Both the position numbers and the translations under genes were made by a program. A DNA stretch of 64,000 bases from Sulfurimonas sp. (GTDB taxonomy: Bacteria; Campylobacterota; Campylobacteria; Campylobacterales; Sulfurimonadaceae): positions 62,001 to 126,000 of the forward strand of contig NZ_JAPHUF010000007.1 in NCBI RefSeq assembly GCF_026196735.1. Reading direction: 5' to 3'. Numbering within the stretch: position 1 is the first letter of the stretch; every line of letters starts with the position of its first letter. This document shows positions 1 to 64,000 of this stretch, piece after piece. The notes below the pieces were generated by a model. It saw only the letters and a list, made by a program, of their open reading frames with translations, did not search any database and had not been told where the DNA came from.

Positions 1-411
1 TTTCTCTACAGCATTGATTTCTTTAAGATGTTGCTCTTTATTATGAAAATGTACCTCTATGCTGTTTAAAACAAAAGTTCTTACAAAAGTGAAAGCTGAA
101 TTAACATAGTGAGTAGGCAGTCCAATCTTTACATGTATCTCACCAATTTTATATAGATACATAAAATACGGCATATCATATTTGCCGCAAAACAGGTTAA
201 TAAACCACTCTTTGATTTTTTTGCGATGGTGTGCAATAATATCTTTGTTCTTTAAAAATTGAGCAGTTTGTCCAAACCCCCAGATGTAATCATAAAACTC
301 ATCTATAAACTGATCTGCAAGTTCTTCCATTCTAGGTTGCAGATCTTTTAGTATTTTAGCTTCTTCTTCTGTGAACTTGTAGTCTGCTCTTAAAGAGTTA
401 TATTGTTGCAT
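1..411 (-). CDS. Protoglobin / globin-sensor domain protein (partial, N-terminal 137 residues)
   Basis: The window opens inside this gene; only the first 137 codons are present and the frame is open at the edge. The residues read as a globin-coupled-sensor or protoglobin fold: helix-rich, with the characteristic stretch EIHVKIGLPTHYV around residues 91-103. In that family the His of the HxxIGL motif (here about H93) is the proximal heme ligand, so the product should bind heme and sense or bind O2, NO or CO in the cytoplasm. The missing C-terminus decides whether this is a stand-alone protoglobin or a sensor fused to an output domain such as GGDEF or a methyl-accepting domain. It lies 24 bp downstream of gatA on the same strand, so it may be co-transcribed. 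Confidence 0.8.
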   Translation of the reverse strand, partial: MQQYNSLRADYKFTEEEAKILKDLQPRMEELADQFIDEFYDYIWGFGQTAQFLKNKDIIAHHRKKIKEWFINLFCGKYDMPYFMYLYKIGEIHVKIGLPTHYVNSAFTFVRTFVLNSIEVHFHNKEQHLKEINAVEK

Positions 412-435
412 TGTTAATCCTTAGAATTTGATTGT

Positions 436-1773
436 CTAATAATTGATCTGTTTTTCCAAACTTAGCGCACCATCAAAGAGTGTCTGCTCATCATAAGCTT
501 TAGCTATGAGCTGAAGTCCCACAGGCATGCTGTTTTTACCTTTGTTGATAGGAAGAGAAATAGCCGGAAGACCTGCTAGATTTACACTGATAGAGTAGAG
601 ATCACTCAGGTACATGTCCATCGGGTTTTTAAGCTCACCAAATTTAGGCGCAGTACCCGGTGCAATAGGTGAAAGTATCAAATTTACATCTTCAAAAATC
701 TTAGCGTATTGGTCTTTGATGATGTGTCTAGTCTTTTGTGCTTTTACATAGTAGGCTTCATAGTATCCGCTTGAAAGTACAAAGTTTCCAAGCAGTATTC
801 GGCGCTTGACTTCATCGCCAAAACCATTGCTACGAGTCTGGATAAAAGTATCTTCAAGATTTTTGCCCACTACACGGTTACCATAACGAACACCGTCATA
901 ACGAGCAAGGTTTGTAGTAGCTTCAGCAGTTGCCGTGATGTAGTAAGCTGAGATATCAAACTTAGCGTCCATTAACTCGCGTTCTACTATCGTATGACCT
1001 GCATTTAGAAGCTCATCTACCGCTAATTCATAAGCTTTTTTTACATCTTCACTAGCATTTTGTATGTGCTTGGGAAGTACAGCAATAGTGAGTTTTCTAG
1101 AAGAGTCTAATTTGTCTGAAACTTTGTCGTTCATATTTGCAGAAGTTGAGTCTTTTTCATCATGACCGCTGATGATGTCATATAAGATTGCTGCATCTTC
1201 AACATTTTGAGTCATCGGACCAATTTGATCTAGTGAAGAAGCATAAGCACCTAATCCATAGCGGCTCACACGACCGTAAGTCGGCTTCATCCCAACGATA
1301 CCACAAAATGAAGCTGGTTGGCGGATAGAACCACCGGTATCACTTCCTAGAGCAGCAATAGCTAAACCTGCACCAACAGCAGCAGCACTCCCACCAGAAC
1401 TTCCCCCCGGTACATGGTCTGCATTGTGAGGGTTTTGAGTCTTACCGTAAAAGCTAGACTCTGTAGTTGAGCCCATAGCAAACTCATCCATATTTGTTCT
1501 ACCAAATGGGCTTAGTCCCGCTTTAGTCATCTTCTCTATTACTGTAGCGTTATATGGAGCTATATAGCCTTGAAGTATGTTTGACCCAGAAGTTACTGAC
1601 CAGTCTTTTACTTGGATGTTGTCTTTTATAGCGATAGGCACGCCTTCGCCGACATTGTTTACATCTATGTAAGCATTTAATTCTGGTCTTGCTTGTATCT
1701 TTGCTTTTAATTCATCTTTAAATTTGTTTAATTCATCTTTATTTAATTTTAATGCTTCTTTTAGGGTAATCAC
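436..1773 (-). CDS. gatA: Asp-tRNA(Asn)/Glu-tRNA(Gln) amidotransferase subunit A
   Basis: GatA is the glutaminase subunit of GatCAB, which amidates mischarged Glu-tRNA(Gln) and Asp-tRNA(Asn). The amidase signature is intact: K50 in the VAIKDNI-like motif, the Gly/Ser-rich loop around 123-129 with the cis-Ser near S125, and the nucleophile S149 in DTGGSIRQ. The K-to-nucleophile spacing (99 residues) matches what I recall for characterised GatA proteins. At 445 residues the length is slightly short but normal for Campylobacterota. gatB and gatC are not in this window. It follows ileS and a small membrane-peptide gene on the same strand. Confidence 0.96.
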
Positions 1774-1782
1774 AAAATTTCC

Positions 1783-1914
1783 TTATTTGAATTTTTTTAC
1801 TAAGAGTATTCCAACAGCTACGAGAGCAAATATTGCGGCAATACTAGCTACGATAAATGAACTCTCAACAGGTTGTGAAAAATCAGGCAAGTGTTTTCCT
1901 GTCAGTATCTGCAT
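1783..1914 (-). CDS. Small single-pass membrane peptide (43 aa) between ileS and gatA
   Basis: A 43-codon frame begins with ATG inside the last codons of ileS and stops just before gatA. It encodes a short polar start (MQILTGKHLPDFSQPVESS), one hydrophobic helix at about residues 20-38 (IVASIAAIFALVAVGILLV) and a basic end KKFK, which is the pattern of an N-out/C-in single-pass peptide. No strong Shine-Dalgarno site is seen, so translation is probably coupled to ileS termination. I recall a small hydrophobic gene in the same ileS-gatA position in Campylobacter jejuni, but could not check it. Function unknown. Confidence 0.6.
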   Translation of the reverse strand: MQILTGKHLPDFSQPVESSFIVASIAAIFALVAVGILLVKKFK

Positions 1915-4693
1915 TCTTAGAGTCTGAGTCTGTAGATGCAATTACTCTCTCACATCTTTGACATGTAGATTCTTCGTTTGGAGCTTGGTATTTCCAACAT
2001 CTAGGACATTTAGCCTCTGTAGCTTTACCAAGAACAAAAACATCACCATCTACTGTAAATTTACCAAGTTCTTCTTCTGCTTCACCGCTTGTAACGCCTG
2101 AAACAACAAACCAGTCTTCTACTTCAGTTTTGTCCATGCCAAGAGCTGTTGTGGACTCAGTATATAAAACCAACTCTAAAGTATTTTTAATAATTTTTTC
2201 TTTTTTAAGAGCATCAACTATCTCATAAAGGCCTTCTCTAGCTTCATTCATATATTCAGGCTTGAAGTTTGATTCAACTGCTTCTATCTCTGTGTATAAA
2301 AAGTCAAAAATATCTGTTGCGTCACCTTTTATGATGGCAGGAGCATTCTCTACAATCTCATCTGCTGTGTAAGTTAAAATCGGTGCAACTAAAACTAAAA
2401 GAGATTTTGTCATGATTGCCATAGCGCTTTGAGATGAGTTTCTCTTAGCGTCTTTTAGACCGTCACAGTAAAGAGAATCTTTAGTGATATCTATGTAGAT
2501 TCCACTTAGCTCATTAACAATAAAGTTGTTTAAAAGGCTCATACCGTGAACAAAGTTGTAGTGGCTAAATGATTTATGAACTTCGTTAAATACATTTCTA
2601 GCAACACTTAAAATCCATTTATCTAATTCACCCATTTGAGAGTATGGAGTTAGAGTTTGCAAATCATTGATATTTGCAAGCATGATTCTGAAGGTATTTC
2701 TAAGTTTTCTATAGTTTTCTGATGTCTGTTTCAAGATGCCGTTAGAGATTTTCAAATCACCTTGGTAGTCACTTGAAGCAACCCAAAGGCGAAGAATCTC
2801 ACTACCGTACTCTTTTAAAATCTTGTCAGGGGCAATAACATTACCCTTTGACTTAGACATCTTTTCACCTTTTTCATCAACCGTGAAACCGTGAGTAAGA
2901 ACCGCTTTGTAAGGCGCTTTATGCTCAACTGCACAAGACAAGAACATAGATGATTGGAACCAGCCGCGATGTTGGTCACTCCCTTCTACATAAAGGTCTG
3001 CTTGGTATTCACCGGCATCATAGTTGCGAGATTTTAAAACTGAGTTCCAAGTAGAACCAGAGTCAAACCATACATCTAAAATGTCAGTAACTTTTTCTAC
3101 TTCATCGTGCGTATACCCAGAACCTGGATATAAAAGATGTTCTGTCGGCAGAGAGTACCAAGCGTCACTGCCTTGCATCTCAAATACCATAGCAGTAAAG
3201 TTAAGAACTTTTTCATCAAGGATTACTTCGCCTGTAGCTTTTACTCTAAAGAATGCAATAGGAACTCCCCAGTCGCGTTGACGGGAAATACACCAATCAG
3301 GACGGTTTTCAACCATAGACTTAAGTCTGTTTCTTCCAGTTTCAGGATAAAAAAGAGTCTTTTGCACTTCGCTAAGAGCAATGTTTCTTAGTGTTTCATT
3401 TTCGCCTTGTGGTTTTTCATCTACAGAGATAAACCACTGCTTAGTTGCACGAAAAATTAAAGGAGTATGACTTCTCCAACAGTGTGGATATGAGTGAGTA
3501 AACTTAGATTCATAAAGCAGAGCATCACCTAAAAGCTCTAAGATTCTATCATTGCATTTGAAAATAAGCTGACCGACAAACTCCTCAGGATTTGGAAGAA
3601 GTTTTTCTTTTACGACAGTCTCATCAAAACATCCAGTCTCATCAACGGGCATAACAACTTCAAGGTCATATTTTAATCCAACACGGTAATCGTCTTCACC
3701 GTGCCCTGGAGCTGTGTGAACACCACCGGTACCGCTGTCCATAAGTACATGATCGCCTAGAACGATTTTTGAAGTTCTGCCGTTTAGAGGGTTAGTTGCA
3801 ACTTGGTTTTCAAGAAGTTTAGAGTCTACTTCTTGAGCTATTTCACCTTTTACAACGCCTAGTTCTAATAGTGACTCAAAGAGAGCTTTAGCAACGATAT
3901 AACCATCAGTAGTAAGGACATACTTTTCCTCTGGATGCAAAGAGATACCTGTGTTTGATGGAAGCGTCCATGGAGTTGTAGTCCAGATAACTAAAGCAGC
4001 TTTTTTGCCAGCTAAATTGGCTTTTTCTTTTGCTGCGTCACTTAACTCAAATGCTACATAGATAGAGTGAGACTCTTTGTCTTCATACTCAACTTCAGCT
4101 TCTGCAAGTGCAGTTCTCTCAGCCCATGACCAATAAACCGGTTTACTTCTCTCAATTAAAAGACCTTTTTTAGCAACAGAACAAAGTGTACGGTAGATAT
4201 TCGCCTCAAATTTAAAATCCATGGTAACATAAGGATTTTCCCAGTCGGCTAGTATTCCAAGCTGCTTGAACTCATCTCTTTGAATATCTACAAATTTAGC
4301 TGCATGAGCACGACAAAGCTCTCTTACTTTTGCAGTTTCTAAAAGCTCTTTTTTCTTTTTACCGCCAAGTTTTTTCTCAACTTGCTGCTCAATCGGTAGA
4401 CCATGACAGTCCCAGCCCGGAGTAAAACGAACAGATTTACCGCTAAAATAGTTGTGTTTGACAATAATGTCTTTTAACACCTTGTTTAGTGCATGCCCAA
4501 TATGTGTGTTGCCGTTTGCATAAGGAGGCCCGTCATGAAGAGTAAAAGCAGGAGCACCTTTGCGCTTAGCTTTCATTTTCTCATATATCTTTTTATCGTC
4601 CCAATCAGCATATCTTTTTGGTTCGTTATTAACAAGATTGCCTCTCATAGCAAAGTTTGTAGTAGGTAAAAGTAGTGTCTCTTTGTAGTCCAT
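1883..4693 (-). CDS. ileS: Isoleucyl-tRNA synthetase
   Basis: A class I aminoacyl-tRNA synthetase of 936 residues that charges tRNA(Ile). The HIGH motif is at about 64-67 (THIGHAL) and KMSKS is near residue 610 (GEKMSKSKGN). The CP1 editing domain lies between them, with the TTTPWTLP threonine-rich region. A C-terminal zinc ribbon (CPRCWKY...CQRC, roughly 897-916) is typical of bacterial IleRS. The final codons overlap the small membrane peptide, and gatA follows, so two aminoacylation genes share one transcript. No T-box is expected or seen. Confidence 0.97.
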   Translation of the reverse strand: MDYKETLLLPTTNFAMRGNLVNNEPKRYADWDDKKIYEKMKAKRKGAPAFTLHDGPPYANGNTHIGHALNKVLKDIIVKHNYFSGKSVRFTPGWDCHGLPIEQQVEKKLGGKKKKELLETAKVRELCRAHAAKFVDIQRDEFKQLGILADWENPYVTMDFKFEANIYRTLCSVAKKGLLIERSKPVYWSWAERTALAEAEVEYEDKESHSIYVAFELSDAAKEKANLAGKKAALVIWTTTPWTLPSNTGISLHPEEKYVLTTDGYIVAKALFESLLELGVVKGEIAQEVDSKLLENQVATNPLNGRTSKIVLGDHVLMDSGTGGVHTAPGHGEDDYRVGLKYDLEVVMPVDETGCFDETVVKEKLLPNPEEFVGQLIFKCNDRILELLGDALLYESKFTHSYPHCWRSHTPLIFRATKQWFISVDEKPQGENETLRNIALSEVQKTLFYPETGRNRLKSMVENRPDWCISRQRDWGVPIAFFRVKATGEVILDEKVLNFTAMVFEMQGSDAWYSLPTEHLLYPGSGYTHDEVEKVTDILDVWFDSGSTWNSVLKSRNYDAGEYQADLYVEGSDQHRGWFQSSMFLSCAVEHKAPYKAVLTHGFTVDEKGEKMSKSKGNVIAPDKILKEYGSEILRLWVASSDYQGDLKISNGILKQTSENYRKLRNTFRIMLANINDLQTLTPYSQMGELDKWILSVARNVFNEVHKSFSHYNFVHGMSLLNNFIVNELSGIYIDITKDSLYCDGLKDAKRNSSQSAMAIMTKSLLVLVAPILTYTADEIVENAPAIIKGDATDIFDFLYTEIEAVESNFKPEYMNEAREGLYEIVDALKKEKIIKNTLELVLYTESTTALGMDKTEVEDWFVVSGVTSGEAEEELGKFTVDGDVFVLGKATEAKCPRCWKYQAPNEESTCQRCERVIASTDSDSKNADTDRKTLA

Positions 4694-4773
4694 CTGTACC
4701 TCAAAAGTTTTTAAAATTTTTGGATTGTATCTTTAAAGGGTTTAAAAGCTACTTTAAAATATATAAATAGTGA

Positions 4774-4779
4774 TATAAT
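4774..4779 (+). promoter_or_regulatory. Probable -10 box for the CinA-like gene
   Basis: A perfect TATAAT sits 38 bp before the preferred ATG at 4817. The upstream sequence is AT-rich with no TTGACA, which fits the Campylobacterota sigma70 style of a strong -10 without a clear -35. Confidence 0.5.
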
Positions 4780-4816
4780 AAGCGAAATTGATTTGCTACA
4801 AAAGGCTCTAAACAAT

Positions 4817-5905
4817 ATGAAATTGCATGTGATATTTATCGGTAATAAATTTATATATAACACCTCTTTGCAAGAGTATGTTATTAGAAAAATAGAGCAA
4901 AAATCTGATTTTATTAGCTCAATAACATATTTTAAAGAGAGTGATAATTCACTGTTTTTATACTTAGAAAATGAATTAAATTCTTCAGCTAAGTTGTTAA
5001 TCGTTACAAGTAAACATCATTTTTCTACTATAGGAAAGTTAATATGTACAGCTACAAGCGATAACCAGATTTTAAAAGACGGTATGTTAATCCCATCAAA
5101 AGTTAGTGTTTTTGAAAATGGAAGTTATCTTCTAGAGCATAACAACTCTGCTGCAAATGTTCTACATGTAGATGAGATGCAAGAACTTCCGGAGATACTT
5201 TTACACTTTGAAGATTCTAAGGCGACTATCCATATATTTGAAGAAGATAAAGATAGTGCAGCGGCTATGCTTAATCCGATTGCGCAAATGTACGATGTGA
5301 GATTAGATATTGTAAATCTAATCGATGGATGGCTTAGAGTTGATGTCAGAAGTAAAAAATATGGGGATATATCCAAGTTTATTCATTCTGCCAAGCAGTT
5401 GTTGCCAAATAAGCTTATCGGAGCCGCCTGTGTTGTCAGCTACATCATAGACAGGCTATCTGTAAATGAAAAAAGGATTACATTTGCTGAGAGTTGCACC
5501 GGCGGGCTCCTAACATACTATTTTACAAAAAACAATGGGGCTTCAAAAGTTCTTGACGGCTCTTTAGTTACTTACTCAAATGCTTTAAAAGAGAATTGGC
5601 TTGGAGTTGAAAACACAACACTAGAAAAATATGGCGCTGTAAGTAATGAAGTTGTGTCAGAGATGAGCAGTGGTGCGATAAATGTGAGCAGTGCAGATTA
5701 TGCTATATCAGTCAGTGGTGTAGCAGGCGAAGGCGGCGGCACAAAAGAGAAACCGGTTGGAACTATACATGTAAGTGTTAGAACAAAAACAAAACATCAA
5801 GAAGCTCGTCTGAATTTGAGTGGAGACAGGAACTATATACAACATCAAAGTGTGCTATTTGCAATCAAAATGCTCATATTAATAGATAAAGAGATGTTTT
5901 TTTAA
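4817..5905 (+). CDS. CinA-family protein with C-terminal nicotinamide-nucleotide amidase (PncC) domain
   Basis: The C-terminal ~160 residues are a clear CinA-C/PncC domain: FAESCTGGLL, DGSLVTYSN, YGAVSNEVV and the glycine-rich VSGVAGEGGGT segment. PncC deamidates nicotinamide mononucleotide to nicotinate mononucleotide in pyridine-nucleotide recycling. The N-terminal ~200 residues match the size of the CinA MoaB-like domain but lack obvious MoaB motifs, so this half looks strongly diverged. A TTG at 4793 would add eight residues. I prefer ATG 4817 because AAAAGG precedes it by about 11 nt. nadE elsewhere in the window belongs to the same cofactor pathway. Confidence 0.8.
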   Translation: MKLHVIFIGNKFIYNTSLQEYVIRKIEQKSDFISSITYFKESDNSLFLYLENELNSSAKLLIVTSKHHFSTIGKLICTATSDNQILKDGMLIPSKVSVFENGSYLLEHNNSAANVLHVDEMQELPEILLHFEDSKATIHIFEEDKDSAAAMLNPIAQMYDVRLDIVNLIDGWLRVDVRSKKYGDISKFIHSAKQLLPNKLIGAACVVSYIIDRLSVNEKRITFAESCTGGLLTYYFTKNNGASKVLDGSLVTYSNALKENWLGVENTTLEKYGAVSNEVVSEMSSGAINVSSADYAISVSGVAGEGGGTKEKPVGTIHVSVRTKTKHQEARLNLSGDRNYIQHQSVLFAIKMLILIDKEMFF

Positions 5906-5922
5906 ATTTGACTCTTTTTATC

Positions 5923-5951
5923 TTGACAATTGAAACCTATTTGTCTATAAT
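5923..5951 (+). promoter_or_regulatory. Consensus sigma70 promoter of the tRNA cluster
   Basis: TTGACA at 5923-5928 and TATAAT at 5946-5951 are separated by exactly 17 bp, a perfect consensus. That is unusual in this low-GC lineage and fits a strongly expressed stable-RNA operon. The predicted start near 5958 is about 22 nt before mature tRNA-Lys. Confidence 0.85.
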
Positions 5952-5979
5952 TTCGACCTCTTAAGAAATAGAGAAAAAT

Positions 5980-6055
5980 GTCTTGTTAGCTCAGCTGGTA
6001 GAGCACGTCACTTTTAATGATGTGGCCGATGGTTCGAATCCATCACAGGACACCA
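5980..6055 (+). tRNA. tRNA-Lys (anticodon TTT)
   Basis: A 76-nt cloverleaf was folded by hand. The acceptor GTCTTGT pairs with ACAGGAC (one G-T), the anticodon loop is CTTTTAA (TTT), the T-loop is TTCGAAT and CCA is encoded. It is the first gene of a six-tRNA cluster. Confidence 0.95.
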
Positions 6056-6078
6056 TTTTAAACTTAAAAATAATGAAT

Positions 6079-6155
6079 GCGGTGGTAGTTCAGTTGGTTA
6101 GAATACCTGCCTGTCACGCAGGGGGTCGCGAGTTCGAGTCTCGTCCACCGCGCCA
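6079..6155 (+). tRNA. tRNA-Asp (anticodon GTC), copy 1
   Basis: A 77-nt cloverleaf with acceptor GCGGTGG/CCACCGC, anticodon loop CTGTCAC (GTC) and encoded CCA. The sequence is identical to the copy at 6667-6743. Confidence 0.95.
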
Positions 6156-6159
6156 TTTT

Positions 6160-6250
6160 TTTGATTATTTGCACTCAAAACTTTGACTCATGTACTTTAA
6201 GTACACTTCGCCAAAGCTTTAAGCACAACTAAATTCAAAAAGCAATTTTT
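6160..6250 (+). repeat. Nested palindromic spacer element, copy A
   Basis: The spacer between tRNA-Asp and tRNA-Val folds as one long imperfect hairpin. A T-rich outer arm (TTTTTTGA) pairs with TCAAAAA. A middle arm ending CTTTG near 6184 pairs with CAAAG near 6212. An inner perfect palindrome GTACTT/AAGTAC lies at about 6192-6203, followed by ACTTCG. Copy B at 6549-6608 has the same order of parts but different bases. It may be a processing signal or a REP-like mobile palindrome. Confidence 0.55.
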
Positions 6251-6259
6251 AAGCTTGAT

Positions 6260-6335
6260 GGGCGCTTAGCTCAGTTGGTAGAGCGCTACCCTTACAAGGT
6301 AGATGTCACTGGTTCGAGTCCAGTAGTGCCCACCA
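6260..6335 (+). tRNA. tRNA-Val (anticodon TAC), copy 1
   Basis: A 76-nt cloverleaf with acceptor GGGCGCT/AGTGCCC, anticodon loop CTTACAA (TAC) and encoded CCA. It is identical to the copy at 6471-6546. Confidence 0.95.
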
Positions 6336-6365
6336 TTATTGAATAAACCTTTTGTTTATGAAAGT

Positions 6366-6441
6366 GACCCTTTCGTCTAGTGGCCAAGGACACTATCACT
6401 TCATGGTAGGGACAGAGGTTCAAATCCTTTAGGGGTCGCCA
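6366..6441 (+). tRNA. tRNA-Glu (anticodon TTC)
   Basis: Acceptor GACCCTT/AGGGGTC, T-arm AGAGG-TTCAAAT-CCTTT and encoded CCA. The anticodon stem CTATC/GGTAG encloses the loop ACTTCAT, giving anticodon TTC with C rather than the near-universal T at position 33. The D-stem is short, as in other tRNA-Glu genes. Confidence 0.9.
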
Positions 6442-6470
6442 CAAAATGGTGCTTTAAAAGTTGAAAAAAT

Positions 6471-6546
6471 GGGCGCTTAGCTCAGTTGGTAGAGCGCTAC
6501 CCTTACAAGGTAGATGTCACTGGTTCGAGTCCAGTAGTGCCCACCA
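6471..6546 (+). tRNA. tRNA-Val (anticodon TAC), copy 2
   Basis: It is base-for-base identical to the tRNA-Val at 6260-6335, including the encoded CCA. This points to recent duplication or gene conversion inside the cluster. Confidence 0.95.
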
Positions 6547-6548
6547 TT

Positions 6549-6608
6549 TTTTGCATTACGCTTCGTTGAATTTCAACCCGCTTAGTTTACTAAGCTTCGT
6601 TAAAATGC
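6549..6608 (+). repeat. Nested palindromic spacer element, copy B
   Basis: It follows tRNA-Val copy 2 and has the same architecture as copy A. An outer TTTTTTG arm (about 6546-6553) is followed by a middle imperfect arm, an inner perfect hairpin GCTTAG-TTTA-CTAAGC, then TTCG and a middle arm TTAAAATGCG. A CAAAAAA outer arm lies further downstream near 6622. The bases differ from copy A while the pairing pattern is kept. Confidence 0.5.
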
Positions 6609-6666
6609 GCCTTGCCTAATACAAAAAACAATATTAATTATTGGTTATTAATTTTTTTCTTAGAGT

Positions 6667-6743
6667 GCGGTGGTAGTTCAGTTGGTTAGAATACCTGCCT
6701 GTCACGCAGGGGGTCGCGAGTTCGAGTCTCGTCCACCGCGCCA
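6667..6743 (+). tRNA. tRNA-Asp (anticodon GTC), copy 2
   Basis: A 77-nt cloverleaf identical to tRNA-Asp copy 1. It is the last gene of the tRNA cluster and is convergent with rodA, 48 bp away. Confidence 0.95.
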
Positions 6744-6791
6744 CTCATAAAAATCATCAATATCTCTTATCTGTATCAATCAACACCCCAA

Positions 6792-7904
6792 CTATAAAAA
6801 ACTTTTTGTCCCTCGACCATCATACATGTCTTTATATCTGAAAGTGATTAGATTTTGCATAATTGCAAAAAGAATGATAAAGTTTATGAAACTACTTCCT
6901 CCATAGCTAAACATTGGCAGTGGAACACCAACAACCGGGGCATAACCAATAGTCATGGAGATATTTACTCCCATGTATATGAAAATCATAAAAGATATGG
7001 CTATGGTTACAACTTTTATATAATAATCATTATTAAATATACTTAAACTCATAAGATGAAGAATTAACATAACATATATGAGAATAATTCCCAATGCACC
7101 CAAAAAACCACTTCTCTCTACAAGAAAAGCAAAGATAAAGTCACTTGTAGCAATTGGCAGAAATCTCATCTGTGTTTGAGTTGCTGCATCTTTTGATTTA
7201 CCTGTTAACCCGCCTGAACCAATAGCAATAATGGACTGCTGAACATGATAAGAGGGCTTTTCACTTAGAAAATCTATTATTCTTGTTTTTTGATAGTCAT
7301 GTAGAAGAAATTTATATGCAAGAGGAGAAAAAAGAAGTATCCCGCCGACAATAAAAGCCCATATTTTCCAATATACGCCAATATAAAAAAGCACTCCATA
7401 ACCAATTAGAAGAAGAACCAGCGCTGTACCTAAATCGGGTTCTCTAACAATTAAAAAAAATGGCAAGAGAATATAGGCGCTTATTTTTAAAAAATCTTTT
7501 ATTCTGTAACCGTGTACCGGTGGCGGATTTTTATGTATAAGGTATGCCAGCATTAAAATAAGGGCAGGTTTTACAAATTCAGATGGTTGAATGGTAGCAT
7601 TGATAAATGGTATATCTATCCATCTCTGTGCACCGAGTCTGGCATGTCCGAAAAATTCAACTGCTAAAAGCAGAGCTATATTTATCCAATATATTAAAGG
7701 GATAAGCCAGCTCATTCTGCGAATAGGAAGTAAAAAAACAGCGATAAATGCTAAAAATGCCACACCTACATATGCAGTTTGCTTCTGTGCCAAAGCTGGT
7801 ACAACTTCGCCAATCAGCCAGTTGGAAGTAATTATTAATGGAATGATTAAAATAATAGAAAAGAAATCAAATTGTGCTAAAATACGCTTATCAATTCTCC
7901 ACAA
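6792..7904 (-). CDS. rodA: Rod-shape SEDS peptidoglycan polymerase RodA
   Basis: RodA is the SEDS-family glycosyltransferase that polymerises lipid II during cell elongation. The sequence has about ten membrane helices and the family motif REPDLGTA (with the essential Asp), as well as QPSEFVKPALI and a C-terminal PLPMFSYGGSS-like loop. A longer frame runs to ATG 7940. I chose TTG 7904 because GGAG lies 8 nt upstream and the resulting start (MWRIDKRILAQFD) matches the usual RodA N-terminus. A cognate PBP2 is not in the window. It is divergent from rluD. Confidence 0.92.
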   Translation of the reverse strand: MWRIDKRILAQFDFFSIILIIPLIITSNWLIGEVVPALAQKQTAYVGVAFLAFIAVFLLPIRRMSWLIPLIYWINIALLLAVEFFGHARLGAQRWIDIPFINATIQPSEFVKPALILMLAYLIHKNPPPVHGYRIKDFLKISAYILLPFFLIVREPDLGTALVLLLIGYGVLFYIGVYWKIWAFIVGGILLFSPLAYKFLLHDYQKTRIIDFLSEKPSYHVQQSIIAIGSGGLTGKSKDAATQTQMRFLPIATSDFIFAFLVERSGFLGALGIILIYVMLILHLMSLSIFNNDYYIKVVTIAISFMIFIYMGVNISMTIGYAPVVGVPLPMFSYGGSSFINFIILFAIMQNLITFRYKDMYDGRGTKSFL

Positions 7905-7953
7905 ATTTATAACTCCATAAAGTTTTAGAAATTGTATCATAAAGGTTATTTAA

Positions 7954-8928
7954 ATGGGCGAAATACAGAATTATATATGCGATAATGCACAACGATTGGA
8001 TATTTTCTTGGCATCAAAACTTGAGCAGAGTCGCTCACAAATAGCACAGCTAATTAAAAAAGAGTGCGTTTATGTTGATGAAAAAAAAGTTCCTCGTGCC
8101 GGTGTTAAGTTAAAACTAGACCAAAAAGTAAGAGTCGAGTTACCAGAAGCACAAGCACAGCCGGCTTTAGAGATTGACTTTGAGGTTGAGATACTTTATG
8201 AGGATGATGATGTTTTGGTTATAAATAAACCAAGTGGAGTTACCGTGCATCCTGCTCCTAGTGTAAAAGAAGCAACTTTAGTCGACTGGCTAAAGCACAA
8301 AGGCATAAGGCTCTCAACAATAAGCGGCGAAGAGAGACATGGAATAGTACATAGACTCGACAAAGGCACAAGCGGAACAATGGTTGTTGCTAAAAATAAT
8401 GAAGCTCATGAATTTTTATCTTCTCAGCTTCAGGATAAAAGTATGGGAAGATACTACATTGCAGTGTTAAATCCACCGCTAAAAGATGATATAACTACGA
8501 TTGAGAAACATATTGCAAGAAATGCGCACAATAGACTTAAGATGGCATGTGAAGATAATACAGGTAAATATGCGAAAACTATGTTTAAAAATCTAGCACT
8601 CTCAAGCGATGAAAAAAATCAATTAGTTGCTTGTAAATTGTTTACCGGAAGAACGCATCAAATTCGTGTTCATTTAGAAACAATTAATCGTCATATAATT
8701 GGTGATCATATTTATGGAATAAGCCCAAAACAAGAGAAATCGGAACGCATTTTGCTTCATGCTTACATGATGTACTTTATTCATCCAACGACTAAAGAAA
8801 AGGTTTCATTTGTTGCACCATTTGATGCATATATGAAAGAATATGTTAATAAAAAATTTAATACGGAGACTATAAATGAAGTTATGGATACTAGCTACAT
8901 TCTACACAGCTTCACTGCTGATTCTTAG
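7954..8928 (+). CDS. rluD: RluA/RluD-family rRNA pseudouridine synthase
   Basis: An N-terminal S4 RNA-binding domain (about residues 15-75) is followed by the RluA catalytic domain with GIVHRLDKGTSG, whose Asp is the pseudouridylation nucleophile. The GRTHQIRVHL motif is also present. By size (324 residues) and S4 domain it is RluD-like, acting on 23S rRNA helix 69. RluC or an epsilon-specific paralogue cannot be excluded. The last 53 bp overlap the next gene's lipoprotein signal peptide in another frame. Confidence 0.85.
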   Translation: MGEIQNYICDNAQRLDIFLASKLEQSRSQIAQLIKKECVYVDEKKVPRAGVKLKLDQKVRVELPEAQAQPALEIDFEVEILYEDDDVLVINKPSGVTVHPAPSVKEATLVDWLKHKGIRLSTISGEERHGIVHRLDKGTSGTMVVAKNNEAHEFLSSQLQDKSMGRYYIAVLNPPLKDDITTIEKHIARNAHNRLKMACEDNTGKYAKTMFKNLALSSDEKNQLVACKLFTGRTHQIRVHLETINRHIIGDHIYGISPKQEKSERILLHAYMMYFIHPTTKEKVSFVAPFDAYMKEYVNKKFNTETINEVMDTSYILHSFTADS

Positions 8929-10243
8929 TGGTTGTGGTGCGAAAGCCACACCAAAAAAGAAGGCGGTAATTGATGAGACACTGCCAATTGTTAAACTTAC
9001 AAAAAATGGAACTATAGTAGATACTAATGCAATAGCGCTTGAGTGGGCTTCTATAAATGACCAAAGAGTAAAAGGCGTTTATATCTATAAAGCTGAACTC
9101 AATGAAGATGGAGGCGCGGCTGCTAAAGACGAATATTATGATACAGTTGACAATCGATTTTCTACTCATTATTTGGATAAAAAAATCAAGCCAAACACAA
9201 GTTATAACTATTATTTTAAAACATACAGTGCCGGAGCTGAATCTCATAAAAGTGAGACAACTCTTATAACATCTCTGCCTGTAATGGACTCTGTCACATG
9301 GATACACAGTATTGCCGGTATGCCAAGGAGTGCAAAAGTCATCTGGAGACCACATACAAACAACATTGTAAAATCATATATAATTCAAAGAAGAACTTTA
9401 CAAGATACAAAATGGAAAGATATAGCGACCGTTGATGGAAGACTCAATGCAGAGTATATAGATAAAGGTTTAAAAGATAAATTTACATATAAGTACCGTA
9501 TTAGAGCATTGACTTATGATGGTATGGTTTCAAATCCTAGTGAGGAAGTAAGTGTAATTACAAAAGCATTACCAAATGAACTCACCCAGATAACAGCAAC
9601 AACTAACCTACCTAGAAAAATAAAAATTAGCTGGGAAAAAACAGACACTCAAGACTTCTTAAACTATAATCTGTACAGAGCTTCAAATGTTGATGGAAAT
9701 TATAAACTACTTTTAGGATTAAAAGGAAATTCTTATGTTGATGTTGTTGAAGAGGATGCAAAACAGTATTTTTATAGAGTAAGTGTAGTTGATAGAGATG
9801 GACTAGAGAGTAAGTATGATAACTATTCTGTTCATGGCAAAACATTGGTAAAACCGACAACACCTTCACTAGTAGAAGCAAGGTTGATTAATGAACAAGT
9901 TAGAATATCTTGGAGTAATGCAGACCCAAGAGTTAAAAGCTACATCGTACAAAAAAGATATAAAAAGAGCCTTTTTGATGAAGCGATAGTTGATTTTGAA
10001 AACATAAAAGATGTCAAATTTATAGATGGTGAGATTAGTCCACAATCGGTTTATTATTATAAAGTGTTTTCTGTTGATGAAAATGACATAAAATCACAAC
10101 CTAGTATAGAGGTTAAACTTAAAATAGGCAACATTCAACTAAATAAGCCAGAACAAACACAAACAAATTTTGTAGATACGAATTATAATGATAATAACGA
10201 AGAAGAAGAAGATGTAATCACACCAGTACAAGACTTTAACTAA
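8876..10243 (+). CDS. Fibronectin type III repeat lipoprotein
   Basis: A 455-residue lipoprotein: signal helix with lipobox LILSGC (lipidated C20), then about four fibronectin type III-like beta domains (roughly 40-130, 135-230, 233-325, 328-420). Each shows the Trp...Tyr pattern such as IKISWEKT...YNLYRAS and VRISWSNA...YIVQKR. The end is acidic. It starts 53 bp inside rluD behind CGGAG, so translation is coupled. The downstream neighbours trmB, ftsE, ftsX and the EnvC-like gene suggest a cell-envelope role, possibly a division or peptidoglycan scaffold; that is inference from context. Confidence 0.75.
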   Translation: MKLWILATFYTASLLILSGCGAKATPKKKAVIDETLPIVKLTKNGTIVDTNAIALEWASINDQRVKGVYIYKAELNEDGGAAAKDEYYDTVDNRFSTHYLDKKIKPNTSYNYYFKTYSAGAESHKSETTLITSLPVMDSVTWIHSIAGMPRSAKVIWRPHTNNIVKSYIIQRRTLQDTKWKDIATVDGRLNAEYIDKGLKDKFTYKYRIRALTYDGMVSNPSEEVSVITKALPNELTQITATTNLPRKIKISWEKTDTQDFLNYNLYRASNVDGNYKLLLGLKGNSYVDVVEEDAKQYFYRVSVVDRDGLESKYDNYSVHGKTLVKPTTPSLVEARLINEQVRISWSNADPRVKSYIVQKRYKKSLFDEAIVDFENIKDVKFIDGEISPQSVYYYKVFSVDENDIKSQPSIEVKLKIGNIQLNKPEQTQTNFVDTNYNDNNEEEEDVITPVQDFN

Positions 10244-10253
10244 ACGAGGATAG

Positions 10254-11426
10254 ATGCCACACTTACATATAGAAAAATTTAAAGAGATTACATTTCCATC
10301 TGAGCATGATGGAGTCTCTTTTAATTTTATAGCAGATAATATAAACCATAATAATGAAAAACTAATTGCCGTTACTGTTGAGGGTGATGATTTTTTTCTG
10401 CTGCTTAAAGAGGAAGAGAATAGAAGTCTTTTAAAATCAGACAAATTAACTCGACCGGCCTCTATATATAATGTGCATAAAGCACTTCTAGCTTACGCAA
10501 AAAAAGCAAATCTAAATGTTATAGCTTCAAATGTACCAGAACAGGAAAAAAATGTGCATCTTGAAGATGTAAATGCTTTAAAAAACATAGAATATTTTGC
10601 TTCAAGTTTTACTACAGATAAAGAGCTAAGAGTTGAGGTTGGTTTTGGTTCGGGCAGGCACCTTCTGCATCAAGCCGCGAATAATCCTGAAATTCTTTTT
10701 ATAGGTATCGAGATACACAGACCCTCAATCGAACAGGTGTTAAAGCAGATAACTATACAAAAACTTGACAACTTGCTTGTGCTTGATTATGATGCAAGGC
10801 TTTTTATGGAGTTGATACCATCTAATATTGTGGGAAAGATTTATGTTCATTTCCCAGTTCCATGGGATAAAAAACCCCACAGAAGAGTTATTTCTACCAC
10901 ATTTATTGAAGAAGCAAGAAGAGTGCTTAAAGTCGGAGGACAGCTAGAGTTAAGAACAGACAGTGAAAATTATTATGCTTACTCTTATGAGACATTTATA
11001 GCCTTTAATAAAACTACTCTTTATATAAATAAAAATAAAGATATAGTAATAAGCTCTAAGTATGAAGACAGATGGAAAAAAATGGAGAAAAATATTTATG
11101 ATGTAACAATGATAAATGAAGAAGATTCTCCGATTCTCTCTTTAGAAGGTGATTTCACTTTTTCTAAACCCAATCTTTCAAAAACGGACTTAGCGAAACT
11201 TCATAGTCAAACAAAAAAGTTTGATGGCGGCTTTATTCATTTTGAGAGAGCTTATAAGATTAAAGATGCGGTAATGCTTCGTATATCTATGGGCAGTTTT
11301 GACAGACCGGAGCATCTTTATCTTATAGTAAAAGATGATAGTGTAGAGTACTTCCCATCTTTACCGCTTAAGTCAAAAAGCAATCTGCTTGCGCATAAAT
11401 TTCTAGATAAGGTTATTCATGGATAA
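10254..11426 (+). CDS. trmB: tRNA (guanine-N7)-methyltransferase, long epsilon type
   Basis: TrmB makes m7G46 in tRNA using SAM. The methyltransferase core shows the SAM loop [12 protein letters not shown] (about residues 124-135), [14 protein letters not shown], and the TrmB signature [14 protein letters not shown]. At 390 residues it is much longer than the ~220-240-residue E. coli enzyme, with an N-terminal extension of about 120 residues and a C-terminal extension of about 120. I recall such long forms as usual in Campylobacterota. Its end overlaps ftsE by 8 bp. Confidence 0.9.
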
Positions 11427-12090
11427 GGTTATAATAGCTAAAAATTTATCTTTATCATACTCAAATAGTGAGACGATTATTAACAAAATTGATTTTTCCG
11501 TAAATTCCGGCAGCTTTGTCTTTATAACGGGAGCTAGCGGTAGCGGAAAATCCACACTATTAAAATCAATCTTTGGTGCATTAAAACCAAAACAGGGAAG
11601 TTTGATTGTTGGAGGAGTAGAACTTAACGGTGTTTCTCGTTCAAAGTTAAACTTTTTAAGACGACATGTAGGAATAGTATTTCAAGATTATAAGCTTATA
11701 AAAGAGTGGACTATAGATAAAAATATTATGTTGCCTCTTCTTATTAACGGTTATGTAAAAGATGTTGCTCAAAGCCAAGTCGATAAACTTTTAAAACATG
11801 TTAGACTAAATCATCAAACCGGAAAATATCCTTTAGAACTTAGCGGTGGTGAACAACAAAGAGTCGCTATGGCTAGGGCACTCTCACATAATCCCATACT
11901 TATTTTGGCAGATGAGCCTACGGGTAATCTTGATGAGTATTCTGCGGACTTGATTTGGAAACTATTAGAGGGTTCTAACGAGCAGTTAGGTACGACTGTC
12001 ATAGTAGTCACCCATAATATTCCACAAAATCTGAATGTTGATTATAAACATTTTCACATAGAGTATGGGAGCATTCATGAAGTCAATTAA
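11419..12090 (+). CDS. ftsE: Cell division ABC transporter ATP-binding protein FtsE
   Basis: FtsE is the cytoplasmic ATPase of FtsEX, which activates septal amidases through EnvC. The 223 residues carry Walker [10 protein letters not shown], signature [15 protein letters not shown], Walker [12 protein letters not shown] and the switch His in VVTHN. A MacB/LolD-type ATPase would look similar, but the following ftsX and EnvC-like genes settle the call. It overlaps trmB and ftsX. Confidence 0.92.
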
Positions 12091-12889
12091 AAACCATCTC
12101 TCACTTGTAATAGCACTGCTTAGTATACTCTTCTCTATGCAGGTTTTTCTTATTGTGGATAGGTCTATAGATGCATACAAAGCAAACCTTGCAAGTAACT
12201 ACTCTGTAATTGCTGTTAGTCAAAAAAAGTTAAGCAATAGTGCTATTTTAGATATAAACAAAATAATAGCAAGTGTTGAAGAGCTCTCGCCTGAGAGTGT
12301 CATAAAAAGATTAAACAGCAATATGCAGAGTAAAAATGTGGAGTTGTTGAAATTATCTTTACCAAAGTTTTATAAGTTGAGTCTTGCCTACTATCCAAGC
12401 CCAAAAGAAGTTAAAAAACTAACCAGTGATTTATTGCGTACAAGCTCTATAACAAAAGTGGAAGATTTTTCACATAATCACGACACTACCTACAAACTAT
12501 TGCTCCTTTTTAAAAGTGTTGTTGCTATTTTTGCAATTGTTGTCTTAGTTGTAACGCTACTGCTTATCTTTAAAGAACTTAGAATTTGGCAATATAAACA
12601 TAATGAGCGCATGAGTATTATGGGGCTTTTTGGCGCAGCAACATGGCTTCGTTCAGCAGTGCTTTTTAGATTAGCAATAGTTGATGCACTTATTGCAAGC
12701 GTTGTGGCATTTGGAGTTTTTCTATATGTCTCTTCGCTGCCTTGGGTGCTTGAGCAGTTTAATAATATAGGAATCAGTATAGTTGTTTTTAACCCAGTAG
12801 AGGACTTTTTGCTGATTTTAGGAGTTGCTATGTCTATTTCTGTTGTTTTAGCATCTTTGATAGTTTTAGGGCATAAAGAAGAGGTATGA
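12077..12889 (+). CDS. ftsX: Cell division protein FtsX
   Basis: The inner-membrane partner of FtsE: one N-terminal helix (about 8-26), an extracytoplasmic domain (about 30-140), then three more helices, the classic FtsX topology. An upstream ATG at 12065 is possible, but GGGAG lies 5 nt before ATG 12077, which I take as the start. The extracytoplasmic domain should bind the coiled coil of the EnvC-like protein encoded 4 bp into its stop codon. Confidence 0.88.
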   Translation: MKSIKNHLSLVIALLSILFSMQVFLIVDRSIDAYKANLASNYSVIAVSQKKLSNSAILDINKIIASVEELSPESVIKRLNSNMQSKNVELLKLSLPKFYKLSLAYYPSPKEVKKLTSDLLRTSSITKVEDFSHNHDTTYKLLLLFKSVVAIFAIVVLVVTLLLIFKELRIWQYKHNERMSIMGLFGAATWLRSAVLFRLAIVDALIASVVAFGVFLYVSSLPWVLEQFNNIGISIVVFNPVEDFLLILGVAMSISVVLASLIVLGHKEEV

Positions 12890-14109
12890 TTCGTTTATTA
12901 ATAATATCAATTTTATCATTTTTGCTTCTAGAAGCAAATAGCAGTGTTGATACAAAGATAAAGAAAACAAGTTCAAAAATAAGTACATATAAAAAAGATT
13001 ATAATAATTTAAATAAGAAGATGGACCAAAACGCAAAGGCCATTTTAAAACAAAAAAAAGAGATTGAAATACAGCAAAAGTATCTTAAAGAGCTAAAAGA
13101 AGAATTAGAAAGTAAAGCAAACTCATATAAAGAAAATATTACACAGCTAAAAGTATTGGTAGATCTTCAAAACAGTCTAAAACAAGACGGGAACAAGCTA
13201 GAGGAAGAACTTGCGTTTACAATAGCTCAAAGTGTCTCTTTATCAATTATACTAGAAGAAGAGTATACTGCAAATGAAGAGTCTTTGATAGAGTTTGAGG
13301 TTCTTAGTCTTATGCTCAAAAATGCAAAAGCCAAAATAGAAGATTTAAACAGTAAGTTCTACAACAATTCTAAAAACATAGATATAATTGTTTCTCAATC
13401 TGCATATTTAGAAAAAGAGATAGCGAATATTGATGCAAAAAGAAAAGATCTTATCGCTACACAAGCAAAAAATAAAAAAGCTCTGCAAAAATTAAAAACA
13501 GCAAAAGCATCATATAAAAAAGAGTTGAAAAAAGTTTTAAAAAAGCAAGACACTCTTAAAAATACTCTAGCAAAATTAAATATCATTAAAATAGATGAAA
13601 TAAAAAAAGCTAAAGAAGAAGCTGCCAGAGCGAAGGCATTTGATGCCAAGAGTATTATCTCAGACAAAGATTTACCAACTGTAAAAAAACACGGCAGCAG
13701 CTATAAAGCTGCAAAAACAAAAAAATATAAAGGTGCAAAAACAATAGCACCATTTGAGCCATACACAATTACAAAAAAATATGGAACATATACAGATCCT
13801 ATTTACGGCATAAAAGTTTTTAATGAATCTATATCACTAAAACCAAGCCAAAAAAATACAAAAGTTAAAACAGTATTTAACGGTAAAGTTATTTATGCCG
13901 ATAAAACAGCTGTTTTGGACAATATTGTTATTGTTGAGCATAATAATGGGCTTCATACCATCTATGCAAATCTTTCTCAAATATCTCCAAATATTAAAAA
14001 GGGCAAAAAGATTAAAAAAGGTTATACTATCGGGCGAGTTAATGATGAACTAGTGTTTGAAGTGACCCAAAAATCATTTCATATCAATCCAATAAGACTT
14101 TTTCAGTAA
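12886..14109 (+). CDS. EnvC-like murein hydrolase activator (coiled coil plus degenerate LytM/M23 domain)
   Basis: A secreted protein: signal peptide (about 1-18), a very Lys/Glu-rich coiled coil (about 20-240) and a C-terminal LytM/M23-like domain (about 290-405). The zinc ligands expected in active LytM enzymes appear lost. YAHL is replaced by YANL, the terminal LHFE-type motif by LVFEV, and no first-ligand His is evident. That is what EnvC-type activators look like: they bind FtsX and open amidases rather than cut peptidoglycan. The position directly after ftsEX with an ATGA overlap supports this. Confidence 0.85.
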   Translation: MIRLLIISILSFLLLEANSSVDTKIKKTSSKISTYKKDYNNLNKKMDQNAKAILKQKKEIEIQQKYLKELKEELESKANSYKENITQLKVLVDLQNSLKQDGNKLEEELAFTIAQSVSLSIILEEEYTANEESLIEFEVLSLMLKNAKAKIEDLNSKFYNNSKNIDIIVSQSAYLEKEIANIDAKRKDLIATQAKNKKALQKLKTAKASYKKELKKVLKKQDTLKNTLAKLNIIKIDEIKKAKEEAARAKAFDAKSIISDKDLPTVKKHGSSYKAAKTKKYKGAKTIAPFEPYTITKKYGTYTDPIYGIKVFNESISLKPSQKNTKVKTVFNGKVIYADKTAVLDNIVIVEHNNGLHTIYANLSQISPNIKKGKKIKKGYTIGRVNDELVFEVTQKSFHINPIRLFQ

Positions 14110-14186
14110 ATTAAAACTACTTTAAAACATTTTTGGTTACTATGTATTAGAAAAGTATTATTATAAATTTGTAGTGGGAGCTTTAA

Positions 14187-14591
14187 ATGGATTCTAAAGA
14201 AGATGTTGAAAATCATCATCACAATCTTTTATATTTCAATCAAATGGTTGAAAAAGGCGGTCGCGGGGAAAAATTCAGAAAACCCAAAAAGCAGGAGCCT
14301 AGCTCTTTTTCGTCACAAAAGGTTGAATTAAGCGATTATTTAACGGTACCGGAAGGGTATGAAGGTATTGCTTACGCTTTGTATTTTTTGTTAGTTCCAT
14401 ATATAACAGGTCTTGTTTTCCTTTTTATATTTATAGCTGGAGGAAGTTTTGAAAATTTTGCACTCTTAGATTCAAGTGCATTTCTAATAGTTTGGATGAT
14501 TGGTTATGAAATTGTTGCAAGCTGTATATTGATTGCTATTTTTATTTCATATTTGAGGTATGATAAGTCACCTAAAAAAAGAAGGCACTAA
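14187..14591 (+). CDS. Hypothetical small membrane protein, two helices
   Basis: A 134-residue protein that I do not recognise. A polar, Lys-rich N-terminal half (about 1-60) starts with a His cluster (NHHHN). Two predicted helices follow (about 66-88 and 97-122), and it ends with a very basic tail KSPKKRRH. A good ribosome site (GGGAG, 8 nt) precedes the ATG. It sits between the division cluster and thrC with a 77-bp gap after the EnvC-like gene, so it may have its own promoter. Confidence 0.7.
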   Translation: MDSKEDVENHHHNLLYFNQMVEKGGRGEKFRKPKKQEPSSFSSQKVELSDYLTVPEGYEGIAYALYFLLVPYITGLVFLFIFIAGGSFENFALLDSSAFLIVWMIGYEIVASCILIAIFISYLRYDKSPKKRRH

Positions 14592-14641
14592 AACAGTACT
14601 AATTTTGCTATAATTTCAAAAAAATTTAGGTAAAGAAAAAT

Positions 14642-16114
14642 ATGAACTTTATTCAAACTCGCGGATGCGATAAAAACAAACCTCAAAGTGTTACATTCTC
14701 CGAAGCTATTTTATCCCCTATAGCTTCATTTGGCGGTCTTTATGTGCCCCAAAAATTACCAGACCTCGGTGAAGAGTTTTTAAACAAACATTTAAACTCA
14801 TCATACAAAGAATTGGCATCTGACATGTTGAGTCGTTTTGAGATTGACATAGATAAAAGTGTTATTGATGAGGCTCTTAATCTTTATGATAAATTTGATG
14901 ATGCAAATAACCCTGTTCCTGTAGTAAAAGTAAAAGAAAATCTTTATGTTAGTGAACTTTATCACGGGCCGACTCGTGCATTTAAAGATATGGCACTTCA
15001 ACCATTTGGTGTTGTTCTATCTTCAATAGCTCAAAAGAAAAATGAAAATTATTTAATACTTGCTGCTACAAGCGGTGATACGGGCCCCGCTGCACTAGAA
15101 ACTTTTAAAAATCGTGCAAATGTGCAGGTAGCCTGCCTTTATCCAGATGGTGGGACTTCTGATGTTCAAAGACTACAGATGGTTACAGAGGATGCAAAAA
15201 ACTTGAAAGTTATCGGGATTAACGGTGTTTTTGACGATGCTCAAAATGCACTCAAAAGACTTTTGGCTTCTGATAGCTTTAAAGCTGCGCTAAAAGAGAA
15301 GCATGTCTCTCTCTCAGCTGCTAACTCTGTAAATTTTGGAAGAATTATTTTTCAAATTATTTATCATATTCACAGTTATCTAGAGCTAGTTCGTCAAGAT
15401 GCTGTTGCTATGGGTGAAAAGGTTTACTTAAATGTTCCAAGCGGAAACTTCGGTAATGCTCTTGGTGGTTACTATGCTTGGAAAATGGGACTTCCAGTTG
15501 AAAAAATTATCATCTCTTCAAATGAAAACAATGTTTTAACTAAACTTATTAAAACCGGAAAGTATGATTTAAGAGACTCAAAAGTAATTTTAACCACTTC
15601 TCCGGCGATGGATATTTTAAAATCATCAAATGTAGAGAGAATTCTTTATGACATGTTTGGAGATGATAGAACAAGAGAACTTATGCAAGACTTGGAAAAT
15701 CAAAATTTTTATGAATTGACAAGCGATGAGCTTGCACAACTGCAAAATAGTTTTGATGCCGATTTTTGTAACGGTGATGAGGGAAAAGCATATATTAAAG
15801 ATTATTTTACAAATTTTAATTACCTTATGGACCCGCATACTGCTACATGTATTAAATCTTTTGAGACTTGCTCAAACCCAGAGATAAAAACTATCGCTTA
15901 CTCAACTGCCGAGTGGACAAAGTTTTCACCTGTAATTGCCAATGCTTTAACAGGTGAAGTTGACGCAGAAGATATCATTGCTTTAGAGTCTATCTCAAAA
16001 GAAGCAAACTTAGAAATCCCGGCTATGGTCAAGGAACTTTTTTCTAAAGAGATTGTACAAAGTACAATTATAGAAAAAGAAGATATAGAAAAAGAGATAT
16101 TAAAGTTTTTATAA
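14642..16114 (+). CDS. thrC: Threonine synthase
   Basis: A PLP enzyme converting O-phosphohomoserine to threonine. The PLP lysine is K115 in GPTRAFKDMALQ. The phosphate-binding AATSGDTGPAA loop and the SANSVNFGRI motif mark the longer ThrC subfamily (490 residues, similar to the E. coli/yeast type). It has its own short leader with a TATAAT-like box (tgcTATAATttc) about 30 bp before the ATG. The downstream RDD gene converges on it. Confidence 0.96.
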   Translation: MNFIQTRGCDKNKPQSVTFSEAILSPIASFGGLYVPQKLPDLGEEFLNKHLNSSYKELASDMLSRFEIDIDKSVIDEALNLYDKFDDANNPVPVVKVKENLYVSELYHGPTRAFKDMALQPFGVVLSSIAQKKNENYLILAATSGDTGPAALETFKNRANVQVACLYPDGGTSDVQRLQMVTEDAKNLKVIGINGVFDDAQNALKRLLASDSFKAALKEKHVSLSAANSVNFGRIIFQIIYHIHSYLELVRQDAVAMGEKVYLNVPSGNFGNALGGYYAWKMGLPVEKIIISSNENNVLTKLIKTGKYDLRDSKVILTTSPAMDILKSSNVERILYDMFGDDRTRELMQDLENQNFYELTSDELAQLQNSFDADFCNGDEGKAYIKDYFTNFNYLMDPHTATCIKSFETCSNPEIKTIAYSTAEWTKFSPVIANALTGEVDAEDIIALESISKEANLEIPAMVKELFSKEIVQSTIIEKEDIEKEILKFL

Positions 16115-16123
16115 CTAACTTAT

Positions 16124-16149
16124 GAGCAATAAATTTACACTTATTGCTC
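16124..16149 (+). terminator. Hairpin between convergent thrC and RDD gene
   Basis: A perfect 9-bp stem GAGCAATAA/TTATTGCTC with an 8-nt loop spans the convergent ends and includes the RDD stop codon. There is no T-run on either side, so it is a weak bidirectional terminator at best. Confidence 0.4.
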
Positions 16150-16605
16150 TAGGGCTACAAGTGAGTCAGAATTTACTACGATAGTATTTGAAACAATGTC
16201 ATGGAGTCCTTGTTTTCTCTTACGAAAAATCACCATTAAAAATCCAAAAAGAAAAATTATACTTGATAATATATACCCTAAGAATCTTATAGTTCCTTGT
16301 TTATAGTCAATAGTCTGAAGCGTGTCGGCATCTACAATCTTTATTTTCATTATTTTTTTTCCTGGCGTAGCACCGTCAAACTTTACCCAAAATGTAATCA
16401 TTAAAAAAATCAAAATAAGAGTTGTAAAAATTCTATAAAGTCCCACATTGAATGAGTTTTCAAAATCAGGAAATGGGAAAATAAGTATAATTGTAAAAAT
16501 AGCAAACAACGCGTTGTCGATGGTAAAAGCTATCCATCTTGCTATGAAACTAGCATACTCAACTTTTGTTTTGTCATATTCTTTTGTTTTTTGCATATTT
16601 TCCAT
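16141..16605 (-). CDS. RDD-family membrane protein
   Basis: A 154-residue RDD-domain protein with the diagnostic FIARWIAFTIDNALFA start (Arg and Asp in helix 1). About three to four helices follow, along with the DGATPGKKIMKIKIVDAD motif, where the PGK loop is typical of the family. RDD proteins are small polytopic membrane proteins, some of which act in ion or solute exchange; the substrate is unknown here. It is convergent with thrC. Confidence 0.85.
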   Translation of the reverse strand: MENMQKTKEYDKTKVEYASFIARWIAFTIDNALFAIFTIILIFPFPDFENSFNVGLYRIFTTLILIFLMITFWVKFDGATPGKKIMKIKIVDADTLQTIDYKQGTIRFLGYILSSIIFLFGFLMVIFRKRKQGLHDIVSNTIVVNSDSLVALEQ

Positions 16606-16681
16606 CCATATTTATTATGGAGATTGTAGCAAAATTGTGATAAATATTAGCTAAACAAAAAATAATATATATTTTGTAATA

Positions 16682-17440
16682 TTAAAGCTCTGTAGCTTTT
16701 TTATAAGCTTGTGCAATAGCGTCTATACAAGCAGCTCTAACATTTCCATCTTCTAATGCACCATAACCGGCTGCTGTTGTTCCGCCTGGGCTCATAACAG
16801 CATCTTTTAATAGTGCAGGGTGGATATCTTGTATAAGTTCACCAAATCCGGCAAAAAGGCCGCGCATAGTTGCCATGGCATCAGCTCTTTTCATCCCCTG
16901 TTTGACAGCACCATCAGCCAAGGCTTCGGCAATAAGTGTTAAATAGGCAGGACCGCTTCCCGCAAGACCGGTTGCAATATCTAACTCTTTTTCAGATGAT
17001 AACCAAAGTGTCTCTCCAATAGCACCTAAAAGCTCTTTGGCTTCAGCTTTAAACTCCTCATCACCGGTAAGTGTAGTCATAGATTTTCCAATACTTGCAG
17101 CAAGATTTGGCATAGCTCTTACAACAGCATTTGGATGTAGATTGTGTTTTAGCTTACTGATAGTTGTGCCGGCTAAAACCGAGTAGACAACTCTTGCTTT
17201 ACCCTTGATTCTTGCAGCAACCTCTTCAACATTAACAGGTTTGACACAAAATATCACGGTTTTGTTTTCAATACTGAAATCATCCATAAGTGCTTTATCT
17301 ATTTCTATGCCAAGTTCATCTTCAAATTTATTTAGTTTGTCTATGCTTCTGCCAATAACTTCGATTTTGTAACTTTCTTTTAAACCCTTAGCAATGCTAA
17401 GCGCCATATTTCCGTTTCCGATAAAAGTGATAGTTTTCAT
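16682..17440 (-). CDS. proC: Pyrroline-5-carboxylate reductase
   Basis: The last step of proline synthesis: NAD(P)H reduction of 1-pyrroline-5-carboxylate. A Rossmann motif GNGNMALSIAKG is near the start. The C-terminal P5CR signature AMSPGGTTAAGYGALE is present (read here as DAVMSPGGTTAAG). The frame extends to 17503, but AGGA 5 nt upstream of ATG 17440 and the family N-terminus MKTITFIGNG fix the start there. The 252-residue length is normal. It is divergent from proA, which catalyses an earlier step of the same pathway. Confidence 0.95.
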   Translation of the reverse strand: MKTITFIGNGNMALSIAKGLKESYKIEVIGRSIDKLNKFEDELGIEIDKALMDDFSIENKTVIFCVKPVNVEEVAARIKGKARVVYSVLAGTTISKLKHNLHPNAVVRAMPNLAASIGKSMTTLTGDEEFKAEAKELLGAIGETLWLSSEKELDIATGLAGSGPAYLTLIAEALADGAVKQGMKRADAMATMRGLFAGFGELIQDIHPALLKDAVMSPGGTTAAGYGALEDGNVRAACIDAIAQAYKKATEL

Positions 17441-17494
17441 AGTAGTCCTAAATTTTTTATGGTAGTATAGCATTATTAGAACAAAGGTGAAAAT

Positions 17495-18727
17495 ATGGAA
17501 CAATTTTTAAAAGAAGCTAAGAGCGGGAGTAGGGTTTTATCTACGATTAGCGGAGCAGATAAAAATAGAATTTTAAGACAGATGGCTGAAGCTTTAAGAA
17601 GCAACACTATGGATTTGCTTGAGGCGAATGCTATTGACATGTCAGATGCAGATAAAAATGACTTAAGTTCAGCCTTGAAAGATAGACTGCTTTTAGATGA
17701 GAGTCGTATTGATGCGATGGCGGTGGCAATAGAAGAGATAGCAGCGCTTAAAGAGCCGGTTGGCCGTGTTATTGATGGATGGGTGACAGAAGATGGACTA
17801 AAGATAGAAAAAGTATCTATCCCTATCGGTGTTATCGGTATCATTTATGAATCTCGTCCAAATGTAACATCAGACACTGCAGCCCTGTGCTTTAAAAGTT
17901 CAAATGTATGTGTCCTAAAGGGCGGTAAAGAAGCTGAAAATTCAAACAAAGCTATTGCAAAAGTTTTGCAAGCTGTTTTAGCTAAAAATGATTTGCCGAT
18001 ATCTTTGGTGTCGCTTATCCCCGATTCATCAAGAGAGGGTGTAGCAAAACTTATAAAGATGGATAAGTATGTTGATCTGATTATTCCCCGCGGCGGAGCA
18101 GGGCTTATAAAATATGTAAGTGATAATGCAACTGTGAGTGTTGTAAAGCACGATAAAGGACAATGTCATACTTACATAGACAAAGATGCAAAGCTAGATA
18201 ACGCTATAGCTATCGCAATAAACGCAAAAGTTCAAAGACCAGGTGTTTGTAATGCTATGGAGACTCTGCTTGTTGATAAAGCTATAGCATCAGAAGCACT
18301 TGTAAAGTTAAAAGCAGAATTTGATAAAGCCCATACAGAGTTAAAAGGTTGTCTTGAGACTCAGGCAATTATAGATGTTGCAAATGCAACTGACGAAGAT
18401 TATGATACTGAGTATTTAGCAAATATATTAAATATAAAAGTGGTTGATGGAGTTGATGGAGCAATTGAACATGTAGTTAAATTTAGTTCAGGTCACTCTG
18501 AGGCTATAATAACTGAAAATATATCTGCAGCAGAGAAATTTTTAAATGCTATTGATGCAGCAGCTGTCTATGTTAACGCTTCAACTCGTTTTACAGATGG
18601 CGGAGCTTTTGGCTTCGGTGCAGAAGTCGGAATAAGCACAAATAAGCTTCATGCTCGCGGACCAATGGGGATAGAAGGACTCACTACTTATAAGTTTAAA
18701 ATCTATGGAAGCGGACAAATTAGATAA
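17495..18727 (+). CDS. proA: Gamma-glutamyl phosphate reductase
   Basis: Makes glutamate-5-semialdehyde for proline synthesis. The aldehyde-dehydrogenase-like fold has the catalytic Cys at C252 (QRPGVCNAMETLL), the SRPNVTSD motif, and C-terminal RFTDGGAFGFGAEVGIST. The length (410 residues) is standard. It shares a 54-bp divergent intergenic region with proC, so the two steps can be co-regulated. Confidence 0.97.
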   Translation: MEQFLKEAKSGSRVLSTISGADKNRILRQMAEALRSNTMDLLEANAIDMSDADKNDLSSALKDRLLLDESRIDAMAVAIEEIAALKEPVGRVIDGWVTEDGLKIEKVSIPIGVIGIIYESRPNVTSDTAALCFKSSNVCVLKGGKEAENSNKAIAKVLQAVLAKNDLPISLVSLIPDSSREGVAKLIKMDKYVDLIIPRGGAGLIKYVSDNATVSVVKHDKGQCHTYIDKDAKLDNAIAIAINAKVQRPGVCNAMETLLVDKAIASEALVKLKAEFDKAHTELKGCLETQAIIDVANATDEDYDTEYLANILNIKVVDGVDGAIEHVVKFSSGHSEAIITENISAAEKFLNAIDAAAVYVNASTRFTDGGAFGFGAEVGISTNKLHARGPMGIEGLTTYKFKIYGSGQIR

Positions 18728-18740
18728 TTGTTAGCAAAGG

Positions 18741-18782
18741 TTGACACACATCAACTAAATAAGCAAAGATATACAATATAAT
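18741..18782 (+). promoter_or_regulatory. Fnr/NnrR-type operator with -10 box upstream of the TusA-like cluster
   Basis: TTGAC-N4-ATCAA at 18741-18754 is a near-consensus Crp/Fnr-superfamily half-site pair. A perfect TATAAT lies at 18777-18782. With a start site about 7 bp after the -10 (near 18789), the box centre falls at about -41.5, the class II activation position. No separate -35 is needed in that arrangement. The regulator could respond to low oxygen or nitric oxide. Confidence 0.65.
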
Positions 18783-18811
18783 CAAATATATAAAAACAAA
18801 GGATTATAAAC

Positions 18812-19156
18812 ATGTCTTTAATACCAAGTGAAGCTTCTAAAGTAGAAGTTGCCGGAGCAACGGTAGATTTTTTTGAGTTAAAAAAAGATGGAGAGAGTAC
18901 TTACTATTTTGATACATCAAAATGCGGTCCTCCTGATCCAATGGTAAATGCAATGAGTGGCTTGAGACTTATAAAAGGAACAAACAATAAGCTTGTTATG
19001 ATTAACCATAAAACACCGGGTGGATTGTTTTCAAAACTTGAAGATGATATATCTCATGAAGCCCAAGAAGTTGATGGCGGTTTAGTAAAAATTACATTTA
19101 CAAGTAATAATTCTTCAGCTGCAAATACAGATTTTGAACAAAATGCTTGTCATTAA
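18812..19156 (+). CDS. Small TusA/DUF2249-like protein (putative)
   Basis: A 114-residue soluble protein. Residues about 33-97 have the pattern of the TusA/SirA/DUF2249 fold: a C-x-P-x-P-M-like turn (CGPPDPM), a helix, a K-L-V-M-I strand, a Pro-Gly turn and a terminal strand KITFT. The TusA-type CPxP is altered to CGPPDP and a second Cys is near the C-terminus (NACH). TusA proteins carry sulfur. DUF2249 proteins are often found with nitrite or NO reductase genes. The assignment is by eye and tentative. It heads a three-gene cluster behind an Fnr-type box. Confidence 0.5.
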   Translation: MSLIPSEASKVEVAGATVDFFELKKDGESTYYFDTSKCGPPDPMVNAMSGLRLIKGTNNKLVMINHKTPGGLFSKLEDDISHEAQEVDGGLVKITFTSNNSSAANTDFEQNACH

Positions 19157-19163
19157 ATAATTA

Positions 19164-20399
19164 ATGTTTTCAGTTTCGCAAGATTTTGCACCTCCATTTA
19201 AATTAATATCTCCCTTTTTTATATTGGGGAGTTTTTTTTATTTGGCAGCAATCATATATTTATTTTTTTTCTCCGCTGAAAATATATCACTTTTAGATAC
19301 CAAGGTATTGAGTCTAACTCATCTTTTTTTACTTGGATTTGTTATGATGACAATTTTTGGTGCAATGGCTCAGTTAGTGCCTGTGGTTTTGGAAGTGGGA
19401 CATTTTGGTGTAGAACTTTTTTATGCTATATGGCCGCTTCTGTCAATCGGAACCATACTAATGGTTTTAGGATTTTTAAATTATCCACAACTTCTTCCTT
19501 ATGGTGGTACTGTAGTCCTAATCTCGATGATGATATTTGTTATGGAGATATTTTTAACAATCAAAAAAGTTGAAAAATTAAATCTTGTTATAACTAGTAT
19601 TTTAATCTCAAATATATTTCTGTTTTTTGGAATAATCTTTGGTCTTGTTATGGCATTAACATACGCAGGAATCATAGAAACAGATATATATGCGCTTCTT
19701 AGAAGTCATGTATTTTTAGTAATAGGAGGTTATATAACTATAACTCTTATGGGACTTTCAGTTGTGTTGCTTCCAATGTTTGGACTTTCACATGGATTTT
19801 CTAAAAAACCACTAGAAATAGCTATGGCTATGATGAGTGTTGCTGTTTTGATAGTTGTATCATCTTCATTTATAGAGTTAAAAATTTTAAATTATATTGG
19901 CTATATTTTATCAATATTATCGCTCATTGTATATTTTTACATGGTGCAGACTATCTATAAAACAAGAGCTAGAAAAGAGATAGATATATATGTTAAATCG
20001 CTTCTATTCTCATATTTTTCTATGATTGCAGCTTTGTTTCTAGCTGCTGCTTATCTGATTTTTGATTTTGAACCATTGCTTTTGAGTTCTGCTTGGTTGA
20101 TATTTTTTGGTTTTTTTGGATTTGCTATTACAGGACATGTATATAAAATTATTCCATTTCTTGTGTGGTTTGAAAGATTTTCACCGCTTGTCGGAAAAGA
20201 AAAAGTTCCAATGTTAACAGATATGCTTCCAAAGAAAAGCTCATCAGCGCAGTTTGTTTTTTCTGCAATTGGGGTGCTAGTGATTGCTATCGCAATTTTA
20301 CTTCAAGATGACGCTCTCATAAAGGCAGGTGCTTCATTTTTACTAATGGGCGCATTAGCCTTAGTTAGAAGTGTGTTTTTTATGATAAATTATAAATAA
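19164..20399 (+). CDS. Polytopic heme-copper-oxidase/NnrS-like membrane protein
   Basis: A 411-residue protein with about eleven or twelve membrane helices and several helix-embedded His residues: LTHLFLLGF in an early helix, RSHVFLVIGGY mid-protein, FGLSHGF, and ITGHVYKIIPFLVWFERFSPL near the end. This spacing recalls NnrS and cytochrome-oxidase subunit I relatives, which bind heme or copper in the membrane. I cannot tell which subfamily it belongs to, and no CuB-type tyrosine cross-link motif is evident. It starts 7 bp after the TusA-like gene and is probably co-regulated by the same Fnr-type site. Confidence 0.6.
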   Translation: MFSVSQDFAPPFKLISPFFILGSFFYLAAIIYLFFFSAENISLLDTKVLSLTHLFLLGFVMMTIFGAMAQLVPVVLEVGHFGVELFYAIWPLLSIGTILMVLGFLNYPQLLPYGGTVVLISMMIFVMEIFLTIKKVEKLNLVITSILISNIFLFFGIIFGLVMALTYAGIIETDIYALLRSHVFLVIGGYITITLMGLSVVLLPMFGLSHGFSKKPLEIAMAMMSVAVLIVVSSSFIELKILNYIGYILSILSLIVYFYMVQTIYKTRARKEIDIYVKSLLFSYFSMIAALFLAAAYLIFDFEPLLLSSAWLIFFGFFGFAITGHVYKIIPFLVWFERFSPLVGKEKVPMLTDMLPKKSSSAQFVFSAIGVLVIAIAILLQDDALIKAGASFLLMGALALVRSVFFMINYK

Positions 20400-20411
20400 A
20401 GGAATTAAGAA

Positions 20412-20711
20412 ATGTATTCAAAAGAAGAATTATTTTTAGCTATATCAAATGTAATCGACCCGGAAGTTGGTTTTAACCTTGTTGAGATGGGGCTTATTTA
20501 TGACGCTTCATGTGACGATGAAGGAAATGTACATGTGACTATGACTCTTTCAACAAAAGCTTGTCCTATGCATCAACTTATACAGCAGTGGGTAAAAGAA
20601 GCAGTTCAAAAGATGGCTAATATAAAAGAGGTAGAGATAGAGTTAGTTTGGGAGCCTGAGTGGAATGTCACTATGGCTGACGAGCATGTAAAAAAAGCAC
20701 TGTCACGCTAG
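20412..20711 (+). CDS. DUF59/MIP18-family metal-sulfur cluster assembly factor
   Basis: A 99-residue SufT/PaaD-like protein. It has the family motif DPEVGFNLVEMGLIYD near the N-terminus and the conserved Cys in STKACPMHQLI, which in relatives takes part in Fe-S cluster assembly or transfer. A good AAGGA site precedes the ATG. Here it ends a cluster with a TusA-like and a heme-copper/NnrS-like protein, so it may mature a metal or Fe-S centre in a respiratory or NO-related enzyme. No suf or isc genes lie nearby. Confidence 0.85.
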   Translation: MYSKEELFLAISNVIDPEVGFNLVEMGLIYDASCDDEGNVHVTMTLSTKACPMHQLIQQWVKEAVQKMANIKEVEIELVWEPEWNVTMADEHVKKALSR

Positions 20712-20745
20712 TACATGTAAAGAAATCTTTAGAGGATGAATGACT

Positions 20746-21792
20746 CTAAAGAACTTTGTAGGCTTTTATTTCTTCAATAACAAGACTGAGAGATCTTTTA
20801 TAAGTTTTTAACTTATTGATGTACTCTAAATCATTAGGTTGTGCAATACTGTTTTTTAAAGCCAAGGCTGAATCATGTAGTGCATCAGCACCAATATTTG
20901 CGGCAACGCCGAGTATATCTAAGAGTATTTTATCGGCACTCGTACTGTCGCTGTTGTTGAGATATTTTTGAATTTTTTCTGAAGAGTCAGTGTATTTTGA
21001 CATAAAATCATTAAGAATTTCCAGGTAAAACTCTTTATCTCCTCCACATATATCTAAGCCTTTTTCAATATTAAACTCAAGTATTTCATCATTTTGAGCA
21101 GATGTATCTTTACTTTCATTACCTGTAGTGTAAGTGTATAGTACATCATAAAGAGCATCCATTTTTAGTGGTTTTTCAAGATGTGCTTCCATGCCGACAT
21201 TCATCATGTTTTTAATATCATCTGCTGCAGTATCTCCGCTAAGAGCTACAACTGGTATATGGTCGTAATTTTTGTTTTCTCTGATTAGTCTAGTGGCTTG
21301 AAAACCGTCAATATTTGGCATATGCGCATCCATTAGAATAACTGCATAATCATTGTCATTTTCTAGTATATTTAAAGCTTCTTGCCCATCATTTGCTATA
21401 GTGACTTCTATGCCTGAGTCAGCCAAAAGAGCAGTAATAACTTTTTGATTTATAATATTGTCTTCTGCTACTAAGATTTTAACACCCTCAAATATTTTAA
21501 AGTCATCTTTTACAATCTTGTCATGATAAACAGGTTCTCTTTTTTTTCTATTGATTTCAGTGGAAGCACTTTTTTCAACTTTTTTTGTTGCAGTTGATAT
21601 TTCAACTTCTGGACTTTGCTCAGGTTTACTTGGAGTCTCTACCTTTGCTTCTTCTGGTTTGATTTCTTCTTTTTTTGTTTTAACATCAACTTTTTTCTGT
21701 GAGATTTTAAGAAAAATATATAAGACAAGTAGCGTTACAGCAGTAACTCCTGCAAGAACCTCTATTAAGTTTTCATTAATTATTGCTTCCAT
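20746..21792 (-). CDS. Membrane-anchored receiver-domain protein with degenerate HPt-like tail
   Basis: One N-terminal helix (about 6-29) is followed by a Lys/Glu/Pro-rich linker, a complete receiver domain (about 105-220; acidic pair AEDN, phospho-acceptor D155 in ILMDAHMP, T/S in ALSGD, K in EKPLK) and an HPt-like helical bundle at 245-345. The HPt motif reads LLDILGVAANIGAD where a functional domain has HxLKG, so the phosphorylatable His is replaced by Leu (about 291). There is no kinase core or DNA-binding domain. A GTG at 21801 could add three residues. It could act as a membrane phosphate sink or a protein-interaction switch. Confidence 0.85.
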   Translation of the reverse strand: MEAIINENLIEVLAGVTAVTLLVLYIFLKISQKKVDVKTKKEEIKPEEAKVETPSKPEQSPEVEISTATKKVEKSASTEINRKKREPVYHDKIVKDDFKIFEGVKILVAEDNIINQKVITALLADSGIEVTIANDGQEALNILENDNDYAVILMDAHMPNIDGFQATRLIRENKNYDHIPVVALSGDTAADDIKNMMNVGMEAHLEKPLKMDALYDVLYTYTTGNESKDTSAQNDEILEFNIEKGLDICGGDKEFYLEILNDFMSKYTDSSEKIQKYLNNSDSTSADKILLDILGVAANIGADALHDSALALKNSIAQPNDLEYINKLKTYKRSLSLVIEEIKAYKVL

Positions 21793-21892
21793 TTTTTTCA
21801 CTTTTTTTGTTTAATGGTACTATAATTAAAATTAAATTAAACAAACTTAACGAACTTAATGTATAATATTGTAAAAATATCATAGGTCTTAT

Positions 21893-22825
21893 ATGCAAAA
21901 CACCCCACATGTTCCAGTTTTATATCGAGAAGTTGTTGAAGTTTTTAAAGATATAGAAGATGGGATAGTGATTGATTGCACGATGGGCTATGGTGGTCAC
22001 TCTTCTATGATTCTTGAAGAAAATCCAAATATAAAACTTATAGCAATTGACCAAGATCAAACAGCCATAGATTTTTCAACTACAAGGTTGAAAAAATTTG
22101 GAGATAGAGTAGAGATAAAAAAAGGTCGTTTTTCATCAGTGATCAAAGATATTGTAAAAGAGTATGATATAAATAATATAAAGGGCGTATTAGCAGATAT
22201 AGGTGTTTCATCTCTTCAACTTGACCAAAAAGAGAGAGGCTTCTCGTTCGAGAGTGATAACCTTGATATGAGAATGGATAAAGAAGCAATGTTAAATGCT
22301 GCTGAAGTTGTAAATGAATATTCTACAAGCGAACTTGAGAAAATACTTTTAGATTATGGTGAGCTGAGAAACTATAAAAAAATAGCATCACATATAGTCA
22401 ATAACCGACCATTTTCTTCTGCAAAGGAGCTTGGTGAGTCTTTAAAACCATTAATGCCTCATGGAAAGAAAATTCATCCAGCAACACTTTTAATGCAGGC
22501 GATTCGTATAGAGGTTAATGATGAGTTGGGTGAGTTGAAATCACTTTTAAAGACTATAGAAGATGCAAAATTTTTAAATGCGAAAGTCGCTATAATATCT
22601 TTTCATTCTTTAGAAGATAGAATTGTCAAGCAAGCGTTTAGTGATTGGAAGAAAAATTGTATCTGCCCGAGTGAAGCAATGAGATGTACATGTACAAATG
22701 ATTATTCACTTGGGAAGATTTTAACAAAAAAGCCTATAATGGCAAAAGATGATGAGTTAAGACAAAACCCTAGAAGCAGAAGTGCTAAAATGAGAGTTTT
22801 TCAAATGGATAATATAAATGAGTGA
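21893..22825 (+). CDS. rsmH: 16S rRNA (cytosine1402-N4)-methyltransferase
   Basis: RsmH (MraW) N4-methylates C1402 of 16S rRNA. The start HVPVLYREVVE, the SAM loop DCTMGYGGHSSMILE and FHSLEDRIVKQ are diagnostic, and the length (310 residues) is standard. As in the classical dcw cluster, it is followed with an 8-bp overlap by an FtsL-like gene, although the rest of the dcw cluster is missing here. Confidence 0.96.
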   Translation: MQNTPHVPVLYREVVEVFKDIEDGIVIDCTMGYGGHSSMILEENPNIKLIAIDQDQTAIDFSTTRLKKFGDRVEIKKGRFSSVIKDIVKEYDINNIKGVLADIGVSSLQLDQKERGFSFESDNLDMRMDKEAMLNAAEVVNEYSTSELEKILLDYGELRNYKKIASHIVNNRPFSSAKELGESLKPLMPHGKKIHPATLLMQAIRIEVNDELGELKSLLKTIEDAKFLNAKVAIISFHSLEDRIVKQAFSDWKKNCICPSEAMRCTCTNDYSLGKILTKKPIMAKDDELRQNPRSRSAKMRVFQMDNINE

Positions 22826-23096
22826 AAAGATAGAATTATTAAATGAAATTGATGTAGTTCTTAATCCAAAAAAAGTGCTTGATTTTAATTATCTTTTATA
22901 TGTTTTGTTAAGTGTATTGCTTGTTGCGGTAATACTTTTTCCAAAGATATATATCCAACAGCAGATATATTTTATGAGTAGAGATATTTCAAAGTTAAAA
23001 GGTGAATATGATACTCTTAAAGAAGAAAATAAAGTAATAAGCTCATCTGTTGAGTCAATTCGATTTAAAAATCAAATACTTGATACACTTTTTTAA
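22818..23096 (+). CDS. FtsL-like bitopic division protein
   Basis: A 92-residue protein with a short cytoplasmic N-terminus, one helix (about 24-45, LLYVLLSVLLVAVILF) and a coiled-coil-like extracytoplasmic part (SKLKGEYDTLKEENKVISS). This is the FtsL/DivIC architecture and the position after rsmH is that of ftsL. Sequence identity in this family is low, so the call rests on topology and location. Confidence 0.7.
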   Translation: MSEKIELLNEIDVVLNPKKVLDFNYLLYVLLSVLLVAVILFPKIYIQQQIYFMSRDISKLKGEYDTLKEENKVISSSVESIRFKNQILDTLF

Positions 23097-23105
23097 AGAT
23101 ATAGT

Positions 23106-26100
23106 ATGATTCGCCGTTTTTTAGAGTTTGCAATTGATAAACCACTTTTAAATCATATACTTCTTATCTTTATACTTTCTCTGTCTATCTTGGCATATAT
23201 GAATATTCCAAAAGAGATATTTCCACCTATGACTATGGATAAAGTGACGATATCCGGTGGTTATGCTGGGACTTCCGCAGATGTACTTGACAAGATGGTT
23301 GTTCAAACAATAGAGGATGATCTAAAAAACATTGATGAGCTTGATACAATCAAAAGTACAATCAAAAACGGTTCATTTATAATACTTGCAGATATCAAAG
23401 CCGGCTCTGAAAATATTAATGTACTCAATGATGTAAAAGATGTAGTAAGTAGTGTTAAAAAAGATTTGCCTGCTGATATGGCAGAGCCAATTGCAAAAAT
23501 ACGATTACATAGTTTTCCCTTAGTGCTTATAGCCTTAGCCGGAGATAAAAGTAAAAAAGAGTTGTTAGATAGGGCAGAAGAGTTAAAAAGCCAGCTTAGC
23601 AACTTCAAAGACCTAAGTGAGATAACTATTCGCGGTGATGCTGAGGATGAGCTAGTAATAAAGATAAACGAGCAAAAACTTTTAGCCTTAGGACTTCAGC
23701 CGACATTAGCAGTAGCTTCGCTGCAAAATATAAGTTCTATATTTCCAATAGGTACTATTAAAGAGAGAGGCTCACATCTTTATATCTCAACATATAATGG
23801 AGAAAAAGATAAAGAGAGCATTGAGAGTACAATCATCGGTGTTGGGGATGTCAGAGTTCGTGTAGGCGATATAGCGGATGTATCGTTTAAGCTTAGTGAC
23901 GAGGCTGAACTTTCTCACTATAATGGCATTAGAAATGTATCTCTAAATATTGCCAAATCAAAAGATGGCAACTCTATAGAACTCGTAAAGCAGATTAGAG
24001 CACTCTTAAAAGAGAATACTCAAAAGTATCCGGATTTGAAATATGAAATATATACGGATACATCTATCTGGATAAAAAATCGTTTAAATACAGTTTTTGC
24101 AAATATAACATTCGGGCTTATGCTTGTTTCTATTGCAATGTTGATTTTTATAAATCGTGGAATAGCAATGGTTGTGGCTATCGGTATACCTGTTAGTTTT
24201 ATGATGGGTCTTATAGTCACTGAGATTATGGGCGACTCTCTAAACATGCTTTCACTTCTTGGAGCGTTAATAGCACTTGGAATGCTCGTTGATGAGGCTA
24301 TTGTTGTTGCAGAAAATATATACAGACATTTAGAAAACGGTATGGATAGAAGAGAGGCTGCTATAGTTGGAGCAAGTGAAATGTTTCCAGCAGTATTAAC
24401 GGCTACTTTGACAACTGTTTTTGCATTTTTGCCTATGCTTTTACTAACAGGCGAGATGGGAATGTTTATAAAGATAATCCCAATAATGATTACAGTTTTA
24501 CTTCTCGCTTCACTTTTTGAAGCATTTTATTTTTTGCCTCTACATGCTCACGACTTCTTGAGAGTTTCACATGATGAGAGCTTTACAAAAAAAATCTGGA
24601 AAAAATTTGGATTTTGGCATAACAAAATTTTACATTTTGTATTTAGAAGAAAATGGATATCACTTATAGTTATGGTCGTTTCCATCTTGTCTTTGACATT
24701 TGTATTTATAAAAAATTCCAAATTTCAATTATTTCCTGATTTTGACAATACACAAATATATGTATATGGTAAAGTAAATATTAACAGTGAACTAGAAGAT
24801 ACAGAAGCTATTATTACATCCTTAGAAAAGAAGTTATTAGCTAATGTGGATAATGATGAGGTTTCTTCTATTACTTCAGTCATAGGCTTTAAACTCGATG
24901 CTAAAAATATGGCTGAGACGGGTGAGAATCTTTTTCATATATTTATTGATTTAAAAGAACGCGCGCCTAGCAATGCTTTTGACAAATATATCAGCCCTTA
25001 TCTGTCAATAGAATACGATAAAGAGAGAATGCAGAGAAATAGAGACGGCAAAGATATCGCTCAAGACATTGAAAAGCTAATAGAACCGTTTAAAAAGTTA
25101 AGAGACAAGGGTGACCTGGTTTATGAAGAGTTAGTTGTTAAAGTTCCAGGGGCAGGTGTTGTTGCTTCAGACATCGAGATTAGTCTAAGCGGGCAAAATG
25201 AGCAAAAAACTAAAGAGGGCATTTTAGAGCTGAGAAATGCTTTGAGTGCTATAGAGGGTGTTGGAAACATATCTGACGATGCTACTTTAGGTGAAAAAGA
25301 GCTAAAACTTCGTGTCAATGAATATGGACAGCAGCTAGGATTTAATGAAGAGTTGATTTCACGAGAACTTCGTTCATATTACTTAAAAGGTGAATATGGC
25401 AAGATGTTCAACGATGAAGGACTGGTCCGTATAAGAATAGAGAGCGGAATTAATGAAGATATAGATTCTGTAAATAGTATTGAAGTTCAAGTGCCGTCTT
25501 CAAATAAATATGTACTTCTGAGCGATGTGTGTGATTTTATAATAGTTCAGGGATTTGTAGCATTGCAAAAAGAAGATGGCGTTAGAATTCGCACGGTTGT
25601 AGCTTCTTTAGATAAAAAGCTTATCACTTCTGCTGAGGTTATGAAAAAATTAAAACCTACATTTAAAAAACTAGAAAATGATGGTTATATAGTTGACATC
25701 AAAGGTGAAGAAAAAGAAAATAAAAAGAATATGAATGAGATGATGCAGTCAGCACTTATAGCGATATTTCTTATATTTATAACTTTGGTATGGCTTTTTG
25801 ATTCTATTAAAAAATCACTCATAGTTATAAGCACCATACCTCTTGTACTGCTTGGAGTGTTTTTTGGGCATATGGTAATGGGGATAAATCTTACAATGCC
25901 AGGGTTAATCGGAGTTGTTGGTCTTGCGGGAGTTGTTGTAAATGATGGTCTTATAGTAGTAAACTTTATAAAAGATGCAAAAAATACTGAAGAGCTGATG
26001 AAGCAGGCACAGACAAGATTAAGACCAATTCTTTTAACATCATTAACAACAGTTTTAGGATTGTCAACACTGATATTTTTTGCCTCAGGTCAAGCAATGA

Positions 26101-26231
26101 TACTTCAACCTATGGCAATTTCACTTGGATTTGGTATCGCTTGGGCTACTGTTTTGAACCTTATTTATGTACCACTTCTTTATGCTGTTGTTTTTAAAAT
26201 AAAAGATGCCCAAGAAATCAGAAATATATAA
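23106..26231 (+). CDS. RND-family efflux permease (AcrB/HAE-1-like)
   Basis: A 1041-residue inner-membrane proton-driven pump. It has the duplicated RND layout: helix 1, a large periplasmic porter domain, a helix bundle with GMLVDEAIVVAENIYRH (the proton-relay Asp in helix 4), then the second half with a matching VNDGLIVVNFIKDA. AcrB has DD at the relay; here it is DE. No membrane-fusion or outer-membrane gene is next to it. It starts 9 bp after the FtsL-like gene, so it appears to be transcribed with rsmH and ftsL. The substrate is unknown. Confidence 0.88.
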   Translation: MIRRFLEFAIDKPLLNHILLIFILSLSILAYMNIPKEIFPPMTMDKVTISGGYAGTSADVLDKMVVQTIEDDLKNIDELDTIKSTIKNGSFIILADIKAGSENINVLNDVKDVVSSVKKDLPADMAEPIAKIRLHSFPLVLIALAGDKSKKELLDRAEELKSQLSNFKDLSEITIRGDAEDELVIKINEQKLLALGLQPTLAVASLQNISSIFPIGTIKERGSHLYISTYNGEKDKESIESTIIGVGDVRVRVGDIADVSFKLSDEAELSHYNGIRNVSLNIAKSKDGNSIELVKQIRALLKENTQKYPDLKYEIYTDTSIWIKNRLNTVFANITFGLMLVSIAMLIFINRGIAMVVAIGIPVSFMMGLIVTEIMGDSLNMLSLLGALIALGMLVDEAIVVAENIYRHLENGMDRREAAIVGASEMFPAVLTATLTTVFAFLPMLLLTGEMGMFIKIIPIMITVLLLASLFEAFYFLPLHAHDFLRVSHDESFTKKIWKKFGFWHNKILHFVFRRKWISLIVMVVSILSLTFVFIKNSKFQLFPDFDNTQIYVYGKVNINSELEDTEAIITSLEKKLLANVDNDEVSSITSVIGFKLDAKNMAETGENLFHIFIDLKERAPSNAFDKYISPYLSIEYDKERMQRNRDGKDIAQDIEKLIEPFKKLRDKGDLVYEELVVKVPGAGVVASDIEISLSGQNEQKTKEGILELRNALSAIEGVGNISDDATLGEKELKLRVNEYGQQLGFNEELISRELRSYYLKGEYGKMFNDEGLVRIRIESGINEDIDSVNSIEVQVPSSNKYVLLSDVCDFIIVQGFVALQKEDGVRIRTVVASLDKKLITSAEVMKKLKPTFKKLENDGYIVDIKGEEKENKKNMNEMMQSALIAIFLIFITLVWLFDSIKKSLIVISTIPLVLLGVFFGHMVMGINLTMPGLIGVVGLAGVVVNDGLIVVNFIKDAKNTEELMKQAQTRLRPILLTSLTTVLGLSTLIFFASGQAMILQPMAISLGFGIAWATVLNLIYVPLLYAVVFKIKDAQEIRNI

Positions 26232-26266
26232 GGATATCTTCACTATAATTGCGCCCTGATATTAGT

Positions 26267-26343
26267 GGGTTCGTAGCTCAGTTGGTTAGAGCCCTCCGCT
26301 CATAACGGAGTGGTCCCGTGTTCGAGTCACGGCGAACCCACCA
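26267..26343 (+). tRNA. tRNA with CAT anticodon (Ile2 or elongator Met)
   Basis: A 77-nt cloverleaf with acceptor GGGTTCG/CGAACCC, anticodon stem CTCCG/CGGAG, loop CTCATAA and encoded CCA. The paired 1-72 position rules out initiator tRNA. The variable loop TGGTC resembles tRNA-Ile(CAT), whose C34 is modified to lysidine, but elongator tRNA-Met cannot be excluded. A TATAAT-like box (cacTATAATtgc) lies about 23 bp upstream. Confidence 0.92.
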
Positions 26344-26471
26344 CTATTACATCGGACTTTCACATATTTTTCAAATCACTCATTTTTTAACAATCATTCC
26401 TACTGAAGTGTGTTTTATAAAAATCTACAAATCCACAGTTTAAAACAAACAAATTGATTAAGATATTTCGT

Positions 26472-26477
26472 TATAAT
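26472..26477 (+). promoter_or_regulatory. Probable -10 box for the PIF1-like helicase gene
   Basis: A perfect TATAAT lies 23 bp before the TTG start. The 128 bp between it and the tRNA gene contain no other feature I can identify. Confidence 0.45.
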
Positions 26478-26500
26478 CATATAAATGAAGGATACACAAT

Positions 26501-28210
26501 TTGCAAAACACTGCATTAAATATATTAAAAACAGGGAATAATGTTTTTATTACTGGTTCTGCAGGAACGGGTAAAACCTATCTATTAAATCAATTTACAT
26601 TTTATTTAAAATCAAGAAAAATAATCCCAACAATTGTAGCACCAACTGGGATAGCAGCATCACATCTACAAGGTCAAACTATTCACTCATTTTTTAGCTT
26701 AGGTATTCGTGATACAATCGATGATTATTATATTGAGTCTTTATTACAAAAGAAATATTTACAAACTAGATTTTCTAAATTAAAGATTCTTATCATCGAT
26801 GAGATTTCAATGGTTTCTCCTGAGATGTTCTCTGCAATGGATAAAATATTAAGAGCTTTTAAAAAGAATGATACTCCATTTGGTGGTGTTCAAACAATAC
26901 TGTCTGGAGATTTCTTCCAACTTCCTCCCATCTCAAAAATAGCTAAGGATAAACGCTTTGCTTGGCAATCTTCATCATGGAAAGAGTTGGAATTAAAAAC
27001 ATGCTACTTAGAAGAAAAATTTAGACAAGATGATAATGTTCTCATTAGTATTTTAGATGAGATAAGAAGCGGCAATGTATCAAGTAACTCTTATGATATT
27101 TTAAACTCAAGACATCATAAAGATCTTGACATTGATTTTACACCAACAAAACTCTACACACATAATATAGATGTTGATAGAATAAATAATGATGAGCTTA
27201 GTAAAATCAAAAATCCTGCTCATTTATTTAAGTATAAGTCAGAAGGAACAGCTAAAAATATTGAGAAAATATTTAAGTCTTCCCTTGTTTTAGAGGAGAT
27301 AACTCTAAAAAAAGATGCAGTAGTGATGTTTATAAAAAACAATCATGAGCAGGGCTATATAAATGGCACCACAGGTGTAGTAGTAGACTTTGACAAGGAG
27401 ACAGGTCTTCCGATAGTTAAAACATCTTATGGGTCATTGATTAAACTTGGATTGGAAGATTGGAGTATAGAAAATGATAACGGCAATATAGTTGCTAAAG
27501 TTTCACAAATTCCACTCAAACTTGCATGGGCAATTACTATACATAAATCTCAAGGTATGACACTTGATTCTGCTGAGATAGACTTGTCTAAAACTTTTGA
27601 AGTGGGGCAGGGTTATGTTGCTCTTTCTCGTATTAAAAATATAGATGGATTGCGTCTTATGGGCTTGAATGATACTGCACTAACTGTTGATCCTCTTATT
27701 TTACATATTGACGATAGAATCAAAGCAGCATCTCAAAAAACAAGAGATGAAATATCAGCACTCTTATCTGAAAATCTTGAAAAAATATTTGATTCATACA
27801 TCCAGAGTATAGACGGCATTACTGATATAAGTAAAATAAAAGAACAAGAAACAATTTTAAAATCTGAGAAGAAAATAGTGGCTAAAAGTGCTACTCCTAC
27901 TTATATTCAAACAAAAGAGTTGATTGAAAGTTGTAGCTCCATTGCAGAACTGGCTGAAAAAAGAGGTATGAGCAAGGGGACGATTATAAAACATCTTAGT
28001 ATTTTAAAGGAACAAGAAACAGATATAAATTTGGATAAATTTATGCCAGATGTAGCTACTCTTGACCTTATAAATGATGCAGTAACGAAAATAAAAGAAA
28101 AAAACAATAAAGATGATTTTAGTGAAGACGGCAAGCCTCGCTTAAAGCCTATATTTGAAGCCCTGAATGCTAAAGTTCAATATGATGATATACGAATTGC
28201 TCTTTGCTAG
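26501..28210 (+). CDS. PIF1-like DNA helicase with C-terminal helix-turn-helix
   Basis: A 569-residue superfamily 1B helicase. Motif I GSAGTGKTYLL, PTGIAASHL, Walker B LIIDEISMVS, GDFFQLPP, and the late motifs AWAITIHKSQGMTLD and YVALSRIKN are typical of bacterial PIF1/RecD2 relatives that unwind structured DNA. The tail (about 470-500, IAELAEKRGMSKGTIIKHLSIL) looks like the helicase-associated helix-turn-helix found in RecQ-like and some PIF1 proteins. The start is TTG with AAGGA 8 nt upstream. It is not flanked by mobile genes. Confidence 0.9.
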   Translation: MQNTALNILKTGNNVFITGSAGTGKTYLLNQFTFYLKSRKIIPTIVAPTGIAASHLQGQTIHSFFSLGIRDTIDDYYIESLLQKKYLQTRFSKLKILIIDEISMVSPEMFSAMDKILRAFKKNDTPFGGVQTILSGDFFQLPPISKIAKDKRFAWQSSSWKELELKTCYLEEKFRQDDNVLISILDEIRSGNVSSNSYDILNSRHHKDLDIDFTPTKLYTHNIDVDRINNDELSKIKNPAHLFKYKSEGTAKNIEKIFKSSLVLEEITLKKDAVVMFIKNNHEQGYINGTTGVVVDFDKETGLPIVKTSYGSLIKLGLEDWSIENDNGNIVAKVSQIPLKLAWAITIHKSQGMTLDSAEIDLSKTFEVGQGYVALSRIKNIDGLRLMGLNDTALTVDPLILHIDDRIKAASQKTRDEISALLSENLEKIFDSYIQSIDGITDISKIKEQETILKSEKKIVAKSATPTYIQTKELIESCSSIAELAEKRGMSKGTIIKHLSILKEQETDINLDKFMPDVATLDLINDAVTKIKEKNNKDDFSEDGKPRLKPIFEALNAKVQYDDIRIALC

Positions 28211-28244
28211 CTTTAGTAAATAATTTATTTGATTGCCAAAGATA

Positions 28245-28266
28245 ATTTGTAATATACATTACAAAT
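28245..28266. promoter_or_regulatory. Perfect inverted repeat upstream of the copper-type ATPase
   Basis: ATTTGTAAT-N4-ATTACAAAT, nine of nine bases paired, 70 bp before the ATPase start. No T-run follows, so an operator is more likely than a terminator. The repressor is unknown. Metal-responsive ArsR or TetR-like regulators bind sites of this size. Confidence 0.5.
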
Positions 28267-28335
28267 ATTTCTACACATACCTTACACACTATACAGATAA
28301 AATATAAAAGCTAGTAAATAATTCGGAGGTGTGTT

Positions 28336-30465
28336 ATGAGTATTGAAGATAAAAAATATACATGTCCTATGCATCCAGAAATAATAGAGAATCATCCTGC
28401 TTCATGCCCTAAATGTGGTATGGCACTGGAACCTATGGTGGCTGTAGCAAATGATGAAGAAAACGATGAACTAAATTATATGAGTAAACGCTTTTGGATT
28501 AGTATTGTTCTTGCCTTACCTGTGTTTGTAGTAGCAATGATAAGCGATTTAGTTCCGGAGTATTTACCACAGAGCGTCACAATGAAAAATGTTCAATGGT
28601 TTTTATTTATTTTAGCCTCTCCTGTAGTTGTTTGGGGTGGTTGGCCTTTTTTTGTGCGTGGATATAACTCTATTAAAACATGGAATCTAAACATGTTTAC
28701 ACTAATCGCAATAGGGGTAGGAGCAGCTTATATGTATAGTTTAGTTGCACTATTTTTACCTGAAGTTTTTCCTCCGCTTATGCAAACAAAAGAAGGTCTG
28801 GTGCATGTCTACTTTGAAGCTGCCGCAGTTATTATAACTCTCGTACTTTTAGGGCAGGTGTTGGAATTAAGAGCAAGAAGTAAAACAAATAGTGCAATTA
28901 AAACACTGCTAAATCTTGCGCCAAAGCAGGCACATCGTATTGACAATGACGGTAACGAAGAAAATATAAGTTTAGAGTTAATACATGTAGGAGATAAACT
29001 AAGAATTAAACCCGGTGAAAAAATCCCTGTTGATGGTGTTGTTGTTGAGGGACAAAGCAATATTGACGAATCAATGATAACAGGCGAACCTATGCTTATA
29101 TCTAAAACTAAAGATGATTCTTTAATTGGGGCAACATTAAATAAAAATGGCACTCTAGTCATGGTAGCACAAAGAGTAGGGAGTGATACTATGCTTTCAC
29201 AAATCGTGCATATGGTTGCTCAAGCTCAGCGTTCGCGCGCACCTATTCAAAAATTGGCAGATACCGTAGCTAGCTATTTTGTGCCGGCCGTTGTAATATC
29301 AGCGATATTGGCTTTTTTGGGATGGTTTATCTTTGGGCCTGAACCTCGTTTAGCCTATGCTATTGTAGCGGCAGTAGCTGTTTTGATTATTGCATGTCCG
29401 TGTGCTTTAGGCCTTGCAACACCAATCTCTATAATGGTTGGAACCGGACGAGCAGCGCTGTCTGGAATCTTGATAAAAGATGCCAAAACATTGGAGACGA
29501 TGGAGAAAATTAACACTTTGGTTGTAGATAAAACCGGAACTCTTACAGAAGGAAAACCTAAAGTAACTACTCTGAATGTAGAAGATGGTTTTGATGAAAA
29601 AGATGTTTTAAAATATGCTGCAAGTTTAGAACAAGTTAGTGAACATCCCCTAGCAGAGGCCGTTGTTGAACATGCAAAAGAGAGTGATTTAGACTTTCTA
29701 CATGTAGATAACTTTGAAGCTATTATTGGCAAAGGTATTACAGGTGAGATAGAGAATAAAAAAATAGTTTTAGGTAGTGAAAGTTTCTTGGATAGTTTAA
29801 ATATTTCAACAAAAGATACATCACAAAAAGCAGATGCTTTACGAAAAGAAGGCAAGGGTGTTATATTTATGGCAATAGATTCTAAATTTAGCGCTATTAT
29901 TGGGATTGAAGACCCGATTAAACTAACATCAATTGAAGCGATTAAAGAGCTTAAAGCCGAGGGTATAAAAGTTGTTATGCTTAGTGGGGACAATAAAACT
30001 ACAGCTAATGCAGTGGCAAGAAAACTAGACATTGATGAAGTTTATGCCAATATTATGCCTGATGCAAAAGCAAAAGTGATTAAACAACTACAAGATGGAG
30101 GAGCTATTGTGGCTATGGCTGGCGATGGAATAAATGATGCACCGGCACTTGCTCAAGCAGATATAGGTATAGCAATGGGAACCGGTACCGATGTTGCCAT
30201 AGAGAGTGCAGGAGTTACGCTTATTAAAGGTGATTTGCTTGGAATTGTAAAAGTTCTAAAACTTAGTCATGCTACTATGAAAAATATTAAACAAAATCTA
30301 TTTTTCGCTTTTGTTTACAACAGTGTTGGCATTCCGATAGCGGCAGGGGTGTTTTACCCATTTTTTGGTATTTTGCTTTCACCGGTAATCGCAGCAGCTG
30401 CAATGAGTTTTAGTTCTGTATCAGTTATAGTTAATGCTTTGCGCTTAAAAAATGTAAAGATATAG
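28336..30465 (+). CDS. Copper-type P1B heavy-metal translocating ATPase
   Basis: A P-type ATPase exporting a soft metal, most likely Cu(I). It begins with a heavy-metal-binding zinc-ribbon-like domain (YTCPMHPEI...CPKCGMAL, about 8-35) instead of the ferredoxin-like GMxCxxC domain. The core has the CPC metal site (about 354-356), the phosphorylation site D398 in DKTGTLTEGKP, the TGEP actuator loop and the hinge GDGINDAP. It has about eight helices and 709 residues. A good GGAG ribosome site is present. The CPMHP-type N-terminus is shared with CopB/CopA-2 forms and Cus-type proteins. Confidence 0.92.
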   Translation: MSIEDKKYTCPMHPEIIENHPASCPKCGMALEPMVAVANDEENDELNYMSKRFWISIVLALPVFVVAMISDLVPEYLPQSVTMKNVQWFLFILASPVVVWGGWPFFVRGYNSIKTWNLNMFTLIAIGVGAAYMYSLVALFLPEVFPPLMQTKEGLVHVYFEAAAVIITLVLLGQVLELRARSKTNSAIKTLLNLAPKQAHRIDNDGNEENISLELIHVGDKLRIKPGEKIPVDGVVVEGQSNIDESMITGEPMLISKTKDDSLIGATLNKNGTLVMVAQRVGSDTMLSQIVHMVAQAQRSRAPIQKLADTVASYFVPAVVISAILAFLGWFIFGPEPRLAYAIVAAVAVLIIACPCALGLATPISIMVGTGRAALSGILIKDAKTLETMEKINTLVVDKTGTLTEGKPKVTTLNVEDGFDEKDVLKYAASLEQVSEHPLAEAVVEHAKESDLDFLHVDNFEAIIGKGITGEIENKKIVLGSESFLDSLNISTKDTSQKADALRKEGKGVIFMAIDSKFSAIIGIEDPIKLTSIEAIKELKAEGIKVVMLSGDNKTTANAVARKLDIDEVYANIMPDAKAKVIKQLQDGGAIVAMAGDGINDAPALAQADIGIAMGTGTDVAIESAGVTLIKGDLLGIVKVLKLSHATMKNIKQNLFFAFVYNSVGIPIAAGVFYPFFGILLSPVIAAAAMSFSSVSVIVNALRLKNVKI

Positions 30466-30543
30466 TTATATTTACAAACTGCTAACATGAGGAAGATGCA
30501 TACTAAAACTTAATGTGATACAATTTCATCAATAAGGACTACC

Positions 30544-30606
30544 ATGAAAGAAAATCATAAAATAATCAAACATGAAATATTTGCACAAGGAAAACTTGAA
30601 GAATGA
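30544..30606 (+). CDS. 20-residue leader ORF coupled to the next gene
   Basis: An ATG with AAGGA 7 nt upstream opens a 20-codon frame that begins MKENHKIIKHE and ends in Leu-Glu-Glu, and whose stop overlaps the next start (ATGA). A -10-like GATACAAT lies 24 bp upstream. It could be a real micropeptide or a leader for translational coupling. No rare-codon or amino-acid run suggests attenuation. Confidence 0.4.
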   Translation: MKENHKIIKHEIFAQGKLEE

Positions 30607-30806
30607 TAGATTCGATTATTGAAATGATAAAACTTTTATCTCTTATGATATTTGTCTCATCAATTGGTGCCCAAGGCTGGATAGCATTTTTGGATATTAC
30701 AAAGTATTTTACAAATAAGTTAGAAAAATATCGTCCACTTCCATCTCAAGATAAATATTCAAGAATTGCTATAATAATTGGCGTTTTTGTAATATTAATG
30801 GACTAA
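30603..30806 (+). CDS. Small membrane protein, two helices (67 aa)
   Basis: A 67-residue protein with a hydrophobic N-terminal helix (about 7-25), a polar Lys/Tyr-rich linker and a short C-terminal helix (about 53-66). I do not recognise the family. It starts within the stop codon of the 20-residue ORF and precedes the FNT channel by 65 bp on the same strand. Confidence 0.55.
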   Translation: MIDSIIEMIKLLSLMIFVSSIGAQGWIAFLDITKYFTNKLEKYRPLPSQDKYSRIAIIIGVFVILMD

Positions 30807-30871
30807 TGCATATTTATTATATTAATATTTTTTGTCTATACTTCGATTTAAATTAAAATTAGGAATAGTGT

Positions 30872-31684
30872 ATGTCTTATTTACAACCTAACGACTTTGT
30901 TACAAAAATGGTTGATGCGGGAGAGTCTAAAGTCTACATGTCAACTAAAGATACACTTATCCGTGCTTTTATGGCTGGTGCAATTCTAGGCCTCGCTGCC
31001 GCATTTGCGATTACTGTTGCTATACAAACCGGTTCATTATTAGTCGGTGCAATGCTGTTTCCCGTTGGGTTTATAATGCTATATCTTATGGGTTTTGACT
31101 TACTCACAGGAGTTTTTGTACTAGTTCCGCTTGCTTTGCTCGATAAGCGACCGGGTGTTACTGTGAATCAAGTTTTAAGAAATTGGGGTCTTGTATTTTT
31201 AGGAAACTTTGCCGGAGCGCTAGTTGTGGCAGTTATGATGTCGTTTATACTGACATATGGCTACTCAATTGACCCCGATATTATTGGAGACAAAATAGCT
31301 TCAGTTGGAGAAGAGAGAACGCTGGGTTATAAGGAGCATGGCATAGCTGGATGGCTGACAATTTTTGTCCGTGGTATGCTATGTAACTGGATGGTTTCTA
31401 TGGGTGTTGTAGGCGCTATGGTTTCTAGTTCTGTAAGCGGTAAGGCTATTGCTATGTGGATGCCAATTATGCTGTTTTTCTACATGGGTTTTGAGCACTC
31501 TGTTGTAAATATGTTTCTATTTCCATTTTCGATGATTATGGGTGGTGACTTTACTGTTGTGGATTATTTAATTTGGAACGAGATACCAACCGTTCTAGGA
31601 AATCTAATAGGTGGTCTTGCATTTACCGGTTTAACTCTATATTCAACACATGTAAAAACCGGGCCAAAAAGAGATTTAAAGTAA
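30872..31684 (+). CDS. Formate/nitrite transporter (FNT) family channel
   Basis: A 270-residue FNT channel related to FocA, NirC and HSC. Six helices, the GFDLLTGVFVL half-helix near 74-84 and the central His in MGFEHSVVNMF are the family hallmarks. These pentameric channels pass formate, nitrite or hydrosulfide; the sequence alone does not say which. No formate dehydrogenase or nitrite reductase gene is adjacent. It is convergent with a lipoprotein gene. Confidence 0.88.
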   Translation: MSYLQPNDFVTKMVDAGESKVYMSTKDTLIRAFMAGAILGLAAAFAITVAIQTGSLLVGAMLFPVGFIMLYLMGFDLLTGVFVLVPLALLDKRPGVTVNQVLRNWGLVFLGNFAGALVVAVMMSFILTYGYSIDPDIIGDKIASVGEERTLGYKEHGIAGWLTIFVRGMLCNWMVSMGVVGAMVSSSVSGKAIAMWMPIMLFFYMGFEHSVVNMFLFPFSMIMGGDFTVVDYLIWNEIPTVLGNLIGGLAFTGLTLYSTHVKTGPKRDLK

Positions 31685-31716
31685 GATGCAGATTATATGA
31701 AAATTTATATCTTATA

Positions 31717-32577
31717 TTACCAGACAATACACTGATTTAAAGCACCATAAGCATAACAACCGCTTGAGTCTTTTTTAGCGTTATAGTAGTTATGCTGTTG
31801 TATATCTTTAGTCTTTGTGAGTAAGTCTTTTGTAGTGCCATATGAGCTACTCTCTTGCTTTATTGCTATATTTTTTGTTGCTGGACTTGGTTGGCTTGCT
31901 TGATTGTTATGATTAGCATTTTGTTCATGTTGCACTTGCTTATTTTTTAAGTTTTTACTTTTTATAACCTTTACAGATTTGTGAGGCTGTACTTTTTCAC
32001 TTTCTGCATGGTCACAATAAAGCATTTTTGATTTTAAAATATTTTCAACTTTTTGAATGGGGTCAATTTTTGTCATTCCCTCTTTCCAAACGAGAAAAGT
32101 TCTGTTTGATTTAGTATCTTTTAAATATATATCTAACTCTCCGATGGTAGAGGAGTCAAAATACATTACAAAGTCATAGTTTTTATTATTTGAGACAGTG
32201 TTTATACTCTCAACATATTCAGTGCGAAGTTTGGTAAAAGTTTTTCTTTTTTTAAACATTTCATATATTAAATTCTGCTCTTCATTATACGCATTTAAAT
32301 AATACTCTTGTGACATAACTCCTTTATCAGACAAAGGAATTAGCCGAGTAATAGCCTCATCGGTAAGTAATAATATCTGCATTGAGAATGGGTATGACAT
32401 AAATAGCGCATTTGTTTCGTTAATTATCTTATCATTTATAGGGCCATGTTTATAGTATGCAGATTTTTCAACTGCATATGAATTTATAGGAGGAGGAAGT
32501 ACCTCTTTTTTAAAACATCCCGTAGTAGTTATCAAGACTAGAAAAATGATACATGTACCAATAATTTTAAATATCAT
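31717..32577 (-). CDS. Hypothetical lipoprotein
   Basis: A 286-residue lipoprotein with signal helix and lipobox ITTTGC (lipidated C21). The middle (about 45-175) is a mixed alpha/beta region without a motif I know. The C-terminal third is low-complexity, rich in Asn, Gln, His and Lys, and ends with a Cys-containing segment (SSGCYAYGALNQCIVW) that could form a disulfide. It lies 17 bp downstream of an OmpR-type regulator, so the two are probably co-transcribed. Confidence 0.65.
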   Translation of the reverse strand: MIFKIIGTCIIFLVLITTTGCFKKEVLPPPINSYAVEKSAYYKHGPINDKIINETNALFMSYPFSMQILLLTDEAITRLIPLSDKGVMSQEYYLNAYNEEQNLIYEMFKKRKTFTKLRTEYVESINTVSNNKNYDFVMYFDSSTIGELDIYLKDTKSNRTFLVWKEGMTKIDPIQKVENILKSKMLYCDHAESEKVQPHKSVKVIKSKNLKNKQVQHEQNANHNNQASQPSPATKNIAIKQESSSYGTTKDLLTKTKDIQQHNYYNAKKDSSGCYAYGALNQCIVW

Positions 32578-32594
32578 TTTAACTCCAATATCTG

Positions 32595-33347
32595 CTAAGC
32601 TTGATTGTAAGGTAGTATTCTATACCCGATGCCATAAATACTTTCTACGCAATTACTTGGTAGTTTTTTTCTAAGTTTTGATACGAGTTTTCTAATATTT
32701 ACTATATCTAGATTTTCATTTTGCGCTTTATACTCGGCAGTTATATCTTCATTTGGAAATATTTTGCCAATATTATTAGTAAGAAGTTGTAAAAAAATAA
32801 TCTCGTATTTGGTTAGAGGGATTATTTCTTCTGTATTTTGAAGAATACTATTATTTTTACAAAAAGAAAAAGAATCATTAAGTTTTATTAATGATTCTTG
32901 TTTTTGCTCAACATTTGGTAATGTTAAGTTGTTTACATTTTTAGATGCGTTTAGAAGTGCTTTAAGAAATTCTTGATAGTCAATTGGTTTTTTAATAAAC
33001 TGCTGTATTCCTAGGTTAATCAAAGGTAGTAGATATTTTGTATCGTCATGTGCTGAAACTATAATAATAATTTGATTTGGATTTATTTTATATATTTTCT
33101 CTACTAATTCAACTCCATTTAGACGAGGCATTCGTATGTCAGAAATAACAATGTCATAGTGCTTTGCATTGGTGTCACTATACTGCCTGTATTGAGCTAG
33201 CGCCTCTTCTCCGTTTGATGAAGAGTTAACTGTATGAAAAAAAGTTTTTAAAATTTCAGTTACATTCTCTCTCAAATCTTCGTGATCTTCCGCAAAAAGC
33301 ACCGATAATTTTTGAGTGTGATTTAATAAATTTTTAGAATTTAGCAT
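32595..33347 (-). CDS. Response regulator (receiver plus winged-helix-like DNA-binding domain)
   Basis: A 250-residue regulator. The receiver domain (about 14-130) has the acidic pair AEDHED, phospho-acceptor D70 in VISDIRMP and K in IKKPIDY. The C-terminal ~90 residues end with VSKLRKKLP...SIYGIGYRIL, the recognition-helix and wing region of OmpR/PhoB proteins. No histidine kinase gene is adjacent, so its partner is elsewhere. It is divergent from thiS and followed by a lipoprotein gene. Confidence 0.85.
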   Translation of the reverse strand: MLNSKNLLNHTQKLSVLFAEDHEDLRENVTEILKTFFHTVNSSSNGEEALAQYRQYSDTNAKHYDIVISDIRMPRLNGVELVEKIYKINPNQIIIIVSAHDDTKYLLPLINLGIQQFIKKPIDYQEFLKALLNASKNVNNLTLPNVEQKQESLIKLNDSFSFCKNNSILQNTEEIIPLTKYEIIFLQLLTNNIGKIFPNEDITAEYKAQNENLDIVNIRKLVSKLRKKLPSNCVESIYGIGYRILPYNQA

Positions 33348-33447
33348 CAGAACTCTCTCGTTTGTATAGATTTATTTTAGTTATTGTATCTTTATTATTA
33401 ATATATTAAACTTAATAAGATATTATTAGACAAAGAGAGAGATAAAA

Positions 33448-33648
33448 ATGAAACTAATAATAAATGGCAATACAAAAGAATTTAATACAAATGCAACATT
33501 AGAAAAAGTTTTACAAGAGTTGGGTTTAACCGGAAAGGTCATGGCTGCAGCAGTTAATATGGAAGTAGTAAAACAAAACCTTTGGCCAACACATAAGCTA
33601 AATGATGGAGACAAACTAGAGTTACTAGATTTTGTTGGTGGTGGATGA
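33448..33648 (+). CDS. thiS: Sulfur carrier protein ThiS
   Basis: A 66-residue ubiquitin-like protein ending in VGGG, the thiocarboxylate-bearing tail that donates sulfur in thiamine thiazole synthesis. The typical ThiS pattern is present: N-terminal MKLIINGN, central MAAAVNMEVV, then LNDGDKLELLDFVGGG. No other thi genes are nearby. Its last 24 bp overlap the end of convergent acpS. Confidence 0.9.
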   Translation: MKLIINGNTKEFNTNATLEKVLQELGLTGKVMAAAVNMEVVKQNLWPTHKLNDGDKLELLDFVGGG

Positions 33649-33990
33649 TTCAATAGCCACTACAGCGATAGCATAATCACCGTCATGTGTTATGGATAAG
33701 CTAGTATCTGTAATATTGAAGTTATTTAAAAGTTTTTGTGATAGTCTTAATACCGGCGCACCCTTTGCGGTTTTGCTAATTGAAATATCATGAAAGCCAC
33801 ACTCCGAACCTATACCAACTCCAAGGGCTTTTGAACATGCCTCTTTAGCAGCCCAAAAACCAGATGCCGTTTTATAGTTTTTTATAAGAGATATCTCATC
33901 ATTTGAAAGAAATTTTTGAAGTGCTTTGTCGCCAAACCGCTCTATAAAGCGGTCCATACGAGATGTTTTTATAAGATCAATACCGATCAT
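33625..33990 (-). CDS. acpS: Holo-[acyl-carrier-protein] synthase
   Basis: Transfers 4'-phosphopantetheine from CoA to acyl carrier protein. The start MIGIDLIKTSRM (with the metal-binding Asp) and FWAAKEACSKALGVG (with the Glu and Lys of the WxxKEA motif) are diagnostic; 121 residues is the normal length. It directly abuts fliL and converges on thiS with a 24-bp overlap. Confidence 0.95.
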   Translation of the reverse strand: MIGIDLIKTSRMDRFIERFGDKALQKFLSNDEISLIKNYKTASGFWAAKEACSKALGVGIGSECGFHDISISKTAKGAPVLRLSQKLLNNFNITDTSLSITHDGDYAIAVVAIESSTTNKI

Positions 33991-34542
33991 TTACTGAATA
34001 ACGAACTCTGTAAAGTATATGCCTTTTATGTGACCATCAACAATCATAGCATTGAGTGTATCCATAATCTGTTGTGAAACTTTTGCCTTACCTTTTTTAG
34101 AAGAAATTTCTTCAAGTGTTTTAGAGGTTAAAATTCTAATAATTCTATCTCTGATAACAGGGGATTTATTGTCTAGTTCTATGCTCAGTTCTTCACCGTT
34201 TAACTCTAATGAGATAGTCACTTTTAAATAGCGGCTACCTGAATCACTTTTGAGATTTACAGTGAATCCGTCAAGTGGGTACAAAATACCAATATCACTT
34301 AATTTTCTTGACTCAGCCATGTCTGAGCTTCCTCTTGTCCTGTTTGATATAGTTTTAGTTTGAGCCTGAGGTGTATTTTGTTGTATTTGAGCTTCTGAAC
34401 CATCATCACTCATCAATAAAATCGCAGTAACTGCAGCACCAAGAATAATAAGTACTAAAACTGCGATAATAACAATCATCAGTGTATTAGATTTTTTCTT
34501 TTCTTGAGTAGTTTCTTCTTCTTTATTCTCTTCCTCAGCCAT
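33991..34542 (-). CDS. fliL: Flagellar basal-body-associated protein FliL
   Basis: FliL stabilises the flagellar stator around the motor. The 183 residues have a Glu/Lys-rich cytoplasmic tail, one helix (about 20-43) and a periplasmic domain with YPLDGFTVNLKSDSGSRYLKVTISLEL, the FliL signature, ending in the KGIYFTEFVIQ strand. It is the only flagellar gene in the window. Together with acpS it forms a conserved epsilonproteobacterial pair, as far as I recall. Confidence 0.93.
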   Translation of the reverse strand: MAEEENKEEETTQEKKKSNTLMIVIIAVLVLIILGAAVTAILLMSDDGSEAQIQQNTPQAQTKTISNRTRGSSDMAESRKLSDIGILYPLDGFTVNLKSDSGSRYLKVTISLELNGEELSIELDNKSPVIRDRIIRILTSKTLEEISSKKGKAKVSQQIMDTLNAMIVDGHIKGIYFTEFVIQ

Positions 34543-34598
34543 TACTCTTCCTTGATTTTAGTTTTGTTAGTATATCAAAATTTATATTATTATATCAA

Positions 34599-34859
34599 TT
34601 AATCACATTTTGTTATATTTAAAGTTTTCATAATCTCTTCAAATATTTCGCCAGCTTCACGATTATTGTCATCTTGATACTCTATTACAAGAACTTCTCT
34701 ACCATTTGATATATTACATGTATAAGTCTCAGGTTGAATTCTATACTTAGAAGTTATTTTTTCTATTGTTGAACAAACTAAATGACCTTCTTCTTTTCCT
34801 TCATAAGCTATTGACAACTTGGAAAATTTTTCTTCACTTCTAAACTCGGCATCAATCAT
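34599..34859 (-). CDS. Hypothetical 86-residue protein
   Basis: A small acidic soluble protein with a predicted alpha/beta pattern, two Cys residues in the body (VCSTIE, YTCNIS) and one near the end (TKCD). I do not recognise it. It lies between radA and fliL on the same strand, and its ATG has AAGGA upstream (AAAGGATATACATG), so it is likely translated. Confidence 0.6.
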   Translation of the reverse strand: MIDAEFRSEEKFSKLSIAYEGKEEGHLVCSTIEKITSKYRIQPETYTCNISNGREVLVIEYQDDNNREAGEIFEEIMKTLNITKCD

Positions 34860-34924
34860 GTATATCCTTTAAGATAAATATATTTTTGAAAGTATACATC
34901 TTTTATAGTTAAAATGTGTTTTAA

Positions 34925-36271
34925 TCAATACCATTCTAGAAGTTTTGTTACTTCATCTACTATAAATGTTTTAATTGCGGGTTTTTCTAGAGGCTTTTTA
35001 GATACAACTGCCTTATTGATATTTTGCATTTTTGCTTCTTTTAGTCGTACATCCATTGCATATACTTCCCTGACATCTCCAACTAATGAAACTTCACCTA
35101 TAAAAATAGTCTCTTTAGATATGACTCTATCTCTAAAACTACTAATAATTGCGGCTAATATGGCTAAATCTGCAGAAGTTTCTGTAATCTTTATACCGCC
35201 GGTTATATTGATAAAAACATCATAACCAGATAAAGGAATTTCGAGTTTTCTCTCAAGAAGTGCTAAAAGCATGTTTAATCTATTGTTATCAAATCCGGTA
35301 GCTTGTCTTTTTGAGTTTGGAGTATGTGACTCAGAGACAAGGGCTTGTACCTCCAAAATTATAGGACGAGAACCTTCCATGATAACCGTTAAAGCAGAGC
35401 CTGCCTGCTGGGAATTGCGATTGAAAAATCTTGATGCGACATCTGTTGCAGATATTAGACCATCGCTTCTCATCTCAAATACACCAATCTCACTTGTCGG
35501 TCCAAAACGATTTTTAAAGCCTCTTAGTATCCTAAGTTCTTGTGATGAATCGCCTTCAAAATACAATACAGTATCTACCATATGTTCAAGGACTCGGGGA
35601 CCGGCTATTGAGCCTTCTTTTGTAATATGCCCGATAATGAAAATTGCTATCTCTCTCTCTTTGGCTATCCTCATTAGTTCAAAAGTAATTTGTCTTACTT
35701 GAGTTACAGAACCAGGTGCTGATGTTATGTTTTCAGAGTACATTGTTTGAATTGAGTCAATAATTAAAAAATCATATTCACGATGTTCTAACTCCACTAT
35801 AACTTGTTCTAGCCTTATTTCACTTAACAGGTAAAGTGTGTCTTGATTTGCTTTTAGTCTGTTGGCACGAAGCTTAATCTGTCCACTTGATTCTTCACCC
35901 GTTACATATAAAACTTTTTTTCCAGTTGAGGCTATATCACCTCCGACTTTTAGCAGTAGGGTTGATTTTCCAACTCCAGGAGAACCTCCGATAAGAGTTA
36001 GTGAACCTGGCACAATGCCACCACCAAGTACAGTGTCCAGCTCAATATCCTCAGAACTAAATCTAAATACTTCTTCTTCTTTTATATCATTAATGCTTAC
36101 GGCTTTTGTAGAACTCGAAGTATTGGACTTTGTTTGCTTAACTACTTCTTGTTGATGTTCGCTGAGTTCGACAAATGAATCCCATGATCCACAGTTGGTG
36201 CATTTCCCCATCCACTTCGGTGTTGTAAGTCCACAGTGTTGACACTCAAAAAGAATTTTTTTCTTAGCCAT
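34925..36271 (-). CDS. radA: DNA repair protein RadA
   Basis: RadA (Sms) is a RecA-like branch-migration helicase. The N-terminal zinc finger has C10, C13, C24 and C27. The ATPase has Walker A GGSPGVGKSTLL and the RadA-specific KNRFGPTSEIGVF motif, followed by a Lon-protease-like C-terminal domain ending KPAIKTFIVDEV. At 448 residues it is full-length. A -10-like TATAAT lies upstream on this strand near 36315. Confidence 0.96.
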   Translation of the reverse strand: MAKKKILFECQHCGLTTPKWMGKCTNCGSWDSFVELSEHQQEVVKQTKSNTSSSTKAVSINDIKEEEVFRFSSEDIELDTVLGGGIVPGSLTLIGGSPGVGKSTLLLKVGGDIASTGKKVLYVTGEESSGQIKLRANRLKANQDTLYLLSEIRLEQVIVELEHREYDFLIIDSIQTMYSENITSAPGSVTQVRQITFELMRIAKEREIAIFIIGHITKEGSIAGPRVLEHMVDTVLYFEGDSSQELRILRGFKNRFGPTSEIGVFEMRSDGLISATDVASRFFNRNSQQAGSALTVIMEGSRPIILEVQALVSESHTPNSKRQATGFDNNRLNMLLALLERKLEIPLSGYDVFINITGGIKITETSADLAILAAIISSFRDRVISKETIFIGEVSLVGDVREVYAMDVRLKEAKMQNINKAVVSKKPLEKPAIKTFIVDEVTKLLEWY

Positions 36272-36379
36272 ATAATCAGCCTTATATTTAATTATGCAAA
36301 ATTATATACCCTTTTACATGTAAATATAAAATATATGACAATTTGCCATATTTTAGTTTTTGCAATATTTATAAGCTAT

Positions 36380-37255
36380 CTATTCTTCTTCAAATAAAAT
36401 ATCAAGTAGTCCGTCAACAAACTCATACTTGTCAAACGGTGTTAGATTCTCTGGCTGTTCACCTGTTCCAACAAAAAGAATAGGAAGTTCAAGCGCGTAA
36501 GCGATGCTAAAGATACTTCCACCTTTTGCTGTTCCATCAAGTTTGGTGATAATTATGCCATCGATTCCTATCATTTCGTTAAATGCTTTTGCCTGAGCTA
36601 TGGCAGAGTTTCCTTGTGTTCCATCAATGACAAGAATAGTCCTGTGTGGTGCACCGCTATGAGCTTTATCGCAGATGCGGTTTATCTTTTTAAGCTCGTT
36701 TGCAAGGTTTGTTTGTGTGTGAAGTCTTCCAGCAGTATCTATGATAACATTGTCAAAACCTTTTGATTTTGCAGAGTCTATAGCATCATAAGCAACAGCA
36801 GAACTGTCATGTCCTTGTTTTGAAGAGACTATTGGAATATCAAGTTTTTGAGACCATTGCGTCAGTTGCTCAATAGCAGCTGCACGAAAAGTGTCTCCAG
36901 CACCAAGTAAAACTTTTTTACCTTCATTTTTGTATCTTTGGGCTAATTTAGAAATAGTAGTAGTTTTTCCTGCACCGTTTACTCCAACTATCAGCTCTAC
37001 AAAAGGTTTTGTAAACTCAGGTTCCTTATATGTAGTGTACGCCAGCGTTGCTAAAAGTTTTGAGCGAAGAATATCTCTTGTGATTTTACTCTGATACATT
37101 TCATTTAAAATAATCTCTACTAAATCGTACTCGACATCAGCTTCGAGTAAAATATCTTCAAGTTCATCTTTTGTAAAACTGACTTTTCTTTTTGGAGCTA
37201 CTGTTTTTATCGCCTCGGCAGTTTTGGCGAGAGATTTTTTTATAAACCCAAGCAT
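36380..37255 (-). CDS. ftsY: Signal recognition particle receptor FtsY
   Basis: The SRP GTPase receptor that docks ribosomes at the membrane. The NG domain is complete: [15 protein letters not shown] (G1), [17 protein letters not shown] (G3), [10 protein letters not shown] (G4). The frame extends to 37291, but ATG 37255 has AAGGAG 9 nt upstream and gives the usual short N-terminus [12 protein letters not shown]. This 291-residue form lacks the acidic A domain of E. coli FtsY, as I recall is usual in this phylum. Confidence 0.94.
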
Positions 37256-37365
37256 ATTATATGTCTCCTTTTTCCAGAAGTATACCCACAAGAGGGCACG
37301 CTGATTCTGTAAAAATTCCTCTCACTAAAGCTTTGCCTATCGGCAAGAAAAAATAATTTCATTAT

Positions 37366-37920
37366 TTATATATCCAAAGCTCTTTTGATATCACTCTCTA
37401 CAAACTCTTCTTCAGTCGCGCCGACAAAGTAGTTTATTAGTTTCCCATCTTTATATAATGCCATTGTTGGAATAGGGTATCTGTCTCCAAGTTCTAGCTC
37501 TGTAGCTATTGCATTGCATAAAGGGCGGTTTTGCTTTGAGTTGACTATGATGTACTCTGCGTTGTACTCTTTTTTAAACTCTTGTAGTTTTTCATCTAAA
37601 ATACCGTCTTCAATAGTTATGCCGATAATTACTAAATCATCTTTATATTTTTCTTGAAGTGAAGTTAGGTGTGGTGCTGCTGCGCGACAAGGTGGACACC
37701 ATGTTGCAAATATATCAAAGATTACAACTTTTCCCTCTGCTCCATCGAGTACAAATCCTTCACCCTCTTTTTTTACAATATACTGTTTTTTATCAAGACC
37801 TGTTAGGACATACTCATTACTAGAGACCATATCGTTTACATTTGAATCTTCCCCGCTTGAACATCCTTGAAATATTAGTGTAAAAAGGATTGATATAAAT
37901 AAAATAGACTTTTTGAACAT
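37366..37920 (-). CDS. TlpA/ResA-like thioredoxin-fold lipoprotein
   Basis: A periplasm-facing thiol-disulfide protein. The lipobox LIFQGC places lipidated C20 in the 184-residue form starting at ATG 37920 (AAGG 8 nt upstream); the frame itself extends to 37986. The active-site pair is C75/C78 in FATWCPPCRAAAP and the cis-Pro loop is YPIPTMALY. TlpA/ResA proteins reduce apocytochrome c or copper-site cysteines, which fits a cytochrome-rich respirer. It is divergent from the folate cyclo-ligase gene. Confidence 0.88.
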   Translation of the reverse strand: MFKKSILFISILFTLIFQGCSSGEDSNVNDMVSSNEYVLTGLDKKQYIVKKEGEGFVLDGAEGKVVIFDIFATWCPPCRAAAPHLTSLQEKYKDDLVIIGITIEDGILDEKLQEFKKEYNAEYIIVNSKQNRPLCNAIATELELGDRYPIPTMALYKDGKLINYFVGATEEEFVESDIKRALDI

Positions 37921-37984
37921 TTGTGTTACCTTGTTTTCTGTTTTTAGAGTAAAATAAGCCAAATTATATCCACAAAGATTTAAC

Positions 37985-38566
37985 ATGCCTCTTACAAAGA
38001 CAATATTTAGGCAAGATTGCTTAAAAAAGATTAAAAATAGTCCAAAACATAATGCTATGTATAAGAATGCAAAGTTAAATAATCAACTGCTTTATGAGAT
38101 AAGCAAATTTAAAAATCCTAAGGTATTGTGCTATGCACCACTGCCTTTTGAGCCGGATATTAGAAAAACAATCAATACAATACGAAAAAAATGTGATATT
38201 TTTGTGCCATTTATGGAAGGCGAAAGTTTTAAGATGGTACCATTTAGGTTACCGCTTAAGAAAAAAAAGTTTGGTATTTATGAAGCGGGAAATACTTTAA
38301 GAAATATAAAAAAAATTGATATAGCTATAGTGCCAATAGTCGGTGTAGACGGAAGATTTCAAAGAGTTGGTTTTGGAAAAGGGATGTATGATCGTTTCTT
38401 TGCAAAGTTAAAAAAGAGACCATATATAATTTTTATACAATCAGAATTTTGTTATACAAAAGAGTTTATTTGTGATGATTACGATGTCACATGTGATTTA
38501 ATTATCACGCCAAATTTTAAAATAAAAAATAAAACTATTGACACAAGAGCTAGAAATAGGAAATAA
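37985..38566 (+). CDS. 5-formyltetrahydrofolate cyclo-ligase
   Basis: Converts 5-formyl-THF to 5,10-methenyl-THF using ATP. The 193 residues include the family segments YAPLPFEPDI, FVPFMEGESFKM, and VPIVGVDGRFQRVGFGKGMYDRFF, where the glycine-rich GFGKGMYD loop is diagnostic. It lies 2 bp upstream of rny. Confidence 0.9.
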   Translation: MPLTKTIFRQDCLKKIKNSPKHNAMYKNAKLNNQLLYEISKFKNPKVLCYAPLPFEPDIRKTINTIRKKCDIFVPFMEGESFKMVPFRLPLKKKKFGIYEAGNTLRNIKKIDIAIVPIVGVDGRFQRVGFGKGMYDRFFAKLKKRPYIIFIQSEFCYTKEFICDDYDVTCDLIITPNFKIKNKTIDTRARNRK

Positions 38567-38568
38567 GA

Positions 38569-40137
38569 ATGTTGACAGAGATACTAATGGGTGGCTTTAT
38601 TGCTACTGTTGGTGGAGTTGTGGGATTTTTTGTTTCTAAGAAAATAACTAATGCTAATTTTGATATTTATGTCGATAAAGCAAAGGCTCACGCAAGTGCT
38701 ATAGAGAATGAAGCACATATACTTTTGAGTAAATCTAATATCAAAGCTCAAGAGATTGAACTAGAGGCAACAAAAAAGTATGAAAATGCAAAAGCTAGAG
38801 CTAAAGAAGATCTCAGTCAAAGAGAAGATGATTTAATACGAAAAGAGCAGAGTTTTAAACGCTATAAACAGAGTGAAGAGAGACGACTTCATGATGATAT
38901 TGCTGCACTTAAAGCTAGAAAAGTTGATTTACAAAGAAATGAAAAATCTCTAGAGTCACTAAAAAAGAGATATGAAAAACAAGTTGATGAAGCATTAAAT
39001 GCAATGGAGCATTGTGCAGGAATGACAACAGATGAAGCTAAAAGTTTATTGCTTGAAAAAGTTGAAGAAAAATCTCGTGCGGATATTGCTCATATTGTCA
39101 GAAAGTATGAAAATGAAGCAAAACAAGAGGCGAAGAAAAAAGCAAATTATATTTTAGCACAGGCAACGAGTCGTTTTGCCGGAGATTTTGCTTCTGAAAG
39201 ACTTACAAATTTGGTGCATCTTAATGATGATGAACTTAAAGGCCGTATAATTGGAAAAGAGGGCAGAAATATTAAAGCCCTTGAGACGCTGCTAGGTGTT
39301 GATATTATTATTGATGATACGCCAAATGCAATCTTAGTTAGTAGTTTCAACCTTTATCGTCGAGCTATTGCAACTAAGACAATACAGCTTCTTATAGAAG
39401 ATGGCCGCATTCAGCCGGCTCGTATTGAGGAAATTTATACAAAAGTTTGCAATGAGTTTGAAGACTCAATACTAAATGAAGGTGAAGAACTTATAGCTGA
39501 CATGGACATAGGTGTTATGCACCCTGAACTTGTTAAACTTATAGGTAAACTTCGTTATCGAGCAAGTTATGGTCAAAATGCGTTGGCTCATACGCTTGAA
39601 GTTGCTCATTTAGCCGGAATTATGGCTGCTGAAATGGGTGGAGATGTAAGACTTGCTAAACGCGCTGGCTTACTTCATGACATAGGTAAAGCGCTGACTC
39701 ATGATCACGACGGAAATCATGTTGATTTGGGTGCAGATATTTGTAATAGATACAATGAAAATAGCGTTGTTATAAATGCTATTTATGCGCACCATGGACA
39801 TGAAGAGATTAATAGTATTGAGTGTGGGGCTGTTTGTGCTGCCGATGCGCTCTCAGCTGCTAGACCGGGAGCTAGAAGAGAAGTACTAGAGAGCTTCTTA
39901 AAACGCGTTACAGAGATAGAAGAGATAGCATCAGAACATACAGGCGTAAAACAAGCATATGCAATTAATGCCGGACGAGAGGTAAGAGTTTTAGTAAATG
40001 CTTCGCTGGTTAATGATGACGAGTCTGTTTTAATGGCTAGAGAGATTGCTAAAGAGATAGAAGAAAAAGTTCAATATCCAGGTGAGATAAAAGTAAATGT
40101 AATCCGCGAGAGCAGGGCTGTGGAGTTTGCTAAATAA
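38569..40137 (+). CDS. rny: Ribonuclease Y
   Basis: A membrane-anchored endoribonuclease initiating mRNA decay. An N-terminal helix (about 5-22) is followed by a long coiled coil (about 30-190), a KH domain with GRIIGKEGRNIKALE near 224-238 and an HD domain with HDIGKALTHDHDGNH near 369-383 (metal-binding His/Asp). The 522-residue length is standard. A strong hairpin terminator begins inside its stop codon region. Confidence 0.96.
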   Translation: MLTEILMGGFIATVGGVVGFFVSKKITNANFDIYVDKAKAHASAIENEAHILLSKSNIKAQEIELEATKKYENAKARAKEDLSQREDDLIRKEQSFKRYKQSEERRLHDDIAALKARKVDLQRNEKSLESLKKRYEKQVDEALNAMEHCAGMTTDEAKSLLLEKVEEKSRADIAHIVRKYENEAKQEAKKKANYILAQATSRFAGDFASERLTNLVHLNDDELKGRIIGKEGRNIKALETLLGVDIIIDDTPNAILVSSFNLYRRAIATKTIQLLIEDGRIQPARIEEIYTKVCNEFEDSILNEGEELIADMDIGVMHPELVKLIGKLRYRASYGQNALAHTLEVAHLAGIMAAEMGGDVRLAKRAGLLHDIGKALTHDHDGNHVDLGADICNRYNENSVVINAIYAHHGHEEINSIECGAVCAADALSAARPGARREVLESFLKRVTEIEEIASEHTGVKQAYAINAGREVRVLVNASLVNDDESVLMAREIAKEIEEKVQYPGEIKVNVIRESRAVEFAK

Positions 40138-40170
40138 TATAACATGTGAAAAGTCACATGTTATATTATT
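40133..40170. terminator. Bidirectional intrinsic terminator of rny and the pentapeptide gene
   Basis: A perfect 17-bp stem (40133-40149 with 40154-40170) with loop AAAG, followed on the plus strand by a short T-run. The stop codons of both convergent genes (40135-40137 and 40166-40168) are inside the stem. Confidence 0.85.
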
Positions 40171-40945
40171 TTTTAGGAGCTATTTTACACTCTCCAATGC
40201 TTCTTTTTTCACAAATACTGCCATCTATCCAAGTCGCGCCTTCAAATCTTGCTCGATTTAATGTTGCATCTTTAAAATTGGCACCTTTAAGATTTGACCA
40301 TCTAAAATCTGTTACAGTAAGATTTGCTCCTGTAAAATCAGCTTTTTGAAGGTTTGCACTTTTAAAAGTTACTCCCATTAAGTTTGCTTCTTTAAAGTTT
40401 GTTCCCGATAGTGAGGATTTTATAAACTTAGACCCTCTAAGATCAGCTTTTTCAAAATTTGTATTATCTAGATTTTTTCCAGATAAATTTTCACCTCTGA
40501 ATTTAATGTGACTTTTAACTACTTTATTTTTTGAATCACTTGTAAAACGACAGATGCCTATGCTGTTTTTTGTACATTTTAATCCATTGGACCATGTTGC
40601 ACCGCCAAGTTTTGCATTTTTAAATTTTGCAGAGGTTAAATCTGCATTTTCTAAATTAGCATTACTAAGGTCAGCATAACTAAAGTTTGTCTCTTTGAGA
40701 TTTGCATCTTTAAGATTTGCATCTTTAAGGTTTGCAGCTTGAAAATAAGAACCTTGAAGATTTGCTTTTGAAAGGTTTGCTTTTGACAGGTTAGCACCGT
40801 GAAATTGCAAATGTGATAAGTCTTTTCCTGACAGGTCTGCTTTAGAAAGATTTGCTTCGGGTTTTATAGTGTATTTACCCACAGTAACCGCAACTAATTG
40901 ATACGGTAACAATAGTAACATTATGCTTATTAAGTGTCTTTTCAT
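40166..40945 (-). CDS. Secreted pentapeptide-repeat protein with internal duplication
   Basis: A signal peptide (about 1-19) is followed by two blocks of A(D/N)LxX pentapeptide repeats, about residues 32-115 and 150-235. Each block should form a right-handed quadrilateral beta-helix. Both blocks end with the same motif, GATWxxGxxCxxxSIGxC (about 114-132 and 236-254), so each carries a Cys pair likely to form a disulfide in the periplasm. The function of such exported repeat proteins is unknown. It is convergent with rny through a shared terminator. Confidence 0.85.
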   Translation of the reverse strand: MKRHLISIMLLLLPYQLVAVTVGKYTIKPEANLSKADLSGKDLSHLQFHGANLSKANLSKANLQGSYFQAANLKDANLKDANLKETNFSYADLSNANLENADLTSAKFKNAKLGGATWSNGLKCTKNSIGICRFTSDSKNKVVKSHIKFRGENLSGKNLDNTNFEKADLRGSKFIKSSLSGTNFKEANLMGVTFKSANLQKADFTGANLTVTDFRWSNLKGANFKDATLNRARFEGATWIDGSICEKRSIGECKIAPKK

Positions 40946-41092
40946 ATAGTATCACCTTCCTTTTCAAGTTAAGATTGTAATAAAAATTTAAACGGATGAT
41001 AACATATAAAAAAGTAATCTAATATGCCACACATCAATAAAAATAATAATCTATCTTTTGTGATGATGTATTTTTAGAGTTATATAAGCCTA

Positions 41093-41983
41093 TCACACAT
41101 CTTCTATTTCATTAATCTCAGAGTCATCATAGGGGTCCATATGTATTATAATATGAACTTTTTTATCCTCAAATAATTCTTTGATTTTTGCTTCTATTTT
41201 ATCAGAGATAAGATGTGCATCATATAGAGATATGCTAACATTAAAGACTACATGTACAGATATGAAAATGTCTGAACCAGACTCTCTTGTTTGAAGATAA
41301 TGGTAATCTGTACTTCCATTGTCACTCTCAAGAATATCTTTGATTTTTTGTATATCTTCTTCAGGCAGAGATGCATCAAGAAGCATTAATGTTCCCTCTT
41401 TAATAATAGGAAAAGATGAGTAGATCATATAGATTGCTATACCAATACCTAAAATAGGGTCAATTAATTGCTCTCCTGTCATAGAGATAAGAACAAGTGC
41501 CATTAAAACCGCACCATTTGAGAAAAGATCTGTTTTATAGTGAAGCGCATCGGCTTTAATAACCATATTGTTTGTTTTATTAGCAACATAATTTAAAAAT
41601 GTAACAAGTAAAGCTGTTATTATTATGGATATTAACATTACCCAAATACTCTCTGCCATAAAACTCATCTCTCTTGGATGAGCAATTTTAACAAGTGCTT
41701 CATATAGGATAAACAAAGCCGATAAAGATATGACTGTTCCCTCTATAACGGCAGCAAGAGGTTCTATTTTGCCCCTACCAAAGTTAAAGTCTTCATCTGG
41801 ATTTTTTTCGGCATTGTGCAGTGCAAAATAGTTAAATAGAGAAACTGTTAAGTCTAAAAAGGAGTCAATAGCCGAGGCTAAAACAGCAATGGAACCACTA
41901 AGCACTCCTACCGTCATTTTAATAAGAACCAAAACAGCAGCAACAGAAGTTGATACTACGGTAGCTTGTTTTTCCAATCTCAT
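41093..41983 (-). CDS. Cation diffusion facilitator transporter (FieF-like)
   Basis: A CDF antiporter exporting Zn(II), Fe(II) or similar. The membrane site motifs are DSFLD (DxxxD, about D40 and D44) in helix 2 and HYKTD (HxxxD) in helix 5, matching FieF/YiiP rather than the Mn-type DxxxD pair. The cytoplasmic C-terminal domain has YHYLQTRESGSDIFISVHVVF and His residues at the dimer metal site. It has six helices and 296 residues. The 147 bp upstream of its neighbour's promoter contain no feature I can name. Confidence 0.9.
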   Translation of the reverse strand: MRLEKQATVVSTSVAAVLVLIKMTVGVLSGSIAVLASAIDSFLDLTVSLFNYFALHNAEKNPDEDFNFGRGKIEPLAAVIEGTVISLSALFILYEALVKIAHPREMSFMAESIWVMLISIIITALLVTFLNYVANKTNNMVIKADALHYKTDLFSNGAVLMALVLISMTGEQLIDPILGIGIAIYMIYSSFPIIKEGTLMLLDASLPEEDIQKIKDILESDNGSTDYHYLQTRESGSDIFISVHVVFNVSISLYDAHLISDKIEAKIKELFEDKKVHIIIHMDPYDDSEINEIEDV

Positions 41984-42059
41984 GTGAATATTCCTTAACT
42001 GGCATTGGTATTTGTTTTAGGTACAATTATAATTAAATAAATATATTATAGTGATTAAA

Positions 42060-42950
42060 ATGAATTTAAAACAGATACGAATAGATAGAGAAAAATGGAT
42101 GACATGGAAAAATATACTTCCACTTCGTGAGGCACTTGAGAGTTTACAAGAGGGAACTTGGAATGTAGAGCTTGGTGATGTCATCAAAATCAGCGGCGAG
42201 GCACCAGAAAATATACAAGAGATAGCTAAGTTGATGATGCCTTGGAGAAAAGGTCCATTTGAACTTTTTGACACTTATATAGACAGCGAATGGCAAAGTA
42301 ACATAAAATATAACCTATTAGGCAAGCATTTTAGTTTAAAAGATAGAAGAGTTGCCGATATAGGTTGCAACAATGGTTACTATCTTTTTAGAATGCAAGA
42401 AGATAGTCCGAAGTTGTTGGTTGGATTTGATCCATCACCTTTGTATAAAACGCAGTTTGATTTTGTAAACCATTTTATTAAGAGTGAAATAGTTTATGAA
42501 CTTTTAGGTGTGGAACATTTAGAATTTTATGAAGAGAAGTTTGACACCATTTTTTGTTTGGGTGTTTTGTATCACAGAAGTGATCCTGTGGCAATGTTAA
42601 AGTCTCTTTTTAAAGGGCTTGATAAACAAGGTGAGGTTATCTTAGACACTTTTTATATAGAGGGTGATGATGAGATGTGTTTGTGTCCGGAGTCTTCATA
42701 CTCCAAGATACCAAATATATATTTTGTTCCAACTATAAAAGCTTTAAAAAACTGGTGTTTAAGAGCAGGGTTTTCTAGCTTTGAAGTATTGGAAACTTCT
42801 GTAACTGAGGCAAATGAGCAGAGAAAGACAGAGTGGATTGATGGTCAATCTTTAGAGGATTTTCTTGATCCAAACGATAGTACTAAAACTGTAGAGGGTT
42901 ATCCGGCACCTGCAAGAGTGTATGTTAAACTTATTAAGGATAAGAAATGA
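42060..42950 (+). CDS. cmoB: tRNA U34 carboxymethyltransferase CmoB
   Basis: CmoB uses carboxy-SAM to make cmo5U at the tRNA wobble position. The 296 residues contain the N-terminal [11 protein letters not shown] segment, the [20 protein letters not shown] signature (here read in two parts), and the SAM loop [13 protein letters not shown] with [17 protein letters not shown] at 42051 would add three residues and neither start has a clear ribosome site. cmoA is not adjacent. The next gene overlaps by 4 bp. Confidence 0.93.
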
Positions 42951-43456
42951 GCGAGTTGAAATTTGAAGATGAAGTAGAAGAAGAGCTATCAGAAAAACAA
43001 GAGAAAGATTTAAATATTGAGCAATATAGTGATAAAAATGAAGTTGATATAAGAACTCATCAAAAAATCAACCATGATTTATGTGGAGAAATACAAAAAT
43101 TAGAAAATGGATATGTTGAGTTAAAATTAGTAACTACACACGAAATGATTGCTGATGATCAGGGTTTGATACACGGTGGATTTATTTTTTCTGCGGCAGA
43201 TTATGCCGCTATGCTCGCTGTTAATGAAAAAAATGTTGTTTTAGTCGGCAGCGATTGTCAATTTTTATCTCCTGTTAAGTTTGGAGATATTGTAAACTTT
43301 GTTGCAAAAGTGCGACATAAAGAGGGAAGAAAAAGAAATGTACATGTAACGGGGCATGTATTGAATATAAAAGTTTTTGAGGCAGAACTCAAGACAGTTG
43401 TAACAGAGAGGCATGTTCTAAAGTTAAATCTTCTTGAAGCTGAAAAAGAAGATTAA
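42947..43456 (+). CDS. Hotdog-fold (PaaI-like) thioesterase
   Basis: A 169-residue protein with an acidic N-terminal tail (about 1-35) and one hotdog domain with [19 protein letters not shown], the HGG motif of acyl-CoA thioesterases. [17 protein letters not shown] follows. The substrate is unknown. The ATGA overlap with cmoB shows translational coupling, a pairing that has no obvious biochemical reason. Confidence 0.85.
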
Positions 43457-43489
43457 CTATTTTTAGAAGTTAGTGAAAATATACCAATA

Positions 43490-44083
43490 TCATAGATTTG
43501 CTATCCAGTAATCTGCGTATTGCTGCTCTTGCTTTATAGTTGAAGTACCACCATGACCAGGATAAATGGTCTTGTCATAATCTAGCTCTTTAAATCTCTT
43601 AAGAGAAGCTCTCATATCATCAGGCGATGAGTATGGAAAATCTGTCCGACCAATTGAGCGCTCAAAAATAAAATCACCGCTAAACATAGCGTCACCTATC
43701 TCTATAGTTGAATTTCCTTCACTGTGTCCGGGAAAGTGACGAAATTTTACTTTTACTCCGTCAAAATCAAACTCTTGATTTGGTTGGACTTCTACATCAG
43801 GCTTTGATGGTGGTAAGTCAGGTCTCCATCCACTGCCGCTAAGAAGCATAACATCACCTATTGGAGTATAGAGCGGGATATTTAATTTCTCTTGAAGTTC
43901 GGCATTAGACCAAACATGATCAAAATGTCCATGTGTGTTTAAAATAGCTACGGGGTTTGTAACATTCTCCATTACCCATTTAGTAGCACCAAGACCAGGG
44001 TCAATGATAAAATCTTTGCCATCAATAGTGGCAATATAACAGTTCGTTTGGTACTCGCCCATAGGTTGAACTTTTATCTTCAT
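43490..44083 (-). CDS. Metallo-beta-lactamase-fold hydrolase (glyoxalase II-like)
   Basis: A 197-residue MBL hydrolase with the zinc motif THGHFDH (about 50-56), the later His in PGHSEGN, Asp in SGDFIF and His in YPGHGG. This short form without the C-terminal helical domain of classical glyoxalase II hydrolyses thioesters such as lactoylglutathione-like compounds or has other esterase activity. Confidence 0.9.
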   Translation of the reverse strand: MKIKVQPMGEYQTNCYIATIDGKDFIIDPGLGATKWVMENVTNPVAILNTHGHFDHVWSNAELQEKLNIPLYTPIGDVMLLSGSGWRPDLPPSKPDVEVQPNQEFDFDGVKVKFRHFPGHSEGNSTIEIGDAMFSGDFIFERSIGRTDFPYSSPDDMRASLKRFKELDYDKTIYPGHGGTSTIKQEQQYADYWIANL

Positions 44084-44131
44084 TTGTACTCTTTTTTAAC
44101 ATGATTATAACATTAAAAAATATTGGAGTTG

Positions 44132-44185
44132 TTAACACTCTATTAACAAAAAATTAACACCTAGTTTATATAAAACTCATATACT
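44132..44185 (+). promoter_or_regulatory. Three-box operator and -10 of the DUF302 gene
   Basis: TTAACA boxes at 44132, 44143 and 44154 are spaced exactly 11 bp apart. The last box ends 20 bp before the -10 TATACT (44180-44185), so the boxes occupy the -35 region and upstream, as PhoB/OmpR activators do. The same layout lies upstream of the porin gene. The ATG is 101 nt past the last box. Confidence 0.75.
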
Positions 44186-44260
44186 TATAACAATAAGTTT
44201 CTTCCCCAAGAGATTTAACATTAAGACCCTTAAATGAGGTCAATTTAAAGGATGTGTCAA

Positions 44261-44743
44261 ATGAAAAAAATTCTACTAGCGTGTATCTTAGCTGTTTCTG
44301 TGTGGGCAGCACCAGATACTAATGTATATACGGTTTCTTATAAAGCTGATATGGATACAGTTGAAAAAAATATACTTTCTCACTTTAAATCAGTGAAGCT
44401 TGTTGTTACTTATAAGTTGGATATTCTTGAAGAGTTTAAACATAAAGGTCTAGACAAAAAGTTTGGTGCTGAGTTTAATAAGAATAAGCTTACTAGTGTA
44501 AGAACTATGATTATTTGTAACGGTAAATTTGGAAACATGATAATGAATACTGACCCTAGTATGATGGCTTATTGTCCAGTTCGTCTTACACTTGTTGAAA
44601 AAGATGGTAAAACTCAGGTTTTATTTGTTCGTCCAAGTTCAGCTCCAAAATCTTCAAAAGCTTACGGGGCTCTAGTTAAATTAGAGCAAAAAGTCGTAGG
44701 TGCGATTGAAGCTGCAAATGAAATGGAAGAAAAAGTAAAATAG
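44261..44743 (+). CDS. Exported DUF302-domain protein
   Basis: A signal peptide (about 1-16, cleaved near VWA-APD) precedes a ~140-residue DUF302 domain. Its hallmark is the segment ICNGKFGNMIMNTDPSMMAYCPVRLTLVEKDG, which contains two Cys (written here only as a landmark from about residue 90 to 121). DUF302 proteins occur in the periplasm of many sulfur and iron oxidisers; their function is unknown. ATG 44252 is possible but AAAGGA spacing favours 44261, and only this start equals the 101-nt operator distance seen at the porin. Confidence 0.8.
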   Translation: MKKILLACILAVSVWAAPDTNVYTVSYKADMDTVEKNILSHFKSVKLVVTYKLDILEEFKHKGLDKKFGAEFNKNKLTSVRTMIICNGKFGNMIMNTDPSMMAYCPVRLTLVEKDGKTQVLFVRPSSAPKSSKAYGALVKLEQKVVGAIEAANEMEEKVK

Positions 44744-44748
44744 TCTCA

Positions 44749-44777
44749 CAGAGCTTTCGCATCAGCCGAAAGCTCTG
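44749..44777 (+). terminator. Hairpin after the DUF302 gene
   Basis: A perfect 11-bp stem (CAGAGCTTTCG/CGAAAGCTCTG) with a 7-nt loop starts 6 bp after the stop. The T-run comes 25 bp later, so termination may be imperfect. Confidence 0.6.
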
Positions 44778-45168
44778 AACATATGAATCCTCAATCAAAC
44801 CTTTTTTAAACCTCTTAAACCCATCAACTAAGCAATTATACACTATCGTAATTTATCTGTAAATCAATCGTTAAACCGCATATTACATGTACATGATCAT
44901 AAGCTTCTATAATCAATTAAACAGCATCAATTAACAGTGTGTGAAGTATCTTGTTAAGAGGTTACTCTACAACAGATAGGCTCTTGTATGCTATAAATAG
45001 ATTATGTTAAGTAGATGAAAGTCTTCGAAGGTTTAGAGCAATACAGGTTGCTGAGAATGACAACCTGTATTTAAGTATAAGACAGTTTAGGAGATATATT
45101 ATACTTTTTAGATCTAGGCCAGAACCTGGCCAAGATATTTAACATCGTAGGAGAATGTTAATTTTAGA
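44778..45168. other. 391-bp gene-free structured region between the DUF302 and porin genes
   Basis: No convincing ORF on either strand. It contains a perfect 11-bp inverted repeat AATACAGGTTG/CAACCTGTATT (45040-45050 and 45061-45071) and a 6-bp hairpin GGCCAG-AAC-CTGGCC (45117-45131) that may terminate the porin transcript on the minus strand. A -10-like CTATAAAT near 44990 faces the plus-strand hairpin. The arrangement would suit a small regulatory RNA, but no known RNA family is recognised. Confidence 0.4.
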
Positions 45169-46584
45169 TTAGAATGTGTATGAAGCAATCAAACGATAAT
45201 GATTTTGTCTTGCACCGTCTGTTGATGCACCTGTAGTACTATTATACTCACTAACGCGTCTAGCATTAAAAACTTTAAACATCCACTCTTTAGATGGCTT
45301 ATATACTAAAACAGTGTCTATTTCGTAAGCATCATTTCCTGCTGCTACATTTGTAGGAGATAAATCACGACTACTTTGTTCAGTTTTTGACTTACCATAA
45401 TCAGCATAGTTAACCATTAGCTTAAGACCCTTCATGATAACATAATGTGCACCAATTTTATATGCATCTACATCTTCACGGTATGCATTACGAGAGAAGA
45501 TTGAGCTTGTGTACGCAGGATCTGCACCCCATGCATTAAAGTATTGACCTTCTGTGCCATTGTCTTTACTGCCAGATGAGTTAAATGCAGCAAAAACACC
45601 CCATTTTTTAGTACCAAGTGCTGCTTTAGCACCCATCATATTAAAGTCTATATCACCGGCAAGCGAATCACCAGTATCTTTTTGCATTAGATATTGAGCA
45701 CTTAGGTTAACAGCCATTCCTTTTGCTACCGGGATTTTATATTTTAATTCTGTGTAGAAGTCATTTGCAATATCATATGCGTGATAAGCCCAAAAATCAG
45801 CTTGTAGGTTTTTAATGCCAGTATATGTAAGACCAAGTACCGAGCGACCATCACTATCAGAAAAACCAGCTGCTTCACTCATGCTGTAAAATTCAGCTTG
45901 TTCAACGAGTGCTGCGTCTGCACCGCTATAAAATGGATCATTTTTTGGATCATTGTATAGTCTGGTAGCAACACCGGCTGTTCCGGTTCTCTCACCGATC
46001 ATACCCCAGTCAGCCATTGCACGAGAACCAAAAGACATCTGTGCCATATGTCCTGCAGTCACTTTAAGACCGTCAATTATATCTGTATCTAACATATATG
46101 CTTCATAAAAATTCGGCATTAGAGATGTTTGAATAACTGTCAGTGGAGTATCAATTGTTTGGCGACCAATTCTAGCATGAAAATAATCATTGGTATAGTC
46201 AAGATAAGCCTCACCCATTAAAGATTTTGTTTTACCGTCACGGTCAACAACCATACCGTAAGCACCCTTGTCCCAATCACCACCGGCAGCTGGTTTTTTC
46301 TTTACATCCCAGTTAGTTAAGCCGGCATCACCATTGACATACATACCAACACCGACTTTAAGTCCATCTGTAAAAACTTCAGGAGTCTCATATTTTAACT
46401 TTACAAGATAACCAGAACCGTTACTTGGAGCATAACCATTTTTTTCATCATCTATAACTGTCATTGCTTTAAGCTGTAAGTCTAAGTTTCCGCCTCTGAC
46501 ACCGTCAATAGTAACATCTGCTGCTTGAGCCATAGTAGAACTTACTAATGCTGCTGCAATCGATAGCTTTATTGCTTTTTTCAT
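45169..46584 (-). CDS. OprD/Campylobacter MOMP-like outer-membrane porin
   Basis: A signal peptide (about 1-21, cleaved after AQA) precedes a beta-barrel of about 450 residues with alternating-pattern strands. It ends in SYTF, the C-terminal Phe required by the BAM machinery. LDYTNDYFHARIGRQTIDTPL is typical of OprD-like epsilon porins (segment about 128-148). The substrate is unknown; OprD-type porins pass small organic or inorganic anions and peptides. Its promoter carries the three TTAACA boxes shared with the DUF302 gene, and the adjacent two-component genes read the same way. Confidence 0.88.
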   Translation of the reverse strand: MKKAIKLSIAAALVSSTMAQAADVTIDGVRGGNLDLQLKAMTVIDDEKNGYAPSNGSGYLVKLKYETPEVFTDGLKVGVGMYVNGDAGLTNWDVKKKPAAGGDWDKGAYGMVVDRDGKTKSLMGEAYLDYTNDYFHARIGRQTIDTPLTVIQTSLMPNFYEAYMLDTDIIDGLKVTAGHMAQMSFGSRAMADWGMIGERTGTAGVATRLYNDPKNDPFYSGADAALVEQAEFYSMSEAAGFSDSDGRSVLGLTYTGIKNLQADFWAYHAYDIANDFYTELKYKIPVAKGMAVNLSAQYLMQKDTGDSLAGDIDFNMMGAKAALGTKKWGVFAAFNSSGSKDNGTEGQYFNAWGADPAYTSSIFSRNAYREDVDAYKIGAHYVIMKGLKLMVNYADYGKSKTEQSSRDLSPTNVAAGNDAYEIDTVLVYKPSKEWMFKVFNARRVSEYNSTTGASTDGARQNHYRLIASYTF

Positions 46585-46659
46585 TCTTCACCCTTTTTTT
46601 ATTTGTCTGCAGTCTAAATAACATCTTTAAAAAGAGTATTAATTAAACTTCATATTTGT

Positions 46660-46713
46660 AGTATAAGTAAATAATATAAATCTGATGTTAATTTTTTGTT
46701 AATGGAGTGTTAA
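46660..46713 (-). promoter_or_regulatory. Three-box operator and -10 of the porin gene
   Basis: On the minus strand, TTAACA boxes end at 46708, 46697 and 46686, again exactly 11 bp apart. The -10 TATACT (46665-46660) follows after 20 bp, and the porin ATG is 101 nt past the last box. Over 28 bases the operator differs from the DUF302 one at a single position. Confidence 0.75.
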
Positions 46714-46726
46714 CAAGATAGTTTAA

Positions 46727-47935
46727 TTAAAGATGAATAATAAAAGAATTTATTCCATTTTCATATTTGTACGAAAGTGAAAAATCATGTTTTTCTAAGA
46801 TATAGTAAACAATATACAGCCCTAATCCAAAACTATCTTCCATATTCATATCACATTTTGTAAATGGCTGAATACAATAGTCTAAATCATGCTCCATTGC
46901 ATCGCCTTTACTACAAAAAGATAAGTTATCACCATCAAGTTCAAGATAAATATTAGAGTCAGTTGAGTACTTAATCCCGTTATCAATTAGATTTTTAAAT
47001 ACAATGCTCATTAAATCAAAATCTGCATTAATAGTTCTATTGGAAAGATTATGTTTAATAGATTGAGGTTCTAAAAATAGTAAATCTGTTGCATTGTCGA
47101 GTATATCGATGAGATGGTAATTTTTTTTGTTAATTTGACAGTCACATGCTGTTATGTTTTCTATCTGTAAAAACTCTCTAGTTAGTAGATTAAGGCGAAT
47201 AAAAATATTTGTCAATATCTCTTTAGTTCGAGACGCTTCTAAAAATTCCAAAGAGAGTTGCCCCTTTGTTATAGGTGTTTTTAACTCATGTGTAATATTT
47301 CTTAAAAATATTGTTCTTGAAGTCATCATCTCTTTAATTTTTCGAACAGCCTTGTCAAACTCGTTTGAAACTTCAGCAATCTCGTCTTTTCCGTTTGAGC
47401 TAAGAGATAAGTTCATTTCTCCCTCTCCAAAACGGCGAATCTGTATTTGAAGATGCTTTAATGGATAGATACTAATGGCAATTGAGATAAAAAGAGCAAA
47501 CTGAACTATAACAAATGCTCCATATAGCCACCACATGTAGTATACATTTATAGGTTTAGTATTCATGTCTTTTAGAAGCATTGAACCGGTTTTTTCCGGA
47601 GTTAGCATATATCTGTAACCATCTTTTTCATAAAGATTAAAATATAACATTCCGCAAGATATAGAGTCTATCTCTTCGTTTTTGATTATATTTTCTTTTT
47701 CATTGTCGACTATTTTTATATGTTTTGATTTGAGATTTTGAAAAAACTTCTCATCTGTGTCCATACCTACATGTCTCTGCATAACGAATCTCGCTACTTT
47801 ATGGTAATGAGCTTTAAGTTTTTCATTTACAGATAAAAATTCATAATCATACATGAATTTAAAGAGTATTGTAATAATTGCAAATGCTATAAGAAATAAT
47901 ACACCAATCCTTAGTAGTATGGAGTGGCGGTTCAT
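46727..47935 (-). CDS. ArsS-like sensor histidine kinase
   Basis: A 402-residue transmembrane kinase. Helix 1 is at about 8-27, a ~105-residue periplasmic sensor domain (about 30-135) follows, then helix 2 (136-158), a HAMP-like region, the H-box with phospho-acceptor H216 in NITHELKTPITKG, and a catalytic domain with N-box NLIDNGIKYS and GLGLYIVYYILEKH. It belongs to the ArsS-type kinases of Campylobacterota, whose best-known member senses acid in Helicobacter. It overlaps the regulator gene by 4 bp. Confidence 0.88.
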   Translation of the reverse strand: MNRHSILLRIGVLFLIAFAIITILFKFMYDYEFLSVNEKLKAHYHKVARFVMQRHVGMDTDEKFFQNLKSKHIKIVDNEKENIIKNEEIDSISCGMLYFNLYEKDGYRYMLTPEKTGSMLLKDMNTKPINVYYMWWLYGAFVIVQFALFISIAISIYPLKHLQIQIRRFGEGEMNLSLSSNGKDEIAEVSNEFDKAVRKIKEMMTSRTIFLRNITHELKTPITKGQLSLEFLEASRTKEILTNIFIRLNLLTREFLQIENITACDCQINKKNYHLIDILDNATDLLFLEPQSIKHNLSNRTINADFDLMSIVFKNLIDNGIKYSTDSNIYLELDGDNLSFCSKGDAMEHDLDYCIQPFTKCDMNMEDSFGLGLYIVYYILEKHDFSLSYKYENGINSFIIHL

Positions 47936-48618
47936 GCCATCATCCTGTAGCCTACACCGCGGATGGATTCAATATATATAGGAGAACGAGGATTGTCTCC
48001 GAGTTTGGAGCGAATACGACTTATGATAACATCAATACTGCGTTCATCACTTTCCCAGCTTAGCCCTTCAACTCCATCAAGGATTGTTCCTCGACTCAGT
48101 ACCATTCCTCTTTGCTTTAAAAAAAGAGATAGTATGCCGTATTCTGCAACTGTTAACTCCAGCAAAGTACCTTTGTGGGCAATAAGCATTTTTGCTTCAT
48201 CAATACTAAAATCTCCATAGCTTTCTTCAGATGCAGAAGATGAAGAGTTTTTTTTCCGTCTAAGCATCGCGTGTATACGGGCTACAAGCTCGCGAGGGTC
48301 ATAAGGTTTAGGCAAATAATCATCTGCACCTTTTTCCAGACCTAAGACTTTATCGCTCACCTGGTCTCTTGCTGAGGATATAATAATTGGAGTGTCAAAT
48401 GCATTGGAAATTTTTTCACAGAGGAACAGACCATCCATTTTAGGCAGGGTTAAATCAAGTACAATAATGTCAAAATGTTTTTTTTCAAGATGTGCCAGTA
48501 CTGTGGTAGGGTCGGAGTTTACTTCAACATCAATGTTGCTGTTGGTTAGGTAATCAGACAACAATTCAGCCAGTACAGGATCGTCCTCAATCATTAATAG
48601 TTTTATATTGTTTTGCAT
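47932..48618 (-). CDS. OmpR-family response regulator (ArsR-like)
   Basis: A 228-residue regulator: receiver domain with IEDD, phospho-acceptor D55 in VLDLTLP, S/T and K (LPKPYDP), then an OmpR/PhoB winged helix ending in RSIDVIISRIRSKLG and ESIRGVGYRMM. A GTG start at 48624 is possible, but AGGAG 5 nt before ATG 48618 decides it. It is very likely the regulator that binds the 11-bp-phased TTAACA boxes at the porin and DUF302 promoters, since OmpR-family proteins bind tandem repeats with that period. Confidence 0.93.
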   Translation of the reverse strand: MQNNIKLLMIEDDPVLAELLSDYLTNSNIDVEVNSDPTTVLAHLEKKHFDIIVLDLTLPKMDGLFLCEKISNAFDTPIIISSARDQVSDKVLGLEKGADDYLPKPYDPRELVARIHAMLRRKKNSSSSASEESYGDFSIDEAKMLIAHKGTLLELTVAEYGILSLFLKQRGMVLSRGTILDGVEGLSWESDERSIDVIISRIRSKLGDNPRSPIYIESIRGVGYRMMA

Positions 48619-48644
48619 TACCACTCCTACTTAGTGGCGTTATA

Positions 48645-48662
48645 TTAACAGATAGATGTTAA
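48645..48662. promoter_or_regulatory. TTAACA inverted pair between the regulator gene and nadE
   Basis: TTAACA-N6-TGTTAA lies in the divergent region between the response regulator and nadE. It uses the same hexamer as the two operators but as an inverted pair, so it could be an autoregulatory site. It is weaker evidence than the phased triplets. Confidence 0.35.
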
Positions 48663-48740
48663 ATATGATATTAATTTAGTAGCAATTTGTTACCAAACTT
48701 TGATATAATATTTTTTATTAAAGTTACTTAAAGGTTGGTG

Positions 48741-49547
48741 ATGAAAAAGTACGAGCAGATTACGGAATATCTGCAGCATTTTTTAGATAACGAAGTTCGT
48801 AAAACAGGACTTAACAGAGTGGTTTTAGGGCTTAGTGGCGGGCTAGACTCTGCTGTTGTTGCCGTACTTGCTCAGAGAGTTTTTAAAGATGACCTTGTGT
48901 GTGTGAAAATGCCATCTCAGTACTCTTCGCAAAATTCTTTGGATGATGCTGACGAACTTTGTCGTGATTTTAGCATAAATGTTATTACAGCTTCAATTGA
49001 GCCGATGTTAAGGGCATATGAAGATATGAATCCGGATATGGACAATCTTAGAAAAGGCAATCTTTCTTCAAGGCTTAGAATGACGACACTTTTTGATATA
49101 TCTGCTAGAGAAAATGCTTTGGTGCTTGGCACAAGTAATAAAAGTGAGTTGATGTTGGGTTATGGAACCCTTTATGGAGACCTCTCAAGTGCCATCAATC
49201 CAATAGGTGATTTATATAAGAGTGAAGTGTATGAGTTGGCGGAGTATTTAGGTGTGTCAAGGAGTATTATAAAAAAACCTCCTTCAGCTGATTTGTGGGA
49301 TGGTCAGAGTGATGAAGCTGATTTAGGTTATACTTATGCAGAGTTAGATGCTGCAATGAAGCTGTATGTAGAAGATAGATTGAGTAAAGAAGAGATAGTT
49401 AAACAGGGTTATAGTAAAGATATGATGGACATGATTATAAACAGAATCTTTCGCAATCAGTTTAAAAGAAAGATGCCCGTTATTGCAAAGCTGACATCAA
49501 GAACAATCAACCATGATTTTAATTATCCAAGAGATATAACATTATAA
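48741..49547 (+). CDS. nadE: NH3-dependent NAD+ synthetase
   Basis: Amidates nicotinate adenine dinucleotide to NAD+ using ammonia. The PP-loop SGGLDSAVVAVLA is at about 34-46, and GTSNKSELMLGYGTLYGD and KKPPSADLWDGQSDE are family motifs. The 268 residues lack a glutaminase domain, hence the ammonia-dependent class. AAGG lies 6 nt before ATG 48741; TTG and GTG codons directly upstream are less likely. A TATAAT box is near 48703. Confidence 0.94.
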   Translation: MKKYEQITEYLQHFLDNEVRKTGLNRVVLGLSGGLDSAVVAVLAQRVFKDDLVCVKMPSQYSSQNSLDDADELCRDFSINVITASIEPMLRAYEDMNPDMDNLRKGNLSSRLRMTTLFDISARENALVLGTSNKSELMLGYGTLYGDLSSAINPIGDLYKSEVYELAEYLGVSRSIIKKPPSADLWDGQSDEADLGYTYAELDAAMKLYVEDRLSKEEIVKQGYSKDMMDMIINRIFRNQFKRKMPVIAKLTSRTINHDFNYPRDITL

Positions 49548-49568
49548 AATAAATTAAGGAGTTAAGTG

Positions 49569-50690
49569 ATGAATGTACCATTTTGTAAATATGAGAGCAG
49601 TAGAGATGCGCACTCAAATGTAAGTGATGTTTTAGATGGAGAAGATTTAGATCAAGTAGAGGAGTTAGAAAACGACTTTATTGATTATATTGGATCGGAG
49701 TATGCATTGGCTACTTCACACGGAACATCTGCACTTCACTTAGCGATGCTGGCATTGGACTTAAAGCGTGGTGATAAGATAGTTTGTTCTGTAAATGCTC
49801 ATCCTAATGTACCTGAAGTTGTTCGTCATTTTGACGCAGAGCCTATTTTTATAGATATAGATGCTGATACTTATAACATTAACCTTGACAAATTAGAAGC
49901 TTACCTAGAAGATAACAAGTCAAAAAAACTAAAAGCTGTGATAGTTACTCATGTTGCCGGTCAATGTACCGACTTAGACAGATTGTATAATATGGCTAAG
50001 ATATATGATGTAAAAATTGTTGAAGATGCAAGTGAAGCATTGGGTGCTACATACAATGGTAAAAAGATTGGTTCAACAGGAGCAGACATCACATGTTTTA
50101 ACTTCTCATCTCACTTGAAAAAAGATGTTTGTAATGGTGGTATGCTTGTATCAAATAGCGAAGAGATAATTAAGCGAGCCAAGCTTTTAAGCAAACATGC
50201 AATGGTAAGAGACGAAGACTCTTTAGAGTATATTTATGATGTTGTAGATATTGGATTTGATTACTCTATGAGTCAACTAGATGCCGCATATATCAGAGCA
50301 CAAATAAAAGAACAAGACAAAAATCTACAGAGAGTTAAAGAGATTGCCGGGATGTATAGCGAAGCTCTTAAGTCAGTAGACCATATAACTATTCCCAAGC
50401 CTGTCAGCGATGAACATCCCTTTTCTTTATATATAATCAAGATAGATAAAAACAGAGACTCTTTTGCATTAGAGCTTAAAAAAGAGGGTATTAATGTTGG
50501 ACTTCATTATATACCACTACATTTCTTAACATACTACAAAGCCAAATATTCACTTAAAATAAATAACTTTCCTGTTGCGCTTAAGAGCTATCAACAAGTT
50601 ATGTCTCTGCCTATTTATGCAGGCATGTGTAATAAAGATGTTAATCTTGTGATAGATAAAATCAAGTTAGTTTCATCAACAAGAGTTTAA
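49569..50690 (+). CDS. DegT/DnrJ/EryC1-family aminotransferase
   Basis: A 373-residue sugar aminotransferase-fold protein that would act on a keto-sugar nucleotide. It has the GTSALHLAM loop, the DASEALGATYNGKKIG motif and a C-terminal YIPLHFL segment. In the PLP-lysine region it reads NFSSHLKKDVCNGGML. Aligned without gaps to ArnB-like proteins, the lysine position is occupied by Leu, with Lys one and two residues later (about K184/K185). Neighbouring lpxK suggests a lipopolysaccharide role. AAGGAG 7 nt before ATG 49569 fixes the start. Confidence 0.85.
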   Translation: MNVPFCKYESSRDAHSNVSDVLDGEDLDQVEELENDFIDYIGSEYALATSHGTSALHLAMLALDLKRGDKIVCSVNAHPNVPEVVRHFDAEPIFIDIDADTYNINLDKLEAYLEDNKSKKLKAVIVTHVAGQCTDLDRLYNMAKIYDVKIVEDASEALGATYNGKKIGSTGADITCFNFSSHLKKDVCNGGMLVSNSEEIIKRAKLLSKHAMVRDEDSLEYIYDVVDIGFDYSMSQLDAAYIRAQIKEQDKNLQRVKEIAGMYSEALKSVDHITIPKPVSDEHPFSLYIIKIDKNRDSFALELKKEGINVGLHYIPLHFLTYYKAKYSLKINNFPVALKSYQQVMSLPIYAGMCNKDVNLVIDKIKLVSSTRV

Positions 50691-50700
50691 AAGCGTAGCA

Positions 50701-51612
50701 TTGAAAAAAAATCTAGTTTTTTGGGTTGAAGAGTATTTCTACAATCCAAATGCGTTTCAAAAACTACTATCCTTATTACTTCTTCCTCTTAGTTGGATTT
50801 ACTGTTTTGTTATGTACTTGAGATTTAAAAGCAAAACTGCCCAAGAGTTTGGTATAGATATAGTAAGTGTTGGAAATCTTAGTGTTGGAGGAAGCGGTAA
50901 AACACCACTTGTTACGGCATTAGCCCTAAATTACGAGAATGTTGCTATCGTTCTGCGCGGTTATGGACGACAAAGCAGCGGTTTACATGTCGTTAGTAAT
51001 GGCAATGAAATTTTAACTGATGTGAATATTAGTGGTGATGAAGCTATGATTTACGCCCATAAAGTTCCAAATGCAATTGTTATTGTAAGCGAAGATAGAA
51101 AAGATGGAATTTTAAAAGCAAAAGAGCTTGGTACAAAAATTGTATTTTTGGATGATGCGTATTCCAAACATGATATAAAAAAACTTGACTTACTCATAGA
51201 GGTAAATTCTAGCAATGATTTTTGCTTACCATCAGGAGCATTTAGAGAGAGATTATGGGCTTCAAAAGAGGCCGTTATAGTTAAAGAGGGCAAAGATTTT
51301 AAAAGAGTAGTTGAACTTAAAAATAAAAGTGATAAAATGTCACTTGTAACTGCCATCGCAAGACCAAATCGTTTGGATGGCTTTTTGCCACATGTAGTCA
51401 GTAAGAACTACTTTGAAGATCATCACTCATTTACAAAAAGTGAGATACAAGAGATACTTCAAAGAGATTCCTCAGAGACAGTTTTGGTAACTTATAAAGA
51501 TTTTGTGAAATTACAACAGTTTGATTTACCACTATCGTTATTAGACTTACATGTTGAAGTTGATGATAGAATATTTAAAATTATAGAGGATTACCGTGCA
51601 AAAAAAGATTGA
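50701..51612 (+). CDS. lpxK: Tetraacyldisaccharide 4'-kinase
   Basis: LpxK phosphorylates the lipid A precursor at the inner membrane. The 303 residues have an amphipathic/hydrophobic N-terminal segment (about 17-40), Walker A SVGNLSVGGSGKTP (about 56-69), LRGYGRQSSG, and the DEA motif in GDEAMIYA. The start codon is TTG with a poor ribosome site. Its end overlaps argB by 17 bp. Confidence 0.92.
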   Translation: MKKNLVFWVEEYFYNPNAFQKLLSLLLLPLSWIYCFVMYLRFKSKTAQEFGIDIVSVGNLSVGGSGKTPLVTALALNYENVAIVLRGYGRQSSGLHVVSNGNEILTDVNISGDEAMIYAHKVPNAIVIVSEDRKDGILKAKELGTKIVFLDDAYSKHDIKKLDLLIEVNSSNDFCLPSGAFRERLWASKEAVIVKEGKDFKRVVELKNKSDKMSLVTAIARPNRLDGFLPHVVSKNYFEDHHSFTKSEIQEILQRDSSETVLVTYKDFVKLQQFDLPLSLLDLHVEVDDRIFKIIEDYRAKKD

Positions 51613-52447
51613 AACAGTTAAAACACTGCTTGAAGCATTACCATTTATAAAAGAGTTCAACAAAGAAATAATTGTTATAAAGTATGGCGGTTCAGCTCAA
51701 GAATCTCCTCAGCTAAAAGAGAAGTTCGCAGAAGATATTTTACTTATGTATCTTGTTGGAATTAAGCCCGTTATTGTTCATGGCGGCGGTAAGAAGATTA
51801 CTGAGATGTTAGATGCGCTAAAAATTGATACAAAGTTTATAGATGGACAGCGTGTAACTTCAAAGGATGTCATGAGAATCGTTGAGATGGTACTAAGCGG
51901 AGAGATAAACAAAGAGATAGTCTCACTGCTTAACTCTCATGGTGCCAAAGCCATAGGTATAAGCGGAAAAGATGCTCACTTTGTAACGGCTAAGCCAAAA
52001 GATTTTTCCAAATGGGGATTAACCGGAAATATTACAAATGTAAAAGCTGAGGTTATCTCAAATCTTATTGCAGAAAAATTTATTCCTGTAATCGCACCTA
52101 TAGCAGCTGGTGAGGAGATGGGACATCCAGGTTATAATATTAACGCAGATCTTTGTGCTTCTTATGTTGCTAAAGCAATCGGCGCAAATAAAATAATATT
52201 TTTAACAGATACCGCGGGTGTTTTAAACAATGACAAAGAGCTTTTAAGTACTCTTACAAAAGATGAGGTTGAAGCTCTAAAAGCTGATGGAACGATTCAC
52301 GGCGGCATGGTTCCAAAAGTAGATGCATGTCTTGAAGCAATCGAAGGCGGAGTTCAAAAAGCACATATAATTGACGGAAGACTTGAGCACTCAATGTTGC
52401 TGGAACTTTTTACATCTGCCGGAGTCGGTACAGAGATAATTAAGTAG
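51596..52447 (+). CDS. argB: Acetylglutamate kinase
   Basis: The second step of arginine synthesis. The 283 residues contain IVIKYGGSAQ, VIVHGGGKKITEML, and the C-terminal GTIHGGMVPKVDACL signature. The start is GTG inside the end of lpxK. It converges on an MnmC-like gene with an 8-bp overlap. argH, the last step of the pathway, is about 10 kb downstream. Confidence 0.95.
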   Translation: MQKKIETVKTLLEALPFIKEFNKEIIVIKYGGSAQESPQLKEKFAEDILLMYLVGIKPVIVHGGGKKITEMLDALKIDTKFIDGQRVTSKDVMRIVEMVLSGEINKEIVSLLNSHGAKAIGISGKDAHFVTAKPKDFSKWGLTGNITNVKAEVISNLIAEKFIPVIAPIAAGEEMGHPGYNINADLCASYVAKAIGANKIIFLTDTAGVLNNDKELLSTLTKDEVEALKADGTIHGGMVPKVDACLEAIEGGVQKAHIIDGRLEHSMLLELFTSAGVGTEIIK

Positions 52448-53582
52448 TTCGAGCCATTTTATAGAAAAGTTTTTGAGTTGATATCTCTTTAGATATCTCT
52501 CTATCATATAAAATATTTTCACCTAGAATTTTTGCCAGATATGGGCCAAGAACAAACCCTCTTGAACCAAGAGCATTGATGACATGTAGATTTGGATAGT
52601 ATTCTAGTTCTTGCACTGGAATTTTTGTACCCTTTTTAATTGATGGATGTTTTTTTATAGAGTTTTCATAATCAATTGCTTTGCCAATTACAGGAAAATA
52701 ACTCTTGATGGTAGCTCTAGCACCCTTGTAAGTCTTAACTACTTCCAAATTTTCTAATTTTATCAGCTCATCGGCTTGTTTTAGAAGAGTTTTTGTCTGT
52801 TGTTCATCTGTATTTACATAAAACGAACATTTATCACATGTAGTTAAACACTCCATTTGTTGTGTGTCATGTCTCTCTTGTGTTGCTCCGATGGATAGTG
52901 TGCCATCATTTTTATTACTTGATACAGAGATGGATTTGTGAAGATTAAAAGGAACATTAGTTGTTGTTTTAACATCAATTCTAAGTCCAAAAACTGGGGA
53001 TATCTTCATATATGGCAGCTCTACCAATGAGTTGCTTACTCCTTGAGCTAAAATAATGTTTTTTGCCTGTAAATCTTCTATTTCATACAAACCATTTTTA
53101 AAGCTTAACGCTTTTACATCTTTAATATAAAAATCGCAATTCTCAAGCAGTTTATTGCAGGTAGTTTTAGGCTCTAAAACAGCTGCATCCTTATAAAAAT
53201 ATCCATTAATCTCTCTAAAGTTTTTTGATATATTTTGTAGTTTTTTTGTATCATAAAAATCGTATCTGATGCCGTTGTCTTGAAGCTTTTTTTGATTGAA
53301 ATTATCATTTGGAACTCGCAATACACCGTGTATATCGATGGCATTTGGAATTAGTTTTTTATAAAAATCTATAGAGTATTTTAAAGCATCATTAACAAGA
53401 GTATTATAAGAGTTTTGTTTACCGGGAAGCGGAGACAAAAATGCCCCTGCAGCACCGCTAGCACCGCCGGCAATGCCTTCTCTGTCTACAACGGCTACGC
53501 TTTTGTCTTCTTGGCTTAAAAAATGGGCAATATTGCATCCGGCACTTCCGGCACCAATAATTAAAAAGTCATATGTTTTCAT
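52440..53582 (-). CDS. FAD-dependent oxidoreductase resembling the MnmC C-terminal domain
   Basis: A 380-residue DadA-like flavoprotein with the dinucleotide motif GAGSAGCNIA. MnmC-type features include GGASGAAGAFLSPLP near residues 39-53 and LGSRGFVLGPYLA near the end. In E. coli the oxidase half of MnmC removes a carboxymethyl group from cmnm5U34 of tRNA; here that half is a separate protein. A deaminating amino-acid oxidase remains possible. The four Cys between about 237 and 246 (CLTTCDKC) are an unusual addition that could bind metal. Confidence 0.75.
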   Translation of the reverse strand: MKTYDFLIIGAGSAGCNIAHFLSQEDKSVAVVDREGIAGGASGAAGAFLSPLPGKQNSYNTLVNDALKYSIDFYKKLIPNAIDIHGVLRVPNDNFNQKKLQDNGIRYDFYDTKKLQNISKNFREINGYFYKDAAVLEPKTTCNKLLENCDFYIKDVKALSFKNGLYEIEDLQAKNIILAQGVSNSLVELPYMKISPVFGLRIDVKTTTNVPFNLHKSISVSSNKNDGTLSIGATQERHDTQQMECLTTCDKCSFYVNTDEQQTKTLLKQADELIKLENLEVVKTYKGARATIKSYFPVIGKAIDYENSIKKHPSIKKGTKIPVQELEYYPNLHVINALGSRGFVLGPYLAKILGENILYDREISKEISTQKLFYKMARTT

Positions 53583-53682
53583 TGTTGTATTATAGAAAAA
53601 TAAGACTTAATGTCAGGTGTTAAGCAGTTATTATTATAGTAATGATATAATCGCAAAAATAATTAAAATTAAGGAACAAAAG

Positions 53683-53970
53683 ATGAAATACAGTGCTTTA
53701 TTTGAAGACGAAGATGATGTTTTTTTAGGTTCTCCTGTAAGTAAGCTTATGGATATTGTATTTACTGCAAACAATGATGTTGTAAGATTTGATTTAGAAA
53801 ACTTTATAAGACATCGCGCAGCATTAGAGATGGTTTTAGAGAAACATCTAGGTGATGATTTCAACGATGAAGTCAACCGTTTTGTAGTTGAAAACCGTGA
53901 TGAAGTTGAGACTAAAATGAAAAGTTTATGTATCGAATTGATGGGTGAGATAGTTTCAAAAAGTGAATAA
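53683..53970 (+). CDS. Small conserved epsilonproteobacterial protein (DUF2018-like)
   Basis: A 95-residue helical, acidic protein starting MKYSALFEDEDDVFLGSP. It resembles what I remember of DUF2018, a small helix-bundle family restricted to Campylobacterota with unknown function; not checked. The frame extends to 53617, but AAGGA 7 nt upstream of ATG 53683 fixes the start. It heads a tightly packed eight-gene run leading to hemA, proS and hemC. Confidence 0.7.
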   Translation: MKYSALFEDEDDVFLGSPVSKLMDIVFTANNDVVRFDLENFIRHRAALEMVLEKHLGDDFNDEVNRFVVENRDEVETKMKSLCIELMGEIVSKSE

Positions 53971-54387
53971 TTGAAAAATTTTTTACAAGTATTAATTCTT
54001 TTACTTTTTAGTTTCAGTTTCATTTTTGCCAATGATTTTAGAGAAATCAAGAAAATATCACTGAAAAAAGATGAGCAAAAGAAAATTCTTGTAAAATACA
54101 ATGATAAAGAAAGACTTTTTAAATTTAGATGGACACTTTATAAAAATGGCGGGCTTGTTGTTTTAAGATCATACGACACAATAGTTGCTCAAAATATTTT
54201 ATACTTGAGACATAAAAATCAAAGTTTTAGGTTTGATTTAAAAACAAAAGGGACAGATTTTTATAATGTGCCTTATTTACTAGTCAAATTCAAAGAGTTT
54301 GATAGCAATTCAAATGAGGCAAAATTTGAGCTTATGTTGTCTGATAAAAAAATGCAAATAACATTGGAAGATTTGAAAAATGATTAA
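53971..54387 (+). CDS. Hypothetical exported protein
   Basis: A 138-residue protein with a clear signal peptide (about 1-20, FSFSFIFA-NDF) followed by a beta-rich, Lys-rich domain with no motif I recognise. The start is TTG directly after the previous stop codon, with no Shine-Dalgarno site, so translation is presumably coupled. It is probably periplasmic. Confidence 0.65.
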   Translation: MKNFLQVLILLLFSFSFIFANDFREIKKISLKKDEQKKILVKYNDKERLFKFRWTLYKNGGLVVLRSYDTIVAQNILYLRHKNQSFRFDLKTKGTDFYNVPYLLVKFKEFDSNSNEAKFELMLSDKKMQITLEDLKND

Positions 54388-54396
54388 AGAGAAGTA

Positions 54397-55284
54397 ATGC
54401 ACAGAGTTGAAAAAGAGATAGCAAGACTGATTAATGAGTGTGAATATGATGAAGTGACTCGTCTATTTGGGATGCTCTCAGGCGGTAAAAGACTTCGTGC
54501 TAAATTGATTTTAAAAATAGCAGATAAGCATGAAAAAGCTCCTCTTCTTGGGGCAATTGTTGAGCTTATACATGCCGCAAGTTTACTTCATGATGATGTT
54601 ATTGATGAAGCAAGTCTTAGACGCGGCGTGCCTTCTGTAAATGCAACAGACGGAAGCAAAACAGCTGTAATGCTTGGAGATATTCTCTATTCCAAAGCTT
54701 TTACAGAGTTAGTGTCATTTGACAAAGATATTGCTAAAATAATTGCATCTTCTGTTACTGCACTATCTAAAGGTGAAATGCTGGATGTAAAAATGGCGGA
54801 TGAATTTAACTATGATGAGGATAAATATCTTGACATGTTATATCTTAAAACTGCCACTCTCATAGAAGCTGCTGCAGAGGCTAGTGCTATTTTAGCTGGT
54901 AAAGACTCTGTTTCTCATGCACTTTATGGGAGAAATCTTGGTCTATCTTTTCAGATTATTGATGACATTTTAGATATTACAGCAGACGAAGCCACTCTTG
55001 GCAAACCTGCGATGAATGATTATGTGGAAGGTAAGTGTACTCTGCCATATATTTATCTCTATAAGCTTTTAGATGAGGATGATAAACAAAGATTGGTATC
55101 TCTTCATGCAAAAGCTTTAGATGAGTCAGATTCTGCATGGATAAAACAGAAGATGAATGAGCATAAAACAATTGAGAAGTCATTTGAGTTAGCACAAAAG
55201 CTTTCAAATGAGGCAATGAACGCTATAAAAGATGATGCCCAGCTTATAGGCATCTTACAAACTATGATAAAAAGAAGTTACTAA
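54397..55284 (+). CDS. Long-chain polyprenyl diphosphate synthase
   Basis: A trans-prenyltransferase of 295 residues building the isoprenoid side chain (probably of menaquinone). The first Asp-rich motif reads LLHDDVIDEASLRRG and the second QIIDDILDITAD. LSGGKRLRAKL supplies the conserved Lys/Arg. The small residues before the first motif (AASLLHDD) suggest long-chain products such as octaprenyl diphosphate. The downstream hemA and the later ubiD show cofactor-synthesis clustering. Confidence 0.88.
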   Translation: MHRVEKEIARLINECEYDEVTRLFGMLSGGKRLRAKLILKIADKHEKAPLLGAIVELIHAASLLHDDVIDEASLRRGVPSVNATDGSKTAVMLGDILYSKAFTELVSFDKDIAKIIASSVTALSKGEMLDVKMADEFNYDEDKYLDMLYLKTATLIEAAAEASAILAGKDSVSHALYGRNLGLSFQIIDDILDITADEATLGKPAMNDYVEGKCTLPYIYLYKLLDEDDKQRLVSLHAKALDESDSAWIKQKMNEHKTIEKSFELAQKLSNEAMNAIKDDAQLIGILQTMIKRSY

Positions 55285-56582
55285 TGCACTATTTAATTAT
55301 AAGTTTTTCACATAAAAATTCTACTATGGATGTTAGGGAAAAACTCTCTTATAAAGATGACAAATCTAAAATAGGTTGTTTAACAAAGTTAAATTCAGGT
55401 GATTCGATAAATGAATCTATTCTTATCTCTACATGTAATCGTATGGAAGTGTTTTGTAGCTGTAGTGATGTATCATCTGCGACAAAGCATATTTTTGAGA
55501 TGTTGAGTGCAAGGTCCGGCATCTCTATCGATGAGCTTGAAGGAAGAGCTGATATATATGATGATAGTAGTGCCATTCATCATATATTTACAGTTGCATC
55601 TTCACTTGACTCAATGGTTGTCGGTGAGACTCAAATTGCCGGTCAGTTAAAAGATGCTTTTAGATTTTCATATGACAATAAATTTTGCGGTCAAAAATTG
55701 GCAAGATCTATGCATCACGCTTTTAAGTGTGCGGCAAAAGTAAGAAATGCGACAGATATATCTTCTAAACCCGTCTCTATTGCGAGTGTTGCCGTAGCAA
55801 AACTAAAATCAGTTTTAGATAGCGTTGAAGGTAAAAAAGCTCTCGTTATCGGTGTTGGAGAGATGTCTGAAATAACAGCAAAACACCTGATCTCAAACGG
55901 TGCTGATGTATATATTATGAACAGAACAAAAGACAAAGCTTTTGCTTTAGCCGAGGAGTGCGGTACAAATGTTCTAGATATGGACCAACTTCCACATGTT
56001 ATAAATGAGTTTGAGATTCTTTTTACTGCGACTTCTGCGCCAGAAGCTATTATTACAGATGATATTATCAAACCTTGCGATTTTGACAGATACTGGTTTG
56101 ATATGGCGCTTCCAAGAGATATAAGCTATCACAAGGGTGAAAGAATAAGCCTGTATGTTATCGATGATTTAAAAACAATCGTAGATGAAAACAAAAGTAT
56201 TCGTGAAGATGCTGCAAGAAAGGCTCATGGAATTATCGGTAGAAGCACTGTAGAGTTCTTTGAGTGGTTAGATACTTTAGATATTGAGCCGATGATAAAA
56301 GAGATTTATGAAAAAGCATTCCAAGCAGCAAAAACTGAGAGTGATAGAGTTTTAAACAATGGTTTTATCCCAAAAGAGTACGAAGCACAGGTTCGTAAAA
56401 TGGGTGAGCAGGTAATGAAAAGATTTTTACACGATATGACTTCAAAGATGAGGGATGTCTCAGAAGATTCAAAATCAGATATGGTAACAAGTGCCTTACA
56501 GTTTTTGATAAAAAAAGATAATAATGAAATGCCTGACAAGTATAAGTGTGAGCATTCTCTTAATATTATACAAGGAAGTTAA
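55284..56582 (+). CDS. hemA: Glutamyl-tRNA reductase
   Basis: First committed step of tetrapyrrole synthesis by the C5 pathway: reduces Glu-tRNA to glutamate-1-semialdehyde. The catalytic Cys is C51 in LISTCNRMEVF, followed by SLDSMVVGETQIAGQ and the NADPH motif IGVGEMSEITAKHL. At 432 residues it is normal. The one-base overlap with the synthase stop and the direct junction to proS show tight packing. Confidence 0.96.
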   Translation: MHYLIISFSHKNSTMDVREKLSYKDDKSKIGCLTKLNSGDSINESILISTCNRMEVFCSCSDVSSATKHIFEMLSARSGISIDELEGRADIYDDSSAIHHIFTVASSLDSMVVGETQIAGQLKDAFRFSYDNKFCGQKLARSMHHAFKCAAKVRNATDISSKPVSIASVAVAKLKSVLDSVEGKKALVIGVGEMSEITAKHLISNGADVYIMNRTKDKAFALAEECGTNVLDMDQLPHVINEFEILFTATSAPEAIITDDIIKPCDFDRYWFDMALPRDISYHKGERISLYVIDDLKTIVDENKSIREDAARKAHGIIGRSTVEFFEWLDTLDIEPMIKEIYEKAFQAAKTESDRVLNNGFIPKEYEAQVRKMGEQVMKRFLHDMTSKMRDVSEDSKSDMVTSALQFLIKKDNNEMPDKYKCEHSLNIIQGS

Positions 56583-57887
56583 TTGAGAAGAAGTAGAGCA
56601 TTTATTCCAACAGCTAAAGAAGCACCAAATGATGCAACTCTGCCGAGCCATCAATTTTTAATTCGTGCTGGTTTTATAAACCAACAAGGTGCTGGGCTTT
56701 ATAACTTTATGCCACTGGGAAAAATTGTACTAGAAAAGATTAGAGCTATTGTTAAAGAAGAGTTGGACAGTGCCGGTTGTAATGAAGTACAGCTTAGTTT
56801 TGTTACTCCTATTGGTTTGTGGGACAGAAGCGGTCGCGCTGAAACTATGGGTAAAGAGATGCTGCGCATCAAAGATAGGCATGAAAATGATTTTGTGCTA
56901 AGTCCTACAAATGAAGAAGCTATGGTAGAATTGGTCAAAAACAGAGTAACTTCATATAAAGATTTGCCTCTTAATTTATACCAGATCAATACTAAATTTC
57001 GTGACGAAGCTAGACCTAGATATGGACTATTGCGCGGTCGTGAGTTTCTGATGAAAGATGGTTACTCTTTTCATGCATCAACTGAAGATATGGTCAGAGA
57101 GTTTGACTTGATGGAAGTGACTTATAAAAAGATATTCACTAGACTTGGACTTGACTTTAGAGTAGTTGAAGCTGACAGCGGGGCTATTGGCGGAGAGGGA
57201 AGCAAAGAATTTCATGTTTTAGCAGATAGCGGAGAGGATACTATAGTTGTATGTGAGGCTTGTGATTATGGAGCAAATATTGAGACAATTTTTGACAATG
57301 AGCAAGAAATCGATTCTTTAAATGAAAAATCTTATGAAGAATTGCAGACACAAAAGTTAAGTGAAAAATGTACATGTGGCGGAGAGCTTAGCTTTAAAAA
57401 AGGTATTGAAGTTGGTCATATTTTTCAACTTGGAGATAAATACTCATCAGCTTTAGAGGCAACTTTTAGTGATGAAAACGGCAAGCCAAAACCATTTGAG
57501 ATGGCAACCTTCGGTATAGGTGTCAGCAGGCTTGTAGCAGCAGTTATAGAGCAAAATCATGATGAAAATGGTTGTATCTGGACTAAAGAGACAGCTCCAT
57601 ATACTGTAAATATCATGGTCTCAAATATTAAAGATGAAGAGCAAGTGACACTTGGGGAAGAACTTTATTTGAAACTTTTAGGCGAAAATATTGAAGTTAT
57701 GTTTGATGATAGAAAAGAGAGATTTGGCTTTAAGATGAAAGATGCAGAGCTTATCGGCTTCCCATATACTGTCATTATAGGAAAAGAGTTGGCTAATGGA
57801 CATGTTCAAGTATATGATAGAAAAACAAAAGAAAAAACCGAGGTTAAGATAGGTGATATTTTTGAAAAAATTATGGAATTAATATAA
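56583..57887 (+). CDS. proS: Prolyl-tRNA synthetase lacking the INS editing domain
   Basis: A class II synthetase charging tRNA(Pro). Motif 2 ([10 protein letters not shown], about 140-149) and motif 3 ([14 protein letters not shown], about 311-324) are intact, with the C-terminal anticodon-binding domain. The ~180-residue editing insertion that typical bacterial ProRS carries between motifs 2 and 3 is reduced to about 40 residues (233-272), giving 434 residues instead of about 570. A CxxC...CxC set (C224, C227, C263, C265) flanks the shortened region and could bind zinc. TTG start with AAGGA 6 nt upstream. Confidence 0.93.
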
Positions 57888-57888
57888 T

Positions 57889-58317
57889 ATGATATATTTT
57901 ATAATTTATCTATTTTTAGAAGTACTTATCTCTGTTAACATCTCATCAGCTATTGGTGGGTTGGCAACCTTTTTTGAGATACTTATAACTGCTTTTTTTG
58001 GTATATCAATATTAGTAAATTTTAGAAAAACTTTACTTGAAAACATGAATGCAGTTTCATATAACTGCATAGATTTAGAGCAGTTTCAGCGTCTAAATCT
58101 TTTTACAATCTTAGGCGGTATCTTATTGATAGTACCTGGTTTTTTAACAGATATATTAGGTGTGCTGTTACAGTTTAGCACCTTTACGACGATGGCTGTT
58201 AACCGTTATAATGTAAAATACGGAAATTGTAAAACAGACTTTGAAAATAAAAATTTAAAAAAGGATTCAGATGTCATTGATGTCGAAATTATTAGCGATA
58301 ACAGTTCTATTAAGTAG
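57889..58317 (+). CDS. FxsA-family membrane protein
   Basis: A 142-residue cytoplasmic-membrane protein with three to four helices and the FxsA signature LGGILLIVPGFLTDILG (about 83-99). FxsA was named for suppressing phage-T7 exclusion when overproduced; its normal role is unknown. The acidic C-terminal tail overlaps the next gene's start by 47 bp. Confidence 0.85.
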   Translation: MIYFIIYLFLEVLISVNISSAIGGLATFFEILITAFFGISILVNFRKTLLENMNAVSYNCIDLEQFQRLNLFTILGGILLIVPGFLTDILGVLLQFSTFTTMAVNRYNVKYGNCKTDFENKNLKKDSDVIDVEIISDNSSIK

Positions 58318-59101
58318 TTTAGTTGAAGCAAGTTCTTCAAATGAGAAGATAGAAGGTTTTTTAAAAAAAACTTATGGTGCAAATCCTAATATAAAATCAA
58401 TTAATGTGAAAATCACTAATAAAGTTGAAATTCAAGAACGAAATGGCTGGGATGCGTATTTTATTGAGTTAGATGCGATATTAAAAAAAGACAAGCGCCA
58501 AGTTGTGCAAAAACAAGTCTGGTTCTCTGATGGTAAAGTACTTTCAAAAGAGCTATATGACTTAAATAGCGGTCAAGACATGAGAGATTTGGTTTCGGTG
58601 CCATTTAAAGATGAATATTATAAAAAAGAGAATCTGATTTATGGAAATGCCAATGCTAAACATAAAGTAGCTATTTTTTCAGACCCACTATGCCCATTTT
58701 GTAAAGTTTTTGTTCCAGAAGCTATAAATGAAATGAGAAAACAACCAAATAAATTTGCAATATATTACTACCATTTTCCACTTCCATCACTTCATCCTGC
58801 TGCTGTAGAATTGGTGAATGCAGCAGTAGCATTAGAGTTAAAGGGTAGAAAAAATGTAGTTCTTGATCTTTATAAAGTTGAAGTTGATCCAAAAGAGAAA
58901 TCTGTTGAGAAGATACTTGAAGCCTTTAACAAAGTTATGAATTCAAATATCAGAATGTATGACTTAATGCAAAAAGATGTAGTTAAGCATATCAAATCAG
59001 ATTTAACAATAGCAGATGAACTGATGGTTCAAGGAACACCAACAATATTTTTTGATGGAAAAATAGATAAAACTAAAAATAAATATAAAGCAGTAAAATA
59101 G
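58271..59101 (+). CDS. Periplasmic thiol-disulfide protein, DsbC/DsbA-like thioredoxin fold
   Basis: A 276-residue secreted protein: signal peptide (about 1-20), N-terminal domain like a DsbC dimerisation region (about 25-115), then a thioredoxin fold with active site C141-P-F-C144 (SDPLCPFCKVF) and cis-Pro in VQGTPTIFFDG. It should make or isomerise disulfides in the periplasm. AAGGA 5 nt before ATG 58271 supports the first start. The 1-bp junction to hemC hints at a link with cytochrome c maturation. Confidence 0.85.
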   Translation: MSLMSKLLAITVLLSSLVEASSSNEKIEGFLKKTYGANPNIKSINVKITNKVEIQERNGWDAYFIELDAILKKDKRQVVQKQVWFSDGKVLSKELYDLNSGQDMRDLVSVPFKDEYYKKENLIYGNANAKHKVAIFSDPLCPFCKVFVPEAINEMRKQPNKFAIYYYHFPLPSLHPAAVELVNAAVALELKGRKNVVLDLYKVEVDPKEKSVEKILEAFNKVMNSNIRMYDLMQKDVVKHIKSDLTIADELMVQGTPTIFFDGKIDKTKNKYKAVK

Positions 59102-60061
59102 ATGAAAAAACTCACAATTGCAACAAGAGTGTCAGATCTAGCACTTTGGCAGGCTTATCACATAAAAGATAGAATAGAAGCTTCTTACCCTGAAATAACA
59201 GTTGAATTAAATGAAATTGTTAGTAATGGGGATAAGGTTTTAGACAAACCACTGGCATTAATTGGCGGCAAGGGGCACTTTACAAAAGAGCTTGAAGATG
59301 AGATGCTAGCAGGAAATGCTGATATAGCTGTTCACTCCCTTAAAGATGTTCCAACATACATACCTGATGGTTTAGAGTTGGTAGCTGTAACTGAGCGTCA
59401 AGACCAAAGTGATGTTTTTTTGTCTCATAAGTATACAAGTCTTGAAGAGTTACCTCAAGGTGCAGTTGTTGGGACAACAAGTCTAAGAAGAAGAATGCAA
59501 CTTTTGCAACAACGACCCGACCTTAAAGTAAAAGATTTAAGAGGCAATGTAAATACAAGATTGAGAAAACTAAAAGAAGGTCAATATGATGCGATTATTT
59601 TAGCATTTATCGGTCTTCATAGGTTGAATCTATTAAAAGACATTCCTTATACACAAAAGTTATCACTTGATATGATGATTCCTCCAATGGGACAGGCTGC
59701 TCTTGGCATAGAGATAGTTACAGGAAATGAAAAAGTAAGAGAGATAGCAGAGAGTCTTAAAGATGAAAAAACATTTATTTGTACAAAAATTGAAAGAGAT
59801 TTCATTTCCAAAATTGGAGCCGGATGTTCTGCACCGGTGGCTTGTAATGCGGTAATTAATGATAATACAGTTACATTTAGAACTATGATAGGCTTTCCTG
59901 ATGGCACAAATATTATGCAAGAAAAGATAGTTAAAAATATTGAACAGAGTGACAATTTAGGTTTTGAAATGGCTCAACTGATGATAGACAATGGTGCCAT
60001 GAAATTGCTTGAAGATGCAGAAAAAACCGCATTTAAAGATGAAATGCCTCAAAGATTATAA
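59102..60061 (+). CDS. hemC: Porphobilinogen deaminase (hydroxymethylbilane synthase)
   Basis: Builds hydroxymethylbilane from four porphobilinogens. TRVSDLALWQA near the start, HSLKDVPTYIPDGL, and the dipyrromethane-cofactor Cys in GAGCSAPVACNAV are all present; 319 residues is normal. With hemA five genes upstream it supplies the heme pathway. A structured intergenic region follows. Confidence 0.96.
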   Translation: MKKLTIATRVSDLALWQAYHIKDRIEASYPEITVELNEIVSNGDKVLDKPLALIGGKGHFTKELEDEMLAGNADIAVHSLKDVPTYIPDGLELVAVTERQDQSDVFLSHKYTSLEELPQGAVVGTTSLRRRMQLLQQRPDLKVKDLRGNVNTRLRKLKEGQYDAIILAFIGLHRLNLLKDIPYTQKLSLDMMIPPMGQAALGIEIVTGNEKVREIAESLKDEKTFICTKIERDFISKIGAGCSAPVACNAVINDNTVTFRTMIGFPDGTNIMQEKIVKNIEQSDNLGFEMAQLMIDNGAMKLLEDAEKTAFKDEMPQRL

Positions 60062-60072
60062 AATAGTATATT

Positions 60073-60170
60073 ATTCTCGCCTTTAGGCGTAGCTTTTATT
60101 TTGTGTTTTTAAATAGCGCAAAATACACACGAATGAGGAGAATTTTTAAAAGGATTCACTTCTTTTAAAA
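60073..60170 (+). promoter_or_regulatory. Structured leader or terminator between hemC and ubiD
   Basis: Hand folding gives a three-way junction: outer ATTCTC (60073-60078) with GAGAAT (60138-60143), inner CGCCT/AGGCG, and a 9-bp stem TATTTTGTG (60097-60105) with CGCAAAATA (60117-60125). A second hairpin, TTTTAAAAG (60144-60152) with CTTTTAAAA (60162-60170), hides an AAAAGG. It could terminate hemC or control ubiD; no known riboswitch class is recognised. Confidence 0.5.
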
Positions 60171-60181
60171 TGGAGATAGAT

Positions 60182-61996
60182 GTGCAAAAAACAATAGAAC
60201 TTTTAAAAAAAAATGATGAACTAAAGATTATTGATGAAGAGCTTGATATATATTTGGAAATCTCTCATTTAGCATACGCAGAGGTAAAGAAAAAAGATGG
60301 CGGCAAAGCTCTTCTTTTTACTAATGTAGTTGAAAAGGGCAGTGGAAGAAAGTTTGATGAGCCTGTGCTAATGAATCTGTTTGGTTCATATAAACGCTGT
60401 GAAATTTTATTTGGCAGAACCATAGAATCTATAGCTGATGAGATAACAAAGCTTTTACACATGAAACCACCTGCCGGATTAATGAATAAAATATCCATGG
60501 CGAGCGAACTGTTTGCATTAAAAAATATATTTCCTAAAAAATTAAATGGCGAGGGTGCTTGTCAGAAGATTAAGTATTTAAAAGATGATATTGATCTTCA
60601 TAAATTACCGGTGTTAACAACATGGGAACAAGATGGTGGACCGTTTATTACAATGGGGCAGGTATATACTCAAAGTCTAGATGGCGAGATGGTCAATCTT
60701 GGAATGTATAGACTTCAAGTTTATGATAAAAACCATTTGGGCATGCATTGGCAAATACATAAAGACTCTTCTCACTTCTTTGATCAGTACCAAAAAGCCG
60801 GCAAAAAAATGCCGGTAAGCGTTGCTATCGGCGGTGATCCGCTATACACTTGGTGTGCAACTGCTCCGCTTCCTTATGGAGTTAACGAGCTTTTAATGTA
60901 TGGACTTATAAAAAAGCAGCCTGCAAAATTAGTCAAATCACTAACAACGCCTCTGTATATACCACAGGATGTAGATTATGTAATCGAGGGTTGGGTAGAT
61001 ACACAAAACATGAAAATAGAAGGTCCTTTTGGTGACCATACAGGTTACTATACTCTAGAAGAACCTTATCCTGTGATGGAAGTATCTGCAATTACTATGA
61101 AAAAAGAGAGAGCTTTTTTGGCGACCGTTGTCGGTAAACCGCCTTTAGAAGATAAGTATATGGGCTGGGCAACTGGAAAAATATTTTTTCCACTTTTAAA
61201 AACTACTGCACCAGACTTGTTAGACTACCATATGCCTGAAAATGCAGGTTTTCATAATCTTATTTTGGCAAAAATGCAGCCTCACTATAAAGGACATGCA
61301 AAACAGTTTATGCATGCTTTTTGGGGTGCCGGGCAGATGAGTTTTGTAAAGCATGCTATTTTCTTAGACGAGAAGGCTCCAAAGTTAGAAAATTATGAAA
61401 CAGTTGCTTCATACATTTTAGATAGATTTACTCCTAAATCACTCTTTATCTCCGAAGGGATTTTAGATGCACTTGACCACTCTTCACCAGAAACATTAGT
61501 CGGTGGAAAGTTAGGTATTGACGCGACAGCAGCAAACAAAGTTGAAGCACCACAACTTTTAGGTGATGAAGAACTTTTACTTAGAGTAAAAGAGCTAGTT
61601 CCAGATGCCGTAGACCTTCATCAGTTTATGAGAAGAACTAAAAATCCCATTACTGTTATATCTGTAAATAAAACAAAAAATGCAAAGGAATATTTTGATG
61701 CATTGGTAAATTTAAGTACAAATATAAGAATAGTTGTTTTTGTGGATGCAGCTAAAAATGATATATTTAACTCTTACATGTTAATTTGGAGAGTTACAAA
61801 TAATATAGATGCTATTAGAGATATATTTATATCTGGATTGATGGTTGGGATTGATGGAACTAATAAAAATCTTTTAGATGCTTTTAACAGAGAATGGCCT
61901 GATGATGTTGAGTGTACACCGAGTGTTGTAGAGTCACTAAAAAGTAAAGGTATATGGGATTTAGACGAGAAAATTTATAAAAAATTTCAATTGTGA
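60182..61996 (+). CDS. UbiD-family decarboxylase (menaquinone synthesis)
   Basis: A 604-residue prenyl-FMN-dependent decarboxylase. The N-terminus ELLKKNDELKIIDEELD and YRLQVYDKNHLGMHWQIHKD, EGPFGDHTGYYT and IGGDPLYTWCAT match UbiD proteins. In Campylobacterota, which lack ubiquinone, this family serves the futalosine menaquinone route. ATG 60170 lies in frame, but GGAG 6 nt before GTG 60182 and the family N-terminus favour GTG. The partner prenyltransferase gene ubiX is not in the window. Confidence 0.88.
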   Translation: MQKTIELLKKNDELKIIDEELDIYLEISHLAYAEVKKKDGGKALLFTNVVEKGSGRKFDEPVLMNLFGSYKRCEILFGRTIESIADEITKLLHMKPPAGLMNKISMASELFALKNIFPKKLNGEGACQKIKYLKDDIDLHKLPVLTTWEQDGGPFITMGQVYTQSLDGEMVNLGMYRLQVYDKNHLGMHWQIHKDSSHFFDQYQKAGKKMPVSVAIGGDPLYTWCATAPLPYGVNELLMYGLIKKQPAKLVKSLTTPLYIPQDVDYVIEGWVDTQNMKIEGPFGDHTGYYTLEEPYPVMEVSAITMKKERAFLATVVGKPPLEDKYMGWATGKIFFPLLKTTAPDLLDYHMPENAGFHNLILAKMQPHYKGHAKQFMHAFWGAGQMSFVKHAIFLDEKAPKLENYETVASYILDRFTPKSLFISEGILDALDHSSPETLVGGKLGIDATAANKVEAPQLLGDEELLLRVKELVPDAVDLHQFMRRTKNPITVISVNKTKNAKEYFDALVNLSTNIRIVVFVDAAKNDIFNSYMLIWRVTNNIDAIRDIFISGLMVGIDGTNKNLLDAFNREWPDDVECTPSVVESLKSKGIWDLDEKIYKKFQL

Positions 61997-62101
61997 TTAA
62001 ATTGTAACATATTGTGTTTAAATAGGCTTATACTTTATTCAATATAAGGTTAATATAATAATTTGTAATGTAGTATAGTTTATTATTATTAAGGTTATTA
62101 A

Positions 62102-62443
62102 ATGAATAAATTTTTTCTTTTCTTATTTTCAGTATTAGTTTTAACATCACTAACAGCAAATGCAGCGATTTATAAGGGTCAACGAGAATTTGTAAAAAGA
62201 TGTATAAAATGTCATAAAGCCGGTCAATCTTTTGTTGCTACGAAGAAAAAAAGAGAGTGGAAAAAGTTAATGGCTAAAAAAGGAAAAAAACTAGCTGAAA
62301 TACATATAAACAGTAATGATAGAAAAGCTAAAAAATCCAAAAGATACTTTGAGAGTAGAAAGTACATAAGAAAAACTAAACATTTAAAGCAATTCTTGAT
62401 GGAGTATGCTCAAGATAGCGGGAATGTGCCTGCTTGTAATTAA
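62102..62443 (+). CDS. Small Lys-rich monoheme c-type cytochrome-like protein
   Basis: A 113-residue exported protein: signal peptide (about 1-21, cleaved after ANA) and one heme-attachment site C34-I-K-C37-H38. The mature part is very rich in Lys and Arg (predicted strongly basic), unlike most class I cytochromes, and no clear axial Met loop is visible beyond M in KKLMAKKG. It may be an electron carrier docking on acidic partners. It stands alone in a monocistronic position. Confidence 0.7.
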   Translation: MNKFFLFLFSVLVLTSLTANAAIYKGQREFVKRCIKCHKAGQSFVATKKKREWKKLMAKKGKKLAEIHINSNDRKAKKSKRYFESRKYIRKTKHLKQFLMEYAQDSGNVPACN

Positions 62444-62574
62444 CTAAGCACCTAAACATCTTCAAGATAGAGACTTGCTCTGTCTTATTTACTTCACTTT
62501 GTAAAATCACTTAATTTAGCTAAAATACCAAACTTTTAAAATAACTATTATGAAATAAAATCAAGGAAATTACA

Positions 62575-63954
62575 ATGGATAAAATGTGGTCAGGCCGTTT
62601 TTTGGCAAGTGCATCAAATCTCTTAGATGAGTTTAATGCCTCAATCATGTTCGATAGAAAACTTTATCAAGAAGATATAGAAGGTTCACTCGCACATGCT
62701 GCAATGCTTGCAAAACAAGGTATCTTAACAAAAGAAGAACTTACTCAAATAACTGACGGGCTTAATCAGGTTAAAGCTGAGATAGAATCCGGAGAGTTTG
62801 AGTGGAATATTTCTGATGAAGACCTTCATATGGGTATTGAGAAAAGATTGACTGCAATTATAGGTGATGCCGGTAAAAAACTCCATACTGCAAGAAGCAG
62901 AAATGACCAAGTTGCTGTTGATTTTCGCCGCTTTGTTTTAAAAAGAAATCTTGAAATAGTAGATGCTCTTAAACTTTTAATGAAAGAGATTTTAGTTGTT
63001 GCAGACAAGCACACAGAGACTCTTATCCCCGGTATGACACATCTGCAGCACGCCCAGCCGACCAACTTTGGTTTTCATCTAGGTGCTTACCTTTCTATGT
63101 TTAAAAGAGACATCGCTAGATTTGAAGACTCATACAAAAGAAATAATGTATCTCCGCTTGGTTGCGCTGCACTAGCCGGAACACCACACAATATAGACAG
63201 AAATATGACAGCTGAGCTTTTGGGCTTTGATAGTGTAAGTACTAACTGTTTAGATACTGTAAGCGATAGAGATTTTGCACTGGAGATTTTGTTTAATATA
63301 TCAACTATGATGATGCATATTTCGAGACTTTCAGAAGAACTTGTCATGTGGTCAAGTTACGAGTTTAGTTTTGTTGAGCTTAGTGATGAGTACTCTACAG
63401 GCTCATCTATTATGCCTCAAAAGAAAAATCCTGATGTTCCTGAGCTTCTTCGTGGTAAAACAGGTCGTGTCTATGGTTCACTAATGGGACTTTTGACTGT
63501 TATGAAAGGTCTTCCACTAGCGTATAACAAAGATACTCAAGAAGATAAAGAGGGTGTTTTTGATTCAGTTGAGACGGCTCTTATATCTTTAGAAATTTTA
63601 AAAGAAGCTATAAAAACAATGGAAGTGAAGGCTCACAATATGGAAGCAGCATGTTCAGTAGGGCATTTGGCCGCTACTGATTTGGCCGATTATCTAGTTG
63701 AAAAGTGTGATATTCCTTTTAGAGAGGCTCATTTTATTACAGGTCGTGCCGTAGCCAAAAGTGAAGAGTTAAAGATTGACTTGAGTGATATTGAATTTAA
63801 ATATCTTAAAGAGATTGATTCTAGAATAAGTGAAGATGTACTGGACTTTTTAGTACTGAGAACATCTATGAATGCTAGAACATCCGAAGGCGGTACTTCA
63901 ACTGCAAGAACAAAAGAGCAGTTAGAGAGCTTTAAGACTTTTTTACAAGGATAA
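62575..63954 (+). CDS. argH: Argininosuccinate lyase
   Basis: Last step of arginine synthesis. The 459 residues contain [19 protein letters not shown] (active-site His) and the fumarase/aspartase-superfamily signature [12 protein letters not shown]. The start MDKMWSGRF is typical. AAGGA lies 7 nt before the ATG. The 131 bp upstream hold no clear feature beyond AT-rich promoter-like sequence. Confidence 0.96.
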
Positions 63955-63958
63955 GAAG

Positions 63959-64000
63959 ATGAACATAACTGTTTCACATCAAGATGGGATGAAGTTTGAA
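63959..64000 (+). CDS. Start of an unidentified gene (first 14 codons)
   Basis: ATG with AAGGA 7 nt upstream, overlapping the end region of argH, begins MNITVSHQDGMKFE and runs off the window. The start resembles OsmC-family proteins, which often begin with a short strand followed by GMKFE-like turns, but 14 residues are too few to name it. Confidence 0.4.
   Translation, partial: MNITVSHQDGMKFE

Follow-up and report, generated by a model that had tools for sequence, protein, structure and literature searches.

The Bacillus subtilis PhoP box is made of TTAACA-like repeats. The PHO box of PhoB is composed of tandem 11-nt direct repeat units to which the regulator binds head-to-tail over the -35 region (PMC4415409), while the PmrA (BasR) box of enterobacteria is a YTTAAK direct repeat whose upstream half lies at -35 (PMC10927774, PMC4660055). 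In Sulfurospirillum the OmpR-family system PceP/PceS (TCS2) uses CTATA repeats with 6-nt spacing and an 11-bp period over the -35 region, to which binding was shown by gel shift (PMC7755780). No clear consensus site has been described for the ArsR regulator of H. pylori (PMC11162790).

The locus analysed here lies in a 64,000-nt stretch of a Sulfurimonas sp. genome, termed the window below, and carries tandem operators of a known kind, the OmpR-type exemplified by PhoB, PmrA and PceP. Like ArsRS of H. pylori (PMC11162790, PMC2736386), the window system pairs an ArsS-family kinase (NF038389) with an OmpR-type regulator, and the OprD porin gene of the window has its counterpart in the outer-membrane protein genes found among the ArsRS targets; unlike that of H. 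pylori ArsR, the window-type site is explicit. PceP/PceS comes from the same phylum and has in common with the window system direct repeats of 11-bp period over -35 and a small regulon around the system, but its half-site is CTATW (CTATW-N17-CTATW), its kinase is of another type and its targets serve organohalide respiration. The TTAA core of the tandem half-sites is shared with the PmrA box, whose half-sites, bound head-to-tail, are two against four in the window and belong to lipid A modification genes. The PHO box likewise has tandem direct repeats with 11-nt units over -35; however, the Escherichia coli half-site is CTGTCAT, unlike the TTAACA of the window, and there are no phosphate genes at the window locus.

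Operators and genes in the window

The features of the locus, with their strand, are the following.

44132..44170 (+): DUF302 four-box operator, TTAACA at 44132, 44143 and 44154, TTTATA at 44165, 11-bp period
44180..44185 (+): -10 element of the DUF302 promoter, TATACT, 9 bp 3' of box 4
44261..44743 (+): DUF302 protein, predicted exported, start MKKILL (a longer ORF begins at 44252)
45169..46584 (-): OprD-family outer-membrane porin (PF03573, 47.7 bits against a cut-off of 25)
46660..46665 (-): -10 element of the porin promoter, TATACT, 9 bp 3' of box 4
46675..46713 (-): porin four-box operator, three TTAACA and TTTATA, 11-bp period
46727..47935 (-): ArsS-family sensor histidine kinase (NF038389, 386.7 bits against a cut-off of 250)
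47932..48624 (-): OmpR-type response regulator, overlapping the kinase start; likely start at 48618

The array TTAACA-N5-TTAACA-N5-TTAACA occurs exactly at 44132-44159 (+), 5' of the DUF302 gene, and at 46713-46686 (-), 5' of the porin gene, where the operator begins 14 bp past the kinase stop codon. The two arrays are identical at 27 of 28 bp and the distance from box 3 to TATACT is 20 bp at both promoters. The triplets, their 11-bp spacing, the single-base difference and the 20-bp distance had been described in an earlier, sequence-only reading of the window and were all re-found. That reading recognized the three boxes, which are real, and missed a fourth, in-phase box between box 3 and the -10 element. 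This box is TTTATA (TTYATA in relatives) at 44165-44170 (+) and 46680-46675 (-), and is separated from the -10 by 9 bp in both cases. The boxes of the two operators are thereby positioned at about -60, -49, -38 and -27, and a good -35 at 16-18 bp from TATACT was found in neither window promoter. The equal leaders of 101 nt from box 3 to the ATG (44261 and 46584), also described before, exist in the window, but their length is not conserved (~90–108 nt in relatives with a readable start) and their equality is considered a coincidence rather than a designed feature. The DUF302 mRNA can be drawn with a 5'-terminal stem-loop (44194-44217, +); most relatives keep it, two of its pairs being altered in both partners, and its folding z-score of -1.5 is weak evidence. 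Between the DUF302 and porin genes there is a strong promoter-like match (11/12) at 44863-44835 (-), directed antisense into DUF302.

The DUF302 protein is recognized by PF03625 and its predicted fold matches the DUF302 structures 1q9u and 1j3m; the clear matches of this fold search were DUF302-type structures only and no function was gained from them. The regulator has Response_reg and Trans_reg_C domains (93.3 and 74.1 bits, above the cut-offs). The pair falls below cut-off both for the PhoB/PhoR models (PhoB 154.7 of 296.2 bits; PhoR 44.2 of 334.2) and for the PmrA/PmrB models (PmrA 136.6 of 330 bits; PmrB 62.5 of 314). A homologue search gave five kinase matches in the window genome, one of them of a type widespread in the genus.

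Conservation of the operator and a paralogous system

The sample used for comparison comprised 135 genomes of the genus Sulfurimonas, with kinase orthologues (49–74% identity) in 10 genomes other than that of the window. The loci of these relatives have arrays 5' of the porin gene and 5' of a DUF302 or multihaem cytochrome gene, the cytochrome taking the place of DUF302 in G009, G046 and G127. The aligned DUF302 and porin sites read TTAACA-N5-TTAACA-N5-TTAACA-N5-TTYATA-N9-TATACT, the exceptions being the porin genes of G009 and G046, whose sites depart from it 3' of box 3. Four boxes and the fixed distance to the -10 are kept across 20 sites, the boxes and the -10 being rich in information and the flanks and leaders poor. 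It is because the aligned relatives keep the in-phase TTYATA that the operator is defined by four boxes and not by three.

A scoring matrix trained without the window genome gives 61.5 and 60.7 to the two window sites, the next best match in the window scoring 7.7. Shuffled windows do not exceed 12.6, nor other tested sites in the genome 11.7, which supports the small regulon predicted from the window alone. The window contains six three-box matches with up to three mismatches, two of them perfect, while dinucleotide shuffles average 0.48; the two window sites are the only perfect triple-TTAACA matches in the 2.19-Mb genome. A site at C13:70165, one mismatch away and 5' of a NosL gene, is a weak candidate for a third target, having neither the fourth box nor the -10 spacing. 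Among the 135 genomes, 36 three-box matches with at most one mismatch were counted, against eight with the pattern reversed. Fifteen of the triple matches are perfect, and every one of these lies at the cassette or at one of its deletion scars. The objection that the motif might occur at many unrelated promoters, foreseen when the operators were first described, therefore fails inside the genus. TTAA-like words are common in the window genome, but the idea of chance repeats in A+T-rich DNA is refuted by shuffles, reversed-pattern controls and conservation, which leaves it a negligible probability. The near-identity of the two operators (27/28 bases) in the window genome might also reflect recent copying or gene conversion with no shared regulation. 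Elsewhere, however, the spacers of the two operators differ while the boxes stay, and the flanks are alike only at chance level, making this origin highly improbable.

A second ArsS-family system with the same layout is found on contig C9 of the window genome (L111:4254-6695), where a four-box TTAA operator lies 5' of a gene for an LTXXQ (Spy/CpxP-like) protein, a regulator and an ArsS-family kinase. Its boxes TTAATA, TTAAAC and TTAAAA differ from the TTAACA of the window sites. The C9 kinase, as well as that of G292, passes the ArsS-family cut-off like the window kinase. When the pattern is relaxed to TTAA-N7-TTAA-N7-TTAA-N7-TTNA-N11-TATAMT, it is matched exactly at three places in the genome: at C9 and at the two sites of the window. 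Across the genus there are 30 exact matches (reversed control 0). Of these, 15 fall at the cassette or one of its scars, 13 lie 5' of an LTXXQ-regulator-kinase operon and two are elsewhere, so that 28 of the 30 are at ArsS-family genes or scars. Note that the pattern was relaxed after the C9, G133 and G292 sites had been seen; 13 of the 15 non-cassette genus matches are for this reason out of sample, of which 11 fit. The paralogous operon with the same layout is present in the window genome and 12 others. As a tentative generalization, which we consider possible though far from even odds, four in-phase TTAA half-sites with a 9-bp gap to the -10 may constitute a general operator of the ArsRS family in Campylobacterota, in which paralogues would discriminate by the two bases that follow TTAA and of which H. 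pylori ArsR would use a degenerate form.

Outside the genus, TTAACA tandems are also found at TonB-receptor and NosL genes. Three boxes alone are consequently not specific, and the tandems cannot be held to mark the window-type system there. Tandems of up to four or more TTAACA boxes were observed in other families of the order, 5' of large outer-membrane genes (L159:6841, L160:3158, L158:7581), the L159 gene coding for a TonB-dependent receptor; another regulator with a similar half-site probably acts at these sites. Outside the genus, G292 and G138 have the relaxed layout at their LTXXQ operons, and it recurs at genes of eptA type, the remaining matches being without such neighbour genes. 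In two genomes (L224, L226 (1501)) an eptA-type phosphoethanolamine transferase gene is directly 3' of the kinase gene with a TTAA tetrad between them, an arrangement that recalls the PmrA box.

The layout shared with C9 suggests that two regulators may bind similar sites, and TTAACA-like tandems are seemingly used by other regulators in other families. Both points would suit control of the two window promoters by a different OmpR-family regulator, for example the C9 paralogue. Against it, the box sequences differ, as does the recognition-helix region, which is conserved in orthologues of the window regulator and different in the C9 paralogue, and the TTAACA operators are present, placed and lost along with the window-type system. 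Such control is accordingly quite improbable, and the adjacent pair is retained as the candidate regulator.

Inheritance, movement and loss of the cassette

A kinase orthologue of at least ~49% identity is present in 11 genomes of the genus, and in 10 of them operator, porin and kinase/regulator pair are found together. In the eleventh, G127, the boxes are degenerate with two mismatches. The cassette is found in several chromosomal neighbourhoods, which indicates that its parts travel together. In G019 the operator is followed by the DUF302, regulator and kinase genes in this order; in G073 DUF302 and regulator follow it, after which the contig ends. This placement leads one to expect autoregulation in G019 and probably also in G073; in the window genome it was rejected, the matrix scan giving no site 5' of the regulator gene. 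In the G019 locus (L104:5347-7643) the kinase has lost its C-terminal part and is separated from the porin by a transposase-associated gene. The porin of G126 (L100:8474-9737) is split into two overlapping ORFs, by a frameshift or an assembly error.

Loss follows the same pattern. The single-contig genome G008 (L151:7286, L151:9275-9400) keeps DUF302 and porin, but kinase and regulator are gone and both operators have decayed: neither gene retains box 1, the porin site has also lost box 3 and the DUF302 site its -10. This decay without the system is seen in one genome. In G021, G052 and G104 the operator remains while the cassette genes are gone, leaving orphan operators at the deletion sites (L092:7887, L097:8901, L098:8575). 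At the G104 scar (L098) the first DUF302 codons are joined directly to a sequence similar to the beginning of the regulator gene, in antisense orientation.

The co-occurrence in 10 of 11 genomes, the scars, the decay in G008 and the gene order of G019 support the adjacent ArsRS-like pair, named as regulator in the sequence-only reading, as the one that probably acts on these promoters. That interpretation was largely right; it had overlooked the mobility of the cassette and the paralogous TTAA-box operon. Repeats and pair being kept, moved and lost together, they are regarded as a real genetic switch of ordinary type.

A link to nitrous oxide respiration was considered, the cassette being often beside nos genes. 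Neither G026 nor the window genome has a nosZ match, so such a link is not obligatory. The window genome keeps on contig C13 (L112:6166-12363) a cluster of NosL, FtsX-type permease, ABC, Crp-type regulator and multihaem cytochrome genes, and nosZ was not found in it despite this retained cluster.

Proposed mode of action

The two sites are, with good confidence, the operators of the adjacent ArsS-family system, whose phosphorylated regulator would bind as two dimers and activate the porin and DUF302 genes. The 11-bp period places the four half-sites on one face of the helix, and the phosphorylated OmpR-type regulator most likely occupies them in line as two head-to-tail dimers. Since the box at -38 takes the place of a -35, the bound regulator probably substitutes for this element and would hold RNA polymerase on an otherwise weak promoter, in the manner of PhoB and PmrA. 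Helical-turn-phased repeats over -35 had earlier been proposed to be OmpR/PhoB-type sites; by analogy with PmrA and PhoB (PMC4660055) and PceP (PMC7755780), the placement fits activation of this type.

The same boxes at -38 and -27 might instead serve repression by the adjacent regulator, their occupancy blocking RNA polymerase until a signal relieves it. A protein bound at box 4, between -35 and -10, is in a position to block the polymerase, and H. pylori ArsR represses its own operon and some targets (PMC9449129). Yet neither promoter has a good -35, as is expected of an activator-dependent promoter, and four-box sites over -35 fit activation of the PhoB/PmrA/PceP type; repression is thus judged unlikely. 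Under activation, the periplasmic domain of the kinase would read the signal, resulting in joint induction of the OprD porin and the periplasmic DUF302 protein. The predicted periplasmic domain has invariant H43 and H45 (H-Y-H), M52 and C94, absent from the C9 paralogue. These invariant residues make a metal or redox cue plausible, and our guess is that the kinase responds to a metal or to a redox/pH cue.

Judging from the open-access literature searched, the explicit operator consensus for the ArsRS family and the DUF302-porin regulon seem to be new. For a system of the ArsS family they provide a base-level operator and a candidate regulon of two genes. A natural experiment on operator maintenance is offered by the deletion scars together with the genome that lacks the system and has decayed operators. 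The association of an uncharacterised periplasmic DUF302 protein with a specific porin and a specific sensor gives a handle on DUF302 function.
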